Origin: Oceaniglobus roseus
Lineage (GTDB): Bacteria; Pseudomonadota; Alphaproteobacteria; Rhodobacterales; Rhodobacteraceae
Assembly (NCBI RefSeq): GCF_002869745.1
Contig: NZ_PNOS01000002.1
Coordinates: 62,001-126,000 of the forward strand
Direction of reading: 5' to 3'
DNA length: 64,000 bases
Shown: positions 1 to 64,000 of the stretch, piece by piece
Layout: every line of letters begins with the position of its first letter
Position numbering within the stretch: the first letter of the stretch is position 1
Translations under genes and position numbers: made by a program
Notes under the pieces: model-generated
What the model was told of the DNA's origin: nothing
What the model saw: only the letters and a program-made list of their open reading frames with translations
Databases searched by the model: none

Positions 1-628
1 CGTGGATGTGGAACAGCGGCATGATGTTGAGGCAGCGGTCGGTCTCGGTCAGGTTCAGCGTTCCGGCGATGTTGGCGGCCGAGGTGCAGATGTTCGTCGC
101 CGAGAGCGGCACGATCTTCGGCCGCGACGTCGTGCCCGAGGTGTGCAGCACCAGCGCGGTGTCGCCGGGGCCGTTGCGCTTCGCCTCGCCGGTGGCGAGC
201 GATGCGCCGTCCGTCGTCAGGTCGAAGGCGCCCGCGGTGTCGCCCGGCACAAGCTCGATCAGCGTGGTGCCGAGGCGCGCGGCCGCGGCGCGGGCGGGGC
301 TGTCGTTCCCGGCCTGCACGATCAGCGCCTTGGCGCCCAGGTCCTCCATGTAGAAGGCGAACTCGTCCTCCTTGTAGGACGGGTTCAGCGGCGCGGCCGT
401 GGCGTGGGACGCGACGGCCAGGAAGGACGACGCCATCTCCGGCCCGTTCGGCAGCGCGATCGCCACCGCGTCGCCCGGCCCGATGCCGAGAGAGGCAAGC
501 CGCGCGCCCGCACGGTCGATCAGGGCGGCGAGGTCGGCATAGCTCATGTCGGGCCGGTCAGTGGCCCCCAGCACGGGGCCGGATCGGCCCGCGATCATGT
601 CGGGGATGGTCATGGGTCTGTCAGTCAT
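1..628 (-). CDS. Acyl-CoA ligase of the AMP-binding family, 3' part outside the window
   Basis: About 209 N-terminal residues are present; the gene runs off the left edge. The AMP-binding motif LHTSGTTSRPK, followed by PLFHIH, identifies an adenylate-forming acyl-CoA synthetase, which activates a carboxylate with ATP and joins it to CoA. The wording around both motifs resembles the oxalate-CoA ligase (AAE3/Pcs60) branch more than fatty acyl ligases, but the substrate-defining C-terminal half is missing. The start at 628 has GGAGGAAGGA a few bases upstream and overlaps the stop of the GntR gene by 8 bases, so the two are translationally coupled and probably controlled by that regulator. Confidence 0.9.
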   Translation of the reverse strand, partial: MTDRPMTIPDMIAGRSGPVLGATDRPDMSYADLAALIDRAGARLASLGIGPGDAVAIALPNGPEMASSFLAVASHATAAPLNPSYKEDEFAFYMEDLGAKALIVQAGNDSPARAAAARLGTTLIELVPGDTAGAFDLTTDGASLATGEAKRNGPGDTALVLHTSGTTSRPKIVPLSATNICTSAANIAGTLNLTETDRCLNIMPLFHIH

Positions 629-1301
629 GGTCGTGTCCTTCCTCCGGGGATTGGGTCATGGCGCGGCGGACCGCGTTCAGGTGGCTGCGCATGGCGTCGC
701 GGGCCTTCGGCGCACTGCGGGACGCGATGGCGTCGATCACCGCGCGGTGCTGGGCCGAGAACAGCCGCTGCCGTTCGGGGTCCAGCGTGGCGCTGCGAAG
801 ATCGCGCCAGGCCTGCTGGTTGCGGATGCCGTTCAGCGTGTCCAGCACGGCGGCCAGCAGCGGGTTGCGCGCGGCCTCGGCGATGGCGGTGTGAAGCGCG
901 CTGTCCTCCGCCTCCCACGCCGACCAGTCCTGCGCCGATTCCGCGGCGTCGGCCCGCAGGCGCAGGGCGTCGACCGCGGCATCCGAGGCGCGCAGGGCGG
1001 CAAGGCCCGCGATCTGCGGCTCGATCATCTCGCGCAGCTCCAGCACGTCGGCGGGGCCGGGGGCGGTGTCGAGGTGCAGCATCGCCACGATGTCGCGGCG
1101 GCTGACGAAGGTGCCCCGCCCCACCTCGCGGCGCAGGCGGCCTTCCCGTTCAAGCCGGTCGAGCGCCTTCCTGAGCGTCGAGCGGCCGACGCCCAGCTGC
1201 GCGGCCAGATCCCGCTCGGGCGGCAGCCGGTCGCCGGGCGCGAAGGCGCCGTCCATCAGCGCCTTCTGCAACAGATCCAGAGCGTCCTCCGCCGTGCGCA
1301 T
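621..1301 (-). CDS. FadR-subfamily GntR transcription regulator
   Basis: 226 residues. The N-terminal winged helix-turn-helix carries the GntR signature (GDRLPPERDLAAQLGVGRST, then LRKALDRLE), and the rest is an all-helical FCD ligand domain with the usual metal-site acidic and histidine residues (for example LHTAIAEAA and HRAVIDAI). I chose the ATG at 1301 because GAGGAGGG lies 11 bases upstream; the only longer alternative is a TTG at 1355 that would put an operator-like palindrome inside the coding region. It sits between the tetronate genes and an acyl-CoA ligase, all on one strand, so it may control either. Two matching inverted repeats just upstream suggest autoregulation. Confidence 0.9.
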   Translation of the reverse strand: MRTAEDALDLLQKALMDGAFAPGDRLPPERDLAAQLGVGRSTLRKALDRLEREGRLRREVGRGTFVSRRDIVAMLHLDTAPGPADVLELREMIEPQIAGLAALRASDAAVDALRLRADAAESAQDWSAWEAEDSALHTAIAEAARNPLLAAVLDTLNGIRNQQAWRDLRSATLDPERQRLFSAQHRAVIDAIASRSAPKARDAMRSHLNAVRRAMTQSPEEGHDHD

Positions 1302-1329
1302 CGGGCCCGCGCCCTCCTCATCCGCAAAC

Positions 1330-1344
1330 CATTGGGGACCAATG
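1330..1344. promoter_or_regulatory. Inverted repeat, likely FadR/GntR operator (proximal)
   Basis: CATTGG-GGA-CCAATG is a perfect 6+3+6 inverted repeat about 30 bases upstream of the regulator start at 1301. It contains the octamer GGACCAAT (1336-1343), found again in the second repeat at 1380-1387. Short palindromes with a TTGGT/ACCAA core are typical of FadR-family operators. Occupancy here would block transcription into the regulator and ligase genes. Confidence 0.5.
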
Positions 1345-1381
1345 TAGCGGATCAACGGCGAAGTAAAGAGGAAAGTGTCGG

Positions 1382-1400
1382 ACCAATCGAGAGGATTGGT
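1382..1400. promoter_or_regulatory. Inverted repeat, likely FadR/GntR operator (distal)
   Basis: ACCAAT, seven bases, then ATTGGT: a perfect inverted repeat in the gap between the end of otnI (1406) and the regulator. It shares the GGACCAAT half-site with the repeat at 1330-1344, 44 bases away (about four helical turns), which would let two dimers bind one face of the DNA. Confidence 0.5.
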
Positions 1401-1405
1401 TTGCC

Positions 1406-2170
1406 CTATGTCAGGCTGCGCATCCAGCCCAGCGTCGGCTCCGTCGGGCCGCCGGGCTTGTACTCGGCCCCGAGCGGCGCGTCATAGCCGAGCGCGGCGA
1501 GGTGGCGGAAGACATGGGCATAGGCCACCTCGCCCTCGTCCGGCCTGCCCCGCGCGGGCACGCCGGCGAACTGGATGTGGCCGATGATGTCGAGGGTGTC
1601 GGCCAGCCGATGGGTCAGGTCGCCCTCCATCAGTTGCAGGTGATAGCAGTCGAACATCAGCTTCAGGTTGGTCTCGCCCACATCCTCGATGATCGCGCGG
1701 GCCTGGTGGCTGTTGGTCAGGAAGTAGCCCGGCGCGTCGTAGCGGTTCAGCGGCTCGATCAGGATGGTGATGCCGTGGGGCGCGGCGGCGCGGCAGGCGT
1801 GGCGCAGGTTGTCGACGAAGGCGAGCCGCGCGGCGGGGCCGGTGGCGAAACCCGCCATGACGTGGATCCGGCCGCAGCCGATGGCGACCGCATAGGCCAC
1901 CGCCTCGTCGATGGCGGCGCGCGCCTCGGCCTCGCGTCCCGGCAGGGCCGAAAGCCCGTTTTCCCCCGCTGCCACGTCGCCGCGGCGGGTGTTCAGGCCC
2001 AGCATGGCGAGGCCCGTCTCGGTCAGGGCGGCGTTCACGTCGTCCGGGGGCGTGTCATAGGGCCAGTGGCATTCCACCGCGTCGAAACCGGCGGCCTTGG
2101 CGGCGCGGATGGCGTCGGGCAGGGAGAGCTCGGTCCAGAGGAAGCCGAGATTGGCGGAAAACCGGGTCAT
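1406..2170 (-). CDS. otnI: 2-oxo-tetronate isomerase (hydroxypyruvate isomerase family)
   Basis: 254 residues, a TIM-barrel protein of the AP-endonuclease-2/Hyi family. Family residues visible are the first-strand FSANLGFLWTELS, VECHWPY, the metal-ligand region IEPLNRYD, FDCYHLQ and GHIQFAG. OtnI interconverts 2-oxo- and 3-oxo-tetronate, feeding the kinase OtnK. The start ATG at 2170 overlaps the otnC stop in an ATGA motif, so translation is coupled; a GTG three codons earlier is less likely. The tight company of OtnC, OtnK and a threonate dehydrogenase makes the tetronate role more likely than a glyoxylate-pathway hydroxypyruvate isomerase. Confidence 0.88.
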   Translation of the reverse strand: MTRFSANLGFLWTELSLPDAIRAAKAAGFDAVECHWPYDTPPDDVNAALTETGLAMLGLNTRRGDVAAGENGLSALPGREAEARAAIDEAVAYAVAIGCGRIHVMAGFATGPAARLAFVDNLRHACRAAAPHGITILIEPLNRYDAPGYFLTNSHQARAIIEDVGETNLKLMFDCYHLQLMEGDLTHRLADTLDIIGHIQFAGVPARGRPDEGEVAYAHVFRHLAALGYDAPLGAEYKPGGPTEPTLGWMRSLT

Positions 2171-2817
2171 GCGTCCCACTCCACGTCGAAATGCGTCACG
2201 ATCTCCGTGACCTGTCCGGGGCTCAGCATCCGCGGCGAGAGGCCGCGGGTCAGCAGCGCAAGGCGCGCGGTGTCCTCGAGCTCCTCGATGGCGTTGCAGG
2301 CGGCCTCCACGTCCTTGCCCGCGACGACGGGGCCGTGGTTCGCCAGCATCACGGCGCTGCGCTTGCCCGCGAGGCCACGCACTGCCTCTCCCATGGCCGG
2401 GTCGCCCGGGCGGAAGAAGGGCAGGAGTTTCACTTTTCCGACTTTCATGATCGCGTAGGGCGTCAGCGGCGGCAGGAAATTATCCTCATCCGCCATTGGC
2501 AGCATCGACAGCGCGACCGAGTGGCAGGCGTGCAGGTGCACCACCGCCCCCGCCGCCGAGCGGGTGTCGTAGAAGGCGGAATGCAACGGCATTTCCTTCG
2601 TCGGCGGGTCGCCGTCGACCAACTGCCCATAAGCATCGAACCGCGACAGCCGCCCCGGATCGAGCCGCCCGAAGCTGGTGCCGGTGGGCGAGACCAGCAG
2701 CCCGCCGTCCCCGGTCCGGGCCGAGATGTTGCCGGTGGAGCCGCCTGTCAGCCCGCGGTCGAACATCGACTTCGCCAGCATGCAGATCAGCTCGCGCAGG
2801 CGGGCCTCGGCGCTCAT
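2167..2817 (-). CDS. otnC: 3-oxo-tetronate 4-phosphate decarboxylase
   Basis: 216 residues of the class II aldolase/adducin fold. GLTGGSTGNIS is the substrate-phosphate loop, VHLHACHSV carries the HxH zinc ligands, and ANHGPVVAG holds a further conserved histidine region. In the tetronate pathway it decarboxylates 3-oxo-tetronate 4-phosphate to dihydroxyacetone phosphate. It overlaps otnK upstream and otnI downstream by 4 bases each (ATGA), the arrangement expected for a stoichiometric pathway operon. An L-fuculose-phosphate aldolase is the fold-level alternative, but the neighbours argue against it. Confidence 0.9.
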   Translation of the reverse strand: MSAEARLRELICMLAKSMFDRGLTGGSTGNISARTGDGGLLVSPTGTSFGRLDPGRLSRFDAYGQLVDGDPPTKEMPLHSAFYDTRSAAGAVVHLHACHSVALSMLPMADEDNFLPPLTPYAIMKVGKVKLLPFFRPGDPAMGEAVRGLAGKRSAVMLANHGPVVAGKDVEAACNAIEELEDTARLALLTRGLSPRMLSPGQVTEIVTHFDVEWDA

Positions 2818-4064
2818 CCCTGCCCCGTCAGGATACGGGCGGCCTTGGCGAAGAAGTCCGGCGCGCCGAAGTTGCCGGATTTCAGCGCGACGACCAGCTT
2901 GTCCGAGGCCCTCAGTGCAGGCACGCCGGGGTCGATCTCCGGCCCGATCTCCAGCCGCTCCAGCTTAAGCCCCTCGACCACCGCGCCCGAGGTCTCGCCC
3001 CCTGCGCTGATGATCGCCCCCGCCCCCATGGCCCGGCAGAGCTGCGCCGTGGCGGCGAACAGCCGCTCGAAGGCCTCGGCGGATTTCTCGCGCCCGTATT
3101 GCTCCTGCACCCGCTTCACCACCGCCGGATCGGCCGAGGAATAGGCCAGCGGCACGCCCTTCTGCTGCATCAGCCAGTGCGCCACCTTCTCGGGGGTCAT
3201 CTGCCCCGACATCACCTCTTCGGCGCCGATCTCAAGCGCCGGGTGCGTCTCGGCATGGCGCGCCACCTGCGCCCGCGTCGCCGTGGAACACGACCCCGAC
3301 AGCGCGACGCAGCGCCCCGGTTGCGGCTGCCACTCGGTGCCGTAGCCCTCGATCTTGCCCGCCCGCTCGAAGTTGGCGGGCAGGCCGAGCGCAACCCCCG
3401 AGCCGCCGGTAATCAGCGGCAGGTCCGCCGCCGCCGCGCCGATCTCGCGCAGGTCGGGGTCCTGGAGGGCGTCCACCACGATCAGCCGCTTGCCCGCCTC
3501 GTGCTGGGCCGCCAGCGCCGCGCGGATCGCCTCCGCCCCCTGCAGCACGTCCCGCGCGGCAACGTGACCGACGGCAAGCGAGGTCTGCCGCGCCAGCCAG
3601 CGCCGCAGGTCGGGGTCGGTCATGGGGGTCAGCGGATGGTTCTCCATCCCCGACTCGCTCAGCAGCCGGTCGCCCACGAACAGGTGCCCCTGGTAGACCG
3701 ACCGCCCGGTGCCCGGAAAGGCCGGGCAGACGATCACCTTGTGGGCGTCCAGCGCGTTCGCCAACGCCTCGGCCACGGGGCCGATATTGCCCTCGGGTGT
3801 CGAATCGAAAGTCGAGCAGTACTTGAAGAAGAACTGCGTGCAGCCCTGCGCCTTCAGCCAGTCGAGTGCCTCGAGCGACAGGCGCACCGCCTCCTCCGGC
3901 GCGATGGAGCGCGACTTCAGCGCGACCACCCCCGCCTCGACCGCCGGATCGGCGGGGCCGGAGGGCACGCCGGTATATTGCACGACCCGCATCCCCTCCT
4001 TCGCCAGCGTGTTGGCAAGGTCGGAAGAGCCGGTGAAATCGTCGCCGATACAGCCGAGCAGCAT
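2814..4064 (-). CDS. otnK: 3-oxo-tetronate kinase (four-carbon acid sugar kinase family)
   Basis: 416 residues. The N-terminus LLGCIGDDFTGSSDLA is the signature of the four-carbon acid sugar kinase N-domain, and SAGGETSGAVVEGL marks the nucleotide-binding C-domain. FKYCSTFDSTPEGNIGP is the typical substrate loop. The enzyme phosphorylates 3-oxo-tetronate at position 4 for OtnC. I start it at the ATG at 4064, whose first base is the last base of the otnD stop (TGATG). A much longer same-frame open reading exists upstream, but it is only the antisense-free shadow of otnD in another frame. Confidence 0.9.
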   Translation of the reverse strand: MLLGCIGDDFTGSSDLANTLAKEGMRVVQYTGVPSGPADPAVEAGVVALKSRSIAPEEAVRLSLEALDWLKAQGCTQFFFKYCSTFDSTPEGNIGPVAEALANALDAHKVIVCPAFPGTGRSVYQGHLFVGDRLLSESGMENHPLTPMTDPDLRRWLARQTSLAVGHVAARDVLQGAEAIRAALAAQHEAGKRLIVVDALQDPDLREIGAAAADLPLITGGSGVALGLPANFERAGKIEGYGTEWQPQPGRCVALSGSCSTATRAQVARHAETHPALEIGAEEVMSGQMTPEKVAHWLMQQKGVPLAYSSADPAVVKRVQEQYGREKSAEAFERLFAATAQLCRAMGAGAIISAGGETSGAVVEGLKLERLEIGPEIDPGVPALRASDKLVVALKSGNFGAPDFFAKAARILTGQG

Positions 4065-4966
4065 CACGCCTCTCCCGGCAGGGCGATCCCGGCGTTCCGG
4101 GCATAGACCTTGGCCACCGCCGCGTCGTCCTCGCCCCCGAGGCCCGAGCCCGAGGCGGCGAGGAACTGCTGGAGCGCCGCCGCGGTCAGGGGCGCGGAAA
4201 ACCTCGCCCCCCGCGCGATGTCCAGCACGATGCCAAGGTCCTTGGGCCAGATGTCGACCGACGAGCGCGGGGTGTAGTCGCCCTCGGCCACGTGGGGCCC
4301 GCGATTCTCGAGCATCCAGGAGGTGCCCGCGCATTTCGGGATCACCTCCAGGAACTTCTCGGGGCTCACCCCTTGCGTCATGCCGAAGGTCATCGCCTCT
4401 GCCATCGCGGCGATGTGGACGCCCGCCAGCAGCTGGTTCACCGCCTTCATGGCCGAGCCCGCGCCGGCCGTCTCGCCCAGCTCGAACACCGAGGCCGCGC
4501 AGGCATCGAGCACGGGGCGCGCGGCGGCGAAGGCCTCGGCCGTGCCCGAGGCCATGATGGACAGCTCTCCCGAGGCCGCCTTCGCCGCACCGCCGGAAAT
4601 CGGCGCGTCGAGATAGAGCACGCCGGCCTCGGCACAGCGCGCCGCCATGTCGCGGGCGAAGGCCGGGGGCACCGTGGCGCAGGCGATCACCACCGCGCCC
4701 TTCCGCAGCCGTGCCACGATGCCCGCCGCGCCGAACAGCACCGCCTCGGTCTGGGCCGCGTTCAGGACCACGACCACCACGGCGTCGAGCTGCGGCGCAA
4801 CCTCGCCCGCCGCCCCCTCGGCCCCGCCCTCGGCGCGGAACCTGGCGACCTGCGCCTCGGCGATGTCGAAGCCGTGGGTCACGTGTCCCGCCCGCAGCAC
4901 CGATTGCGCCATGCCGTATCCCATGGAGCCCAGTCCGAAGACCGCCACCCGTCTTGCCTCTGCCAT
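4064..4966 (-). CDS. ltnD: L-threonate (tetronate) dehydrogenase, beta-hydroxyacid dehydrogenase family
   Basis: 300 residues. FGLGSMGYGMA near the N-terminus is the NAD-binding GxGxxG loop, DAPISGG is the substrate-binding strand motif, and MKAVNQLLAG contains the catalytic lysine of the 3-hydroxyisobutyrate dehydrogenase superfamily. It oxidises a tetronate at C2 to 2-oxo-tetronate, the first step of the operon otnD-otnK-otnC-otnI. It is the promoter-proximal gene, facing kdsD across about 118 bases. Glycerate or hydroxyisobutyrate dehydrogenase activity would be the alternative if judged from sequence alone. No dedicated transporter is encoded beside it in this window. Confidence 0.88.
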   Translation of the reverse strand: MAEARRVAVFGLGSMGYGMAQSVLRAGHVTHGFDIAEAQVARFRAEGGAEGAAGEVAPQLDAVVVVVLNAAQTEAVLFGAAGIVARLRKGAVVIACATVPPAFARDMAARCAEAGVLYLDAPISGGAAKAASGELSIMASGTAEAFAAARPVLDACAASVFELGETAGAGSAMKAVNQLLAGVHIAAMAEAMTFGMTQGVSPEKFLEVIPKCAGTSWMLENRGPHVAEGDYTPRSSVDIWPKDLGIVLDIARGARFSAPLTAAALQQFLAASGSGLGGEDDAAVAKVYARNAGIALPGEA

Positions 4967-5084
4967 GCTGCCTCCCCTTGCGTTGCCTCACGTTACCGCC
5001 GATGCGGCGGGCAATTGCAAGCCATTCCGCCCTAGGCCCCGCGGCGAAGGCAGGCTAAATGCATCGTTGAACCAGGGGCCGAAG

Positions 5085-6050
5085 ATGACCGAACGCAACA
5101 TCACCGCCGCCGCCACCGCCGCCCGCGTGCTCGAGACCGAGGCCACGGCGCTCCGCCGCCTCGCCGCCGAGATGCCAGAGGATTTCGAGCCGCTGGTGGC
5201 GCGGATCCTGACGCTCAGGGGCCGGGTCATCGTCTCGGGGATCGGCAAGTCGGGCCACATCGCGCGCAAGATCGCGGCCACCCTCGCCTCGACCGGCACT
5301 CCGGCCCTGTTCGTCCACCCCGCCGAGGCAAGCCACGGCGACCTCGGCATGATCGGGGCCGAGGATGCCTGCCTGCTGATCTCGAACTCCGGCGAGACGT
5401 CCGAGCTGTCGGACATCATCACCTATTCCCGCCGCTTCTCGATCCCGCTGATCGCCATCTCGGGGCGCGCCGACAGCACGCTGATGCGCGCCGCCGACCT
5501 GCGGCTGCTGCTGCCCGACGCGCCCGAGGCCTGCCCGATCGGCATGGCGCCGACCACCTCGACGACCATGACCCTGGCCCTTGGCGATGCGCTGGCCGTC
5601 GCGCTGATGGAGGCGCGGGGCTTCGCCGCCGAGCGGTTCCACGACTTCCACCCGGGCGGCAAGCTCGGGGCGCAGATGATGCGGGCGGACCAGCTGATGC
5701 ACACCGGCGAGGCCCTGCCGCTGGTGCCCGAGGACACGGGAATGGGCGAGACGCTGCTGGTGATGACGTCCAAGGGCTTCGGCATCGCCGCCGTCACCGA
5801 CGCCGAAGGCCGCCTCGCGGGGATCGTCACCGACGGCGACCTGCGCCGCAACATGGCGCTGCTGATGGCCCACACCGCGGGCCAGATCGCCACGAGGAAC
5901 CCGGTGACGATCGGCCCGGGCACGCTGGCGGCCGAGGCGCTGGCGATCCTGAACGCGCGCAAGATCTCGGTGCTGGTGGTGGTGGACGACGACCGCCGGC
6001 CCATCGGAGTGCTGCACATCCACGACCTTTTGCGCCGCGGCGTCGCCTGA
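5085..6050 (+). CDS. kdsD: Arabinose-5-phosphate isomerase (KpsF/GutQ family)
   Basis: 321 residues. An N-terminal SIS domain shows SGIGKSGHIARKIAATL and the conserved STGTPALFVHPAEASHGDLG; two CBS domains follow (LMHTGEALPLVPED..., and NPVTIGPGTLAAEAL... to LHIHDLLRRG). It isomerises ribulose 5-phosphate to arabinose 5-phosphate, the precursor of KDO in lipopolysaccharide. The length fits the family (about 320-330). It is transcribed divergently from the tetronate operon and is followed by a tRNA-Arg gene. Confidence 0.92.
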   Translation: MTERNITAAATAARVLETEATALRRLAAEMPEDFEPLVARILTLRGRVIVSGIGKSGHIARKIAATLASTGTPALFVHPAEASHGDLGMIGAEDACLLISNSGETSELSDIITYSRRFSIPLIAISGRADSTLMRAADLRLLLPDAPEACPIGMAPTTSTTMTLALGDALAVALMEARGFAAERFHDFHPGGKLGAQMMRADQLMHTGEALPLVPEDTGMGETLLVMTSKGFGIAAVTDAEGRLAGIVTDGDLRRNMALLMAHTAGQIATRNPVTIGPGTLAAEALAILNARKISVLVVVDDDRRPIGVLHIHDLLRRGVA

Positions 6051-6126
6051 AGCCGCGTTTTGCGTTTGAGATCGCGGCGCCGGGGCGATAGAGCTTGAAC
6101 AGCACGGCGCCCGAGGCGCCGCGCAT

Positions 6127-6203
6127 GGTCCCGTAGCTCAACTGGATAGAGCACCTGACTTCTAATCAGGATGTTGAGGGTTCAAGTCCTTCCGGGATCA
6201 CCA
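6127..6203 (+). tRNA. tRNA-Arg (anticodon TCT)
   Basis: A 77-base cloverleaf: acceptor GGTCCCG (6127-6133) pairs with CGGGATC (6193-6199), with one G-T pair, followed by discriminator A and encoded CCA. The anticodon stem-loop CTGACTTCTAATCAG has loop CTTCTAA, giving TCT for AGA codons; the T-arm contains GTTCAAGTC. AGA is rare in such a GC-rich genome. Remnants of mobile DNA begin immediately downstream. Confidence 0.96.
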
Positions 6204-6283
6204 ATTCTTCGGATCATCTGGGTTCTGGCGGACAAATCCCGTCAGTGACTCATCTCGTGAATCCAGCGTGGCAGCCTTGATGC

Positions 6284-6909
6284 ATGAGCAGACCAACCGC
6301 TCCGACCTGCAGGACCAGGAACTGGCCGGCCTGCAATGAAGCGCTCAGGCGCCGGGGCTCGTTGAGGATCTGGTCTGACCCCGAGATGACCTGGGAAGCC
6401 TCGCCGTCTGGCAAACGCGACCGTCGGCAGACCTACGGCGATGCCGCCATCCAGACCTGCCTGTCGATGAAAGTCCTGTTCGGCATGGCACCCAGGCACG
6501 CAACAAGCATCGTCGACAGCCTGTTGCGGCTGGCCGGGCTCGACCGGGCGGCACCCGACTTCAGCACGCCGTCGCACCGACAGAAGACACTGGCCGTGAA
6601 CATCCCATATCGAGGTTCGAAGGAGCCGTTGCACCTGCTGATTCCCTCCCGGGCATTGCTGCGCAATACCCTGCCGGGCAGCGGATAGCACCGGGATCAA
6701 GGTTGAGGGTGAAGGCGAGTGGACCGCGCGCAACCATGGAGGTCCCAAACGGCGCGTCTGACGCAAGGTCCACCTCGGGATCGATGAGCAGACACTGGAG
6801 GTTCGGGCCGTCGAGATCACCGGTAGCCACATCAGCGACGGACCTGTTCTGCCTGACCTGCTCAGCCAGATCCCAGCCGAGGTAGAGATCGCCAGCGTCA
6901 CTGCAGACA
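6284..6909 (+). pseudogene. Decayed IS5-family transposase
   Basis: Reading the plus strand gives the recognisable N-terminal part of an IS5-type transposase (NWPACNEALRRRGSL, YGDAAIQTCLSMKVLFGMA, LAVNIPYRGSKEPLHLLI). At 6644-6683 a 40-base insertion shifts the frame and brings a stop at 6686-6688. Past it, from 6684, the protein resumes as DSTGIKVEGEGEWTARNHGG, the segment with the first catalytic aspartate, then meets a stop (TGA at 6752-6754) where the family has Trp, and continues as RKVHLGIDEQTLEVRAVEIT to ASVTADSA. Homology ends at about 6909, so the C-terminal third and the right end are lost. Non-functional. Confidence 0.85.
6644..6683. repeat. 40-base GC-rich insertion inside the IS5 remnant
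   Basis: Between the codons for Ile and Asp of the conserved transposase stretch LLI-DSTGIK there are 40 extra bases with an internal palindrome ATTGC-TGC-GCAAT flanked by CCCGGG and GCCGGG. It has no obvious target duplication. It resembles a small repetitive extragenic palindrome, but I cannot show that it occurs elsewhere. Confidence 0.5.
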
Positions 6910-6913
6910 GTGC

Positions 6914-7190
6914 CGCACCAGCCGCGAGCCGGCGAACATCCCTCCCGCCAGGCGGCCATCGGGATTGTCGATCACCGCGCGGATCTCGAAACTGCGGGTC
7001 TGCATGTCGATCTCGGGGGCGCGCACCGTGACGCGTCCCGTGAAGCTCTCGTCGGGATAGGACGGCGTCGTCACCTCCACCGTCTGGCCGGGGGAAATGC
7101 GCGCGAAATAGCGTTCGGGGATCGTGGCCGAGACCTTGACCGCGGAGAGGTCCGACACCCGCGTGACCGCACGGAATCGCCGGGCGGCAA
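6914..7190 (-). pseudogene. Fragment of an RND efflux periplasmic adaptor (HlyD/MFP) gene
   Basis: The minus strand encodes about 90 residues of an adaptor beta-barrel domain: TRVSDLSAVKVSATIPERYF, then ISPGQTVEVTTPSYP, FTGRVTVRAPEIDMQTRSFEIRA reads on to NPDGRLAGGMFAGSRLV. These are the conserved VxVxFxVPE...PG and NPDGRLRPGM-type stretches of MFP subunits. Both ends of the gene are missing: homology stops at the IS remnant on one side and within 15 bases of the aroE stop on the other. It is a recombination leftover, not an expressed gene. Confidence 0.7.
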
Positions 7191-7202
7191 CGGATCCCCG
7201 CC

Positions 7203-8048
7203 TCACCCTCCGTCCTGCGCGTCCAGCAGGACCGCGCGCAGTCCGGCCTCGTCCAGTCCGAGCCCCGAGAACAGCGTCCAGGCCTGCACGCCCTGGAAGA
7301 AGAACAGCTCCCATCCGGGAATGATCGACAGGCCCGCCGCAGCGGCATCGGTCAGGAAGCGCGTGTCGGTCGGGGTGTAGACGGCGTCGAAGGCCCAGGT
7401 CGCGCCCGGCATCGCCCCGGCGTCGAGCGGCGTGCCGTCGTGGCCGACCATGCCGACGGGGGTGCAGTTGACCAGGCCCTCGGCCCCGTCCGCCGCCGCT
7501 GCCGCCTCGGGCCAGACCGAAACGTCGAGCGTCGGCACCGCGCCGCGCAGCGCGTCGGCCAGCGCCTCGGCCCGGGCGGGATCCCGGTCGACCAGCCTCA
7601 AAGCGCGGGCGCCGAGCCCCGCCAGCCCGAAGGCGACGGCGCGCCCCGCCCCGCCGGTGCCGATCAGCAGGACGGTGCCGGGGGCCGCGTCACCGCGGAC
7701 CTTGCGGTAGGCGGCCATGAAGCCGGAGTGGTCGGTGTTGTAGCCGACCGGCCCGCCGTCCTCGAAGATGACCGTGTTCACGGCGCCGATGGCGCACACC
7801 AGCGGATCGTCGATCCGGACCTTGCGGGCCGCCGTCTCCTTGTAGGGATAGGTGACGTTGATGCCGCGGAAGCCCTCGGCGGCGCAGGACGCGAAGACCT
7901 CGTCGAAGCTCTGGCCCAGATCCCGCGGCACCAGACGCTCGTAGGAGACCGCGACGGCGTTCTGCTGGCCCGCCAGGCGGTGCAGCAGGGGCGCGCGCGA
8001 GGCGGCGATGTTGTCGCCGATCAGGCCCAGCAGCAGCACGCCGATCAT
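7203..8048 (-). CDS. Shikimate dehydrogenase family protein (AroE-like)
   Basis: 281 residues. INVTYPYKE carries the catalytic lysine, VNTV and GYNTDHSGF carry the Asn and Asp of the shikimate site, and LIGTGGAGRAVAF is the NADP-binding loop. The shikimate-binding Ser-x-Ser of classical AroE is SRAP here, as in AroE-like/quinate-type relatives, so it may act on quinate or shikimate in a catabolic route or be a paralogue of the biosynthetic enzyme. The ATG at 8048 overlaps a small upstream reading frame by ATGA. The gene stands alone, next to mobile-element debris. Confidence 0.85.
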   Translation of the reverse strand: MIGVLLLGLIGDNIAASRAPLLHRLAGQQNAVAVSYERLVPRDLGQSFDEVFASCAAEGFRGINVTYPYKETAARKVRIDDPLVCAIGAVNTVIFEDGGPVGYNTDHSGFMAAYRKVRGDAAPGTVLLIGTGGAGRAVAFGLAGLGARALRLVDRDPARAEALADALRGAVPTLDVSVWPEAAAAADGAEGLVNCTPVGMVGHDGTPLDAGAMPGATWAFDAVYTPTDTRFLTDAAAAGLSIIPGWELFFFQGVQAWTLFSGLGLDEAGLRAVLLDAQDGG

Positions 8049-8164
8049 CGGTGCGCCCTCCGCCCCGCGGTGCCGCCCCCCGGGTCCGCCACGACGGCGG
8101 CCGCACCGGATACCGATGTGCGGACGGCGGGGCGAAGAACGGCGGTAACAATGAAACGCGGCAT
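8045..8164 (-). CDS. Possible small upstream reading frame coupled to the AroE-like gene
   Basis: 39 codons beginning MPRFIVTAVLRPAV, Arg-rich at the end. A GGGAG motif sits five bases before the ATG and its stop overlaps the next start as ATGA, the usual sign of translational coupling. I do not recognise a family. It could be a leader that loads ribosomes for the AroE-like gene, or chance; GC-rich DNA makes such frames common. Confidence 0.35.
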   Translation of the reverse strand: MPRFIVTAVLRPAVRTSVSGAAAVVADPGGGTAGRRAHR

Positions 8165-8570
8165 GGGGGACTCCCGTAACAACAAGGCCTGCGGCCAGTG
8201 CGGTCGTGATGCGCCGAGGAGCGGCGTGCCGTCAAATGCGATTTCCCGGCAGAGACCGCACGGGTGGCCGTCCGGGCCGGAGCGTTGTCTGTGGGTGCAA
8301 CAAGCGGAGTTAGGCCGCTCGCGCGCATCGCTCGGGGCCGCGCGGCTTCTGCGGCAGGTTGCCGCACAGGGGTACAGGGTCCCCCTGCACTGCCGGTCAT
8401 CACGCCGCAATCCCGGTTTCCGGCCCTTCCGTTTCCTGCTTTACTCCGCCCTGCGTCCCCTCCCGCTCCGCAGGGATCGGGGGAACTGGCAGCACCATTC
8501 GCCGGACCGGGGGCGAGACGACGGGACGGACCGGCCGCCCGGCCCTGTCCGCAGTCCGGAAAGGATCGTC
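8165..8570. other. Gene-free stretch between divergent genes
   Basis: About 400 bases upstream of the minus-strand AroE-like gene and the plus-strand secreted protein. Long frames here show no recognisable protein. A modest hairpin (CAGGGG ... CCCCTG near 8367-8389) is the only structure I noticed; promoters for both genes must lie here but none is clear. Confidence 0.4.
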
Positions 8571-9734
8571 ATGGCCCGGCGCCCGCTTCGCCCCCTGCTC
8601 GTCGCGCTTGCGCTGGCCAGCCCCCTGTCGGCCGCGGCCGAGCCGCTGGCCCTGACCACGCCCGAGGGCACGCCGTTCGACTTTGCCCTGACGATCGACT
8701 GCGGCGGCCGTCCGGTGTCGCAGTCCTTCCGGGTGTACGCGGACGGCATGCCGCGTCCGGGGGCGGAGATCCTTGCGGGGCTTCAGGGCCCGATGGCCGA
8801 GGCCGCAGATCCCGACGACCTCGCGCAGGTCATGGAGACGGCGAGCCTAGCGGGAAGCGACTGCGACGTCGCCTCGAACCTCTCGCCCGTCAGCCCGCAG
8901 ACCGCCCTTGTCGCCGACACGGCGCGGGCGGCGGGCAGCCTCTGGGCCGGGGCGCGGCTGGCCGATCTCCGGACCCGGCAGGAGGCGGACGCCCGGTTCC
9001 CCGTCACCTTTGCCGACGACTGCCGCGCCCGGGCCGCGGCGTCCGGCACGCCCGGCCCGGAACAGCTCTCGGCCGCTCTCGACCGGATCCCAAGGGTGGC
9101 CGGGGCGCTCGCCAAGGCTGCGCCCGGCAGCCTCGACCGGCAGTTCCTTCTGGGTCTCGACCAGTCGGCCTTCGCGCTGTCCACCGCCCTGGCCCGGTGC
9201 GCCTTCGCGCAGCCTTTCGATGCGACCCTGCCCGCGACGCTCGACGCGCAGACCGCCGACTACGCTCGCTTAGCCGCGATGATCGCGGCCGACGCGAAGA
9301 CGCCGCCGACCGCGGCCCCCACCGGTGACTGGCGCCTGACCCGTCGCGGCTGGGGCGCCCATGCGCTGGTGCCGTCGGAAGCGGGGCCGAGCTTCGGCTA
9401 TTACTGCGAGGTCGACAGCTCGGGCGGCTATCGCTGGTCCTTCGTGGTCTCGGGTCAGGACAACGATCCGACGGCCGAGCTGGTGATCGACGGCACGCCC
9501 GTGCTGGGGCGGCTCTTCGGCGAGAGCCTGCGCCGCTTCGCCGACTCCGACCGCGCCTTCCAGTACCTCGCCCTGTCGGAGGACAGCGGCGATCCCGTCG
9601 CGGCGATCCGGGCCGCCCGCACGCTGGCGCTGAGGATCAACGGCGAGGTGATCGACTTCTCGAGCCGCGGCTCGGCCGCCGCCATCGGGCAGGCCCGCGA
9701 CCACTGCGCGGCCTCGGCGGTCGAGGTGCGCTAG
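8571..9734 (+). CDS. Secreted protein of unknown function
   Basis: 387 residues with a clear Sec signal peptide (MARRPLRPLLVALALASPLSAAAEP, cleaved near residue 23). The mature part has cysteines at several positions (IDCGG, SDCDV, ADDCRA, RCAFA, YYCEV, DHCAA) that could form disulphides in the periplasm. The C-terminal third, from about residue 255, contains an Ile/Val-rich beta pattern (YRWSFVVSGQDN, ELVIDGTPVL). I recognise no domain. It is a single gene with no evident operon partner. Confidence 0.75.
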   Translation: MARRPLRPLLVALALASPLSAAAEPLALTTPEGTPFDFALTIDCGGRPVSQSFRVYADGMPRPGAEILAGLQGPMAEAADPDDLAQVMETASLAGSDCDVASNLSPVSPQTALVADTARAAGSLWAGARLADLRTRQEADARFPVTFADDCRARAAASGTPGPEQLSAALDRIPRVAGALAKAAPGSLDRQFLLGLDQSAFALSTALARCAFAQPFDATLPATLDAQTADYARLAAMIAADAKTPPTAAPTGDWRLTRRGWGAHALVPSEAGPSFGYYCEVDSSGGYRWSFVVSGQDNDPTAELVIDGTPVLGRLFGESLRRFADSDRAFQYLALSEDSGDPVAAIRAARTLALRINGEVIDFSSRGSAAAIGQARDHCAASAVEVR

Positions 9735-9746
9735 CGAAGAAGGAGG

Positions 9747-10058
9747 TCAGTGCGTCCAGGCACCCCGGCGGTTGGTCGCGAAGTTCTCGCCATAGCCGCC
9801 CGGACGGATGTTGGCGGCCCGCTTCTTCGGCTGGGTCACGATGGCGTCGATCCCGTGCTCCTTGGCATAGTCCAGCGCCGCTTCCTTCGTGTCGAAGTGC
9901 AGCTTCACCTGGGCCTGGGTGTCCGAGGAACTGGTCCAGCCCATCAGCGGATCGACCGAGCGCGGCGTATCGGCGACGAACTCCAGCACCCACTCCTTCG
10001 TCTTCGCGATGCCCGAGGACATGGCGGTCTTGGAGGGTCTGTAGATGCGTGCGGTCAT
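9747..10058 (-). CDS. Complex I accessory subunit NDUFS4 family (ETC complex I subunit)
   Basis: 103 residues. [24 protein letters not shown] and [20 protein letters not shown], with the C-terminal [12 protein letters not shown], match the ETC-complex-I-subunit region conserved from mitochondrial NDUFS4 to alphaproteobacteria. NDUFS4-type subunits are supernumerary components of the alphaproteobacterial NADH:ubiquinone oxidoreductase peripheral arm. The nuo operon itself is elsewhere, which is normal for this subunit. The ATG at 10058 was chosen because the family starts at MxARIYxP; a longer same-frame extension has no support. Confidence 0.9.
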
Positions 10059-10512
10059 GGGAGTCTCCGGCGGGAATGCTGCGGCCGCAGTATTCCGCAT
10101 CGCCGCGGAAATCGCAAGATTGCGCCGCCCGAAGGACGGCATCCTGGGCGCGGCCCGACAGGGAGGAGAGAAGAGGGGAGCGCCGCAGGAACCGTGAGTG
10201 GTGGCGTTGGCTGCCAGGGGGTCCGGGGTGAGCGAGGGGTGATGCTCAGACCTCCTGACAGCCAAGCCTGCTGCTTGCCCCCTGAGTAAGCCACGGCGAT
10301 CCTCAACGTGCAAGAGAATTTTTCTACCTATGGTTGTTTTGCGCCCCTCGCCCTGACATGCGGCGAATTCGCGCAGATTCGTGCCGATCCCGCCCGCGGT
10401 TCCGGCGGAGGACTGCCGCGCAGGGCGTGGACGTCCGGCCCGGCCGCGACACATATCAACCTTGCGCCTCCAGCCCTGCACCACCATCTTCGCCGTGACC
10501 GAAGGACCAGAC
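10059..10512. other. Intergenic region upstream of NDUFS4-type gene and uvrB
   Basis: About 450 bases separating divergent genes. Around 10290-10345 is a locally AT-richer patch (CAAGAGAATTTTTCTACC, then GGTTGTTTTG) that is the best place for a promoter. I looked for the alphaproteobacterial LexA box GTTC-N7-GTTC and found only a poorly spaced ATTC pair near 10370, so SOS control of uvrB is not visible. Confidence 0.4.
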
Positions 10513-12696
10513 ATGCCCCACCACAACACCAACGCGCTCACGCCCCGCTCCGAGGTGCTGACCCGCCCGAAGCTCGAGGGCGGGCGCCGGCTGACGATGC
10601 ATACCGAGTTCAAGGCGGCCGGCGACCAGCCGACGGCGATCAGGGAGCTGACGGCCGGCGTCCTGTCGGGCGAGCGCGACCAGGTGCTGCTGGGCGCCAC
10701 CGGCACCGGCAAGACCTACACCATGGCCAAGGTGATCGAGGAGACGCAGCGTCCGGCGATCATCCTTGCCCCGAACAAGACGCTGGCGGCGCAATTGTAC
10801 GGAGAGTTCAAGGGCTTCTTCCCCGACAACGCGGTGGAATACTTCGTTTCGTTCTACGATTACTACCAGCCCGAGGCCTATGTGCCGCGCTCGGACACGT
10901 ACATCGAGAAGGAAAGCCAGATCAACGACCAGATCGACCGGATGCGCCACTCGGCCACCCGGGCGCTGCTGGAGCGCGACGACGTCATCATCGTCGCCTC
11001 GGTCTCGTGCATCTACGGCATCGGCTCGGTCGAGACGTACTCGGCCATGACCCAGGACCTGATCGTCGGCAACCAGTACGACCAGCGGCAGGTGATGGCC
11101 GATCTCGTCGCCCAGCAGTATCGCCGCAACGACCAGGCCTTCCAGCGCGGCAGCTTCCGCGTCCGGGGCGATTCGCTGGAAATCTTTCCCGCCCACCTCG
11201 ACGACCGGGCATGGCGGCTCTCGTTCTTCGGCAACGAGCTGGAGTCGATCGTCGAGTTCGACGCGCTGACGGGGCAGAAGACCGATACCTTCGAGAAGAT
11301 CCGCGTCTACGCGAACTCCCACTACGTCACGCCCAAGCCGACGCTGAAACAGGCGATCTCCCAGATCAAGGTCGAGCTGCGCCAGCGACTCGACCAGCTG
11401 GTGGCCGAGGGCAAGCTGCTGGAGGCGCAGCGGCTGGAGCAGCGCACCAACTTCGACATCGAGATGCTGGAGGCCACCGGCTCCTGCAACGGGATCGAGA
11501 ACTACTCGCGCTATCTCACCGGCCGCGCCCCGGGCGAGCCGCCCCCGACCCTGTTCGAGTTCATCCCCGACAACGCCATCGTCTTCGCGGACGAGTCGCA
11601 CGTGAGCGTGCCGCAGATCGGCGGCATGTACCGCGGCGACTATCGCCGCAAGTACACGCTGGCCGAGCACGGCTTCCGCCTGCCCTCCTGCATGGACAAC
11701 CGTCCCCTGAAGTTCGAGGAGTGGGACGCCATGCGCCCGCAGTCGGTCTTCGTCTCGGCCACGCCGGCCGCGTGGGAGCTGGAGCAGACCGGCGGCGTCT
11801 TCACCGAACAGGTGATCCGCCCCACCGGCCTGATCGACCCCAAGGTCGAGATCCGCCCGGTCGAGATGCAGGTCGACGACCTGCTGGACGAGATCCGCAA
11901 GGTCAGCGCCGCGGGTTTCCGCACCCTCTGCACCGTGCTGACCAAGCGCATGGCAGAGGACCTTACCGAATACCTGCACGAGCAGGGCATCAAGGTCCGC
12001 TACATGCACAGCGACATCGACACGCTGGAGCGGATCGAGATCCTGCGCGACCTGCGTCTCGGCGCCTTCGACGTGCTGATCGGGATCAACCTCCTGCGCG
12101 AGGGGCTCGACATCCCGGAATGCGGGCTGGTGGCGATCCTCGACGCGGACAAGGAAGGGTTCCTGCGCTCGGAGACCTCGCTGGTGCAGACCATCGGCCG
12201 CGCGGCGCGCAACGCCGAGGGCCGCGTCATCATGTACGCCGACCGCATCACCGGCTCGATGGAGCGCGCCATGCGCGAGACCGACCGCCGCCGCGAGAAG
12301 CAGATCGCCTACAACGAGGAGCACGGCATCACACCGCAGACCGTGAAGAAGAACGTCGAGGACATCCTCGCCGGGCTCTACCAGGGCGATGTCGACATGA
12401 ACCGCGTGACGGCGAAGATCGACAGCAAGATGCAGGGATCGAACCTGCAGGCGGTCATGGACGGCATCCGGGCCGACATGCGGAAGGCCGCCGAGAACCT
12501 GGAGTTCGAGGAGGCCGCGCGCCTGAGGGACGAGCTGAAGCGGCTCGAAGCCGTGGACCTCGCCGTGTCGGACGACCCGATGGCGCGCCAGTCCGCGGTG
12601 GACGCCGCGGCCGAGGCGGCGGTGAAATCCTCGGGGCGTTCCACGGCGGGCCGTCCCGGCCAGCGCGGCGGCAACGTGCGGCGGAAGAAGCGCTAG
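10513..12696 (+). CDS. uvrB: Excinuclease ABC subunit B
   Basis: 727 residues. Walker [13 protein letters not shown], the beta-hairpin region [15 protein letters not shown], the DEAD-like DESH motif (VFADESHVS), [15 protein letters not shown], the helicase motifs [12 protein letters not shown] and QTIGRAARN, and the C-terminal UVR motif around [25 protein letters not shown] are all present. UvrB verifies DNA damage in nucleotide excision repair after loading by UvrA and recruits UvrC. The start ATG at 10513 gives a usual alphaproteobacterial length with a short N-terminal extension before the conserved GDQPTAI. Confidence 0.97.
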
Positions 12697-12703
12697 GGAC
12701 GGC

Positions 12704-13105
12704 TCACATCACGTTGCCCGCCCCGGGGGTATAGCTGGCCGCGACCACGGAGTTGGCGATCAGCGTGTCGCATTGCACCGCGCCCGAGACCTTGAACATC
12801 CCGGTGCTGACCTCGCTCAGGGCCGCCGAGGCACGGATCACCGCGCCCGCCGTGACCTCCACCGAGGTCGCGGCGCTGACCAGAACGCTGCCGGTGGCCG
12901 CGATCACCACGTCCTGCCCCTGCACCTGCACCACGCTCTCCAGCGCCGCCAGCCGCGCCTCCAGTTCCAGCACCCGCGCCTGGAGCGCGGCGATGTCCTG
13001 GGCGTTCTGGCCCGTCGTCGGAAGCGGCCGCGCCGCAGGCGGGGCCTTGGGCAGGGGCAGCCGTTTCATCGGGGTCATGCGAATGGGCTTCTTGGTAATC
13101 AGCAT
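12704..13105 (-). CDS. Small coiled-coil / beta-helix spike-like protein, function unknown
   Basis: 133 residues in three parts: a basic Pro-rich N-terminus, a short coiled coil (IAALQARVLELEARLAALES, about residues 38-57), and a C-terminal run of short Val/Ala/Ser strands (DVVIAATGSVLVSAATSVEV, and onward to VSGAVQCDTLIANSVV). That last pattern is what triple-stranded beta-helix needle tips of phage baseplate spikes and VgrG proteins look like. There is no phage gene nearby. It ends 7 bases from the convergent uvrB stop. Identification of the fold is inference from pattern only. Confidence 0.7.
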   Translation of the reverse strand: MLITKKPIRMTPMKRLPLPKAPPAARPLPTTGQNAQDIAALQARVLELEARLAALESVVQVQGQDVVIAATGSVLVSAATSVEVTAGAVIRASAALSEVSTGMFKVSGAVQCDTLIANSVVAASYTPGAGNVM

Positions 13106-13287
13106 GGAAATCTCCGTCGTCGGAATGATCCGGGAATGCCGTGACGATACCTCAGAATCGCCTCTGCGCTAAGCCGCCCTTTCAGCCGCACCGCCGCGTC
13201 CGCGATTATTTCCGGCCGCCCCTTGCGCGCCGTCCGCGCCTGCCCATCTGACAGCAGCCCACCCGCTCCGATCCAGGGATCACCCAG

Positions 13288-13542
13288 ATGCGCTCCGTCC
13301 TCGCCGCCGCCCTCCTCGCCGCTTCCACCCTGCCCGCCCTCGCCGATACCACCTCCGGCACCGTCATCGCCTACGACCGCGTGGCGAAGATCATCGTGCT
13401 CGACGACCGGACGGTGTGGTCCCTCGAAACCCTGAAAACCCCGCCCGAAGGCCTGAAGGCCGGGGACAGGGTGAAGATCGACTATACTTCGAACGGCGAC
13501 AACGGCTGGGGCCGGATCAACGCGCTGACCATCGGCGGCTGA
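13288..13542 (+). CDS. Small secreted protein, DUF1344-like
   Basis: 84 residues with a signal peptide (RSVLAAALLAASTLPALA, cleaved before DTTSG). The mature domain of about 64 residues, with IVLDDRTVWSL and LKAGDRVKIDYTSN, is a small beta-barrel pattern (ligand loop then GDxVxVxY) like DUF1344 periplasmic proteins. Function unknown. It lies just upstream of a predicted outer-membrane protein on the same strand. Confidence 0.75.
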   Translation: MRSVLAAALLAASTLPALADTTSGTVIAYDRVAKIIVLDDRTVWSLETLKTPPEGLKAGDRVKIDYTSNGDNGWGRINALTIGG

Positions 13543-13599
13543 TCCAGGCCAGTCCGGCCGTTAACGCCTGCTTAACCACGCACGGCGCAGCCTCCGAGG

Positions 13600-14286
13600 A
13601 TGCTGCGCCATTGCCTCCCGACGGCCGCCTTGACGGCCCTGCTTGCGATGCTGACCCCCCTGGCGGCCTCCGCCGGGGCCTGGCCGCGCGAGAAGGGAAC
13701 GGGCTTCCTCTCCATCTCGCAGGAGTTCGGGCGCCGCGCGGACGGAACGCTGAGAAGCTACGCCTCGGTCTACGGCGAGATCGGCGCGACCGACGCGCTC
13801 ACCCTCGGGGTGAAGGGCGGCATGGCCTACGGCGAAGGCTATTACGACGGCTTCCTCTTCGCCCGCCTGCCGATCGGTCCCGCCGACGGGAAGAACCGGT
13901 TCGCCGTCGAACTCGCCGCGGGCGCCCGCACGCTGCCGGGAGGCGCCGCCGAGGCCGTCCTGCAACCCGGCGCGGCTTGGGGCCGGGGGTTCGAGGCCTT
14001 CGGAAAGAACGGCTGGATGGGGATCGAAGCCTCGTTCGGCCTGGGCCTGACCACCCGCGACACCTGGGGCAAGGCCGACGTCACCCTCGGCCTCAGCCCG
14101 TCGGAGGGCTCCCACCTCATCCTCCAGTTGCAGAGCTACCACGACGTCTACGGATCGCTCTACAAGCTCGCGCCCGGCTACGTCCGCCGGATCACCCCCG
14201 CGATGCAGATCGAGGTCGGACTGATCCACCACCTGACCGGGCGCCGTCAGACCGAGCTGAAGATCGGCAGCTGGTTCGAGTGGTGA
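13600..14286 (+). CDS. Predicted outer-membrane beta-barrel protein
   Basis: 228 residues. A signal peptide (LTALLAMLTPLAASA, cleaved before GAWPRE) precedes alternating-hydrophobicity strands such as GTGFLSISQEF, LTLGVKGGMAYG, RFAVELAAGARTLP and GIEASFGLGLTT, and the protein ends in the aromatic W-F-E-W expected for BAM recognition. This pattern suggests a small barrel of the kind annotated as conserved hypothetical in Rhodobacteraceae; the transported molecule, if any, is unknown. It converges with the pectate-lyase-like gene. Confidence 0.8.
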   Translation: MLRHCLPTAALTALLAMLTPLAASAGAWPREKGTGFLSISQEFGRRADGTLRSYASVYGEIGATDALTLGVKGGMAYGEGYYDGFLFARLPIGPADGKNRFAVELAAGARTLPGGAAEAVLQPGAAWGRGFEAFGKNGWMGIEASFGLGLTTRDTWGKADVTLGLSPSEGSHLILQLQSYHDVYGSLYKLAPGYVRRITPAMQIEVGLIHHLTGRRQTELKIGSWFEW

Positions 14287-14326
14287 CGTTACCCCCCCAG
14301 AAACGTGTGGGTGGCCGAGGGCGGGA

Positions 14327-14362
14327 CCGGAGCCTTGCCGTCCTGCCGAAGGCAAGCTCCGG
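14327..14362. terminator. Bidirectional hairpin between convergent genes
   Basis: CCGGAGC, a bulge, TTGCC, a loop, then GGCAA and GCTCCGG form a 12-pair stem with one bulged C. It is placed 40 bases past the stop at 14286 and 40 bases before the stop at 14403. No T tract follows, so efficiency is uncertain. Confidence 0.55.
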
Positions 14363-14402
14363 CAAGACCCTCGAGGCATGGGCAGCAAAACCTGGGCGCC
14401 GC

Positions 14403-16694
14403 TCAGAAGGGCTTGTCGCAGCGCGCCGTCACCTGCACCCGCCCCCGCGCGGGCGCGGACCAGCCAAGACGGACCCGGTTCTGGTTCGCCCCGTCCAGCG
14501 GCGTGACCGACGGCATCTCGTAAAGCACCTGCGCACCGCTCGTCCGGATCTCGCCTTCGGGCACCACCGCGCTCACCGTGCGGGTGTAGCCCTCGAACGG
14601 GAGATAGCCGCCGACGTTCAGCACCCAGGTCGCGGCATTGTCCGGCTGGTCGAACTCCAGCGTCACCGGGTTGATGGTGATCTGGTTCACGCCGTTGAAG
14701 GAATTGCCCGCGAAGACGATCTGGCGCGACAGCGACAGGTCCAGCGGCGCGATCGAGTCGTCCACCCGCTCGATCCTCTCGATCGAGCCGTTCAGCGACT
14801 TGAACACGTTGCCCTCGACGCTCAGCCCCTGGAGGAAGTGACCGGGCCCGTAGGGTTTCACGACAATCCAGCTGAAATACGGCGCGACATCGTTGGCCGT
14901 GAAGATGTTGCCGGTCAGGGTCAGGCCGCCGAACGAGAACTCGTTCGAGAACGACGGCTGCGCGTCATGCTCGTTGGTCCACTCGATGAACGAGTTGTCG
15001 AGGTAGCAGCCGGTGATGACAGTCTTGACGTTGGTCTCGGTCAGCACGACACCGGCGGTGCGTGGTCCGTTGGTCTCGTTGTCGCCCTGGAACCAGTGGT
15101 TGCCGACCAGGAGGTGGCCATTGCCGAACAGAACCATCGTGGTGCCGAGACGCTGGAACCGGCTGTCGCGGATCTTCGAATCGTTCGCATTGACGTTGAA
15201 CCCCACCGACTGCCGCTGCGGCGCGGGCAAAGCCTGCTCGTCGCTCACGAAATGGCAGCGGTCGATCTGCAGATCCTGGCAACCCCGCCCGATCGAGGTG
15301 ATCCCGCGGTGCTTCGGCTTGGTGATCCAGCAGTCCCTGAGGTGGAAGGTCTCCCCCTCCGGGGCAAGAAGGATGCCGCTCGCCTCGCCGTCGAGCTGGA
15401 ACTCGATGTCGGTCAGCGTGAACTTGCTGAGCCTGGCGAAGCCGCTGAAGTCCAGCGCATAGCGGAAGCGGCGGAAGGAATAGCTCTGTGTTCCGGCCGG
15501 CCCCCACAGCGGCTGGCTGAGCGTGAGACTGCCCGCGCCGACGTTCTTCGCCCGGACATAGACCTCGCGCCCCACACCGTTGCCGGTGACCAGCGAACCG
15601 ACCTCGATGTTGGCGATGTTCGCCACGTCCGTCAGCATGTTGGGATTGTTGACGTTGTATCGCGCCGACGAGGTGACGGTGGGCGTGTTCCAGGCCGGCC
15701 CGGGCTGCACGTTGAACTGGCCGTTCCGGATCACGCGGCGGATCTCATAGGTGTCGAGGTTGTTCACCGCCGCCGCCATGTCGATCGGCGCGCCGAGCTC
15801 GATCCGCCGTCCGCCCATGTCGAGGCTCTCGTGGTTGGTGTTGTTCAGCAGCGCCTGGAACGCCTTCCGGAACGCCTCCACCTCGTTGCCGAAGGCGTCG
15901 ATATAGGTCGGCAGGTCATAGTTCTTCTGCAACAGCAGCCGCCGGTTCGCCGGCATGGTCACGGTGCCCACGAAGCGCACGCCGTTCTCGAACGTGACAT
16001 CGCCGTTCAGCCGATAGGTGCCCTCGGACACCACCACCGAACGGCCCTGCGCGGCGGCGTCGGCGGCGAGGAAGGCGTCGGTGTCGTCGGCGACGCCGTC
16101 ACCGATGGCGCCGAAATCCCGCACGTCGACCCAGTCCATCAGCACCCGGAGGAAGGCCGACGTGATATCCTCGATCTCGATGTCGTCGATGCGCACCCCC
16201 CCGCCGGTCGGCCCGGTCAGGTCCAGCCCGAAATGACCGAACAACGGCGCCCGCCCCCAGACCATGTCGACCCCGGTGCGGTCGCCCACGCCGACGATGG
16301 CGCTGACCTCGACGACCTCGCCGTAGCTCTGGAGCTGTACCGAGGGCCCCACCTCGACCACGTTGGCTATATGGGCATTGCCCGCCCCCACGGCATAGCC
16401 GGCGATGCGCACCGCGGGCAGGTTGCCCGACACGGCCTTCACCCGCGCCGTGATCCGCAGGTAGCAGCCGGGCAGGATCGGCGTCTCGCCGGTATAGCGC
16501 AGCTTCTGCACGCTCTGAATCTTCACCAGCTCCAGCGCGCCGCCGAAATCCTGGTCCGCGGGCACGAAGGCCGCGTTCGCCGCGTTCTGGTAGGTCGCCG
16601 AACCGGGCGTCCCGTTCTCGCTGGACCAGACGCCCAGCCCCTGGCTGAACGGCGGCGGCATCAGAACCAGTCCGTCGGTGATCGCCTTGTTCAT
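14403..16694 (-). CDS. Right-handed beta-helix protein, pectate-lyase-3/GH28-related
   Basis: 763 residues. VRDFGAIGDGVADDTDAFLA (about residues 189-208) is the diagnostic start of pectate_lyase_3/GH28-related domains, as in phage tailspikes and polysaccharide lyases. Long helix-like repeats follow (LRDCWITKP, IDRCHFVSD, ITGCYLDNS, LTGNIF, VEGNVF). The N-terminal 185 residues form an extra beta domain (MNKAITDGLVLMPPPF, ILPGCYLRITARVKAVSG). I see no signal peptide, so export, if any, is by a non-Sec route. Probable role: cutting or binding a polysaccharide. The catalytic residues cannot be assigned by eye. Confidence 0.85.
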   Translation of the reverse strand: MNKAITDGLVLMPPPFSQGLGVWSSENGTPGSATYQNAANAAFVPADQDFGGALELVKIQSVQKLRYTGETPILPGCYLRITARVKAVSGNLPAVRIAGYAVGAGNAHIANVVEVGPSVQLQSYGEVVEVSAIVGVGDRTGVDMVWGRAPLFGHFGLDLTGPTGGGVRIDDIEIEDITSAFLRVLMDWVDVRDFGAIGDGVADDTDAFLAADAAAQGRSVVVSEGTYRLNGDVTFENGVRFVGTVTMPANRRLLLQKNYDLPTYIDAFGNEVEAFRKAFQALLNNTNHESLDMGGRRIELGAPIDMAAAVNNLDTYEIRRVIRNGQFNVQPGPAWNTPTVTSSARYNVNNPNMLTDVANIANIEVGSLVTGNGVGREVYVRAKNVGAGSLTLSQPLWGPAGTQSYSFRRFRYALDFSGFARLSKFTLTDIEFQLDGEASGILLAPEGETFHLRDCWITKPKHRGITSIGRGCQDLQIDRCHFVSDEQALPAPQRQSVGFNVNANDSKIRDSRFQRLGTTMVLFGNGHLLVGNHWFQGDNETNGPRTAGVVLTETNVKTVITGCYLDNSFIEWTNEHDAQPSFSNEFSFGGLTLTGNIFTANDVAPYFSWIVVKPYGPGHFLQGLSVEGNVFKSLNGSIERIERVDDSIAPLDLSLSRQIVFAGNSFNGVNQITINPVTLEFDQPDNAATWVLNVGGYLPFEGYTRTVSAVVPEGEIRTSGAQVLYEMPSVTPLDGANQNRVRLGWSAPARGRVQVTARCDKPF

Positions 16695-16731
16695 CGGAAT
16701 CCCTTTCCATGGCTCGAGCCCGGACGAAAAG

Positions 16732-16759
16732 GACCCCGGCGGCGCCAGCCGGCGGGGTC
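16732..16759. terminator. GC-rich hairpin between co-oriented minus-strand genes
   Basis: GACCCCG ... CGGGGTC with an inner GGC/GCC pair block forms a strong stem between the end of the DUF4864 gene (16870) and the start of the beta-helix gene (16694). It could end the upstream transcript; no T tract is visible. Confidence 0.4.
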
Positions 16760-16869
16760 TCGAATGTCGGGGATCGTGATCTGCGGGAAAGGGATAGGGC
16801 GGCGTGCGTTAACCGGCCGCTACCCGGGCGTGCGCCCGAAGTGGGTCCGCGCGACGTAGGCGCACCGCT

Positions 16870-17292
16870 TCAGGCGCCCAGCTGTTCGGCCTTCAGAAGT
16901 TGCACGCCGTTGATCTGCCAGCCGCCCTCGGGCGATTGCACCATCTGGTAGTCGAGCGCGTAGTAGACACCTGCCGCGTCCTTCACCAGCACCTTCTGCC
17001 ACACCTGCCCGCCGATGCTGCGAAGCTCGAGGAACTGCACCTCCTGCGGGTGGTGCACCATGGGATAGCCGGTCACGACCATGTTGCGGAACCGCTCGGA
17101 CGAACCGAAGACCCCCTGGATCGTCGGCGAGGCGAAAGAGAACGCCCGGTCGAAATCCTCGGCCTTGAAGGCTTCCATCTGCTGGCTGATCACCGCCTCG
17201 ATCCCCGGGTCTGGCATGACGGTGGTGGTCTGGGCGCGAAGCGGAAGGCTCAGCGCGAACACCGCCGCGATCGTCAGAAAAATCCGTGTCAT
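16870..17292 (-). CDS. Periplasmic DUF4864 protein
   Basis: 140 residues. A signal peptide (TRIFLTIAAVFALSLPLRAQ) is followed by an NTF2-like alpha+beta domain: ISQQMEAFKAEDFDRAFSFA, FRNMVVTGYPMVHHPQEVQF and YALDYQMVQSPEGGWQINGV are typical of DUF4864. Its role is unknown; the family is common and usually a single gene in alphaproteobacteria. The ATG at 17292 starts the signal peptide directly; a longer frame has no signal. Confidence 0.85.
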   Translation of the reverse strand: MTRIFLTIAAVFALSLPLRAQTTTVMPDPGIEAVISQQMEAFKAEDFDRAFSFASPTIQGVFGSSERFRNMVVTGYPMVHHPQEVQFLELRSIGGQVWQKVLVKDAAGVYYALDYQMVQSPEGGWQINGVQLLKAEQLGA

Positions 17293-17464
17293 TCCTCGTC
17301 CTCCGTGCTGCGTCTCGTTCAAGATACGCAGGGAGTGGAAGCTTGGTTTCAAAATCCCTCCAACGGACGACACTTCGTTGCGCCGGAGTCCGGATTTCCG
17401 GCACTCTCTTGACCCGGCGCCGCGCCAGCGGGCGTCCGGCCGGGCCGGACGTGCGGCTTCCCGG

Positions 17465-19039
17465 TCAGAGCCTGCCTTCGAGTCCCGCGTCGATCAGCGC
17501 GATGCTCTCATCGATTCCGTAAAGCGCGATCAGCCCGCCGAAGCGCGGCCCCTGCGAGGCGCCAAGAAGAACCTCGTACAGCGCCTTGAACCAGTCCCTC
17601 AGCGGCTCGAACCCGTGCTCCTTGCCGACGGCGAAGACCATGCTCTGCAGCGCCTCGGCGTCCAGTCCGCCGTCCCAGGCCTTCAGCCGGTCGCGCAGGT
17701 CCTCCAGCGCCGCCCTCTCCTTCGCGTCGGGGGCGCGGAACACCTTTGCGGGCTTCACGAAGTCGTGGTAGTACCGGATCGCATAACCTGCCGCCGCGTC
17801 CAGCCCCGGATGGCTTTCCGGCCCGGTCTCCGGCGCATAGCGGCGGATGAAGCCCCAAAGCCGCTCCTTGTCCTCGGCCCCCGAGACCGAGGCGAGGTTC
17901 AGCAGCATCGAGAACGGCACCACCATGTCCGACGTCGGCACGTCGTGGCCGTGGATGTGGAACACCGGGTTGGCGCAGCGCCCCGCGGGATCCTGATCGT
18001 CATAGGCCCTGAGCTGCTGATGATACTCGTCCACCGCCTTCGGGATCACGTCGAAATACATCCGCTTCGCCGTCTTCGGCTTCTGGTACATGAAATACCC
18101 GAGGCTCTCGGTGCTGGCATAGGTCAGCCACTCGTCGATGGTCAGCCCGTTGCCCGACGACTTGGAAATCTTCTGCCCCTTGTCGTCCAGAAACAGTTCG
18201 TAGGTGAAGTGGTTCGGCTTCCGTCCGCCCAGGATCTCGCAGATCCGGTCGTAGATCGGCGTGTTGGTGCTGTGATCCTTTCCGTACATCTCGAAATCGA
18301 CACCCAGTGCCGCCCACCGCGCGCCGAAATCCGGTTTCCACTGCAGCTTCACGTTGCCGCCCGTCACCGGCAGCGTGCAGTCGCGCCCGTCCTCGCCCTC
18401 GAAGGTGATCGTCCCGTCCTTGCCGTTCACCTCCTTCATCGGCACGTACAGCACGCGCCCCGAGATCGGCGAGATCGGCAGGAAGCAGGAATAGGTCTGC
18501 TGCCGCTCTTCCCTGAGCGAGGCCAGCATCACCTCCATGATTGCATCGTACCGCTCCGCCGCGCGCAGCAGCACCTCGTCGAACTTGCCCTCCCTGTAGA
18601 ACTCGGTGGCCGAAATGAACTCGTATTCGAAGCCGAAGGTGTCGAGGAACCTCCGGAGCATGGCGTTGTTATGGGCGCCGAAGCTTTCGAACTCGTTAAA
18701 GGGATCGGGGACCGAGGTCAGGGGCTTCTGCAGGTGCTCGCGCAGCTTGTCGGGATTGGGCACGTTCCCCGGGACCTTGCGCATCCCGTCGAGGTCGTCC
18801 GAAAAGCAGATCAGCCGGGTCGGAATGTCCGAGATGATCTCGAAGGCGCGGCGGATCATCGTCGTCCGCTGCACCTCGCCGAAGGTTCCGATATGGGGCA
18901 GACCCGAGGGGCCATAGCCCGTCTCGAACAGCACGTATCCCTTTTCCGGCGGCGCCTTCTCGTAGCGTTTCAGCAGCGCGCGGGCCTCCTCGAACGGCCA
19001 GGCCTTCGATTGCATCGCCGCGTCGCGCAGATCCGACAT
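17465..19039 (-). CDS. lysK: Lysyl-tRNA synthetase, class I
   Basis: 524 residues. LPHIGTFGE is the HIGH motif and QKISKSSGN the KMSKS motif, so this is the class I (archaeal-type) LysRS found in many alphaproteobacteria instead of the class II enzyme. Other marks are GYGPSG before HIGH and [23 protein letters not shown]. The start at 19039 ([10 protein letters not shown]) has GGAGGGA four bases upstream; an ATG at 19054 would place this ribosome-binding site inside the gene. Single gene. Confidence 0.96.
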
Positions 19040-19144
19040 CTTTCTTCCCTCCATCGCGGCCCCGCCGCATCCGAAGGCTCCTCCCTATTGCCCCACCGTC
19101 CGCGCGTCAATATTCTGCGCCGCAACAAGGTTCAGGAGCATCCA

Positions 19145-19567
19145 TTGACCGACATCTCCCACTCGCTGACGCCGCAGGACTGCCTCGTGGCGGTGATGAT
19201 CGCCGTCTCAGTGTCCGACGAACGGGTGAAGACCACGGAACTCGTCACGATCGAGCGGATCGTGAACCACCTGCCGGTCTTCGCGGGCTTCGACCAGGAC
19301 CGCATCACCCCCATCGCCGAGGTCGTCTATGACCTGTTCGGCGAGGAGGACGGGCTTGACGCGCTGTTCGGACTGATCCGCGACAACCTGCCCGAGCGGC
19401 TGTTCGAGACCGCCTATGCGCTGGCCTGCGACGTGGCCGCGGCCGACGGGCATATCGGCGAGAACGAGCTGCGCCTGCTCGAGGAAATCCGCTACGAGCT
19501 GACCATCGACCGGCTGCACGCCGCCGCGATCGAACGGGCAGCCCGGGCAAGGCACTTGTCTCTTTGA
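19145..19567 (+). CDS. TerB-family (tellurite resistance B-like) protein
   Basis: 140 residues, all-helical. LTPQDCLVAVMIAVSVSDERV and LACDVAAADGHIGENELRLLEEI are the two matching acidic helix-loop-helix repeats of TerB-like domains, which bind metal through acidic residues. The gene starts with TTG at 19145, with AGGAG seven bases upstream; no ATG or GTG is suitable. The conserved start of the family close to this codon supports it. It is divergent from lysK. Its role is not known; stress or membrane association is usual for the family. Confidence 0.85.
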   Translation: MTDISHSLTPQDCLVAVMIAVSVSDERVKTTELVTIERIVNHLPVFAGFDQDRITPIAEVVYDLFGEEDGLDALFGLIRDNLPERLFETAYALACDVAAADGHIGENELRLLEEIRYELTIDRLHAAAIERAARARHLSL

Positions 19568-19625
19568 GCGGATCGGCGCCCGGATCGGGCGCCAGAACTG
19601 CCCAAAACCTTCACTTGTCGAACAA

Positions 19626-20972
19626 TCATGGCCAGACCGGCGCCGAGGATCCCAAGGCGGCCGCGGGTCGCTCCCAATGCATCGGCACGCCGTCGATCTC
19701 CAGCGCGGGCCGCAGGCGCCGCGCCACACCCCAGACGGTCCGCTCGACGCCGTCGGCGTAATCGGCAGGCGTCGCCGCAGCCATGGCGCCCTGCACCCCG
19801 GGGGTCATTCCGGCCAGCAGCTCCGCCGTCCGCGCCAGCGACAGGCGCAGCGGACGCAGCCCCTGTCCCGCCCGGCCCCGCGCCAGCTCGCCGACCACCG
19901 CCGCCGCCATTAGGTAGCCGGTCGCATGGTCCAGCGCCTGCACCGGCAGCGGCACCGGCTTCTCCGCCCCCGCCCGGGCCTGCCCTTCCGCAGCGATGCC
20001 GGCGCTCATCTGCACCAGGGAATCGAACCCGCGCCGCCCCGCCCAGGGGCCGGTCCAGCCATAGGCGCAGAGCGCGGCATCCACCGCCCGCGGGGCGATC
20101 CCGGCCCGCGCGGCGTCGCCAAGGCCGAGCCCTTCCAGCGCCCCGGGCCGATAGCCGTGCACCAGCACGTCCGCCTGCGCCAGCAGCCCGTCGAACACCG
20201 CCCGGTCCTCCGCCACGCGCAGGTCCAGCCGTGCGCAGCGTTTGCCAAGGGTGATATCAGGGACCACGTTCGGCTCGTCCCAGCCCGGCGGGTCGATCCG
20301 CAGCACCTCGGCGCCGACCCCCGCCAGCCCCCGCGTGCAGACCGGCCCCGCCAGCACCCGCGTCAGGTCCAGCACCCGAAGCCCCGCCAGGGGGCGTCCC
20401 GGCGCGCCGCCCCAGTCCCGCGGCGCGACCTCGCGCGTGTCGCCGAAGCCCACCAGAGGCTCCGCCGCCACGGCCGCGCCCTGCGGATGCGCCGCCCAGG
20501 CCGCCCGGTCGCGCATCGCCGCGCTGACGCCGCCCGCCGCCGCAATCCGGCCCTCCAACTCATGTGGATCCCACCCGCGAAGGGCCTCCGCCACCGCCTC
20601 GCGCCGCGCGGCGCAGCCCAGCACCGACAGAGCCGCGTCGCGGTGATGGGGCAGGTTGGTGTGCAGCCGGATCCAGCCGCCTTTCGCCGGATAATCTCCG
20701 GCCAACGCGTCCCAGATCGGCGGCAGGCTCCAGCCCTCGGGCGCGATCGAACGATCGAACCACAGCGCGGCCAGCCGCGCATCGACCGCGCCGCTGCCCA
20801 CCGGCAACCCCAGCCCCGCGCAGAGCGCCGCCACCGCGTCGCCCACCGCCGCCACCGAGGCGCCCGACAGCTCCGTCACCGCGAAACACGACGGCAGGGC
20901 CCCGGCGAACCGCAGCTCCGTCACCGGGACCAGGCCCAGCGCGGCGCCGATGCCGCCGAGGTCAGCGCGCAT
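19626..20972 (-). CDS. CoA transferase family III (CaiB/BaiF)
   Basis: 448 residues. The diagnostic stretch LRVLDLTRVLAGPVCTRGLAGVGAEVLRIDPP appears in the middle rather than at the N-terminus, preceded by about 200 residues that look like a degenerate first domain, and RRGFDSLVQMSAGIA holds the catalytic Asp equivalent. These enzymes move CoA between carboxylic acids. The arrangement with an N-terminal extra domain is seen in longer members of the family. The start lies 2 bases after the dacB stop, so the two are one transcript. Substrate unknown. Confidence 0.85.
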   Translation of the reverse strand: MRADLGGIGAALGLVPVTELRFAGALPSCFAVTELSGASVAAVGDAVAALCAGLGLPVGSGAVDARLAALWFDRSIAPEGWSLPPIWDALAGDYPAKGGWIRLHTNLPHHRDAALSVLGCAARREAVAEALRGWDPHELEGRIAAAGGVSAAMRDRAAWAAHPQGAAVAAEPLVGFGDTREVAPRDWGGAPGRPLAGLRVLDLTRVLAGPVCTRGLAGVGAEVLRIDPPGWDEPNVVPDITLGKRCARLDLRVAEDRAVFDGLLAQADVLVHGYRPGALEGLGLGDAARAGIAPRAVDAALCAYGWTGPWAGRRGFDSLVQMSAGIAAEGQARAGAEKPVPLPVQALDHATGYLMAAAVVGELARGRAGQGLRPLRLSLARTAELLAGMTPGVQGAMAAATPADYADGVERTVWGVARRLRPALEIDGVPMHWERPAAALGSSAPVWP

Positions 20973-20974
20973 GG

Positions 20975-22438
20975 TCAGGCCGCATAGACCGTGCTCCACC
21001 GCGACAGCAGCGCCCGCTGCAACGTCCGCGCGCGGGCCAGCCAGACCGAGCCGCCCGGCGGCTGCTCCATCTCGGCCTCGCTCAGGGCATCGCGCCGCTC
21101 GACGTCCGCGCAGTAGATCGCGAAGGCCAGGTCGTGACCGCCCTGCGCGCGGACATAGCCGACCAGCGCCGAGACGAAGTTCAGCGTCCCGGTCTTGGCC
21201 TGGACCAGGGCGTCGGGACTATCCTCCACCTCGTAGGTCTTGAGGAGCGGCCGCAGCCCCTCCTGCGGTCCGAGCTTGATCAGCGCGGCGACCATGTCGG
21301 CGGCGTCGATCCGCGACTCCCCGCCAAGCCCCGAGTGGTCCACCAGCTGCGCGGAGGAGGCGCCCGCCTGCTGCGCCAGCCACGCATCCATTGACCGCGC
21401 GCTCGACACCAGGTCGCGCACGCCGCCGCTGCGCGCGGTGGTCGCCGTCATCCCCACGACCTCGGCGGTGAGGTTGGTCGAATACTTCAGCATCTCGGTC
21501 AGCACATGGGAGAGCGGCGCGCTTTCGTGCACCACCAGCTCGCTGCCCTCGGCCGTGTCGGCCACCGCGACCCGCCCGCCCGTCTGGATGCCGTGGGCAC
21601 GGGCCAGCGTCTGGAACACCTCGCCCGCATAGAGGTCGGGCCGACGGACCGGCAGCCAGCGTGACCCGCCCCCGCCAAGCGCCCCCTTGGCGACGGTCCA
21701 GATGTCGGTGTCGTCCTTCTCGGTGTAGGTATAGACGGGCCCCGCACGGTCGGCGACGGACATCTTCGCCACGGTCACGCCGGGGCTGTACTTCGCGCTG
21801 CGGGCATCCATCGCCACGTCGTAGGCGCCCCCGCTCCGGCGCCATTCGAAATGCACCCGGTTGTAGTTCAGGTTCAACCCGCCCACCGAAGGGTTGTAGG
21901 CCAGGTGATCGGGCTGGAGGGGGTCGATCTCGCGTACTTCCGGCAGGGCGCCGCTCCAGACGCGGAACCGCCCTGCCACCTCGCGCACGCCGATCCGCTT
22001 CAGTTCCGCCGCCATCTCGCCCAGCGCGTCGGTGTCGAGGTCGGGATCCCCGCCCCCGGCCAGGATCAGGTCGCCCTCGATCCGCCCGTTCGTCACCGGC
22101 CCCGTCGCCAGAAGCCGCGTCTTGAAGGTGTAATCCGCCCCCAGCGTGTCCAGCGCATAGAGCGAGCTCAGCGTCTTCGCCGTGCTCGCGGGCGGCTGGG
22201 GCAGGAGCGGCGCGCGGGATTCAAGGATCTCACCGGTCCGGGTGTCGGCGACGGCGAAGCTCACCTTGCCGGTCAGCCGCGCCTTCTCGACCAGAGCGTC
22301 GGCATCCGGGATAGTGACCTTCCGGAACTCGGGATGCCGCGACCGCGGACGGATCGAGGTTTCGGGCGCCTCGGCCCAGAGCCGGGCGGCCGGAGTGGCG
22401 AGCAGCCCCCCGAGGAGCAGTCGTCGCGACAGGTTCAA
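20975..22438 (-). CDS. dacB: D-alanyl-D-alanine carboxypeptidase/endopeptidase (PBP4, S13 family)
   Basis: 487 residues with a twin-arginine-like signal (NLSRRLLLGGLLATPAARLWA). The three penicillin-binding motifs are PASTAKTLSS (SxxK), YSTNLTAE (SxN) and QAKTGTLNF (KTG). PBP4-type enzymes trim or cleave peptidoglycan cross-links in the periplasm. The long inserted domain between SxxK and SxN (AGGGDPDLDTDALG, HLAYNPSVGGLNLNYN) is the S13 hallmark. It is the first gene of a two-gene unit with the CoA transferase; nadD lies upstream on the same strand. Confidence 0.93.
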   Translation of the reverse strand: MNLSRRLLLGGLLATPAARLWAEAPETSIRPRSRHPEFRKVTIPDADALVEKARLTGKVSFAVADTRTGEILESRAPLLPQPPASTAKTLSSLYALDTLGADYTFKTRLLATGPVTNGRIEGDLILAGGGDPDLDTDALGEMAAELKRIGVREVAGRFRVWSGALPEVREIDPLQPDHLAYNPSVGGLNLNYNRVHFEWRRSGGAYDVAMDARSAKYSPGVTVAKMSVADRAGPVYTYTEKDDTDIWTVAKGALGGGGSRWLPVRRPDLYAGEVFQTLARAHGIQTGGRVAVADTAEGSELVVHESAPLSHVLTEMLKYSTNLTAEVVGMTATTARSGGVRDLVSSARSMDAWLAQQAGASSAQLVDHSGLGGESRIDAADMVAALIKLGPQEGLRPLLKTYEVEDSPDALVQAKTGTLNFVSALVGYVRAQGGHDLAFAIYCADVERRDALSEAEMEQPPGGSVWLARARTLQRALLSRWSTVYAA

Positions 22439-22526
22439 GGGCAGTCCCCCCGGGTTCGGGCAATGGTCACAGGGCCCTGGCAGGGGCCCCGGCGGTTGTA
22501 ACCGGCGCGCCCGTTCGGCTGCAAGC

Positions 22527-23138
22527 CTAACTCTGCCAGCCGCCCCGGGCCCGGATCGCGCTTGACGACATCGTGTTCATCGGCAGGTTCACGAAGCACC
22601 AGGCGGGCGGCGCCGAGAGCGCCAGCAGCTTGGCGCGGCGCGCGGGCAGGCGGAACGGCTCGAACCGCGCGGCGGCGGGCGACATCCGCGCGACGATGCC
22701 AAGCCCCGGGCGCGCCAGCACCCCCACCGGCACATGGGACATGATCCACTGCCAGCGGTCCCACAGGTGGAATGTGGCCAGCGAGTCCGCCCCCATCAGC
22801 CAGACGAAGTGGACGCCGGGATAGGCGGGCAACAGCGCCTCCAGCGTCGCCGCGGTGTAGCGGGTGCCGAGGTCCCGCTCCAGCGCCGTGATCTCGACCC
22901 GCGGGTGGCGCATGACCTGGCGCGCCTGTTCCAGCCGCCGCTCCATCGGCGCAGGGCCACGCGCCTTCAGCGGATTGCCCGGCGACACCAGCCACCACAC
23001 CGCGTCGAGGTCGAACCGCTTCAGCGCCTCGCGGGTGATGTGGGCATGCCCCTCGTGGGCCGGATCGAAGGAGCCGCCGAGCAGCCCGATCCGCTGCCCG
23101 GCCCGCGCCACGGGCCAGCCCGGACGCCGCCGGGTCAC
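22527..23138 (-). CDS. nadD: Nicotinate-nucleotide adenylyltransferase
   Basis: 203 residues if started at the GTG at 23138, with GGAG close upstream. [18 protein letters not shown] is the nucleotidyltransferase GxFxPxHxGH motif, [11 protein letters not shown] the NaMN-binding loop, and MSSSAIRAR the C-terminal ISSTxIR-like motif. NadD adenylates nicotinate mononucleotide in NAD synthesis. An in-frame ATG at 23207 would add 23 Arg/Gly-rich residues with no family support. Confidence 0.92.
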
Positions 23139-23265
23139 GCCCGCCGCTCCGCACGGACCAAGGCGCAACCGCCCGACATCGCTGGACCTCCTCCCGCCGC
23201 GGGGCACCCGAAGCCCCCCGGCCAGTCACCCGAAAAGCGCCGCCGCGTCAACCGGCGGCGGTGGC

Positions 23266-24297
23266 TCAGACCTCCTCGCTCGACCGGGCCCAGAGGTTGA
23301 TGTCCTCCTCCTGCGTCACCGCGTCGATCTCGGCCAGCTCCGCGTCGCTGAACTCCAGGTTCCCGACCGCGCCCGCGCAGTCCACGACCTGGCTCGGCTT
23401 GCTTGCCCCGATCAGCGCCGTGGTGATCCCGCCGCCCCTCAGCACCCAGGCAATCGCCATCTGGGCCAGCGTCTGTCCCCGCGCCTCGGCGATGGCGTTC
23501 AGCTTCCGCACGCTTTCGACGGCGCTGTCGGTGATCATCCGCTCGGCCAGCGACTTGCCCTTCGCGGCGCGGCTGTCGGCGGGGATCCCGTTCAGGTACT
23601 TCGGCGTCAGGATTCCCTGCGCCAGCGGCGTGAAGGCGATGGAGCCGACGCCAAGCTCGGCCAGCGTGTCCTTCAGCCCGTCCCGCTCGACCCAGCGGTT
23701 CAGCATGTTGTAGCTCGGCTGGTGGATCAGGCAGGGCGTGCCCAGGTCCTTCAGGATCGCCACCGCCTCGCGCGTCCGTTCCGAGTTGTAGGACGAGATC
23801 CCGGCATAGAGCGCCCGGCCCGAGCGCACGATGTGATCGAGCGCGCCCATCGTCTCTTCCAGCGGCGTGTCGGGATCGAAGCGGTGGGAATAGAAGATGT
23901 CGACGTGATCCAGCCCCATCCGCTTCAGCGACGCGTCGCAGGACTGCACCAGGTACTTCCGCGACCCCCACTCGCCGTAGGGCCCCGCATGCATCCGGTA
24001 GCCCGCCTTGGACGAGATCACCAACTCCTGCCGGTAGCCGCGGAAATCCGTCCTCAGGATCTCGCCGAAGGCTTCCTCGGCCGAGCCCGGCGGCGGGCCG
24101 TAGTTGTTCGCCAGGTCGAAATGGGTGATCCCGTGGTCGAAGGCCGCGCGGCAGATCTCGCGCTTCGTCGTGTGCGCCGCGTCGCCGCCGAAATTGTGCC
24201 AGAGCCCCAGCGACACGGCGGGCAGCATCAGCCCCGAGGCGCCGCAGCGTCGGTAGATCATGCGCTCGTAACGGTTTTCGGCGGGGACATAGGTCAT
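23266..24297 (-). CDS. Aldo/keto reductase, YghZ (glyceraldehyde 3-phosphate reductase) type
   Basis: 343 residues, (beta/alpha)8 barrel. The catalytic tetrad is visible: THFDLANNYG (Asp, Tyr), ISSKAGYRM (Lys) and FYSHRFD (His). GPPPGSAEEAFG and KYLVQSCDASLKRMGLDHVDIFY match the YghZ/potassium-channel-beta branch, and LIGASKPSQV is the NADPH-binding site. E. coli YghZ reduces L-glyceraldehyde 3-phosphate and methylglyoxal, so aldehyde detoxification is the likely role. Single gene divergent from the DUF2059 gene. Confidence 0.9.
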   Translation of the reverse strand: MTYVPAENRYERMIYRRCGASGLMLPAVSLGLWHNFGGDAAHTTKREICRAAFDHGITHFDLANNYGPPPGSAEEAFGEILRTDFRGYRQELVISSKAGYRMHAGPYGEWGSRKYLVQSCDASLKRMGLDHVDIFYSHRFDPDTPLEETMGALDHIVRSGRALYAGISSYNSERTREAVAILKDLGTPCLIHQPSYNMLNRWVERDGLKDTLAELGVGSIAFTPLAQGILTPKYLNGIPADSRAAKGKSLAERMITDSAVESVRKLNAIAEARGQTLAQMAIAWVLRGGGITTALIGASKPSQVVDCAGAVGNLEFSDAELAEIDAVTQEEDINLWARSSEEV

Positions 24298-24428
24298 CGG
24301 TCGGCTCCTCTTTCGTTCCGGGCGCACCATGTGCGGGCGCCCGCGCGAAAGTCAAACCGCGGTTGCCAAGCCCGCGCGCAGCCGCAACAGTGGACTCAAC
24401 CCCAAGGGTAGACCCAAGGAGCGTCCCC

Positions 24429-24965
24429 ATGTCCCGCCCCCTCGCCGCCCTGCTCTTCTGCCTCGCCGCGTGGCCGGCCCCGGCGCAGCAGGCGCCGGAG
24501 CAGAACGCCGACGCCGCCTTCATCGCCAGCCAGGTCGCGACCGAGGAGATCTTCCGCGGCGCCGTCACCGCCAACCGCCCCGTGATCGTCAAGGCGCTGG
24601 AGAACGACCTCGACCAGCGCGGCATCACGCTGGCGGACAGGGACAGGTTCTTCGACCTGTTCCTGGAAGAGTTCATCGCGGGCTTCACCGAGAAGATGCA
24701 GGCCGAGACCGCCGCGATCTACCGCAACGCCTTCAACGACACGCAGCTCGCCGACATCGCCGCCTTCTACCGCACCGAGTCCGGCCAGGCGCTCCTGCGC
24801 CAGCTGCCCGCCGTCATGGCCATGGGCGCCGCCGCCGGGCAGCGCGCGGGCCAGATCGCCGGGCAGGAGGCGGGCCCCCGCCTTGCCGCGCGGATCGAGG
24901 CGGAAAGCCTCGGCATCGCCGCCGACGACGTCTCGAGGAAGCGCCTCCTCGACATGCTCCGCTGA
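24429..24965 (+). CDS. Secreted DUF2059 protein
   Basis: 178 residues. The signal peptide SRPLAALLFCLAAWPAPAQQ is followed by a helical domain with FLEEFIAGFTEKMQAETAAIY and LADIAAFYRTESGQALLRQLP, the conserved core of DUF2059 (helix, then xxxFYxTxxGxxLxxxxP). Function unknown; periplasmic. It is 31 bases from ggt, a ribosome-binding site for which (CGAAAGGA) lies in the gap, so the two are probably co-transcribed. Confidence 0.88.
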   Translation: MSRPLAALLFCLAAWPAPAQQAPEQNADAAFIASQVATEEIFRGAVTANRPVIVKALENDLDQRGITLADRDRFFDLFLEEFIAGFTEKMQAETAAIYRNAFNDTQLADIAAFYRTESGQALLRQLPAVMAMGAAAGQRAGQIAGQEAGPRLAARIEAESLGIAADDVSRKRLLDMLR

Positions 24966-24996
24966 GCAAACCAGAAGCACCGCGAAAGGACACGCC

Positions 24997-26802
24997 ATGC
25001 ACCGCCCCCTGACCGCCACCTTCGCCCTATTCCTCGCCCTGCCCGTCGCGGCGCAGCAGAGCACCGACGCCGTCGCCCCCGAGACCGCGACGGAAACGCC
25101 GACGGCAACCGCGCCCGACGCCTTCGCCGACCTTGGAGAGCCCGCGAAGGCCGCCCTCGCCACGAAGGAGTCCGGCAAGCCGACCGAGGCGCAGGACTGG
25201 ATGATCGCCGCCGCCAACCCGCTCGCCGTCGAGGCCGGGGCGAAGGTGCTGGCCGAGGGCGGCAGCGCCGCCGATGCGATGGTCGCCGCGCAGCTGGTGC
25301 TGGGGCTGGTCGAGCCGCAGTCGTCGGGCCTCGGCGGCGGCGCCTTCCTCGTCTGGTACGACGCCGCAACGGGTGAGCTGACCACGCTCGACGGGCGCGA
25401 GACCGCGCCCCTCGCCGCCCGCCCCACCCTGTTCCTCGACGACCAGGGCGAGCCGCTGAAGTTCTACGACGCCGTCGTCGGGGGCCGCTCCGTCGGCACG
25501 CCGGGCACGCCGAAGCTCATGGAAACCGCCCACCGGATGTGGGGCAAGTCCAACTGGGCCGGCCTGTTCGAGCGGGCCATCGCGCTGGCCGAGGACGGCT
25601 TCACCGTCTCCCCCCGCCTCGCCTCCCTCATCGCCGAGGATACCGAGCGGCTGGCCCGCTTCCCCGCCACCGCCGAATACTTCCTGCCCGGCGGCACCGC
25701 GCTCGCCGCGGGCGACACGCTGAAGAACCCCGCCTACGCGCAGACGCTGAGAGCCATGGCGCAGAACGGCGCCGACGCCTTCTACCGCGGCCGCATCGCC
25801 GAGGGGATCGTCGACACCGTGCAGGGGGCCGAGGGCAATCCCGGCGTCCTCTCCAGCCTCGATCTCGCGCTCTACGACGTGGTCGAGCGTCCCGCCGTCT
25901 GCGCCGCCTACCGCGCCTACGAGGTCTGCGGCATGGGCCCGCCCTCCTCCGGCGCGCTGGCGGTGGGGCAGATCCTCGGCACGCTCGAACCCTTCGACCT
26001 CGCCGCCATGGGCCCCGACAGCCCCGAGGCGTGGCGCCTGATCGGCGACGCCTCCCGCCTCGCCTTCGCCGACCGCGGCCGCTACGTCGCCGACACCGAC
26101 TTCGTGCCGGTACCGGTCGAGGGGATGGTCGATCCCGCCTACCTCGCCACCCGCGCCGAGCTTCTGAAGACCGACAAGGCGCTGGAGACGGTCGAACCCG
26201 GCACCCCCGAGTTCGATCACGCGCTGATGTGGGCCGACGACCAGAGCATCGAGTTCCCCTCCACCTCCCACATCTCCATCGTCGATGCCGAGGGCAACGC
26301 GCTGTCGATGACCACCACCATCGAGAACGGCTTCGGCTCGCGCCTGATGACCGGCGGCTTCCTGCTGAACAACGAGCTGACCGACTTCTCCTTCGCCACC
26401 CACGAGGACGGCCGCCCCATCGCCAACCGGGTCGAGCCGGGCAAGCGGCCCCGCTCGTCGATGTCGCCGACCATCGTGATGCAGGAGGGCAAGCCCGCCA
26501 TGGTCGTCGGCAGCCCCGGCGGCTCGCGCATCATCGGCTATGTCGCCCAGGCGGTGATCGCCCACATCGACTGGGGCATGGACGCCCAGGCCGCGGTCGC
26601 CATGCCGCACTTCGTCAACCGCTTCGGCACCTACGATCTCGAGGAAGGCACCACCGCCGCCGACCTCGCCCAGCCCCTGACCGACCTCGGCTTCGAGACC
26701 AGCGTGACCGACCTGAACTCCGGCCTGCACGCCATCATCGTCGGCGACGGCCTGACCGGCGGCGCCGACCCGCGGCGCGAGGGGATCGCGCTCGGAGAAT
26801 GA
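24997..26802 (+). CDS. ggt: Gamma-glutamyltransferase (glutathione hydrolase)
   Basis: 601 residues with a signal peptide (LTATFALFLALPVAAQQ). The autoprocessing nucleophile is Thr at about residue 423 in STSHISIVDAEGNALSMTTT; ENGFGSRLMTGGFLLNNEL and GKRPRSSMSPTIV are the small-subunit substrate motifs, and VEPQSSGLGGGAFLVWYD the large-subunit one. The exported precursor cleaves itself into two chains and removes gamma-glutamyl groups from glutathione and related peptides. Downstream of a DUF2059 gene; another gamma-glutamyl enzyme lies at 61.3 kb. Confidence 0.95.
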   Translation: MHRPLTATFALFLALPVAAQQSTDAVAPETATETPTATAPDAFADLGEPAKAALATKESGKPTEAQDWMIAAANPLAVEAGAKVLAEGGSAADAMVAAQLVLGLVEPQSSGLGGGAFLVWYDAATGELTTLDGRETAPLAARPTLFLDDQGEPLKFYDAVVGGRSVGTPGTPKLMETAHRMWGKSNWAGLFERAIALAEDGFTVSPRLASLIAEDTERLARFPATAEYFLPGGTALAAGDTLKNPAYAQTLRAMAQNGADAFYRGRIAEGIVDTVQGAEGNPGVLSSLDLALYDVVERPAVCAAYRAYEVCGMGPPSSGALAVGQILGTLEPFDLAAMGPDSPEAWRLIGDASRLAFADRGRYVADTDFVPVPVEGMVDPAYLATRAELLKTDKALETVEPGTPEFDHALMWADDQSIEFPSTSHISIVDAEGNALSMTTTIENGFGSRLMTGGFLLNNELTDFSFATHEDGRPIANRVEPGKRPRSSMSPTIVMQEGKPAMVVGSPGGSRIIGYVAQAVIAHIDWGMDAQAAVAMPHFVNRFGTYDLEEGTTAADLAQPLTDLGFETSVTDLNSGLHAIIVGDGLTGGADPRREGIALGE

Positions 26803-26808
26803 CCGGGA

Positions 26809-26831
26809 GGGGGCCGCGCCTGTCGGCCCCC
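26809..26831 (+). terminator. Hairpin after ggt
   Basis: GGGGGCC, nine bases, GGCCCCC: a 7-pair GC stem 7 bases past the ggt stop. It is followed by CC then TT rather than a T tract, so it may be a weak or Rho-assisted terminator. Confidence 0.5.
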
Positions 26832-26947
26832 CCTTCCGCCTCCCCGCCGTTCAGGCCCGTACCAGGGTCGGTCTGGCGGCACGCCCTTTCCGGGTGCAGA
26901 GTGGCCGCCATGCGGCAGGCCCGCCGCAGGACAAGGGAGAGCGAGAG

Positions 26948-27274
26948 ATGAGCGTTTACCTGATCGCCGACGTCCGCGTGACCGACGACGGCTGGATTCC
27001 CGACTATGCCGCCGCGGTGCACGGGATCGTCGAACGGCACGGCGGCCGCTACCTGTCGCGCAGCGGCAACATCGACACGATCGAGGGCGAGGACCCGCAG
27101 AGCAGCCTGATCGCCGTGCTCGAATTCCCCGACCGCGCCGCGCTCGACGGCTTCGTGAACGATCCCGACTATGCGCCCCACGCCGCCGCGAGGCAGGCCG
27201 GCAGCGTCTCGGTCTTCCGGGTGATCGACGCCACCGACGCCGCCGGGACGATCCCCTATCTCGGCAAGGGCTGA
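26948..27274 (+). CDS. DUF1330 protein
   Basis: 108 residues, a ferredoxin-like (dimeric alpha-beta barrel) fold. YLIADVRVTDDGWIPDYAAAV, GGRYLSRSGNIDTIEGE and LEFPDRAALDGFVNDPDYAPH are characteristic of DUF1330. Function unknown; the family is cytoplasmic and usually a single gene. An AGGGAGAG motif precedes the start. It converges with the sodium:alanine symporter across a hairpin-rich gap. Confidence 0.87.
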   Translation: MSVYLIADVRVTDDGWIPDYAAAVHGIVERHGGRYLSRSGNIDTIEGEDPQSSLIAVLEFPDRAALDGFVNDPDYAPHAAARQAGSVSVFRVIDATDAAGTIPYLGKG

Positions 27275-27294
27275 CCGCCCATCCGGAACGGCTT

Positions 27295-27325
27295 GCGCGC
27301 CCCGGAAGGCATTTCCGGGACGCGC
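27295..27325. terminator. Strong bidirectional hairpin
   Basis: GCGCG-C-CCCGGAA, loop GGCAT, TTCCGGG-A-CGCGC: a 13-position stem with a single C/A mismatch between convergent genes (stops at 27274 and 27375). Confidence 0.65.
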
Positions 27326-27347
27326 ACCGACATCGGATCGGGACGGC

Positions 27348-27363
27348 GGCCCCCGAGGGGGCC
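27348..27363. terminator. Second hairpin before the symporter stop
   Basis: GGCCCCC directly followed by GA and GGGGGCC. It is closer to the minus-strand gene end (27375) and probably serves that transcript; no T tract. Confidence 0.45.
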
Positions 27364-27374
27364 TGCTCCCCCCC

Positions 27375-28937
27375 TCAGCCCTTGAACTTCTGGATCTCGC
27401 CCGAGCGCAGCTTGCCGATGTACCGGCTCAGCTCGCCCTTCACGATCGGCATCAGCAGGTACAGCGCGATGATGTTGACGATCGCCATCGAGAACAGCAT
27501 CGCGTCCGAGAAGTCGATCACCGGGCCCAGCGAGGCCGCGGCGCCGATCACGATGAAGATGCAGAAGATCGTCTTGAACACCAGCTCCTTCGCCGCGCCC
27601 TCGCCGAAGAGATAGGTCCAGGCCTTCAGCCCGTAGTAGCTCCACGAGATCATGGTGGAGAAGGCGAAGAGCACCACTGCCACCATCAGCAGGATCGGGA
27701 ACCACGAGAACTCCTGCGCATATGCGAGCGATGTAAGCTCGACCCCCGAGACGCCGCCGTCGGTCGCGATCCGCCCCGCCTCGGCGTTCCAGATATAAAG
27801 GCCGGTCTCGGGGTCCTGGTTCAGCACGCCGGTGATGACGATGACGAGGGCCGTCATGGTGCAGATCACCACCGTGTCGATGAACGGCTCCAGCAGCGCG
27901 ACGTATCCCTCCGTCACCGGCTCCTTCGTGCGGACCGCCGAGTGGGCGATGGCGGCCGAGCCGATGCCCGCCTCGTTCGAGAAGGCCGCGCGCCGGAAGC
28001 CCTGGATCAGCGCCCCGGTAAAGCCGCCGGCCACCCCGAGCCCGGTGAAGGCCCCCGCGAAGATCTGACCGAAGGCCCAGCCGATCTGGTCGAAGTTCAG
28101 AAGCAGGATCAGGATCGACACCACGACATAGAAGATGCCCATGAACGGCACGATCTTCTCGGTCACCCGGGCGATGGACTTCAGGCCGCCCGCGATCACG
28201 GCGAAGGTGATGGCCGCCAGGATCACGCCCGTGATCCAGCCCGGGAAGTCGCCGAAGACGCCGGCGATCTGGGCATGGGCCTGGTTCGCCTGGAACATGT
28301 TGCCGCCGCCGAGCGCGCCGAGGATGGTGAAGATGCAGAAGATCACCGCCATGACCTTGCCCGCGGGCAGGCCCCGCTCCTCGAACCCCTTGACGATATA
28401 GTACATCGGCCCGCCCGAGACGGTGCCGTCGGGGTATTCGTTGCGGTACTTCACGCCGAGCGTGCACTCGGTGAACTTCGTCGCCATGCCGAACAGGCCC
28501 GCGACGATCATCCAGAAGGTCGCGCCGGGTCCGCCGATGCCCACGGCCACCGCGACGCCCGCGATGTTGCCAAGGCCCACCGTGCCCGACAGCGCGGTCG
28601 CCAGCGCCTGGAAATGGCTGACCTCGCCCGCGTCGTCGGGGTTGGAGTAGTCGCCCTTCACCAGCGCGATGGAATGCGCGAAGCCGCGGAACTGGATGAA
28701 GCCGAAGTAGAAGGTGAAGACCAGCGCGCCGATCACCAGCCACATCGCGATCCAGCTGAAGTCCGTGCCCGGGATCGGCGCGAAGATGAAGCCGACGTAC
28801 CAGCCGGTGTAGTCGGCGAATATCTGGTTGATCTTCTGGTCGATGCCCATGGGGGTGGCGGCCTCCTGCGCGCGGGCGGCGCCGGTCAGCAGCGCGGAGA
28901 AGAGCGTGGCCAGGAAGGCCAGGGGAAGGTTTCGCAT
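27375..28937 (-). CDS. Sodium:alanine symporter (AGCS family)
   Basis: 520 residues with about 11-12 membrane segments. The AGCS motifs ATALSGTVGLGNIAGVAVAV, GGPGATFWM and RAAFSNEAGIGSAAIAHSA are present. N-terminal residues 1-24 look like a cleavable signal or an additional first helix. It imports alanine or glycine with sodium through the inner membrane. uspA ends 10 bases upstream on the same strand, so the two form an operon. Two hairpins follow the gene. Confidence 0.93.
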   Translation of the reverse strand: MRNLPLAFLATLFSALLTGAARAQEAATPMGIDQKINQIFADYTGWYVGFIFAPIPGTDFSWIAMWLVIGALVFTFYFGFIQFRGFAHSIALVKGDYSNPDDAGEVSHFQALATALSGTVGLGNIAGVAVAVGIGGPGATFWMIVAGLFGMATKFTECTLGVKYRNEYPDGTVSGGPMYYIVKGFEERGLPAGKVMAVIFCIFTILGALGGGNMFQANQAHAQIAGVFGDFPGWITGVILAAITFAVIAGGLKSIARVTEKIVPFMGIFYVVVSILILLLNFDQIGWAFGQIFAGAFTGLGVAGGFTGALIQGFRRAAFSNEAGIGSAAIAHSAVRTKEPVTEGYVALLEPFIDTVVICTMTALVIVITGVLNQDPETGLYIWNAEAGRIATDGGVSGVELTSLAYAQEFSWFPILLMVAVVLFAFSTMISWSYYGLKAWTYLFGEGAAKELVFKTIFCIFIVIGAAASLGPVIDFSDAMLFSMAIVNIIALYLLMPIVKGELSRYIGKLRSGEIQKFKG

Positions 28938-28947
28938 GGCTGTCTCC

Positions 28948-29388
28948 TCAGGGAACGATGGTGACGGGAACGGAGGACTGGGCGACCAGCCGCCCCGAGA
29001 CGCCGCCGAAGATGCGCTCGGTCAGGCCGCGGGCGCCGACGCGGCCGATGATGATCTGCGCCGCCCCCTCCTTCACCGCGATCCGGTCCAGGATGTCGGC
29101 GGCATCGCCGTGCTCGACCCGGCCGCTGACGCTCAGCCCGCCCGCCTGCAGCGCGGCGAGGGCGGGTTCCACGACCCGCTCGCGCGCCAGCTTGATGTCC
29201 TGCTCGCGCCGCTTGTGGCGCTCGGCGTTTTCCTCCGGCGTCTGGAAGCTGAAGGGCGACCATTCTATGACATAGACGGCGATGACCTCGCAGCTTTCCA
29301 TGGCCTTCGCCTGCTGCCGGACGACGTCCAGAACCCTCGAAGAGGCCTCCGATCCGTCCAATCCGACGACGATCTTCGTTCCCGGCAT
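28948..29388 (-). CDS. Universal stress protein (UspA family)
   Basis: 146 residues. KIVVGLDGSEASSRVLDVV at the N-terminus and IIIGRVGARGLTERIFGGVSGRL to QSSVPVTIVP at the C-terminus give the ATP-binding G-x2-G-x9-G-S/T pattern. ATP-binding Usp proteins often accompany transporters, and this one is upstream of an amino-acid symporter by 10 bases. GGAGGCACAGCA precedes the start. Divergent from rimK over about 150 bases. Confidence 0.92.
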   Translation of the reverse strand: MPGTKIVVGLDGSEASSRVLDVVRQQAKAMESCEVIAVYVIEWSPFSFQTPEENAERHKRREQDIKLARERVVEPALAALQAGGLSVSGRVEHGDAADILDRIAVKEGAAQIIIGRVGARGLTERIFGGVSGRLVAQSSVPVTIVP

Positions 29389-29540
29389 TGCTGTGCCTCC
29401 TTTGTCCCTCGGTCCGGGAAGGCTAACGGGGGATGTCTTTTCATGATACCCCTCTTCACAACCCGCGATGGATTCACGTCCCCTTGCCGCCCCTGACGGC
29501 AAATCCTACTCTGGCGCCTCATTCCACGGCAGGATCCGAC

Positions 29541-30446
<906 letters not shown>

Positions 30447-30466
30447 CACGCGCGCAGGCTCCGGCG

Positions 30467-30487
30467 GGGGGAGAGTGCCTCTCCCCC
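30467..30487 (+). terminator. Perfect 9-pair hairpin after rimK
   Basis: GGGGGAGAG, loop TGC, CTCTCCCCC, 20 bases beyond the rimK stop. There is no T tract, but the stem is very stable and could attenuate transcription into the downstream aspartoacylase gene. Confidence 0.55.
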
Positions 30488-30720
30488 GGACCCCCTTTCG
30501 GGCACGCCGCGGCAAGGGCATCGGCGGAAGGAAAGCCGTGCGCCACGGCGCGCCGTGCGGCAGCCGTCGGGAAGTTGGGGAATGCGGGGGCGACGCCCGG
30601 GGCCGCCCTCGCCCCTCTGCCCCCTCTCCCGACCTCCGCGCGAGGCGACACCGTGTATGCGGCGCACAGGGCCCGCGCCGCCCGCCGCGCACCCGCAGCC
30701 AGGCCGACGTGCCGCATCCC

Positions 30721-31755
30721 ATGACCCGCCCGCCCTTCACCCTCGGCCCCGCCACCATCGCCCCCGGCAGCCGCCGCACGGTGGACCTGCCCGTTTCCGT
30801 CCTTTCCGACCATACCCCCGTCACCATGTCGGTGCAGGTGATCCACGGCCGCCGCGACGGCCCCACCCTCTTCGTGTCCGCCGCCGTCCACGGCGACGAG
30901 GTGATCGGGGTCGAGATCGCCCGCCGCCTGCTGCGTGCCCCGCAACTCGACAGCCTGAGGGGGACGCTGATGGTGGTCCCCATCGTCAACACCTTCGGTT
31001 TCCTCAACAATTCCCGCTACATGCCCGACCGGCGCGACCTGAACCGGGTGTTCCCCGGCTCGCCCACCGGATCGCTCGCCGCCCGCCTCGCGCACCTGTT
31101 CATGACCGAGATCGTGGCCCGGGCCGATTTCGGGATCGACCTGCATTCCGCCGCGCTGCACCGCATCAACATGCCGCAGATCCGCGTCTCGGCCAGCAAC
31201 GACACCACGCTGGAACGGGCCGAGGCCTTCGGCGCCCCGATCGTGGTGCGCGCGAAGCTGCGCGACGGCTCGCTGCGCCAGGCGGCCCGCGCCATCGGCT
31301 GCGACATCCTGCTCTACGAGGCAGGCGAGGCGCTCAGGTTCGACGAGATGTCGGCGCGCGTCGGCGCCTCGGGCATCCTGCGCGTCATGCACCACATGGG
31401 GATGATCGGGACCAAGGGCCTGCCGAAGCGGCGGGCGGCGCCGATCCAGGCCTCCTCCTCGGCCTGGACGCGGGCGCCCGCCGGTGGCCTGCTGCGCTGC
31501 TTCAAGGAGGTCGGAGAGGGTGTCGAGACAGGAACGCTTCTCGCCATCGTCACCGACCCCTTCGGCGAGACCGAGGCCGAGGTGCTGGCGCCGAACCCGG
31601 GCATCATCCTTGGCCGGGCCATGATGCCGGTGGTGAACGAGGGCGACGCCGTCTATCACATCGCCGCGACGCCGGTCGATCCGGCGGTCAGGCTTCAGCG
31701 CCTTGCCGCGGATCTCGAAGCCGATCCGATGTTCGACGAGGACGAGATCCTGTAG
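30721..31755 (+). CDS. Succinylglutamate desuccinylase/aspartoacylase family protein
   Basis: 344 residues. Zinc ligands of the M14-like family are seen in SAAVHGDEVIGVEIARRL (HxxE) and FGIDLHSAALHR (His); NTFGFLNNSRYMPDRRDLNR carries the substrate-binding Asn-Arg-Asp pattern. The C-terminal beta domain includes LAPNPGIILGRAMMPVVNEGD. The enzymes hydrolyse N-acyl amino acids. Gene order after rimK suggests it acts on the product of the ligase or a related conjugate. The specific substrate is unknown. Confidence 0.9.
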   Translation: MTRPPFTLGPATIAPGSRRTVDLPVSVLSDHTPVTMSVQVIHGRRDGPTLFVSAAVHGDEVIGVEIARRLLRAPQLDSLRGTLMVVPIVNTFGFLNNSRYMPDRRDLNRVFPGSPTGSLAARLAHLFMTEIVARADFGIDLHSAALHRINMPQIRVSASNDTTLERAEAFGAPIVVRAKLRDGSLRQAARAIGCDILLYEAGEALRFDEMSARVGASGILRVMHHMGMIGTKGLPKRRAAPIQASSSAWTRAPAGGLLRCFKEVGEGVETGTLLAIVTDPFGETEAEVLAPNPGIILGRAMMPVVNEGDAVYHIAATPVDPAVRLQRLAADLEADPMFDEDEIL

Positions 31756-31801
31756 CGGCACAGGCGGCAGGGTCGCGGGCCAAGACAGGCAGAAGCCCGG
31801 C

Positions 31802-32272
<471 letters not shown>

Positions 32273-32343
32273 GGACACCTCTCGATTCTGTTGCCAAACT
32301 GCAGCATCTTTCGGCCCCCGGATAAGGAAAATCCGGCCGATCG

Positions 32344-32369
32344 GGAACCGTGAACCGATCCGTTCCGTT
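32344..32369 (+). promoter_or_regulatory. EcfG-type general stress promoter upstream of the receiver gene
   Basis: GGAAC (32344-32348), 17 bases, CGTT (32366-32369): an exact match to the alphaproteobacterial EcfG consensus GGAAC-N16/17-CGTT. A transcript would begin near 32376, giving a leader of about 55 bases before the start at 32431. Confidence 0.6.
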
Positions 32370-32430
32370 GAGGGGCGAATGACGTGGTGGCGCGGGGGGG
32401 CGCACCGGAAGGAAAGCAAGAGCCGGACCG

Positions 32431-32853
32431 ATGATGCGTGTACTGATCGTTGAAGACGAAATCCTGGTTGCCCTCGAGCTTGAAGCCGTTCTGGAAGAGA
32501 ACGGACTCGAGCCTGTCGGCATCGCCGCTGACCGGGCAAGCGCCATGCGCCTTGCATCAGGAAGCCTCGACGTCGCCCTTGTCGACATCAACCTCCGCGA
32601 CGGGCCGACTGGGATCGACATCGGCCGCAGGCTCGCCACCGACCACGGCGTGCGGGTTATCTTCACCTCCGCTAACCCGATGATGCTGGGCGACGGGGTG
32701 GAGGGCACTCTTGGCTATCTCCCCAAGCCTTATCATCCCGATCAGATCGTCGCCGTTCTGCGCTATCTCGACGCGCAGCCTTCGGAGGCCGATGCCGCGC
32801 TCATGCCGCCCCCCGACCTGCGCCTGTTCCAGAGCAGCGGGCTATCTGCCTGA
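32431..32853 (+). CDS. Single-domain response regulator
   Basis: 140 residues, one receiver domain and no output domain. Acidic pocket Glu8/Asp9 (IVEDE), phosphoacceptor Asp52 (LVDINL), Thr79/Ser80 (IFTSANP) and Lys99 (YLPKPY) are all in place. The C-terminal 30 residues are a Pro-rich tail. The gene faces an HWE histidine kinase (32952-34355, opposite strand, tail to tail), which is the likely phosphodonor. Single receivers paired with HWE kinases work in phosphate flow of alphaproteobacterial general stress responses, and the promoter just upstream agrees with this. Confidence 0.92.
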   Translation: MMRVLIVEDEILVALELEAVLEENGLEPVGIAADRASAMRLASGSLDVALVDINLRDGPTGIDIGRRLATDHGVRVIFTSANPMMLGDGVEGTLGYLPKPYHPDQIVAVLRYLDAQPSEADAALMPPPDLRLFQSSGLSA

Positions 32854-32951
32854 GCCATTTCCAGAGAAGCGATGTTCGGCCCGAGGCTGTTCCAGATCGG
32901 CAGTCTCCTGACCTCAGCCCTGTCCTGAACGGCGGCATCTCGGCCTGAGCG

Positions 32952-34355
32952 TCACTCCTCTTCCTCCTCCGGCTCGGCCCGGGCAAGGTTCCGGGTCTTG
33001 CATACGAAGGTCACTTCCAGTCCCTCCGGCCGCCACTCCCGCTCGATGCGCCCGTCGAGGTGCTGTTCGACGCTGACCGTCGACAGCATCGTGCCGAACC
33101 CCATCTGCGTCGGTGCATCGTCCAGCACCGGTCCGCCCGTCTCCGACCAGCGCACCCGGCAATCCCCGTTCGACAGCGCGGTGTCGATCGTCACCAGTCC
33201 GTCCGGCGTGCTCAGGGCGCCGTACTTGCTCGCGTTGGTCGCCAGTTCGTGGAAGATCAGCGCCAGCGGCGTCGCCGAGGAATCGTCGATCACCGGATCC
33301 TCGCCCGAGAACCGGATCCGCCCCTCCTCCAGCGCCGGATATGGCACGAGGATCTCGCGCGCCAGCTGGTGCAGGGTCGTCTCGCCATGCTGGGGCCGCG
33401 ACCTTGCGCTGTGGGGCCGGGCGAAATCGTGCGCCCGCCCCAGGGCCGCCACCCGGTCCTTCAGCACCGCGGCGAAGGCCCGGCTTTCGGGGAAGCGGCG
33501 CGAGGACAGGCCAATCAGGCTCTGGATGATCGCGAAGATGTTCTTGATCCGGTGGCTCAGCTCGTGGCTCAGCAGCTCCGAGTAGTCGGCCTGGCGCTTC
33601 GCCTCATCGATGTCGGTGCAGGTGCCCATCCAGCGCACGATGTTGCCCTCGGTGTCGCGGATCGGCAGCGCACGCCCCAGGACCCAGCGATAGGTCCCGG
33701 AACGGTGGCGCAGCCGGTACTCGATCTCGTAGGGCTCACCGGTGGCCAGGCTGTGCCGCCAGATCTCCCAGGCCCGCTCCTGGTCGTCGGCGTGGAACAT
33801 GCCGTTCCAGCCCTCGCCGTCGGTGCTGCCCTCCGGAACACCGGTGAACTCGTACCACCGCGCATTGTAGTAGTCGTGATCGCCGTTCGGCAGGGTCGAC
33901 CAGACCATCTGCGGCATCGCATCCGCCAGCGCGGCGAACCGCTGCTCGCTCTCGTAGAGCGCCGCATCCTGCAACGCCAACCGGTCGATGCCGAACCGCA
34001 GCGGGCTGACATCGGCCGCGACGCCCTCCAGCCGCACCCGCGCGCCGTCGCGCTGGCAGCGCCCGCGCAGGCTGATCCACCGCTGCCCGCCCGAGGGCAG
34101 GCGGATCCGGAACGTCTCGTTGAAGCGGCCCTGCCGCATGGTCCAGAACTTCGCCAGCCGCTCGGCATCTCCCTTGTGGACGACACCGGCGACCAGATCG
34201 CGGGTCACGATGGTCCCCCGTTCGCGCCCGAACAGCGCCGCCAGTCCGGCGGCGGCGGAAAACCTGTCGGTCCCTGAATCCCATTCGAAGGCGATGGTGT
34301 CGTTGTAGATGACGGCAAGCTCGCGCTGCCGGTCGGACGTCAGAGTGGCGGTCAT
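32952..34355 (-). CDS. PAS-domain HWE-family sensor histidine kinase
   Basis: 467 residues, cytosolic (no membrane segment). Two PAS-like regions, about residues 10-120 and 133-255 ([44 protein letters not shown]), precede the kinase core. The H-box is [16 protein letters not shown] with His268; the N-box is [15 protein letters not shown] (Asn374); W403-S-E405 in VRWSETGGP is the WxE that names HWE kinases. GFGTMLS is the G-box. HWE/HisKA_2 kinases are the common inputs of the PhyR-EcfG stress pathway. The receiver encoded tail to tail is its probable partner. An acidic EEEEE tail ends it. Confidence 0.92.
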
Positions 34356-34394
34356 AGAGGAAGAAACGTCCTGGATTCCGAAGTAACCGTTAAT

Positions 34395-34419
34395 AACGCG
34401 CCGACTCTCCGGCGGTTCC
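34395..34419 (-). promoter_or_regulatory. EcfG-type general stress promoter upstream of the HWE kinase
   Basis: Read on the minus strand: GGAAC (34419-34415), 16 bases, CGTT (34398-34395). Transcription would start near 34389, about 34 bases before the kinase ATG at 34355. Confidence 0.6.
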
Positions 34420-34574
34420 GCGGGCCGATAGCACGATCGCGGCGCGGCCGCCAGAAACCCCGCACCAAAGGACCGGGAGGGTTCGCACGAGCCTTCCAAA
34501 TCCCGCGCCCATCCCGTATCTCCGATGCAAACCGAGACACCCGAGACACCCACAGGACAAGGGCAGAGCATCCC

Positions 34575-36230
<1,656 letters not shown>

Positions 36231-36562
36231 GCTGGAGTTCTTGCGTTTCCCGCTTGGGATCGACGCGTGCGCGAAAGCGATTGCGAAGCAATTGCGTGCG
36301 GCACCCGGTGAAGGTTGGGTGCCGCCACTGGAGCCGAAGCCGATCAAGCACAAGAAGTTCAGCCGCTGACACCCTGCTCCGCGCCCGCGCAACACGATGC
36401 GGGCGCGAAAGCGATTGCGTGCGGCACCCGGTCAAGGCGGGATGCCGACGGTGGAATCGAAGGACCGTCGCTGATCCCTTCCGCGCGGGCAACCGGGGGG
36501 CGCCTGCGCGGAAGCCTTGGCGCCACAGAAGCGGGCGGACCCGGGGCGCACCGCCCCTCGCG

Positions 36563-36587
36563 GAACCCGCGACGACCTGCCGCGTTG
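36563..36587 (+). promoter_or_regulatory. EcfG-type general stress promoter upstream of the DUF3309 gene
   Basis: GGAAC (36563-36567), 16 bases, CGTT (36584-36587). Predicted start near 36594, leaving about 25 bases to the DUF3309 ATG at 36619, which includes an AAAGGA ribosome-binding site. Confidence 0.6.
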
Positions 36588-36618
36588 CTTGGCCAACATA
36601 TGGTAAAGGATTCCTCCC

Positions 36619-36777
36619 ATGACCCTCGGCACCATTCTCCTCATCCTGCTCGTCATCGCCCTGATCGCGGCCCTGCCCACTTGGGGATACTCCCGCGGCT
36701 GGGGCTATGCGCCCACCGGCGGCCTCGGCCTCGTGCTGCTGATCGTGATCATCCTGCTCGTGATGGGCCGGATCTGA
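36619..36777 (+). CDS. Small membrane protein, DUF3309
   Basis: 52 residues: TLGTILLILLVIALIAALPTW, a short glycine/tyrosine linker (GYSRGWGYAPTGG), and LGLVLLIVIILLVMGRI. Two membrane helices with the W-G-Y-S linker are the DUF3309 signature. Such proteins are often strongly expressed in stress and stationary phase in alphaproteobacteria, consistent with the EcfG-like promoter at 36563. AAAGGA lies about 7 bases before the ATG. Confidence 0.88.
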   Translation: MTLGTILLILLVIALIAALPTWGYSRGWGYAPTGGLGLVLLIVIILLVMGRI

Positions 36778-37044
36778 AGACGCGGGATGGGTGATGACGT
36801 CACCCATCCTGCCCTTTCCGCCCGCGAGGCGCGGATCGCAGGCCAACGAACCCGCTACCGACTCAGGCCGGAATATGCTATGCAGGCCCTACGAAGCCAG
36901 ACCGCAGCACCTCAAACCCAGGTATATCCTCAACGCGTGTGCATGTGAGAGAGCTTCCCGGACCGCCGCCTCAACCGCGGCGGTCTTGGCTTGCGGGCCA
37001 TCCCCCGTCCCTCCCGTACCGCCCCTGCCGTCAAAGGACATTCC

Positions 37045-37506
37045 ATGCGCGCTTCCGTCTTCGCCCTCTCGCTCCTCGTCGCCACGCCGGCCGCCGCCGA
37101 ACAGGTCGGCAACGTCGATGTCGACTGGCTGGGCAACGACATCGTCATCGAGGCCTTCGCCGATCCCAAGGTCGAGGGCGTGACCTGCCATGTCGCCTAT
37201 TTCGACCGCGGCCTGATCGACCGGCTCCAGAAGGGCAACTGGTTCGAGGATCCCTCGAACTCCTCCATCGCCTGCCGCCAGACCGGGCCGATCACCATCG
37301 GCGACATCGACCGCTCGGACGAGGGCGAGTCGGTGTTCTCCGAACGCCGCTCGATCATCTGGAAGACGCTCCAGGTGAAGCGGATCTTCGACGAGGCGAA
37401 CCAGACGCTGATCTACATCTCCCACGCGCGGCAGGTGCAGGACGGCTCGGCCAAGATGGCGATCTCCACCGTGCCGCTCTACAACTCCGGCGCCGCGGGC
37501 AACTGA
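37045..37506 (+). CDS. creA: CreA family periplasmic protein
   Basis: 153 residues. Signal peptide RASVFALSLLVATPAAA, then the CreA domain: QVGNVDVDWLGNDIVIEAFADPKVEGVTCHVAYFDRG is continued by SIACRQTGPI and VFSERRSIIWKTLQVKRIFDE. CreA is a conserved proteobacterial protein of unknown molecular role. Two cysteines (VTCHV, IACRQ) could form one disulphide in the periplasm. Single gene. Confidence 0.9.
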   Translation: MRASVFALSLLVATPAAAEQVGNVDVDWLGNDIVIEAFADPKVEGVTCHVAYFDRGLIDRLQKGNWFEDPSNSSIACRQTGPITIGDIDRSDEGESVFSERRSIIWKTLQVKRIFDEANQTLIYISHARQVQDGSAKMAISTVPLYNSGAAGN

Positions 37507-37597
37507 GCGTGCAAGGCGACGGAGGGATTCGGGGAGGCGCGGTTTGCATTTTGCCCGCACCCGCCCCATTCTTGCGCGACAGCCCGAGAGGTGCGCC

Positions 37598-38488
37598 ATG
37601 CCCGACGTCTCGCCCACCCGACACGGCCCGCCCGCCTGTCCGACCTGCGGAAGACCCGTCGCGCGGCCCGGTCCCTGCGACGCCCCCGCCTGCCAGACCC
37701 GCGCACGGGTCGCCGAAGGGGCCGCCCTCGCAGCCCGCAAGCGCGCCGTCGAGATCCGCCGCGCCGAGCAGGCCGCCACCCGCTGCCGTCCCCTTGCCGT
37801 CGCCGCCATGCGGCAGCTTGGCCTCGACGTCCCGGCGAAGGTCGCGGTCGGACCGCTGACCGACAGGCCCCTGCGCCGCCCGGAGGACTCCGAGCTTCAG
37901 GCCCTCGCCGCGCATGTCGAGGGCCTGCTCGCCGCGTCCTTCGGGCCCGATCCCGCGCAGCCGCGTCCTCCCGAAACCCCTGAGCCCGAGGCGGCGGCCT
38001 TGCGCAGCGATACCGTCCCGGACGATCCGCCCTGGGTCGGCGCGCTCTGCGTGGCGTGCCGCGGGCTGTGCTGCCAGGGCGGGCGGCGCAGCCATGCCTA
38101 CCTAAGCCGCGGCACCATCGACGCGGTGCGCCACGCCGCCCCCGACCTGACCCATGCCGCGCTGCGCGACGCCTATCTCTCGGCCCTGCCCCAGCAGGCG
38201 GTCGTGGACAGCTGCCTGTTCCACGGCGTCGCGGGCTGCACCCTGCCCCGCCGCCTGCGCTCGGACATCTGCAACGCCTACGAATGCGACGAACGTGTGC
38301 GCCTGCGCGAAAGCGGCGCGGGTGCGGACGGAACGCCGGTGGTCGCCGTAGCCGTTCGCCGCGATCACCATGCCTTCACCGCCGCGGGCGCCCTGCCCGT
38401 GCGCGTGGTCAGCGCGACGGCGGCGCACGGGCTCACCCTCCACGAGAACCTCGCGCTGCCCGCCATGCCCGGCGAGGCCGACGGATAA
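37598..38488 (+). CDS. Zinc-ribbon plus YkgJ-like cysteine-cluster protein
   Basis: 296 residues. An N-terminal zinc ribbon (Cys14, 17, 27, 32: CPTCGRP ... CDAPAC) is followed by an Ala/Arg-rich helix, then a C-terminal cysteine cluster: CVACRGLCCQGG, and later CLFHGVAGCTLPRRLRSDI with CNAYECDE. The CxxC-x3-CC and GCxLPRRLRxxxCxxYxC pattern is that of YkgJ-family metal-binding proteins, which may hold zinc or an iron-sulphur cluster. Function unknown. The ATG at 37598 starts just before the ribbon. Single gene. Confidence 0.8.
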   Translation: MPDVSPTRHGPPACPTCGRPVARPGPCDAPACQTRARVAEGAALAARKRAVEIRRAEQAATRCRPLAVAAMRQLGLDVPAKVAVGPLTDRPLRRPEDSELQALAAHVEGLLAASFGPDPAQPRPPETPEPEAAALRSDTVPDDPPWVGALCVACRGLCCQGGRRSHAYLSRGTIDAVRHAAPDLTHAALRDAYLSALPQQAVVDSCLFHGVAGCTLPRRLRSDICNAYECDERVRLRESGAGADGTPVVAVAVRRDHHAFTAAGALPVRVVSATAAHGLTLHENLALPAMPGEADG

Positions 38489-38578
38489 CACTTGCTTTTT
38501 CCGCAGGACTACCCCATACGGCCCCTGCGAACGTTATCTCTTTCGACCCACTGTTCTCCGACATACCGGCCACAGTCT

Positions 38579-38601
38579 TTCGATCTTGCACTGACCGAGC
38601 C
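38579..38601 (+). promoter_or_regulatory. Shared leader element of cold-shock gene 1
   Basis: TTCGATC, TT, GCACTGACCGAGCC, 44 bases upstream of the ATG. The same 21 conserved bases with a different central pair (AA) stand 46 bases upstream of the second csp gene. Upstream a TTGCTT/CATACG pair with 17-base spacing (about 38493-38521) is a weak promoter candidate, implying a leader of about 120 bases. Confidence 0.65.
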
Positions 38602-38645
38602 GGGCCACCGCATTCCGCGGGTGGCGAATGACAGGAGTACACACG

Positions 38646-38852
38646 ATGGCCCAGGGCACCGTGAAATGGTTCAACGCCACCAAGGGTTTCGGTTTCATCG
38701 AACCCGAAGGCGGCAAGAAGGACGTGTTCGTCCACATCTCGGCAGTCGAGCGTTCGGGCCTCACCGGCCTCGCCGACAACCAGAAGGTCACGTTCGACAT
38801 CGAATCCGGGCGTGACGGCCGCGAAAGCGCCGTGAACCTCCAGCTGGCCTAA
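38646..38852 (+). CDS. Cold-shock protein (CspA family), copy 1
   Basis: 68 residues, one cold-shock domain. [18 protein letters not shown] is RNP1 and [14 protein letters not shown] is RNP2; nucleic-acid-binding aromatics are all present. Acts as an RNA chaperone or transcription antiterminator. ACAGGAG precedes the ATG. It is a close paralogue of the gene at 41094, with identical [11 protein letters not shown] and [11 protein letters not shown] stretches. Confidence 0.96.
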
Positions 38853-38897
38853 GTCGGCATGGCGCCGCTCCACGGGCGGCGCACCCAACTACGAGCG

Positions 38898-38921
38898 AAC
38901 CGGCCCCGACCAGGGCCGGTT
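38898..38921 (+). terminator. Rho-independent terminator of csp 1
   Basis: AACCGGCCC, loop CGACCA, GGGCCGGTT followed by TCTTCTT: a 9-pair stem and T-rich tail 45 bases after the stop. Confidence 0.85.
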
Positions 38922-38934
38922 TCTTCTTGCCCGA

Positions 38935-40716
38935 TCAGAACGGGAAGAACACCGGGATCGCCAGCACCGAGGCGAGGCCGACGATCAGGTTCATCGGCAC
39001 CCCGATCTTCAGGAAGTCGCTGAAGCGGTAGTTCCCCGCGCCATAGACCAGCGTGTTCGTCTGGTAGCCGATGGGCGTCGCGAAGCTGGCCGAGGCGGCG
39101 AACATCACCGCCACCACGAAGGGCCGCGGATCGGCCCCGATCTGCCCGGCCAGCGCGATGACGATGGGCGTCAGCACCACCGCCACGGCGTTGTTCGTCA
39201 CCGTCTCGGTCAGGAACGAGGCCAGGACGTAGACGGCGACCAGCGTCACCATGGGCGGCAGCCCCTGCAGCATCGGCGCCAGCGTGTCGACGATCAGCTG
39301 CACCGCCCCCGTCTGCTCCAGCGCCGCGCCGATGATCAGCATGGCGAAGATCAGCACCAGGATCCCCCCGTCGATCGAGCCCCAGGCCTCGTCGTTGTCG
39401 ATGCAGCGCAGGATCAGGATGCCCGCAACCCCGATCAGCGCCAGAAGCTGGATCGGCATCACGTCGAAGGCCGCCAGCCCGACGATGGCGGCAAGCGCGA
39501 GGATGGCGATGGGCGCCTGGCGGCGGCGGAAGGCCCGCCCGCCGGTGGTGGTGATCGACACCAGGTCGCCCGAATCCCGCAGCGCCGAGAAGCCCTCGTC
39601 GGTGCCCTCGAGCAGCAGCTTGTCGGCGGGGCGCAGCCTGACGCTCGACAGGTCGGCGCCGGGGATATGGTTGTGGCGCGCCGCGCCCAGAACCCGCACC
39701 CCGCCCCGCCGCCCGAGCGCAAGGTCGGCGATCCGGTGGCCCGCGCTGGAGCGTGACGTGGACACGATCGCCTCGGCCACCCGCACCGTCGCGTCCGCCT
39801 CCAGTTCGATCGCGCGCCGCTGCCCGACCCTCAGACCCGTCTCCTTCGCCAGCGTCAGCAGCTCCGACGCCGTGGCCAGCACCACAACCGTGTCGCCCTT
39901 CTGCACCGTGGCGCCCTTCAGATCGCCCCGCTCGATCCGGTCGCGGCGCCTTATTCCGGTGACCCGGACCCCGGAGCGGTCGAACATGGCGAGGCTGCCG
40001 AGCGTCTCGCCGATGGCGGGGAAGCTGCCTTGGATCGTGACCTCGGACAGGAACCGCTCCTCCTCCTCGCCCGATCCCTCGACCGCGGCGCGGTCGGGCA
40101 GCAGCAGGGGGCCGAGCAGCAGCATCGCCGCCGCCCCGACCGCCGCGACGACGATGCCGACCGGCGCGATGGAGAAGATCGAGAACCCCTCCAGCCCGCT
40201 CTCCCGCGCGATGCCGTCCACCAGGATGTTGGTCGAGGTGCCGATCAGCGTGCAGGTGCCGCCCAGGATCGTGGCATAGGACAGCGGGATCAACAGCTTG
40301 GTCGAGGCGATCCCGAGGCTTGCCGCCAGCCGGATCACCACGGGAATCAGCACCAGCACCACCGGCGTGTTGTTCATGAAGGCCGAGGCGACGATGGTCG
40401 CGATCAGGAACACGGCGACCGCCAGCGTCGGCCGGTTCTGCGCCCGCCCGATCACCAGCGAGGCCATGGCGTCCAGCACCCCGGTGCGCACCAGCGCGCC
40501 CGAGATCACGAACATCGCGCCGATGGTGATCGGCGCCGAGTTCGAGAAGACGCCCATCACCTCCTTCGACGGCACGAGACCCAGCACGATATAGGCCGCG
40601 GCACCCCCCGCCGCCGTGACCTCGGGCGGATAGAGTTCGAGGATGAAGGCGACAAAGACGAGGGCCAGGATCGCAAGGGCGATGACGGGGGCATGTGCGG
40701 CGATGAAATCTGCCAT
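38935..40716 (-). CDS. SLC13/DASS-type permease with internal TrkA-C domains
   Basis: 593 residues. Membrane helices at both ends flank a soluble centre (about residues 210-390) with two RCK_C/TrkA-C domains (FDRSGVRVTGIRRRDRIERG, LGAARHNHIPGADLSSVRLR). The conserved carrier hairpins are SAFMNNTPVVLVLIPVV and TVTNNAVAVVLTPIVIALAG, with GTSTNILVDG after the first. These proteins carry anions such as dicarboxylate, sulphate or tellurite/arsenite in SLC13-like subfamilies; the substrate here is unknown. Single gene. Confidence 0.9.
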   Translation of the reverse strand: MADFIAAHAPVIALAILALVFVAFILELYPPEVTAAGGAAAYIVLGLVPSKEVMGVFSNSAPITIGAMFVISGALVRTGVLDAMASLVIGRAQNRPTLAVAVFLIATIVASAFMNNTPVVLVLIPVVIRLAASLGIASTKLLIPLSYATILGGTCTLIGTSTNILVDGIARESGLEGFSIFSIAPVGIVVAAVGAAAMLLLGPLLLPDRAAVEGSGEEEERFLSEVTIQGSFPAIGETLGSLAMFDRSGVRVTGIRRRDRIERGDLKGATVQKGDTVVVLATASELLTLAKETGLRVGQRRAIELEADATVRVAEAIVSTSRSSAGHRIADLALGRRGGVRVLGAARHNHIPGADLSSVRLRPADKLLLEGTDEGFSALRDSGDLVSITTTGGRAFRRRQAPIAILALAAIVGLAAFDVMPIQLLALIGVAGILILRCIDNDEAWGSIDGGILVLIFAMLIIGAALEQTGAVQLIVDTLAPMLQGLPPMVTLVAVYVLASFLTETVTNNAVAVVLTPIVIALAGQIGADPRPFVVAVMFAASASFATPIGYQTNTLVYGAGNYRFSDFLKIGVPMNLIVGLASVLAIPVFFPF

Positions 40717-41024
40717 GGAACACCAGCGAGGGGGCAGGCCGCCGCCGCGGCGCTGACCGGATACGGCGCCGAAACCCGCGCCGCTGCCGCAACGCATCCC
40801 CGACCCGCCGGTTCCCCGCAAGGGCTTTTCGCGCCCTGCGCCCCGCGCTCCTCTCCGCGCGCGGTTCCGACCGGCGGAAGCCTGCCACCCCCGCGAACCA
40901 ATTGTGAACCATTGTCGGGGTCCACCCCGGGAATTGTCTTTACGAACGGGGTCCGACCTGTCAGAGTCGGTACCTGCGACGTCACCTCTATCGACACCTG
41001 ACTGCTTTCCAAGGCTACAGCGCA
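40717..41024. other. Intergenic region between the SLC13 gene and csp 2
   Basis: About 300 bases without a gene. GC-rich for the first 170 bases, then more balanced from 40900. It must hold the minus-strand carrier promoter and the csp 2 promoter; I could not place either with confidence. Confidence 0.35.
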
Positions 41025-41047
41025 TTCGATCAAGCACTGACCGAGCC
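41025..41047 (+). promoter_or_regulatory. Shared leader element of cold-shock gene 2
   Basis: TTCGATC, AA, GCACTGACCGAGCC, 46 bases before the ATG at 41094; identical to the csp 1 element except for the central dinucleotide, while the rest of the leaders differs. Confidence 0.65.
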
Positions 41048-41093
41048 CTGCTGTTGCACTCCCGCGAACAGCGAGAAAGCAAGGAGACACGGA

Positions 41094-41300
41094 ATGGCCA
41101 CTGGCACCGTGAAGTGGTTCAACACCACCAAAGGCTACGGCTTCATTGCCCCCGATACCGGCGGCAAGGACATCTTCGTTCACATCTCTGCCGTCGAGCG
41201 TTCGGGCCTCACCGGGCTGCGCGACGACCAGAAGATCCAGTTCGATGTCGAAGCCGGCCGTGACGGCCGCGAGAGCGCCGTCAACCTCAAGCCGCTCTGA
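41094..41300 (+). CDS. Cold-shock protein (CspA family), copy 2
   Basis: 68 residues with RNP1 (TVKWFNTTKGYGFIAP) and RNP2 ([13 protein letters not shown]). AAGGAG lies 7 bases before the ATG. It differs from copy 1 at about a quarter of positions, mostly in loops and the C-terminus, so the duplication is old. Cold-shock-domain RNA-binding protein. Confidence 0.96.
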   Translation: MATGTVKWFNTTKGYGFIAPDTGGKDIFVHISAVERSGLTGLRDDQKIQFDVEAGRDGRESAVNLKPL

Positions 41301-41325
41301 GAGCGGCTCCGCATCACGCCCTTGG

Positions 41326-41350
41326 AAAGACCGGCCCTTCGCCGGTCTTT
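41326..41350 (+). terminator. Rho-independent terminator of csp 2
   Basis: AAAGACCGGC, loop CCTTC, GCCGGTCTTT then TTGTTT: 10-pair stem with T-rich tail. A second small stem (GCCGCTC/GAGCGGC) overlaps the csp stop codon at 41291-41307. Confidence 0.9.
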
Positions 41351-41378
41351 TTGTTTGCGCGTCCGCGTCTTCCGCGCC

Positions 41379-42128
41379 TCACCTCTTCGGTGGCTGCGGC
41401 GTGGGATAACGCGTGCCCTGCACGATCTCGTCGATCTCCACCGCCTCCCAGGAGAACCCCTCCACCTCCCGGTCCTTCCGGCAGAACACCTCGCTGTGGC
41501 AGTACATCTCGCGCACCGGGCGATAGCGCAGGTACCGCTCGGAGCCGGGCGCGAAATAGCCGCCCATGGGATTCGACATGCCCCCGTCGAGGAAGGTGTA
41601 GCCGAGGCCCGGGTTGAACAGCGCCCTGAGCCCCATGTCGGAGAACTGGAAGAAATTCCATGGCCGCTCGTGCGACGAGAACGAGAAATGCGTCTCGACG
41701 AAGACGTGACCGCCGACCTTCAGCATCTTCGTGATCTCCTGCGCCACGATCCAGGGCATGCACAGATGCTCGAACACCGCGGAAGAGAAGATCAGGTCGA
41801 ACCGTTCGCCCTCCCGGAAATAGCTGCCGAGGCGGTGCGCGTCGCCGACGACATCGACGTTCTCGCCGTCATAGAAGTCGAAGCCCACGTACTCGGCCCG
41901 TGCGAACCGGTCGCGGAAATTCGCCCCCGTCACGTTGCGCGAGCCGATCTCCAGCACCCGCATCCCCGGCTTGTCGAACAGCCGCGGCAGGTGGTCGGGC
42001 CATTGTCCGTGGGACACCTCGCGCGGGGGCGCGATCCGGGTCTTGTGGAACAGGAACGGCAGGCTGGCGAAGATGCCGTATATGCTGAAGAGCCTGCGCT
42101 CGATCTCCTTCTTCGTCGCCCGCTTCAA
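41379..42128 (-). CDS. Class I SAM-dependent methyltransferase
   Basis: 249 residues. VLEIGSRNVTGANFR is motif I, FDFYDGENVDVVGDAH the acidic post-I loop, and RFDLIFSSAVFEHLCMPW motif II, with MLKVGGHVFVETHFSF after it: a Methyltransf_11-type Rossmann fold. I place the start at a TTG (42128) with GGAGGGG four bases upstream; the frame is open further into the ParA gene, but those residues are Arg-rich shadow sequence. It follows parA on the same strand by about 50 bases. Substrate unknown; sugar or glycan methylation is common for this type. Confidence 0.85.
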   Translation of the reverse strand: MKRATKKEIERRLFSIYGIFASLPFLFHKTRIAPPREVSHGQWPDHLPRLFDKPGMRVLEIGSRNVTGANFRDRFARAEYVGFDFYDGENVDVVGDAHRLGSYFREGERFDLIFSSAVFEHLCMPWIVAQEITKMLKVGGHVFVETHFSFSSHERPWNFFQFSDMGLRALFNPGLGYTFLDGGMSNPMGGYFAPGSERYLRYRPVREMYCHSEVFCRKDREVEGFSWEAVEIDEIVQGTRYPTPQPPKR

Positions 42129-42177
42129 GGCGCCCCTCCGTCTCGTCCTGTTGAATGATCGCGTGCGGGCCGGGCGG

Positions 42178-42801
42178 TCAGAGCAGCGCCTCGACCTCCG
42201 AGAGCAGCGCCGCCATCTCGTCTGTCGCCGCGCCCCTGCCCCGCTCCTGCACCCCGCGCCCGAGGCCCAGCGTCTCGGCATAGACGACGCGGTTGCCGAG
42301 CTTCGTCTCGGCCAGCGCCACGTCCAGGTCGCCGATCGCCGCCGTCACGTCTGTGCCGACGCGGGTGCCCGCCTTGAACCGGTTCAGCACCACCAGCGCC
42401 GTCTTCCGCTCGCGCGCGACGAGGTCCAGCACCGATTCCACCGCCCAGACATCCACCTGCGACGAGGCCACCGGAACGATCACCAAGTCCGAGATCTTGA
42501 GCGAGGGCCGCAGGTCCGCATCGACCTTCGGCGGCGTGTCGAGGATGACGATGTCGCAGGTCTTCTTCAGCTTCTCGCATTCATAGCCGACGCCCCAGGC
42601 GCTGGCCGTCGAGAAGTCCATGTCGGCGATCCCGTCGCCATGGCGCGCCATGAACCACCGCCCGAGCGATCCCTGCGGATCGGTGTCGAGCAGCGCCACG
42701 GACTTGCCCGCCCTGACGAAGGCGACGGCCAGATTCGCGGCGATGGTCGTCTTGCCCGACCCGCCCTTCTGCTGGGCCACGGTGATCACTTTTCCGGCCA
42801 A
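42178..42801 (-). CDS. Orphan ParA/MinD-type ATPase
   Basis: 207 residues. The deviant Walker A is QQKGGSGKTTIAANLA, with the signature lysine early in the loop, and Walker B-like VILDTPPKVDADLR follows switch region DTDPQGSLGRW. Small ParA proteins without a ParB partner position cargos such as chemoreceptor clusters (PpfA) or plasmids. No parB lies beside it. It is upstream of a methyltransferase gene on the same strand. Confidence 0.92.
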   Translation of the reverse strand: MAGKVITVAQQKGGSGKTTIAANLAVAFVRAGKSVALLDTDPQGSLGRWFMARHGDGIADMDFSTASAWGVGYECEKLKKTCDIVILDTPPKVDADLRPSLKISDLVIVPVASSQVDVWAVESVLDLVARERKTALVVLNRFKAGTRVGTDVTAAIGDLDVALAETKLGNRVVYAETLGLGRGVQERGRGAATDEMAALLSEVEALL

Positions 42802-42865
42802 GACGGCTTCTCCCCCGGCTGCTGCGACGCAGCGTATGCGACACCTGCCTCTGCGGCAAGTCCGC

Positions 42866-43483
42866 TCACGGCCCGCTCCAGTCCACGTCCCCGGCCGGCT
42901 CGACCAGAAGCGTGCCCTCCGGCGCGGACCGGATCAGCTTGGCCGCCGCCGCTTCGTCGCCGTCGAGCCAGGCCGCCAGGTCGCGCGGCTCCAGCAGCAC
43001 GCCCATCCGGTGGTGATAGTCCCTCACGTCGCCCGAGGGCGCGCAGGTCACGGTGGCGACCTGCGGCACCGCCCCGCCGCCGGGCCCGCACCAGAGACCC
43101 GTGACCGCCGCGAACAGCAACGGCGCCCCGTCGACGCGGCGGATCCGCCAGGCCGTCTTGCGCCGCGCGGCGCCGGTCCACTCGTACCAGCCATCCACTG
43201 GCACCGCCGCCCGGCCAAGCCCGGCAAAGGCGGATTTCGCGAACAGCGTCTCGCCCCGCGCGTTGACGATGGTCTCCAGCACGGGCCGCCCCCGCGCGTT
43301 GCGCCGCCCCGAGGGGATCATCCCCCAGCGCATCTCCCGAAGCTGCCGCTCCGGCGTCACCACCGCCACCTGCTGCCCCGGCTGGATGTTCCGCCGCGGC
43401 GGCTGCGCGGGCAGTCCTGTCCGCAGGCCGAGCCATGCGGCGATCTCGTCGACGGGGGTGGTCAGGAACATGCGGCCGGGCAT
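42866..43483 (-). CDS. SRAP (YedK/HMCES) family protein lacking the catalytic Cys2
   Basis: 205 residues. The SRAP active-site residues Asn (TIVNARGET), Glu (DGWYEWTG) and His (YHHRMGVLL) are present, and WGMIPSGRRN is the DNA-binding loop. The canonical N-terminus is M-C-G-R, with Cys2 exposed after Met removal to crosslink abasic DNA; here it reads M-P-G-R-M-F, Cys replaced by Pro. The ATG used (43483) is the only start that gives the xGR motif. It has no good ribosome-binding site, so translation may be coupled or weak. Loss of crosslinking is expected. Confidence 0.88.
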   Translation of the reverse strand: MPGRMFLTTPVDEIAAWLGLRTGLPAQPPRRNIQPGQQVAVVTPERQLREMRWGMIPSGRRNARGRPVLETIVNARGETLFAKSAFAGLGRAAVPVDGWYEWTGAARRKTAWRIRRVDGAPLLFAAVTGLWCGPGGGAVPQVATVTCAPSGDVRDYHHRMGVLLEPRDLAAWLDGDEAAAAKLIRSAPEGTLLVEPAGDVDWSGP

Positions 43484-43753
43484 GGGTTCAGCATAGGAGC
43501 GCAACTGGTTTGCACAAAGACCTTCCGGCGCAATGGCGGCGTCGCCCGGCCTCTTTGCCACGCCCTCGCCGGTTCAGGGCAAGGGCAGCACCCGGGCGCA
43601 AGCGCAAGAGACCCGGGAACTGTCCGGCAGCACGCCCGGGGCGGGACATTTCCGCCCGGCACGCCCCGGACCGCGGCCACCGACGGCCCCGCCGCGCGTC
43701 CGCGCCGCTCGGGAAGGGGCCTCCCCGAAACGCCACGCCGCCGCTCCGCGCGC

Positions 43754-43774
43754 CCGGAGTTCCCCGAACTCCGG
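43754..43774. promoter_or_regulatory. Perfect inverted repeat upstream of the LysR gene
   Basis: CCGGAGTT, CCCCG, AACTCCGG, about 66 bases before the LysR start. Its dyad could be an operator for the regulator or a hairpin in the leader. The rest of the gap 43484-43840 is very GC-rich and shows no gene. Confidence 0.4.
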
Positions 43775-43840
43775 TCCCCCGGGGCCCTGCCGATTGACCG
43801 CCGCGCCGCAACCGGCCACACAGCCGACAAGGAGAGGCAC

Positions 43841-44803
43841 ATGATCGGCAAGGGCATCTCGCTGCGCGCGCTCGAACTGTTCGAGATGGTCGCGGACACC
43901 GGCTCGGTCGCGCGCGCGGCCGAACGGGCGGGGCTGAGCCTGCCCGCCGTCTCGCAGGCGCTGAAGACGCTGGAGGACGCCGTCGGCCGCCCCCTTCTCG
44001 ACCACGCCCGCCGCCCGATGCAGCTGACTCCGGCCGGGCGCCTCTTCCTGCGCCGCGCGGAAACCGCGCTGGCCGAGATCCGCCAGGGTCAGGCCGAAGT
44101 CGCCATGCCCGACCTCGGCCACCTCGCCGATCTCGGGCTCGGCATCATCGACGACTTCGAATCCGAGGTGACCCCCGAACTCGTCACAACCCTCGCCGCC
44201 ACCCTGACGCGCTGCCGCTTCCGCCTGCACACCCAGCCGAGCCACGGGTTGCTCGCGATGCTGGAGGCGGGCCAGATCGACCTCGCCGTGACCTCGCTGC
44301 CCGAGACGACGCCCGAGGGTCTCGCCGTGCGCCCACTGCTGAGCGATCCCTTCCTGCTGGCAGTCCCCCACGGCACCGATCCCACCGACGATCCCTGCGC
44401 CGCCCTCGCCGCCCTGCCCTTCCTGCGCTACAGCCGCGACCAGATGATCGGCCAGCGGATCGAGGCGGAACTGGCGCGCCACGCAACCGACATCCCGAAC
44501 CGGTTCGAGCTCGACTCGGTCCAGTCGCTGCACGCCCTCGTCGCGGGCGGGGCGGGCTGGGCGATCACCACGCCGCTGTCGTTCCTGCGCGCCCACCGCT
44601 TCCGGGCGGCCATCGACCTGCACCCCCTGCCGATCCCCGGCTTCGCACGGCAGATCGCGCTGGTCAGCGCCGATGCCTGGATGGACGACGTGGCCGACGA
44701 CCTTGCCGCCACCCTGCGCCGGATGATCGAGGCCCGCGTCACCGCGCCCCTGCGCGACCGCCTTCCCTGGCTCGATGCCTTCCGGGTGCTCGACCCGCGC
44801 TGA
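43841..44803 (+). CDS. LysR-family transcription regulator
   Basis: 320 residues. The N-terminal winged helix is LRALELFEMVADTGSVARAAERAGLSLPAVSQALKTLE, with the family's second-helix SxPAVSQxLK; a two-lobed periplasmic-binding-like effector domain follows (about residues 90-300). AAGGAGAGG precedes the ATG. It converges with doeA, from which it is 21 bases away; regulators beside ectoine-degradation genes are usually GntR/AsnC types, so a link to doeA is not assured. Confidence 0.92.
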   Translation: MIGKGISLRALELFEMVADTGSVARAAERAGLSLPAVSQALKTLEDAVGRPLLDHARRPMQLTPAGRLFLRRAETALAEIRQGQAEVAMPDLGHLADLGLGIIDDFESEVTPELVTTLAATLTRCRFRLHTQPSHGLLAMLEAGQIDLAVTSLPETTPEGLAVRPLLSDPFLLAVPHGTDPTDDPCAALAALPFLRYSRDQMIGQRIEAELARHATDIPNRFELDSVQSLHALVAGGAGWAITTPLSFLRAHRFRAAIDLHPLPIPGFARQIALVSADAWMDDVADDLAATLRRMIEARVTAPLRDRLPWLDAFRVLDPR

Positions 44804-44824
44804 GCCGGCGCGGCGCCGGAAGGC

Positions 44825-46003
44825 CTATTTCACGAACAGCTCCCGCGGAGTCGCGCACAGGCACTCGGCACCGGTTTCGGTGATGAAGATGGGCTCGGTG
44901 ATCTCGATCCCGCCTTCCTCCAGCCAGAGCGCGGGCATGAAGTGGAAGGTCATTCCCGGTTCCAGCACCGTGGTGTCGCCTGCGCGCAGGCTCATGGTCC
45001 GCTCGCCCCAGTCGGGCGGATAGGAGAGCCCGATCGGATAGCCGCAGCGGCTGTCCTTGCGGAAGCCCAGACGGTTCAGCGTGCCGTTGAACGCATCCGC
45101 CACCGCGCCGCAGGTGTTGCCGGGCCGCGCCGCGGCAAGCCCCGCCTCGGTCGCCTCCAGCACCGCCGCCTCGGCGCGGCGGAAGGTGTCGGGCACTTCT
45201 CCGAAGAACAGCGTGCGCGACTGCGGACACTGGTAGCGCATGTGCGCCCCGGCGATCTCGAAGAACGTGGCCTCCCCGGCCCGAAGCGGCCGGTCGTCCC
45301 AGGTCAGGTGCGGTGCCGTCGCGTCCATCCCCGAGGGCGCCATGGGCACGATCGCCGGGTAGTCGCCCCAGTTCCCGTCCGCGCCGGTGATCCCGGCGTG
45401 CCAGATCTCCGCCACCAGCGCGTTCTTCGCCATCCCCGGCTCGGCCTTCTCGAGGATCACGCCGTGCATCCGCTGCACGATCGCCGCCGCCCGGCGCATG
45501 TATTCGATCTCCTGCGGCGACTTCACCGCCCGGCACCAGTTCACGAGCGCCGTCGCATCCTCCAGCCGCGCCCCCGGCAGGCTCTGCCGCAGGGTCAGGT
45601 GCGCCGCCGCGGAATAGTAGTAGTTGTCGAGTTCCACCCCGATGCGCCCCAGGCTCCAGCCCCGCGCCAGGATCAGTGCGGCCAGTTCGCCCATCGGATG
45701 CCTGTCGGGGTTCTGCACGAAGCCGTCGTCGTAGCCGACGATGTCGTCGTCGCCCATGAACACCGTGCGCCTCGCCCCCGCCGCGTCCATCCCCCGCCCC
45801 CACCAGACCGGATCGCCCTCGAGCCCCAGCAGCACCGCTTGGTGGACGTAGAAGGACCAGCCGTCATAACCGGTGAGCCAGCCCATGTTCGACGGATCGC
45901 TGACGACCAGCAGGTCGAGGCCCCGGTCGGCCATCGCGTCGCGCACGGCGGCGATGCGGGCGGCGTATTCCGCGGCACTGAAGCGGGGGGCGGGGTTCGG
46001 CAT
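44825..46003 (-). CDS. doeA: Ectoine hydrolase (M24 peptidase family)
   Basis: 392 residues. SNMGWLTGYDGWSFYVHQAV near the N-terminus, VELDNYYYSAAAHLTL, GYPIGLSYPPDWGERTMSLR and FHFMPALWLEEGGIEITEPI are strikingly DoeA-like, distinguishing it from prolidases and creatinases of the same pita-bread fold. DoeA opens the ectoine ring to N-alpha-acetyl-diaminobutyrate. DoeB and the rest of an ectoine or hydroxyectoine cluster are not in the window, so this is a detached copy. The start at 46003 gives the family's usual length. Confidence 0.9.
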   Translation of the reverse strand: MPNPAPRFSAAEYAARIAAVRDAMADRGLDLLVVSDPSNMGWLTGYDGWSFYVHQAVLLGLEGDPVWWGRGMDAAGARRTVFMGDDDIVGYDDGFVQNPDRHPMGELAALILARGWSLGRIGVELDNYYYSAAAHLTLRQSLPGARLEDATALVNWCRAVKSPQEIEYMRRAAAIVQRMHGVILEKAEPGMAKNALVAEIWHAGITGADGNWGDYPAIVPMAPSGMDATAPHLTWDDRPLRAGEATFFEIAGAHMRYQCPQSRTLFFGEVPDTFRRAEAAVLEATEAGLAAARPGNTCGAVADAFNGTLNRLGFRKDSRCGYPIGLSYPPDWGERTMSLRAGDTTVLEPGMTFHFMPALWLEEGGIEITEPIFITETGAECLCATPRELFVK

Positions 46004-46064
46004 GGGCGGGCTCCTGTTGTCGCTTTCGCCCACCCTCGGGCAAGGCGGGCCGCCCGGCAAGGGG

Positions 46065-46697
46065 TCAACCGGCGACGGCGCCGACGACGAAGACCGGGAT
46101 CAGCCCGGCGCAAAGGCCGAAGAGCATCCCGAACAGCACGAAGATCCCGTCGCCCACCAGGAGGCCCACCGCGATCAGCGTCACCATGGCGCCGATCAGC
46201 GAGGCCGAGAGCGGCACGAGTTCCAGAAGCGGCGTCATTCCCCCCGCGAGGGCGCAGAGCGCCAGGGCGGCGACGCTCAGCGGCGGCGAGACCAGCGCCT
46301 GCAGCCGCGGCTTCGAATGGCGGTCCAGCCAGTCCGCCAGCCGCTTCAGCGCATCGGTGGCCCGGCGCAGCGTCCTGCCGCCGAGGCTGAGGCGCATCAG
46401 GAAGCCGGGCAACCACAGGTGCTCGCGGCGGAACAGGATCTGCAGGGCGACGAGGGCGATCGAGATGCCGCAGACGGTCGAGAACAGGGGGATCCCGCTC
46501 AGCGGCGAGAAGACCAGCAGCGCGGGCACCAGCAGCATGGCGAGGAAGGAGGAGCGTCCGAAGCTCGCCACGATCTCGCCGAGGCTCACCTCCTCGCGCC
46601 CGGTGAGCGATTCGAGGCGCTCCACCACCTCGCCCACGGCATGGCGCGGCGGCTCGGTCGGTGCGGCGGTTGTTGTGGCGGCGCGCGCGGGGGCCAT
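46065..46697 (-). CDS. ExoD-family membrane protein
   Basis: 210 residues. SLGEIVASFGRSSFLAMLLVPALLVFSPLSGIPLFSTVCG is the start of the ExoD domain (shown in short: SSFLAMLLVPALL); four to five membrane helices follow, ending GLIPVFVVGAVAG. ExoD was found through exopolysaccharide defects in Sinorhizobium; its role is not understood. The start at 46697 is preceded by a GC-rich stretch with no clear ribosome-binding site. Confidence 0.85.
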   Translation of the reverse strand: MAPARAATTTAAPTEPPRHAVGEVVERLESLTGREEVSLGEIVASFGRSSFLAMLLVPALLVFSPLSGIPLFSTVCGISIALVALQILFRREHLWLPGFLMRLSLGGRTLRRATDALKRLADWLDRHSKPRLQALVSPPLSVAALALCALAGGMTPLLELVPLSASLIGAMVTLIAVGLLVGDGIFVLFGMLFGLCAGLIPVFVVGAVAG

Positions 46698-47074
46698 GCT
46701 CGTCGGTCCTGTAACGCGCCCTCGGCGCAGCGGCGGCGGCATCGCACGTCGGGCGCCCCGCCGCCAGAGAGATCGCGTCGAAGTCCGGCGGTTTCAACCG
46801 CAACCCGCGGAAATCCGCCCCGATCGGCGGGTTCGCGTCGATCTGGAGCGCGGTGCGGCTCCGGCAGGGTCGGCGCGCGCAGATGATGCAGGGCGCAACC
46901 GGGAGAGGGGGGGGGGGGGGGGGGCCCCCCCCCCCCCCCCCCGCCCCCTCTCCGCCGCACCGTCCCCGGCCGTCGGCCATGGCGTCATCGGTTCCGCGGC
47001 GGGCTCAGCGGCCGATCGTGCGGCGGCTCCCGCCCTGCCGCCCGGCGCCCCGATACGCCGCGGTCCCCCGCCCG
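46698..47074. other. Intergenic region with an extreme G18C18 tract
   Basis: This 377-base gap holds no credible gene. At 46907-46942 it contains exactly 18 G followed by 18 C, flanked by the inverted pair GGAGAGGGGG (46902-46911) and CCCCCTCTCC (46944-46953). Nothing else in the window looks like it. It may be a real cruciform or G-quadruplex site, or a sequencing/assembly artefact at a strong hairpin. Confidence 0.8.
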
Positions 47075-48298
47075 TCAGCCCTCCGCCGCGCGGAACCAGG
47101 ACGCCAGCGCGTCGCGGTCGCCCTGCGGGATCTCGGTGACGTTGGCGGGCGGCATCGCGTGGCTCACCGCCGCCTGCAGGTAGATCTGGCGGGCATGGGC
47201 AGCCACGTCGCCCTCGGTCTCGAGGTACACGCCCTTCGGCGCCCAGCGGATCCCGGGCCAGACCGGCTTGCGCGCGTGGCACATCGAACAGCGCCCGGTG
47301 ACGATGTCATAGGCGGCGTCGAACCCCTCGGCACCGGCGAACCGCTGCTCGACCGGCGTCAGCCCCCGCGCCTCGGCCTCCTCGACCGTGCCGCCGAAGG
47401 GCACGGAGGACAGCCAGGCGATGACCAGGAACAGCACCACCGTAACGGCCCAGGTCCAGGTGGGCTTCCCCTTCCGCGCGTGCATCGAGTTGAAGTAATG
47501 CCGGATGCTCACCCCGGTCAGGAACACCAGGGGCGCGATGATCCAGGCATAGGGCGTCGCGAAGGCCAGCGGGTAATGGTTGCTCAGCATCAGGAAGATC
47601 ACCGGCAGCGTCAGGTAGTTGTTGTGGGTCGAGCGCAGCTTGGCGATCTTGCCGTACTTCGGATCGGGCTTGCGCCCCGCCTTCAGGTCGGCCACGACGA
47701 TCCGCTGGTTCGGCATGATCACATGCGCCACGTTCGCGGTCATGATCGTCGCAGTGAAGGCGCCGAGGTGAAGCATCGCCGCCCGCCCGGTGAAGACCTC
47801 GTGATAGCCCCAGGACATCGCGGTGAGGATCACGAACAGCAGCAGCATCAGCACAGTCGGCCGCTCGCCCAGCGGCGACTTGCATAGCGCGTCGTAGACC
47901 ACCCATCCGACGGCGAGCGACAGGGCCGAGATCGCCACCGCCTGCCACACCGAAAGATCCGCCTTCGCCGGGTCGATCAGGTAGAGGTTCGCCCCCGCCC
48001 AGTAGACGATCATCAGCAGCGCCGCGCCGCTGAGCCAGGTCCAGTAGCTCTCCCATTTGAACCAGGTCAGATGCTCGGGCATCGCCGCGGGCGCGACGAG
48101 GTACTTCTGGATGTGGTAGAACCCGCCGCCGTGCACCTGCCACTCCTCCCCGTCCGCGGGGCCCGGGATGTTGCGGTTCAGCCCGAGATCCAGCGCGATG
48201 AAATAGAAGGAGGATCCGATCCAGGCGATGGCGGTGATCACGTGGGTCCAGCGAACGGCGAAGGCCATCCACTCCCAGAGGATCGCGAGGTCGTACAT
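47075..48298 (-). CDS. puuD: Urate hydroxylase PuuD (membrane urate oxidase with cytochrome c domain)
   Basis: 407 residues. Eight or so membrane helices (for example VRWTHVITAIAWIGSSFYFI, AMLHLGAFTATIMTANVAH) are followed by a C-terminal cytochrome c domain: haem motif CSMCH at about 337-341 and axial Met in HAMPPANVT. PuuD oxidises urate to 5-hydroxyisourate, passing electrons to the respiratory chain. HiuH, encoded 245 bases upstream on the same strand, uses its product. The region between them holds two palindromes, so the two genes may be uncoupled. Confidence 0.93.
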   Translation of the reverse strand: MYDLAILWEWMAFAVRWTHVITAIAWIGSSFYFIALDLGLNRNIPGPADGEEWQVHGGGFYHIQKYLVAPAAMPEHLTWFKWESYWTWLSGAALLMIVYWAGANLYLIDPAKADLSVWQAVAISALSLAVGWVVYDALCKSPLGERPTVLMLLLFVILTAMSWGYHEVFTGRAAMLHLGAFTATIMTANVAHVIMPNQRIVVADLKAGRKPDPKYGKIAKLRSTHNNYLTLPVIFLMLSNHYPLAFATPYAWIIAPLVFLTGVSIRHYFNSMHARKGKPTWTWAVTVVLFLVIAWLSSVPFGGTVEEAEARGLTPVEQRFAGAEGFDAAYDIVTGRCSMCHARKPVWPGIRWAPKGVYLETEGDVAAHARQIYLQAAVSHAMPPANVTEIPQGDRDALASWFRAAEG

Positions 48299-48434
48299 CG
48301 GCGGGGCTCCGTCAGGCGAAAGGGTCGCCCACAGGCCAATCCCGTTGCCGCCCCGCCGTCAAGGCCCAAGGCGCCGCGGCGCGGCGAACTCCACGGCACG
48401 CGGGCCACCACGCCCTCCGGTCAGCCGCCGCGCC

Positions 48435-48479
48435 CCGGTTTCTTCGAAGAAACCGGACCATTTTCCTCGAGGAAAATGG
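48435..48479. repeat. Two adjacent perfect 22-base palindromes
   Basis: At 48435-48456 the arm CCGGTTTCTTC is followed at once by its reverse complement; one base later, at 48458-48479, CCATTTTCCTC is followed by its own. They differ in sequence but have equal length and the same C/T-rich arm character, with TTCGAA and CTCGAG centres. They lie between hiuH (stop 48544) and puuD (start 48298) and would fold into two hairpins in RNA of either strand. They look like a repetitive extragenic element rather than a single terminator. Confidence 0.7.
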
Positions 48480-48543
48480 CACCGCTCCACCCGCCGCTCT
48501 CCCATCCTGCCGCGCGCCCGCCGCCCGCGCCCCGCCGGGGTCC

Positions 48544-48897
48544 TCAACTCCCCCGGTAGGTCGAATACCCGAACGGCGACAGCAGCAGCGGCACGTGGTA
48601 GTGGTCCGCCTCCGCCATCCCGAACCGGATCGGCACCACATCGAGGAACCGCGGCCCCCCGGCCCCGCCGAACCCGTCGAGATAATCCCCCGCGTGGAAC
48701 ACCAGCTCGTAGACCCCGACCGCGAACTCCGCTTCCGGCAGGATCGCCCCGTCCGTGCGCCCGTCCGCGTTGGTCACCGTCTCCCGCACCAGCTCCCGAC
48801 CCCCGCCGTCGAGCCGGAACAGCTCGATCTTCAGCCCCGCCGCGGGACAGCCCCGCGCGGTGTCCAGCACATGGGTCGTCAGATATCCGCCCGCCAT
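48544..48897 (-). CDS. hiuH: 5-hydroxyisourate hydrolase
   Basis: 117 residues, transthyretin-like. The catalytic histidine is in YLTTHVLDTARG, Arg in DGRTDG, and the C-terminal YxHVPLLLSPFGYSTYRGS is the diagnostic tetrapeptide Tyr-Arg-Gly-Ser. It hydrolyses 5-hydroxyisourate from PuuD to OHCU. The ATG at 48897 was preferred over one at 48903 because GGAGAT precedes it at a workable distance. No signal peptide: cytoplasmic. Confidence 0.94.
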   Translation of the reverse strand: MAGGYLTTHVLDTARGCPAAGLKIELFRLDGGGRELVRETVTNADGRTDGAILPEAEFAVGVYELVFHAGDYLDGFGGAGGPRFLDVVPIRFGMAEADHYHVPLLLSPFGYSTYRGS

Positions 48898-48966
48898 CCT
48901 CATCTCCGCCTTGAGCTTCCCCGAACCCCAAGGCCTAATGGCGCGGACACGACAAAGGAAGTCCCC

Positions 48967-50382
48967 ATGTCCGACCTGCCCCGCTATCCCCGCGACATGC
49001 GCGGCCACGGCGCCACCCCGCCCGACCCGCAATGGCCCGGCGGCGCGAAGATCGCCGTCCAGATCGTGCTGAACTACGAGGAGGGCGGCGAGAACAACAT
49101 CCTTCACGGCGATGCCGCCTCCGAGGCGTTCCTGTCGGAAATCGTCGGCGCCGCGCCCTGGCCGGGCCAGCGCCACTGGAACATGGAGTCTATATACGAA
49201 TACGGGGCGCGGGCCGGGTTCTGGCGCCTCCACCGGATGCTGCAGGACACGCCGATCACCGTCTACGGCGTCGCCACCGCCCTCGCGCGGTCGCCCGAAC
49301 AGGTCGCCGCGATGCAGGCGGCCCGGTGGGAGATCGCCTCCCACGGGCTGAAATGGATCGAGTACAAGGATTACGCGGAGGACGCCGAGGCCCGCGACAT
49401 GGCCGCCGCCATCCAGCTGCACACCGAGGTGACCGGCGCGCCGCCGAAGGGCTGGTACACCGGCCGCTGCTCCGCCAACACCGTCGCCCTCGCGGCGAAG
49501 AGCGGCCGCTTCGCCTATGTCGCCGACGCCTACGACGACGACCTGCCCCACTGGATCGAGGTGGGCGAGAAGGACCAGCTGGTCGTGCCCTACACGCTCG
49601 ACTGCAACGACATGCGCTTCGCCACGCCGCAGGGGTTCAACGCGCCGCAACAGTTCTTCGACTACCTCCGCGCCACCTTCGACACGCTCTACCGCGAGGG
49701 CGAGCAGGGCGCGCCGAAGATGATGTCGGTCGGCCTCCACTGCCGCCTCGTCGGCCGCCCCGCCCGTGCCGAGGCGCTGCAGCGCTTCCTCGACCACGCC
49801 CGCGCCCGGGACGGCGTCTGGTTCGCCACCCGCCTCCAGATCGCCGAGCACTGGGCGAGGACGCACCCCCACCGCCGCCGCCCGCGCGCCTCGGACATGG
49901 GCCGCGCCGCCTTCGTGCGCGCCTATGGCGGCGTCTTCGAACACTCCCCCTGGATCGCCGAACGGGCGCTGCGCCTCGAACTCGGGCCCGCCCACGACAG
50001 CCCCGCGGGCATCCACAGCGCGCTCTGCCGCGCCTTCCGCGCCGCCACCCGCGAGGAACGGCTCGGCGTGCTCCGCGCCCACCCCGACCTTGCCGGGAAA
50101 CTCGCCGCCGCCCGCCGCCTCACCCCCGAGAGCACGGCGGAACAGGCCTCCGCCGGGCTCGACCACCTGTCGGACGAGGAACGCGCCGCCTTCCAGTCCC
50201 TCAACGCCGCCTACACGGAAAAATTCGGCTTCCCCTTCATCATCGCCGTGCGCGACCACGACAAGGCGTCGATCCGCGCCGCCTTCGAATCGCGCCTCGA
50301 CAACGACCCCGAGACCGAGTTCGCCGAGGCCTGCCGCCAGGTCGAGCGCATCGCCGAACTCCGCCTCGCGCAGATGCCATGA
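48967..50382 (+). CDS. puuE: Bifunctional allantoinase PuuE / OHCU decarboxylase
   Basis: 471 residues, a fusion. Residues 1-300 are the polysaccharide-deacetylase-like allantoinase (YPRDMRGHGATPPDPQWPGG, IVLNYEEGGENNILHGD, SHGLKWIEY, MMSVGLHCRLVGRP). Residues 310-471 are OHCU decarboxylase (FVRAYGGVFEHSPWIAERAL, LRAHPDLAGKLA, LNAAYTEKFGFPFIIAVRDH, EFAEACRQVERIAELRL). Together they convert OHCU to allantoin and on to allantoate. It is divergent from hiuH and overlaps allA by ATGA. Confidence 0.95.
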   Translation: MSDLPRYPRDMRGHGATPPDPQWPGGAKIAVQIVLNYEEGGENNILHGDAASEAFLSEIVGAAPWPGQRHWNMESIYEYGARAGFWRLHRMLQDTPITVYGVATALARSPEQVAAMQAARWEIASHGLKWIEYKDYAEDAEARDMAAAIQLHTEVTGAPPKGWYTGRCSANTVALAAKSGRFAYVADAYDDDLPHWIEVGEKDQLVVPYTLDCNDMRFATPQGFNAPQQFFDYLRATFDTLYREGEQGAPKMMSVGLHCRLVGRPARAEALQRFLDHARARDGVWFATRLQIAEHWARTHPHRRRPRASDMGRAAFVRAYGGVFEHSPWIAERALRLELGPAHDSPAGIHSALCRAFRAATREERLGVLRAHPDLAGKLAAARRLTPESTAEQASAGLDHLSDEERAAFQSLNAAYTEKFGFPFIIAVRDHDKASIRAAFESRLDNDPETEFAEACRQVERIAELRLAQMP

Positions 50383-50858
50383 TCGCCCTCGCGCCCGCCC
50401 CCCTGACCGCCGCCGCCTTCGCCCCCTTCGGCGAGGTGCTGGAGGCGGAAGGCCCGCCCGACCGCATGATCAACGAAGGCCTCTGCGCCCGCTTCCACGA
50501 CCGCGCGACGCTCGACTTCGGCGCGGGCCGCGCGGGCATCAGCATCTTCTCGGCCGAGCCCCGCTCGCTCCCCTACCGCTTCGACCTGGTCGAGCGTCAC
50601 CCCGAGGGCAGCCAGGCCTTCCTGCCGATGACCGCCCACCCCTTCCTCGTCATCGTCGCCCCCGACCTCTCCGGCACCCCCGGCACGCCCCTGGCCTTCC
50701 TCACCGCCCCCGGCCAGGCCATCAACCTCTTCCGCGGAACTTGGCACGGCGTCCTGACGCCGCTGCATGCCCCGGGCCTCTTCGCCGTGGTGGACCGGAT
50801 CGGAGAAGGCGCGAACCTGGAGGAGTACCGGTACGGGGAGGGGTATGTGGTGGGGTGA
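50379..50858 (+). CDS. allA: Ureidoglycolate lyase
   Basis: 159 residues of the cupin-like AllA fold. APLTAAAFAPFGEVLEAEG, GISIFSAEPRSLPYRFDLVERHPEGSQAFLPM and INLFRGTWHGVLTPL are the conserved strands, with the active-site lysine replaced context unclear by eye. It splits ureidoglycolate to glyoxylate and urea, closing the allantoin pathway. It overlaps puuE by four bases, so both are translated together. The pathway's ureidoglycine aminohydrolase is on the far side of a foreign insertion. Confidence 0.92.
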   Translation: MIALAPAPLTAAAFAPFGEVLEAEGPPDRMINEGLCARFHDRATLDFGAGRAGISIFSAEPRSLPYRFDLVERHPEGSQAFLPMTAHPFLVIVAPDLSGTPGTPLAFLTAPGQAINLFRGTWHGVLTPLHAPGLFAVVDRIGEGANLEEYRYGEGYVVG

Positions 50859-50976
50859 GGCGAGGAGCTGGTTACGGCGAGATGGTGGATTGGGCGGAAA
50901 ACGGACTTACGCTGCGGAGGCAAAATAATTCGGAAGACGAGGTCAGAGCAGCTACTCATACTAAACCTATCGGCCT

Positions 50977-50991
50977 CCAATTGAAAATTGG
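50977..50991. promoter_or_regulatory. Inverted repeat upstream of the NTPase promoter
   Basis: CCAATT-GAA-AATTGG, a perfect 6+3+6 dyad ending 11 bases before the proposed -35 box at 51003. A repressor or activator site is likely; no regulator gene is adjacent. Confidence 0.45.
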
Positions 50992-51002
50992 TTTTCCGCT
51001 GC

Positions 51003-51031
51003 TTGCCCTGCCAAGGCGCCATCTATAAAAT
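51003..51031 (+). promoter_or_regulatory. Sigma-70-type promoter of the KAP NTPase gene
   Basis: TTGCCC (51003-51008), 17 bases, TAAAAT (51026-51031), embedded in AT-richer DNA than the surrounding purine genes. Start would be near 51038, a leader of about 38 bases to the ATG at 51076. Confidence 0.5.
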
Positions 51032-51075
51032 TTGCTCCAAACAAGATCGAAGGCCTTTGTGGATTGAAGGACGAA

Positions 51076-52956
51076 ATGGACGCAAATCATCACCTCCGAC
51101 CACAGCTTGACGCTTTCGCCCGTCTTGCCAACCCCGGCTTTGCCCTTCTCGTGGACGCTCCATGGGGCGCTGGCAAAACTCACGAGCTGAAAGGATGGCT
51201 GACGGGCCGGGAAGACGCCCTTTACGTAAGCATCTACGGTGCGAAAGGCTCGTGCGCTATCGAGGAAGCTCTGTTTCAGACACTCCTAAAAAGAAAGGAT
51301 TTGAAGCCTCCCAAAGGCGCCACGCAGATAATGGAAGGTGTCGCAGAGAAATTTACCGGGGCCAAAATAGATTTTACCGGCGCCTTTAGACGGGCAGTGA
51401 TGAAAGACCTGCCGCGGGTTCTTGTGTTCGACGATCTTGAGCGGGCAGAAATGCACCTGACCGAATTGTTAAGCGCTATTAACCGATTTGTAGAGCATGA
51501 AGGGCGGAACGTTGTTCTCTTGGCAAATCAGGCTGAACTTCGTGATAAAGATCCCAAAACATATGAGAGGACAAAAGAGAAAGTTATCGGACGGATCATC
51601 ACTATTTATCCCGACGTCGATGCTGCGACAGAAAGCTTTTTGGCATCTATGGAAAGAGCTGAACACCAGCGCGCAGCACGCGAGTTTCTGACATCCGAGA
51701 AAGCCCTCCTTTGCAGCGTTTTCGATACATCCAAGGCTTTGAATCTTCGATTACTCCGATACGCCATGCTCGAAATCGCACGGGTATTCGATGGGATTCC
51801 CGAGGAACTAAGGGAAAATGCGGAGGGAATGCGCTACTTGCTTGCCACTTTCGTTGCTCTTTCGATAGCCTTTCATGGCGGTGAAGGCCTTGGCATCGAA
51901 GGATTAGGGCAAGAAACAGGCTGGGCGCACGCGGTTTGGAGTGCAAATGGTCAAAAAGGTGAGGCACCTCCGAAGTCTGCGCTCGAAAACCTGCAAGAAC
52001 GGTTTGGAGAGCATCCTTACGTCCGCCTACATAGCCAAGTTGTTTCTGCCAAACTTGCCATCGCATGGATAGGTAAAGGACATGTGGATGACAAGCTTCT
52101 GTCCGACGAATTGCGGAAATCGCCTGTATTCAGGTTGCAGGACTCTGAGGCTTGGCAGACCTTGTGGTGGTGGCCAAAACGAAAGGATGCCGAGGTCGAG
52201 GCGGCACTGAAAACGGTGAAAAGACAAATAGGTGATAAAGAGTTCCACGACCCAGCAGTTATTATGCACCTGCTTGGGATATTATTGGACCTGGCCGACC
52301 AAAAAATTGGATGGAGTTCGCGGCATGATGTTGAAAATGAGGTCCGCGCGTATATAGCCACACTGGAACAGGATAATCAGCTTCCAAAAGAGCTGCCAAG
52401 GCGGCGGTGGAGCGGCGTCTCTTTCGATCATGGGCAATTTGGGCTCGGCTTCCATCAAAAAGATTCCAAAGAGTTTGCTACGATTCGCGAGGAGCTACTT
52501 GAAGCATTGGATCGGTCGTTCTGGAAAGCAAATCAGGAGCGTGTAGAGGAGATGCTATCCCTTGCGGAAGCGGACCTTGGGGCCTTTGTCGAAGCAATCG
52601 ACGACGGGGGACGCCGAGCTGGCAGTCCGAACTATGCACATGAGCCTATTTTTGCAGATGCCGACCCAGTGGAAGTGGCGCGACTTTTGTTTTCGTTTGA
52701 ACCTGAAGCCACACACGAGGCGCTCAGGCCATTTGAACGCAGAATTCAACGCATGGAACGAGATACCAGAGCCGGGGGTCAGAGCTCAGAACGCGATTGG
52801 CTCTTGAGGGTGAGGAAAGCAGCGTATGATCTTGCATCTGAAGCAACGCCCATTCGGGCCGCACAGATCCGAATGGCAATCAAGTGGTACCTCGATTTCT
52901 TGGACGGGCCTGACAAAGAGCCCGACGACGGCGGGAAGGCGAAGCAAGGCGTTTAG
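51076..52956 (+). CDS. KAP-like P-loop NTPase, horizontally acquired
   Basis: 626 residues. Walker A is DAPWGAGKTHEL (residues 27-38), like the GPWGSGKT of KAP NTPases; Walker B is PRVLVFDDLERAEM (113-126) with the double Asp; NVVLLANQAEL supplies a sensor-1 Asn. The remaining 450 residues are mostly helical and I recognise no effector domain, transmembrane insertion or nuclease motif. AAGGA lies 6 bases before the ATG (51076); a TTG at 51064 is the alternative start. Base use is visibly AT-richer than in all neighbours, with frequent codons rare elsewhere in the window (AAA, ATA, TTA). It splits the allA-allE region and was probably acquired. KAP proteins include defence ATPases, so a phage-defence role is inference. 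Confidence 0.85.
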   Translation: MDANHHLRPQLDAFARLANPGFALLVDAPWGAGKTHELKGWLTGREDALYVSIYGAKGSCAIEEALFQTLLKRKDLKPPKGATQIMEGVAEKFTGAKIDFTGAFRRAVMKDLPRVLVFDDLERAEMHLTELLSAINRFVEHEGRNVVLLANQAELRDKDPKTYERTKEKVIGRIITIYPDVDAATESFLASMERAEHQRAAREFLTSEKALLCSVFDTSKALNLRLLRYAMLEIARVFDGIPEELRENAEGMRYLLATFVALSIAFHGGEGLGIEGLGQETGWAHAVWSANGQKGEAPPKSALENLQERFGEHPYVRLHSQVVSAKLAIAWIGKGHVDDKLLSDELRKSPVFRLQDSEAWQTLWWWPKRKDAEVEAALKTVKRQIGDKEFHDPAVIMHLLGILLDLADQKIGWSSRHDVENEVRAYIATLEQDNQLPKELPRRRWSGVSFDHGQFGLGFHQKDSKEFATIREELLEALDRSFWKANQERVEEMLSLAEADLGAFVEAIDDGGRRAGSPNYAHEPIFADADPVEVARLLFSFEPEATHEALRPFERRIQRMERDTRAGGQSSERDWLLRVRKAAYDLASEATPIRAAQIRMAIKWYLDFLDGPDKEPDDGGKAKQGV

Positions 52957-53171
52957 GGCCGAAATACGGTTCAGCCTGTCCGCCACAAGCATATTCGCCG
53001 ATTAAAAATGCCGCGCTTTCGAGGGATGTCCGCTTTCTCGAGCTGCGCCGCAGCAAAATCAGTGAGCATGAATGGCAGATCAGGGCCGTGAACCACCCTC
53101 CGCGTCGCCCCACACAAACGTCCCACCCAAATCATACACAAGTCATACGCCGATCATACACCGGTACCCCC
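52957..53171. other. Right flank of the insertion, with three phased repeats
   Basis: No gene. TCATAC occurs at 53132, 53143 and 53154, spaced exactly 11 bases apart, so all three lie on one face of the helix. They sit between the convergent NTPase gene and allE (stop at 53172). The AT-richer composition fades out here. Confidence 0.55.
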
Positions 53172-53990
53172 CTACCTCCCCAGCCCCATATGCCGGTTCA
53201 CGTCCTTGTAGAGCAGGTAGCGGAACGGCCCCGGCCCCCCGGCATAGCAGGCCTGGGGGCAGAAGGCGCGGAGCCACATGAAGTCCCCGGCCTCGACCTC
53301 CACCCAGTCCCGGTTCAGCCGGTAGACCGCTTTTCCTTCAAGGACATAGAGCCCGTGCTCCATCACGTGCGTCTCCAGGAACGGGATCACCGCGCCGGGC
53401 TGCAGCGTCACGATGTTGACGTGCATGTCGTGCCTCAGATCGCCCGGATCCACGAACCGCGTCGTCGCCCAGGCCCCGTCCGTCCCCGGCATCCCCGCCG
53501 GCGCGATGTCCTGCTCGCGCGCGACAAAGGCCTCCGGCGCCGCGATCCCCTCGACCGGCTGATAGCGCTTGCGGATCCAGTGGAACGTCGCCGCCGCCCC
53601 ACCCCGGTTCCGGAGCCGCCACGCGGCCCCCGCCGGCAGGTAGGCATAGCCCCCCGCCGCCAGCGCGTGCACCTCGTCGGCCACCGAAAGCTCCACCTCG
53701 CCCGCGACGACGAACAGCACCGCCTGGGCCCCCGGATCCGTTTCGGGCCGGTCGCTGCCGCCCCCGGGCGCCAGTTCGGCCACGTATTGCGAGAAGGTCT
53801 CGGCAAACCCGCCCAGGGGCCGCGCCAGCACCCAGAACCGCGCGCCCTCCCAGTGGGGCAGGTACGAGGTGACGATGTCGCGCTGCACCCCGGCGGGAAT
53901 CACCGCGTAGGCCTCGGTGAAGACGGCGCGCCCCGACAGCAGGTCGGTCTGCGGCGGCAGTCCGGCGGGGGGTGTGGCATAGGATGTCAT
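53172..53990 (-). CDS. allE: (S)-ureidoglycine aminohydrolase (bicupin)
   Basis: 272 residues, two cupin domains. ARFWVLARPLGGFAETFSQY, FVVAGEVELSVADEVHALAAGGYAYLP-type strands and FLETHVMEHGLYVLEGKAVY with WVEVEAGDFMWLRAFCPQAC give the paired jelly-roll metal sites (His-x-Met-Glu-His). It hydrolyses ureidoglycine to ureidoglycolate, the substrate of AllA. It sits on the minus strand on the other side of the KAP insertion from allA. Allantoate amidohydrolase or allantoicase is not in the window. Confidence 0.9.
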   Translation of the reverse strand: MTSYATPPAGLPPQTDLLSGRAVFTEAYAVIPAGVQRDIVTSYLPHWEGARFWVLARPLGGFAETFSQYVAELAPGGGSDRPETDPGAQAVLFVVAGEVELSVADEVHALAAGGYAYLPAGAAWRLRNRGGAAATFHWIRKRYQPVEGIAAPEAFVAREQDIAPAGMPGTDGAWATTRFVDPGDLRHDMHVNIVTLQPGAVIPFLETHVMEHGLYVLEGKAVYRLNRDWVEVEAGDFMWLRAFCPQACYAGGPGPFRYLLYKDVNRHMGLGR

Positions 53991-54062
53991 GGCAGGTCTC
54001 CGGCGTTTCGCACCGACCCTGCGCCGGACGCCGAGACCCGGAAACGCCAGAATGGAGGGAGT

Positions 54063-54138
<76 letters not shown>

Positions 54139-54268
54139 ACTTGTGCGTCAGATGGACCATCCCGCCGCCGGTGTCAAGGTCGCCCCGACTTCGGCCGAAG
54201 GTCGTGGACGACCCGCCCGGATGCGATAGGTTCAGCGTCACCCGACCCACCCCAGGCGAAAGTCCCCG

Positions 54269-55555
54269 ATGCCCCAAGCCCGCGCCGCCCTGTCGAAGAC
54301 GCTCTACCGGCTGCGCCGGTTTTCCCGCAAGATCTGGGTCCGCTCCTCGCTGATCGCGCTGCTGGGCGTGGTCGCCGCCGGAGGCTCGGGCAGCCTCGCC
54401 CCGCTGGTGCCCGAGGACATCGCCAAGGCGGTCGAGCCGGAGGCGGTGGAGAAGATCCTCGAGATCATGTCCTCCGGCATGCTCGCCGTCGTGATCTTCT
54501 CGCTCTCGGTCATGGTCTCGGCGCGCCAGTCCGCCTCGTCCCAGGTGACGCCCCGGTCGCACCAGCTGCTGCTCGAGGACACGACGACGCAGAACGTGCT
54601 GGCGACCTTCCTCGGCGCCTTCCTGTTCTCCCTCGTCGGTGTCATCACGCTCGGCACCCAGCTTTACGCCGGGGATGCGGCGGCGGTGATCCTCGCCTTC
54701 GCGCTGCTGGTCATCCTGCTGATGATCGTCGCCATCCTGCGCTGGATCTCGCACCTCAGCGACCTCGGCAGCGTGCTGGCCACCACCCGACGGGTCGAAC
54801 GCGCGGCCATCGACGCGATGGAGGCCTGGCTGAACTCGCCCTGCATGGGAGGCCGCAAGCTGACGGGTCCGCCCGAGGGCGATCCGGTCAAGGCGCGCCG
54901 CTCGGGCTATGTCCAGCACATCGACATGGAGAAGCTGTCGGACGCGATGGAGGACTGCGGCGGCAAGCTGTTCCTCGCCGCGCGCCCCGGCGCCTTCGTC
55001 ACCGAAGGCCAGCCCATCGCCCATTGCACCGCGAAGGCCGACATGGACCAGGTTCACCTCGCCTTCACCATCGACGACATCCGCCGCTTCGACCAGGATC
55101 CGCGCTTCGGCGTCATCGTGCTGAGCGAGATCGCGCAGCGGGCGTTGTCGCCCGGGATCAACGATCCGGGCACCGCCATCGACGTGCTGACCCGGCAGGA
55201 ACGGCTGCTGTCGCGCTACCGCGACCGGATCGAGCATGCGGACGACGACGCGCTCCACCCCCGCATCCATGTTCCACCGCTGACCGCCGACGCGCTGGTG
55301 CGTGACGCCTTCGATCCCATCGCGCGGGACGGCGCGGCCATGGTCGAGGTGCAGATCCGCGTGCAGAAGGCCCTCGCCCACCTGGCCGAGACCGGGGATC
55401 CGGACATGAAGGTCGCCGCCCGCGACGCCGCGGCGCGGGCGCTGCAGCGGGCGGTGATCGCCACCGCCCTGCCAGCCGACCGCCAGCGCCTGCTGCGCAC
55501 CGTGGCGCGCTGCGGGCTGGTGGATGCCGACAAGGTCGACCTCGCGTTCGAGTGA
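54269..55555 (+). CDS. DUF2254 membrane protein
   Basis: 428 residues. Four N-terminal membrane segments (SLIALLGVVAAGG; SGMLAVVIFSLSVMVSA; FLGAFLFSLVGVIT; VILAFALLVILLMIVAIL) lead into the cytosolic part with YVQHIDMEKLSDAMEDCGGK, the RAMPGAFV-like ARPGAFVTEGQPIA, and IAQRALSPGINDPGTAIDVL, all conserved in DUF2254. Function unknown. Divergent from tRNA-Ala and allE; converges with gcvP over 13 bases. Confidence 0.9.
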   Translation: MPQARAALSKTLYRLRRFSRKIWVRSSLIALLGVVAAGGSGSLAPLVPEDIAKAVEPEAVEKILEIMSSGMLAVVIFSLSVMVSARQSASSQVTPRSHQLLLEDTTTQNVLATFLGAFLFSLVGVITLGTQLYAGDAAAVILAFALLVILLMIVAILRWISHLSDLGSVLATTRRVERAAIDAMEAWLNSPCMGGRKLTGPPEGDPVKARRSGYVQHIDMEKLSDAMEDCGGKLFLAARPGAFVTEGQPIAHCTAKADMDQVHLAFTIDDIRRFDQDPRFGVIVLSEIAQRALSPGINDPGTAIDVLTRQERLLSRYRDRIEHADDDALHPRIHVPPLTADALVRDAFDPIARDGAAMVEVQIRVQKALAHLAETGDPDMKVAARDAAARALQRAVIATALPADRQRLLRTVARCGLVDADKVDLAFE

Positions 55556-55568
55556 CCCCTGCCGACCG

Positions 55569-58415
55569 CTACTCCGCCGCTTCGGCGTAGGCCTCGAGCG
55601 GCGGACAGGTGCAGACGAGGTTGCGGTCGCCATAGGCGTTGTCGACCCGGTTCACCGGCGGCCAGTACTTGTCGACCCGGAACGCGCCCTTGGGATAGCA
55701 GCCCTGCTCGCGGCTGTAGGGCCGCTCCCAGTCGCCGACCAGGTCCTCGACCGTGTGCGGCGCGTTCTTCAGCGGGTTGTTCTCGCGGTCGATCTCGCCC
55801 TTCTCGACCGCCGCGATCTCCTCGCGGATGTTCAGCATGGCGTCGCAGAAGCGGTCGAGTTCCGCCTTCGTCTCGCTCTCCGTGGGCTCGACCATCAGCG
55901 TGCCCGCCACCGGCCAGCTCATCGTCGGCGCGTGGAAGCCGTTGTCGATCAGCCGCTTGGCGATGTCGTCCACGGTGATCCCCGCCGACTTCTCGAACGG
56001 CCGGGTGTCGAGGATGCACTCGTGTGCCACCCGCCCCTCGGTACCCTTGTAGAGCACGTCGAACGCCCCTTCGAGCCGCTTTGCGATGTAGTTGGCGTTC
56101 AGGATCGCGACCTTCGTCGCCTGGGTCAGCCCCGCGCCGCCCATCAGCAGGCAGTAGGCCCAGGAGATCGGCAGGATCGAGGCCGAGCCGAAGGGCGCGC
56201 CGCTGACCGCGTGGGCGCCGCCGGTCTCGGTATGGCCCGGCAGGTGCGGCGCGAGATGCGCCTTGACGCCGATCGGCCCCATGCCGGGACCGCCGCCGCC
56301 ATGGGGAATGCAGAAGGTCTTGTGCAGGTTCAGGTGGCTCACGTCGCTGCCGATCTCGCCGGGCTTCGCCAGCCCGACCATCGCGTTCAGGTTGGCCCCG
56401 TCGAGGTACACCTGCCCGCCGTGGGCATGGGTGATCTCGCAAACCTCCTTCACCGTCTCCTCGAACACGCCGTGGGTCGAGGGATAGGTGATCATGCAGG
56501 CGGCCAGCGTGTCGCCGGCGGCCTCGGCCTTGGCGCGGAAATCCTCCACGTCGATGTCGCCCCGCGCGGTGCACTTCACCACCACCACCTTCATGCCGCA
56601 CATCTGGGCGGAGGCCGGGTTGGTGCCGTGGGCGTTGACCGGGATCAGGCAGACCTTGCGTTGATGATCGCCATTCGCCTTGTGATAGGCGGCGATGGTA
56701 AGAAGACCCGCATATTCCCCCTGCGCGCCCGAGTTCGGCTGCATCGACATCGCGTCGTAGCCGGTGATCTGGCACAGCTTCGCCGACAGGTCCTCCAGCA
56801 TCTCGGCATATCCCGCCACCTGCTCCTTCGGGGCGAAGGGGTGGATCAGGCTGAACTCGGGCCAGGTGATCGGCATCATCTCGACCGCCGCGTTCAGCTT
56901 CATCGTGCAGGACCCCAGCGGGATCATCGCCCGGTCCAGCGCCAGGTCGCGGTCGCTGAGACGGCGCATGTAGCGCATCATCTCCGTCTCCGCCCGGTTC
57001 ATGTGGAACACCGGGTGGGTCAGGTACTCGGACGTGCGCAGCAGCGCGTCGGGGATGCGGTATTCCTCGGACAGGTCGTCGTGCCGGCCGTGGATCCCGA
57101 AGGCATCCCACAGCCGCTCGACCGTCTCGGGGCGCGTCGTCTCGTCCAGCGTTATGCCGAGCTTCGTCTTGCCCACGACGCGCAGGTTGATCTTCTGCCG
57201 CCGCGCCTCGTCCATGATCGCGCCCTGCAGCGGTCCGACCTCGACCGTGATCGTGTCGAAGAAGCTTTCGGGCTCCACCTTGAACCCGGTCTCCTGCAGT
57301 GCCCGCGCCACGCGCACCGTCTTGCGGTGGATGCGCTGCGCGATGGCCTGCAAGCCTTCGGGCCCGTGGAACACCGCGTAGAAGGACGCCATCACCGCCA
57401 GCAGCGCCTGCGCCGTGCAGACGTTGCTCGTCGCCTTCTCGCGCCGGATGTGCTGCTCGCGCGTCTGGAGGCTGAGGCGGTAGGCCTTGTTCCCCCGCGC
57501 GTCGATCGACACGCCGACGATCCGCCCCGGCATCGACCGCTTCAGCGCGTCCTTGCAGGCCATGTAGGCCGCGTGCGGCCCGCCATAGCCCATGGGCACC
57601 CCAAACCGCTGGGTCGAGCCCACGGCGATGTCCGCCCCCATCGCCCCCGGCTCCTTCAGCAGCGTCAGCGCCAGCGGATCGGCGATGACGATGCCAAGCG
57701 CCCCTGCGGCGTGCAGCGCCTCGATCTCGGGCGTGAAGTCGCGCAGGTGGCCGTGGGTGCCGGGATACTGGAACACCGCGCCGAACACGGCCGACGCGTC
57801 CAGGTCCTCGGGCGCCCCCACGATGACCTCGATCCCCAAGGGCTCGGCCCGGGTGCGGATCACGTCGATGTTCTGCGGATGGCAGCCCTCGTCCACGAAG
57901 AAGGCCATCGCCTTCGTCTTGCTCGCCCGCTGCGCCATGGTCATCGCCTCGGCCGCCGCCGTCGCCTCGTCCAGAAGCGAGGCGTTCGCCACCTCCAGCC
58001 CCGTCAGGTCGCAGACCATCGTCTGGTAGTTCAGCAGCGCCTCGAGCCGCCCCTGCGAAATTTCCGGCTGGTAGGGCGTATAGGCCGTGTACCAGGCCGG
58101 GTTCTCCAGGATGTTCCTCTGGATCGCGGGCGGCGTGACCGTCCCGTGATAGCCCTGCCCGATCATCGACGAGAACACCTGATTCTTCTTCGCCACCTGC
58201 GCCATGTGCCAGAGCAGCTCGCGCTCGGACTTCGGCTTGCCGAACTCCAGCGGCTGCGCCTGCCGGATCGCCTTCGGCACCGTCTCGGCGATCAGGTCGT
58301 CGAGCGTCCCGGCCCCGATCACCCGCAGCATCTCCTCCATCTCCGAAGGCGAGGGGCCGATGTGGCGGCGGTTGGCGAAATCGTAGGGGCGGTAGTCGAT
58401 GGGGGTGAAGGTCAT
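55569..58415 (-). CDS. gcvP: Glycine dehydrogenase (decarboxylating), P-protein
   Basis: 948 residues, the long single-chain form. The PLP lysine is Lys699 in [37 protein letters not shown] is the N-terminal signature, and [17 protein letters not shown] ends it. It decarboxylates glycine and passes the aminomethyl group to lipoyl-GcvH. Third gene of gcvT-gcvH-gcvP; the 152-base gap before it has two strong hairpins, which may tune its expression relative to gcvTH. Confidence 0.97.
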
Positions 58416-58441
58416 TCCGGTCTCCTGACGTCACGACGGAT

Positions 58442-58463
58442 GGACCGGGCCCCTGCCCGGTCC
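58442..58463. terminator. Hairpin 1 between gcvH and gcvP
   Basis: GGACCGGGC, loop CCCT, GCCCGGTCC: a perfect 9-pair stem immediately upstream of gcvP. Without a T tract it may attenuate or stabilise RNA rather than terminate. Confidence 0.5.
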
Positions 58464-58465
58464 GG

Positions 58466-58538
58466 CCTCCGGCGGGAGTATTCGGGGCAAAGAAGAAACG
58501 GGGAGGCTTCTTCTTTGCGGAACTACTCCCGCCGGAGG
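58466..58538. repeat. Nested long palindrome between gcvH and gcvP
   Basis: Outer arms CCTCCGGCGGGAGTA (58466-58480) and its reverse complement (58524-58538) are perfect over 15 bases; inner arms CAAAGAAGAA (58488-58497) and TTCTTCTTTG (58508-58517) are perfect over 10. Short unpaired spacers of 7 and 6 bases separate the two layers. The CCTCCGGCGGGAGTA core resembles a repeat seen at gene ends across Rhodobacteraceae, but I cannot count copies here. Confidence 0.75.
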
Positions 58539-58567
58539 TATTGAAGGTTCCTGCCCGGCGGTGGCCG

Positions 58568-58927
58568 TCAGCCGATGAACTTCAGATAGGCTTCCTCGTC
58601 CATCATGTCGTCGAGCACCGACATGTCCTCGAGCTTCATCTTGAAGAACCAGCCGTCGCCCGTGGGGTCCTCGTTGACCAGCGCGGGGTTGTCCACCAGC
58701 ACCTCGTTCACCTCGACGATCTCGCCGTCCACGGGCGCCATGATGTCCGACGCGGCCTTGACCGATTCGATCACCACGACCTCCTCGTCCTTGACCACGG
58801 TGCGCCCTTCCTCGGGCAGCTCGACGAAGACGAGGTCGCCCAGCTGTTCGGCGGCATGCTCGGTGATGCCGACGACGACCAGATCGTCCTCGACGCGCAG
58901 CCATTCGTGTTCTTCGGTGTACTTCAT
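58568..58927 (-). CDS. gcvH: Glycine cleavage system H protein
   Basis: 119 residues. Lipoylation site Lys57 in VVIESVKAASDIMAPVDGEI; N-terminal YTEEHEWLRVEDD and C-terminal GDGWFFKMKLED are family marks. It carries the aminomethyl arm between GcvP and GcvT. It follows gcvT by 23 bases on the same strand; the transcript then meets two hairpins before gcvP. Confidence 0.97.
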   Translation of the reverse strand: MKYTEEHEWLRVEDDLVVVGITEHAAEQLGDLVFVELPEEGRTVVKDEEVVVIESVKAASDIMAPVDGEIVEVNEVLVDNPALVNEDPTGDGWFFKMKLEDMSVLDDMMDEEAYLKFIG

Positions 58928-58950
58928 CAGGCTCTCCAGGGAGGGTGTTG

Positions 58951-60081
58951 TCAGCGTTTGAATTGGGCGGGGCGGAAGGGCAAATCAACCACCGTCGCGG
59001 GCAGCCGCTTGCCGCGGACCTCGGCGAAAAGCTGGGTGCCCGGCGCAGCCTTGTCGGCACTCACGTAGGCCATGGACATCGGCCGGTCGATCGAGGGGCC
59101 GAAGGCGCCCGAGGTGACCCGGCCCACGGGCTCGCCCGCCTCCGCGTCGGCGTAGAGATCGGCGCCCGCCCGCATCGGCCCGCGCCCCTTCGGCAGCAGC
59201 CCGACACGCATCCGCGGCGCGCCATCGGCCATCTGGCCGAGGATCCTGTCGGCGCCGGGAAACCCGCCTTCCCGCGCACCCCCTGCGCGCCGCGCCTTCT
59301 GGATCGCCCAGGTCAGACCCGCTTCCACCGGCGTCGTCGTCCCGTCGATGTCGTTGCCGTAGAGGCAGAGCCCCGCCTCCAGCCTGAGGCTGTCCCGCGC
59401 GCCGAGGCCGATCGGCGCCACCGCCTCGATCGCCAGCAGCGCCTTCGCCAGCTCCGCGGCCCCGCCCGAGGGCACCGAGATCTCGAACCCGTCCTCGCCG
59501 GTGTAGCCCGAGCGCGAGATCCAGAGCGGCCCGAACAGCGTGTCGACCGTCCGCACATCCATGAACCGCATCCCCCGCACCTCGGGAACCAGCGTCGCCA
59601 GCGCGTCCTCCGCCAGCGGCCCCTGCAGCGCGAGCAGCGCGCGGTCGGTGATCTCCTCCACCTCGCAGCTGTCGGAGAGGTTGGCCCGCAGGTGGGCGAT
59701 GTCGGCGGCCTTGCAGGCGGCGTTGACCACGAGGAACAGGTGATCGCCGCGGTTCGCCACCATCAGGTCGTCGAGGATGCCGCCCTCGTCGTTCGTGAAC
59801 AGGGCATAACGCTGCCGCCCCTCGGCCAGACCCAGCACATCGACCGGCACCAGCCCCTCCAGCGCCAGCGCGGCGTCAGATACGTCGCCCGACTTCGGCC
59901 GCAGGATCACCTGGCCCATGTGGGAGACGTCGAACAGGCCGGCCGCAGCGCGGCAGTGCAGATGCTCCTTCATCACGCCCGCGGGATACTGCACCGGCAT
60001 CTCGTAGCCCGCGAAGGGCACCATGCGGGCGCCGAGGTCGAGGTGCATCTGGTGAAGTTGCGTCTTCTGCAGGTCGTCCAT
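58951..60081 (-). CDS. gcvT: Aminomethyltransferase, glycine cleavage T protein
   Basis: 376 residues. ARMVPFAGYEMPVQYPAGVMKEHLHCRA and GLFDVSHMGQV open the protein; GYTGEDGFEI and LRLEAGLCLYGNDID are the folate-site motifs, and RVGLLPKGRGPMRAGADLY, VGRVTSGAFGPS the C-terminal ones. It moves the methylene group to tetrahydrofolate. First gene of gcvTHP; the glycine riboswitch at 60150-60325 controls the operon. A strong AGGAGG stands 7 bases before another ATG (60118) in a different frame, 37 bases upstream. Confidence 0.95.
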   Translation of the reverse strand: MDDLQKTQLHQMHLDLGARMVPFAGYEMPVQYPAGVMKEHLHCRAAAGLFDVSHMGQVILRPKSGDVSDAALALEGLVPVDVLGLAEGRQRYALFTNDEGGILDDLMVANRGDHLFLVVNAACKAADIAHLRANLSDSCEVEEITDRALLALQGPLAEDALATLVPEVRGMRFMDVRTVDTLFGPLWISRSGYTGEDGFEISVPSGGAAELAKALLAIEAVAPIGLGARDSLRLEAGLCLYGNDIDGTTTPVEAGLTWAIQKARRAGGAREGGFPGADRILGQMADGAPRMRVGLLPKGRGPMRAGADLYADAEAGEPVGRVTSGAFGPSIDRPMSMAYVSADKAAPGTQLFAEVRGKRLPATVVDLPFRPAQFKR

Positions 60082-60149
60082 CGCCGTTCCGTCCCCTCTC
60101 CGGCCGAACGCCGGGCATCTGGCGGCCTCCTGACGGATGCCGCGGTCCA

Positions 60150-60325
60150 TGCCCCCTCTGTTCCTGCGCCTGAGATCGCTATCCCTTCGGCGGGCGCTGC
60201 GGCGCCACTCTCCAGAGTTCCGTGTCCGGCGAAGGTCCTTTTGCCTGAGAGTTCGCCGGGGCGGCTGCTCCTTCGGCACCGGCCCGCCCGAAAGCGGCCC
60301 GGATTCTCCCTTCGCCTGCCTCCGG
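60150..60325 (-). ncRNA. Tandem glycine riboswitch
   Basis: On the minus strand, aptamer 1 begins GGCGAAGGGAGAATCC and closes with AACTCTCAGGCAAAAGGACC; aptamer 2 includes GGACACGGAACTCTGGAGAG and closes with GATCTCAGGCGCAGGAACAGA. The CTCTCAGGCAAAAGGAC / CTCAGGCGCAGGAACAG pair with two CTGGAGAG-type stems is the classic two-aptamer gcvT element. Glycine binding would turn on gcvTHP. Between the element and the gcvT start there is a stem (GGCATC/GATGCC) whose loop contains AGGAGG, a possible expression platform. It begins about 50 bases upstream of map on the other side. Confidence 0.93.
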
Positions 60326-60375
60326 TTATTTCACACCCGGCGGCTTTGGCAAGGGGGGACGGCGCCGTGTCCGCC

Positions 60376-61125
60376 TCACCCCGGCAGGGTGACGACCGTC
60401 GCACCGCGGCCGGTCGCGACGACCGTATGCTCGTACTGCACCACCGGCGCCGACGGCATGCCATAGAGCGTCCAGCCGTCCGCACCGCCCCGCGCCATGT
60501 GCCCGCCTGTCGACAGGAACGGCTCGATGGTGAAGACCAGCCCCCTGGTGATGCGGCGGCGCTCGGCCCGGTCCGGCCAGGTGGCGATCTCCTCGGGATA
60601 CTCGTGCAGCGCCCGTCCGACACCGTGGCTCGCGAGGTTGCGGATCAGCGTGTAGCCGCGTCGCGCGGCGAACCGTCCGATGGCGCGGCCGACCCCCGCC
60701 AGCGGCCTGCCGGCACCGACTTCGGCGATCCCGATCCTCAGCGCCCGCCGCCCGTCGCGGCACAGCCGCTCCCGCAGGGGATCGGAGGGTGGCACGATGA
60801 AGCTTGCGCCGGTGTCCGCGAAATAGCCGTCCTTGGAGGCTGACACGTCGATGTTCACCAGATCCCCGGGCGCGATCACCCGCGCGCCGGGAATGCCGTG
60901 GGCGATCTCCTCGTTGACGCTGATGCAGGTCGCGCCGGGAAAGCCGTAGGCCGATTCCGGCGCCGACACGGCGCCTTCCCGCTCCAGCTGCAGTCGGCCG
61001 ATGCGGTCCAGCTCGGCGGTCGTCATACCGGGCTCCAGCGCCGCCGCCATGTCGCGCAACGTGTTCGCGACGATCCGGCCGATGGCCTTCACCCCCTCCA
61101 GCTCGTCCTCGTTGGTGATCGTCAT
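60376..61125 (-). CDS. map: Methionine aminopeptidase, type I
   Basis: 249 residues, pita-bread fold. Metal ligands: NIDVSASKDGYFADTGASF (Asp, Asp), HGVGRALHEYPE (His), GLVFTIEPFLS (Glu) and YEHTVVAT (Glu). It removes the initiator Met from new proteins. The start at 61125 follows an AAGGGCAGCGCC stretch. Possibly a second copy, since most such genomes hold one beside other genes; this cannot be judged here. Confidence 0.92.
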   Translation of the reverse strand: MTITNEDELEGVKAIGRIVANTLRDMAAALEPGMTTAELDRIGRLQLEREGAVSAPESAYGFPGATCISVNEEIAHGIPGARVIAPGDLVNIDVSASKDGYFADTGASFIVPPSDPLRERLCRDGRRALRIGIAEVGAGRPLAGVGRAIGRFAARRGYTLIRNLASHGVGRALHEYPEEIATWPDRAERRRITRGLVFTIEPFLSTGGHMARGGADGWTLYGMPSAPVVQYEHTVVATGRGATVVTLPG

Positions 61126-61255
61126 GGCGCTGCCCTTCCCCGCGCAAGGTTCGTGACGACAGCCATAGCGGATCGGCCGCCCCCGGCCCAGACCCGGCAG
61201 GGCCCGGCGGCAGCGGGGACTTGATTTCCCGCCCCCGCCACGGCATCGAAGCGCC

Positions 61256-61819
61256 ATGACCAAGCATCTCTTCTTCGGCTACGGCTCGCTCGTGAACCGG
61301 ACCACCCACGAATATCTCGAGGGCCGCACCGCGCGGCTGCACGGCTGGCGGCGCGTGTGGCGGCACACCCAGATCCGGGAGGAGGCGTTCCTCACCGCCG
61401 TCCCCTCCCCCGGCACCACCATCGAGGGGCTCGTCGCGCGGGTCCCCGGCGGCGACTGGCAGGCGCTCGACGCGCGCGAGACGGGATACGACCGGGTGCA
61501 GAGCGGCGACGTGGAAATCGCCGGAGAGCGGCTGGCCGATGTCGCCGTCTACTCGATCCCCGAGAACCGCCACCCCGCGCCCGCCGACATGCGCCCGCTG
61601 CTGCTGAGCTATGTCGATGTCGTCGTGCAGGGCTTCGCGCGCGAGTTCGGTCCCGCCGGCGTCACCCGCTTCTTCGAGACGACCGACGGCTGGGACGCGC
61701 CCGTCATCGACGACCGCGCCGCCCCCCGCTATCCCCGCCACCGCCGCCTGTCGGCAGAGGAGACGGCGCTGGTCGACCGCCACCTGGCGGAACGCGAGGT
61801 GCGCTTCATCGACGGGTGA
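61256..61819 (+). CDS. Gamma-glutamylcyclotransferase-like protein
   Basis: 187 residues. HLFFGYGSLVNRTTHEYL has the YGSL substrate-binding motif of AIG2/GGCT-like enzymes; the fold continues with GLVARVPGGDWQALDARETGY, the E being the expected catalytic glutamate. It cyclises gamma-glutamyl compounds to 5-oxoproline; exact substrate unknown. It diverges from map and converges with adeC. It could act downstream of Ggt or RimK-type conjugates, but that is speculation. Confidence 0.85.
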   Translation: MTKHLFFGYGSLVNRTTHEYLEGRTARLHGWRRVWRHTQIREEAFLTAVPSPGTTIEGLVARVPGGDWQALDARETGYDRVQSGDVEIAGERLADVAVYSIPENRHPAPADMRPLLLSYVDVVVQGFAREFGPAGVTRFFETTDGWDAPVIDDRAAPRYPRHRRLSAEETALVDRHLAEREVRFIDG

Positions 61820-61825
61820 CGTCCC

Positions 61826-63526
61826 TCAGCCGATGATCTCGAACTTCATCACGTCGACCATGCCCCGGTCGGTGATCTTCAGCTTCGGGATCACCGGCAG
61901 GGCAAGGAAGGCGAGCTGCAGGAACGGCTCTTCCAGCGTCACCCCCAGCGACACCGCGGCGGCGCGCAGCGCCACCAGCGCCTCGCGCACCTCCTCGAAG
62001 GGCAGCAGGCTCATCAGCCCCGCCACCGGCAGCGCCAGCTCGGCCAGCACCTCGCCGCCCCGCACCACCACGAACCCGCCCTCGATCTCCGACAGCCGCG
62101 ACGCCGCGACCGCCATGTCGGCGTAATCGACGCCCACCACCGCGATGTTGTGGTGGTCGTGGCAGACGGTCGAGGCGATGGCCCCCGCCCCGATCCCGAA
62201 GCCGCGCACGAAGCCGTTGGCGATGTTGCCGTTCCTGCCGTGCCGCTCGATCACCGTGATCCGGGCGAGGTCGCGGGCCGGATCGGGTCGCTTGTCGCCG
62301 TCCGCCACCGCCACGTCCTCCACCAGATGCTCGGTGATGATCTTGCCGGGCAGGATGCCGATCACGTCCGTCACCGCCCGGTTCGACCCCAGCCGGAAGG
62401 ACTCCGCCGTGACCCGGGGCGCCCTGACCGAGCCGCGCCCGATCGGCTCCACCACACGTCGCGCGGCGAAGGCCGCCTCGCCCACCACCACGCCGCCGCA
62501 CAGCACCACCTCGGCATCGCAGTACGCAAGCGAGCGCACGGCCACGATGTCGGCCCGCTTGCCCGGCGCGATCTGGCCGCGGTCCTTCAGCCCGAACGCC
62601 TCGGCCGCCGACAGCGACGCCGCCCGGTACACCGCCAGCGGCGACACCCCCCGCGCGATGGCGGTGCGGATCATGTAGTCGAGATGCCCGTGCTCGCCGA
62701 TGTCGAGCGGATTGCGGTCGTCGGTGCAGAAGCAGCAATAGGCCGAGGTGCGCTCGTCCAGGATCGGCAGCAGCGCCTCCAGGTCCTTCGAAACCGACCC
62801 CTCGCGGATCAGGATCCGCATCCCCTTCCGCAGCTTCTCCCGCGCCTCCTCGGCGGTCGTCGCCTCGTGCTCGGTGCGGATGCCGGCGGCGATGTAGGCG
62901 TTCAGGTCCTTCCCCGACAGCATAGGCGCGTGTCCGTCGATGTGCCCGCCCCGGAACGCCTCCAGCTTGGCGAGGCAGCCGGAATCGCCATGCACCACGC
63001 CCGGATAATTCATGAACTCCGCCAGCCCCAGTGCCGCGGGATGGTCGCGCAGCGCCACCAGGTCCTCCGCCCCGATCTCGGCCCCCGCCGTCTCCATGTC
63101 GGTCGAGGGCACGCAGGACGACAGGTTGACCCGGATCGACATCACCGTCTCCAGCGCCGCCTCCAGGAAATACCGGATCCCGTCGACCCCCAGCACGTTG
63201 GCGATCTCGTGGGGATCGCAGAGCGCCGTCGTGACTCCCCGGGGCGCGACGCAGCGGTCGAACTCGAACGGCGTGACCAGCGAGCTCTCGATGTGCAGGT
63301 GGGTGTCGATGAAGCCCGGCACCAGCGTCAGGCCCGAGACGTCCAGCACCTCCGCCCCTTCGTACTCCGCGCCGATGCCAACGATCACCCCGCCGGTGAT
63401 CGCCACGTCGCCGCGGATCGAGTCGCCGGTGACGACGTCGAACACCTCCCCCCCGCGCAGCACGAGGTCGCAGAGGGCGGCGCCACGGCCGGTTTCGATC
63501 AGGCGGGACAGGTCGGGTCTGCTCAC
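61826..63526 (-). CDS. adeC: Adenine deaminase
   Basis: 566 residues, amidohydrolase fold. [20 protein letters not shown] supplies the HxH metal ligands, [15 protein letters not shown] and [17 protein letters not shown] further ones, [10 protein letters not shown] the Asp; [15 protein letters not shown] lies in the C-terminal adenine-deaminase-specific domain. It converts adenine to hypoxanthine, feeding the purine-salvage or urate route. The start is GTG (63526) with GGAG 8 bases upstream. Confidence 0.95.
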
Positions 63527-63655
63527 GAATTGGGCTCCGATGCTGGGATCTGTGGCAGATTGGCACCATCCGGGCGCGAAGGTCCAGCCCGGCGCACTCA
63601 TCCAGCGGTTGCCGTAGCGTCGCCACAATCTCCCTGTTACCTTGAAAGCAAGAAA

Positions 63656-63809
63656 GTCGGCCGGGACTGCGGGAACCGAACGGATCGATCGGCACTTGTA
63701 CCTCGGCAGTCCAGACCGACAGCAGCAGTTTCCGGCTTCGCCCGCAAGGGCCCAGCCATCCGGTTCCTCCCTGACTGGACAGGCCGCACTTCGGTGTGGC
63801 CTTTTTTTT
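63656..63809 (+). ncRNA. Candidate structured small RNA with its own terminator
   Basis: A compact fold on the plus strand: GTCGG (63656-63660) with CCGAC (63716-63720), enclosing GGACTGC (63664-63670) with GCAGTCC (63706-63712). About 60 bases on lies a textbook Rho-independent terminator (GGCCGCAC, TTCG, GTGTGGCC, then T8) that points away from adeC. No plus-strand gene precedes it, so something non-coding must be transcribed. No clear -10 box was found; the 5' end is uncertain. Confidence 0.5.
63782..63809 (+). terminator. Rho-independent terminator
   Basis: GGCCGCAC, loop TTCG, GTGTGGCC and eight T. The T tract is on the plus strand only, so it ends a plus-strand transcript, not the minus-strand gene at 63826. 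Confidence 0.9.
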
Positions 63810-63825
63810 GGGGCGCGACGCCGCC

Positions 63826-64000
63826 CTACTCGTCCGGATAGGCAAGGCAGGGATCCAGCATCACCTGCCGCTCGCCCACCCGCATGTACCCGCCCGCCAG
63901 CAGAACCGTCTCCCCGGTCAGCTCGGCCGGATAGTAGGTGACGCACAACACCTGCACCTGTTCTTCGCCGCACATCAGAAGATAGGCCAGAACCCCGTCC
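63826..64000 (-). CDS. C-terminal end of an unidentified protein, cut by the window edge
   Basis: 57 residues to the stop at 63826-63828, ending DPCLAYPDE. Stretches such as [20 protein letters not shown] and [19 protein letters not shown] suggest a beta-rich secreted protein with at least three cysteines. I do not recognise the family; the start is outside the window. Confidence 0.7.

Follow-up and report, generated by a model that had tools for sequence, protein, structure and literature searches.

Here we describe a natural variant of the SRAP protein family, carried mostly by marine bacteria, in which the crosslinking cysteine at position 2 is replaced by proline and a partner residue at position 161 has changed with it. 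The variant was found in a window of 64,000 nucleotides of the Oceaniglobus roseus genome (Rhodobacteraceae; contig NZ_PNOS01000002.1, positions 62,001 to 126,000), and all positions below are those of the window unless a contig is named. Pro2 SRAPs form a conserved paralogous clade under purifying selection, and our analysis suggests that the variant cuts or transiently holds a damaged site and does not seal it. That these proteins are natural abasic-site (AP) lyases is our leading reading, which we hold at even odds.

In the known SRAP mechanism, Glu105 and His160 open the abasic sugar, the N-terminal amine forms a Schiff base, and the thiol of Cys2 then closes a thiazolidine ring, to which the crosslink owes its stability (PMC9436759). 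Another source describes Cys2 as absolutely conserved and as invariably occupying position 2 (PMC3765255). When the thiol is removed in the laboratory, the resulting YedK C2A makes no stable crosslink; it can be trapped by borohydride through its N-terminal amine, and its Schiff base has been trapped and solved. The rate constant for AP-DNA cleavage by this mutant is 0.05 and falls to 0.002 in C2A E105Q (25-fold) and to 0.02 in C2A H160Q (2.5-fold); YedK also reacts with the 3′ unsaturated aldehyde that lyase action produces (same paper). In the unrelated Fpg/Nei enzymes the nucleophile is an N-terminal proline: the crystal model of Nei2 begins at Pro2, P2A abolishes its AP lyase activity and P2C is inactive (PMC11323726). 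Cys2 defines the SRAP/HMCES mechanism, and a natural family without it suggests a second function of the scaffold. Among the papers that our searches of open-licence PMC listed, none was seen to describe a Pro2 SRAP.

Results

The window protein and its predicted fold

The gene encodes a protein of 205 amino acids (P0001) that begins MPGRMFLTT on translation and matches Pfam SRAP (PF02586) over residues 1-192 with E=3.2e-37 and 128.6 bits (cut-off 27.1). SRAP is the only Pfam family found in it at E<=0.001, Fapy_DNA_glyco being absent, and the PDB chains that it resembles in sequence are those of YedK and HMCES, at E of about 1e-9. The features of the gene are as follows.

42866..43483, minus strand: Pro2-type SRAP gene, 205 aa, ATG start at 43481-43483, stop at 42866-42868 (translation, Pfam SRAP)
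43478..43480, minus strand: Pro2 codon CCC; the residue is Cys2 in all 228 other aligned SRAPs
43280..43309, minus strand: basic loop GRRNARGRPV, residues 59-68, clade-specific by the alignments (L201 is without the loop)
43262..43264, minus strand: Asn74 (VNAR), equivalent of YedK Asn75; present in 96/96 Pro2 proteins
43181..43183, minus strand: Glu101 (WYEW), equivalent of YedK Glu105; invariant in 324/324 aligned proteins
43013..43015, minus strand: His157 (YHHRM), equivalent of YedK His160; present in 96/96 Pro2 proteins
43001..43003, minus strand: Gly161, which co-varies with residue 2; corresponds to YedK Pro164, the alignment being anchored on His160

The earlier note on this DNA, made from the letters alone, had remarked on an MPGR start combined with an intact active-site Asn, Glu and His, and all three are indeed in place as N74, E101 and H157. 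Where thiazolidine crosslinkers have Cys2, the window protein and the clade members that were read have proline.

Modelling predicts that the Pro2 protein has the SRAP fold. The AlphaFold2 model, built from an 81-row alignment of the window protein and proteins from named genomes, has a mean pLDDT of 92.3 and a pTM of 0.89; a Foldseek search with it returned 21 chains at E<=0.001, all of them solved SRAP structures, followed by a steep drop. VIA-align placed the model on 15 SRAP entries with Z of 20.1-24.3, including 8D2M, the Schiff-base complex of YedK C2A (Z 21.7), and 6NUA, the YedK crosslink (Z 21.6), over 192 residues, and residue 2 of the model aligns on residue 2 of both.

Proline 2 is not an artefact of start codon or sequence

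A wrong start or a sequencing error that masks a Cys2 is virtually out of the question. The one point in its favour is that the window frame stays open 5′ of MPGR as far as a GTG at 43561 (MAKRPGDAAIAPEGLCANQLRSYAEPMPGR); the sole Cys codon in that open stretch is preceded by CTT, so no ATG, GTG or TTG start yields Cys2. Four synonymous codons encode Pro2 across 106 clade loci (CCG 65, CCC 27, CCA 7, CCT 7), and in 51 of the loci an in-frame stop lies 0-3 codons 5′ of the MPGR start, which fixes the position of the start in those loci. Moreover, 25 of 198 family genomes encode a Pro2 homologue, and Pro2 is present in all of the best 80 of 340 named-genome relatives. Both dangers had been raised in the earlier note. 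An alternative start giving Cys2 is absent from the window and is argued against by the upstream stops; a sequencing error is excluded by the MPGR homologues in the 25 family genomes; and we rejected both explanations.

A conserved clade beside an ordinary Cys2 paralogue

The window protein has matches in 154 of the 198 Rhodobacteraceae genomes. Clade members, at 51-65% identity to P0001, occur in 25 of them (its own genome, at 100%, counted in), and every one begins M-P-G-R, initiated by ATG or GTG; the other matches listed in the family genomes are 33-43% identical, and the N-termini read among these are Cys2 with the exception of one protein, L201, treated below. Named-genome carriers include Ruegeria, Phaeobacter, Shimia, Sulfitobacter, Marivita, Silicimonas and Maritimibacter, and all of the best 80 of 340 relatives from named genomes read PGR after the start codon (70 ATG, 9 GTG, 1 TTG), although these 80 were picked by likeness to the clade, so that 80/80 is no frequency. 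When a profile of the clade was run on 385 alphaproteobacterial genomes, only four scored 319-342 bits, all of them Rhodobacteraceae, the next score being 141 bits, and the 26 loci ranking after these four clade members are all Cys2. The clade is patchy, with a member in one of the six genomes examined from the window's genus; G001 and G003 have SRAPs that score lower and belong to a different kind. One carrier record (L074) is titled as a chromosome.

In a careful 46-row tree with residues 2 and 161 masked, the 18 clade rows are supported at 100/100, and in a quick tree with residue 2 masked, whose search was poor, a branch with an SH-aLRT of 100% sets 47 clade rows apart from the rest. Across 24 close clade pairs the median dN/dS is 0.15 (range 0.07-0.38). 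The earlier note had proposed that SRAPs with an MPGR start might form a clade and share their genomes with a second, Cys2-bearing paralogue, and this is borne out both by the tree and by an ordinary MCGR SRAP in 22 of 27 clade-bearing genomes, the window's genome included. In five carriers no MCGR paralogue was found. One of them, G068, has two SRAPs, both Pro2, and no Cys2 SRAP was found there; the second SRAP of G452 is divergent and MCNLYS-type, that of G176 is divergent and without a recognisable N-terminus (L361), and in G083 and G151, each 83% complete, no second SRAP was found. Three loci in this paralogue count (L006, L007 and L040) were unparsed at the N-terminus, L040 proving to be MPGR on inspection.

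The ordinary MCGR SRAP of the window's genome (L001) lies at G000:C13:127399-128019, about 1.4 kb past the window end, on the same strand as the Pro2 gene and 22 kb from it.

Mobile elements were searched as well. In plasmid and phage collections tblastn matched 1242 plasmid and 24 phage records, every one below 60% identity, and among the matches listed (25 and 20) identity was at most 36%. Viral contigs yielded 32 loci, none of them a close clade member (26-42% identity), and each of the 31 viral sequences taken into the alignment has Cys2. A phage or plasmid origin was rejected since no close member was found there, with the reservation that the collections may lack records close to the window's genome.

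Residues 2 and 161 vary in step

The alignment set comprised 324 distinct SRAPs, mostly alphaproteobacterial and including the viral rows, of which a 245-row alignment is a subset; five match segments, L341, L238 and L137 among them, had been dropped for scoring below 60 bits or for an unaligned N-terminus, and two further loci, L359 and L360, were left out of the analysis. In the 324 SRAPs kept, position 2 shows just two residues, Cys (228 proteins) and Pro (96). Residue 161, which follows HxRM, is Pro in 227 of the 228 Cys2 proteins, whereas each of the 96 Pro2 proteins has Gly (86) or Ala (10) there, so that the two positions vary in step in 323 of 324. Asn74, Glu101, His157, Arg4, Arg76 and Arg159 are invariant in all 96 Pro2 proteins, L201 included. 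All but one of these Pro2 proteins (95) fall in a single clade, so the coupling alone could reflect one event. Our guess is that the change at residue 161 relieves a clash with the Pro2 ring.

The clade itself shows two further changes: Trp59 is lost (0/95), and an almost invariant basic loop, GRxNARGRPV, is gained. The loop is dispensable for the residue pair, since L201 has the pair without the loop.

Two proteins of the Cys2 group stand out. L301, from G109, is the sole Cys2 SRAP of the 228 without Pro161 (it has Ala, in HHREA) and is perhaps a step towards the coupling, perhaps an exception to it. L341 (G100:C41), which lies near a contig end and has no recognisable M-x-G-R N-terminus, is possibly a broken gene.

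A probable second origin of Pro2

The one Pro2 protein outside the clade, L201 (also recovered as L209; G068:C52:189807-190469), is a Pro2 and Gly161 SRAP in the usual Cys2 locus. Its identity to Cys2 orthologues from Rhodobacteraceae reaches 57%, that to the clade Pro2 protein of its own genome is 35%, and in the careful 46-row tree it groups with the family's Cys2 proteins at 89/93; none of 200 bootstrap trees (0%) unites all Pro2 rows. Upstream of it, on the same strand, lies a 5′-nucleotidase-like gene (named by eye). Among the other Cys2 loci of the family, 20 of 43 have such a gene in that position, its product 31-75% identical to the one beside L201; flanks of about 1.5 kb limited this count. 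Among the 19 sites that are at least 95% conserved in the 228 Cys2 SRAPs, L201 deviates at just 2 and 161, and of 15 sites at which the clade and the family's Cys2 proteins differ, it agrees with the Cys2 proteins at 11, with the clade at three (2, 69 and 161) and with neither at one.

On the careful 46-row tree, a single clade of all Pro2 proteins survived the AU test (p=0.328). In a quick 104-row tree the single-Pro2-clade constraint was better by 79 log units (p-AU 0.955), and since the constrained tree scored better, the search behind that quick tree was poor. Pro2 of L201 thus likely arose independently, a view that draws mainly on synteny and falls short of proof.

Genomic context

Directly downstream of the Pro2 gene the window carries one further feature:

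42178..42801, minus strand: ParA/MinD-like ATPase (Pfam AAA_31/CbiA)

A related ParA-like gene lies within 6 kb at 7 of 80 named loci, immediately downstream and on the same strand at five. A GDSL-lipase gene is found directly upstream at 30 of the 80, and 32 of 43 same-strand upstream genes terminate within 10 bases of the Pro2 start; other variable neighbours are an L,D-transpeptidase and CspA (by eye). Neighbour genes were called by our own heuristic, by which the SRAP gene itself was grouped in 58 of the 80 loci, and the six neighbour clusters to which Pfam gave an identity include no DNA-repair family. The neighbours vary and indicate no repair pathway or operon, and a functional partner by synteny was rejected.

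The LexA box of alphaproteobacteria is GTTC-N7-GTTC or GAAC-N7-GAAC. An exact box of this type was found within 250 bases upstream of none of 107 Pro2 genes and of one of 56 Cys2 genes, a result that says little on SOS control because 55 of the 56 Cys2 genes are also without a box.

Fpg-family genes (PF01149) occur in all 36 genomes surveyed, of which 18 carry the Pro2 gene and 18 do not. The idea that the Pro2 SRAP replaces Fpg was rejected on this count, and for the same reason nothing points to a need for a further lyase.

Discussion

What distinguishes the Pro2 SRAPs can be stated against three known systems. With the SRAP domain (PF02586) of YedK and HMCES they share the predicted fold, the catalytic Asn, Glu and His, the arginines of the NAR and HxR motifs and the M-x-G-R N-terminus; they differ in having Pro for Cys2, and so no thiazolidine route, in having Gly or Ala for the Pro after HxR[M], and, in the clade, in the basic GRxNARGRPV loop. 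The C-terminus differs too, being VNSNRA-type in Rhodobacteraceae Cys2 proteins whereas VDW-type residues stand there in the clade (by eye; sites 200-202). The laboratory AP lyase YedK C2A (8D2M) likewise has no thiol at residue 2 and keeps Glu and His, and its N-terminus aligns with theirs; the Pro2 SRAPs, however, are natural and conserved, offer a secondary rather than a primary amine, and couple residue 2 to residue 161. With the Fpg/Nei enzymes they have in common an M-P start and the secondary amine of Pro2 as candidate AP-site nucleophile, but the domain is a different one, and the glycosylase activity of those glycosylase/AP lyases is not expected.

Were the Pro2 SRAPs AP lyases, methionine aminopeptidase would expose Pro2, Glu101 and His157 would open the abasic sugar ring, and the secondary amine of Pro2 would form an iminium (Schiff base) with C1′. 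The thiazolidine could not close, because Pro2 has no thiol, and the iminium would be resolved through beta-elimination, the AP lyase step, or through hydrolysis, with a nicked or a free AP site in ssDNA as the outcome. Stable shielding would be left to the Cys2 paralogue, which might also cap the leftover 3′ unsaturated aldehyde.

The lyase reading is favoured because the residues used by the YedK C2A lyase are those kept in Pro2 SRAPs. Further points for it are the Nei2 precedent, the match of Pro2 to residue 2 of 8D2M and 6NUA in the fold model, and the coupling of residues 2 and 161, L201 included. The earlier note had suggested Schiff-base-like lyase or different chemistry, or non-covalent DNA binding; of these, the lyase idea agrees with the published chemistry, while the change at residue 161 and the Pro2 case of L201 do not figure in the note. 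A decayed pseudo-enzyme is disfavoured by the same retention of active-site residues in 96 of 96 proteins and by the median dN/dS of 0.15. Against the lyase count the identified neighbours, none of them from DNA repair, the patchy spread of the clade, the Fpg-family genes in all 36 genomes and, for what little it says, the lack of an exact LexA box. Against it stands, too, the point that conserved active-site residues would equally suit a protein that binds AP sites non-covalently. Such a binder or sensor of AP sites or ssDNA, in which Pro2 blocks crosslinking and abasic or 3′-overhang DNA is recognised without reaction, perhaps in competition with the Cys2 paralogue or in regulation of it, is somewhat unlikely and yet a serious contender. 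It would account for the retained arginines of the NAR and HxR motifs and for the MCGR paralogue in most carriers (22/27), and the loss of Pro161 could on this account be mere packing compensation for the Pro2 ring; it leaves Glu101 and His157, invariant in 96/96, without an evident role, and five of the 27 carriers showed no MCGR paralogue (two of them, G083 and G151, being the incomplete genomes).

The chemistry could also stop short of cutting. A labile covalent shield, whose Pro2 iminium mainly hydrolyses back and acts as a reversible cap with little beta-elimination, would fit the identical conserved active site and agrees with the thiazolidine being what confers stability on the SRAP crosslink; the nearest experimental proxy, YedK C2A, nevertheless proceeds to strand cleavage (PMC9436759 for both points), and we judge such a shield improbable. 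Farther from DNA, the N-terminal proline might act on a small carbonyl compound, an aldehyde or a ketone, either as nucleophile or as catalytic base. Tautomerases use an N-terminal proline (Pro1) as catalytic group in this way, and the identified neighbours of the Pro2 genes are metabolic, transport and envelope genes plus the ParA-like ATPase, but the SRAP-specific Asn, Glu and His and the arginines are all retained, and non-DNA carbonyl chemistry seems to us very improbable.

Going back to the lyase reading, a broader proposal is that two substitutions, Cys2 to Pro and Pro161 to Gly or Ala, turned a shield into an abasic-site cutter at least twice in Rhodobacteraceae; this we hold only tentatively and lean somewhat against. 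If true, it would add another, unrelated fold that uses an N-terminal proline as AP-site nucleophile, with the cutter working beside the Cys2 shield or, in G068, replacing it. The Pro2 family offers a direct test of shielding versus cutting, and a natural two-residue design for YedK or HMCES.

Other SRAP kinds

A third, divergent kind of SRAP, whose catalytic residues may differ, is represented by L006, L007, L362 and L364. L006 and L362 start with MCNLYS and are altered in the HxR and WYEW regions, and the N-terminus of L007 is unrecognisable. Six SRAP matches occur in a single alphaproteobacterial genome of 8 Mb (G560).
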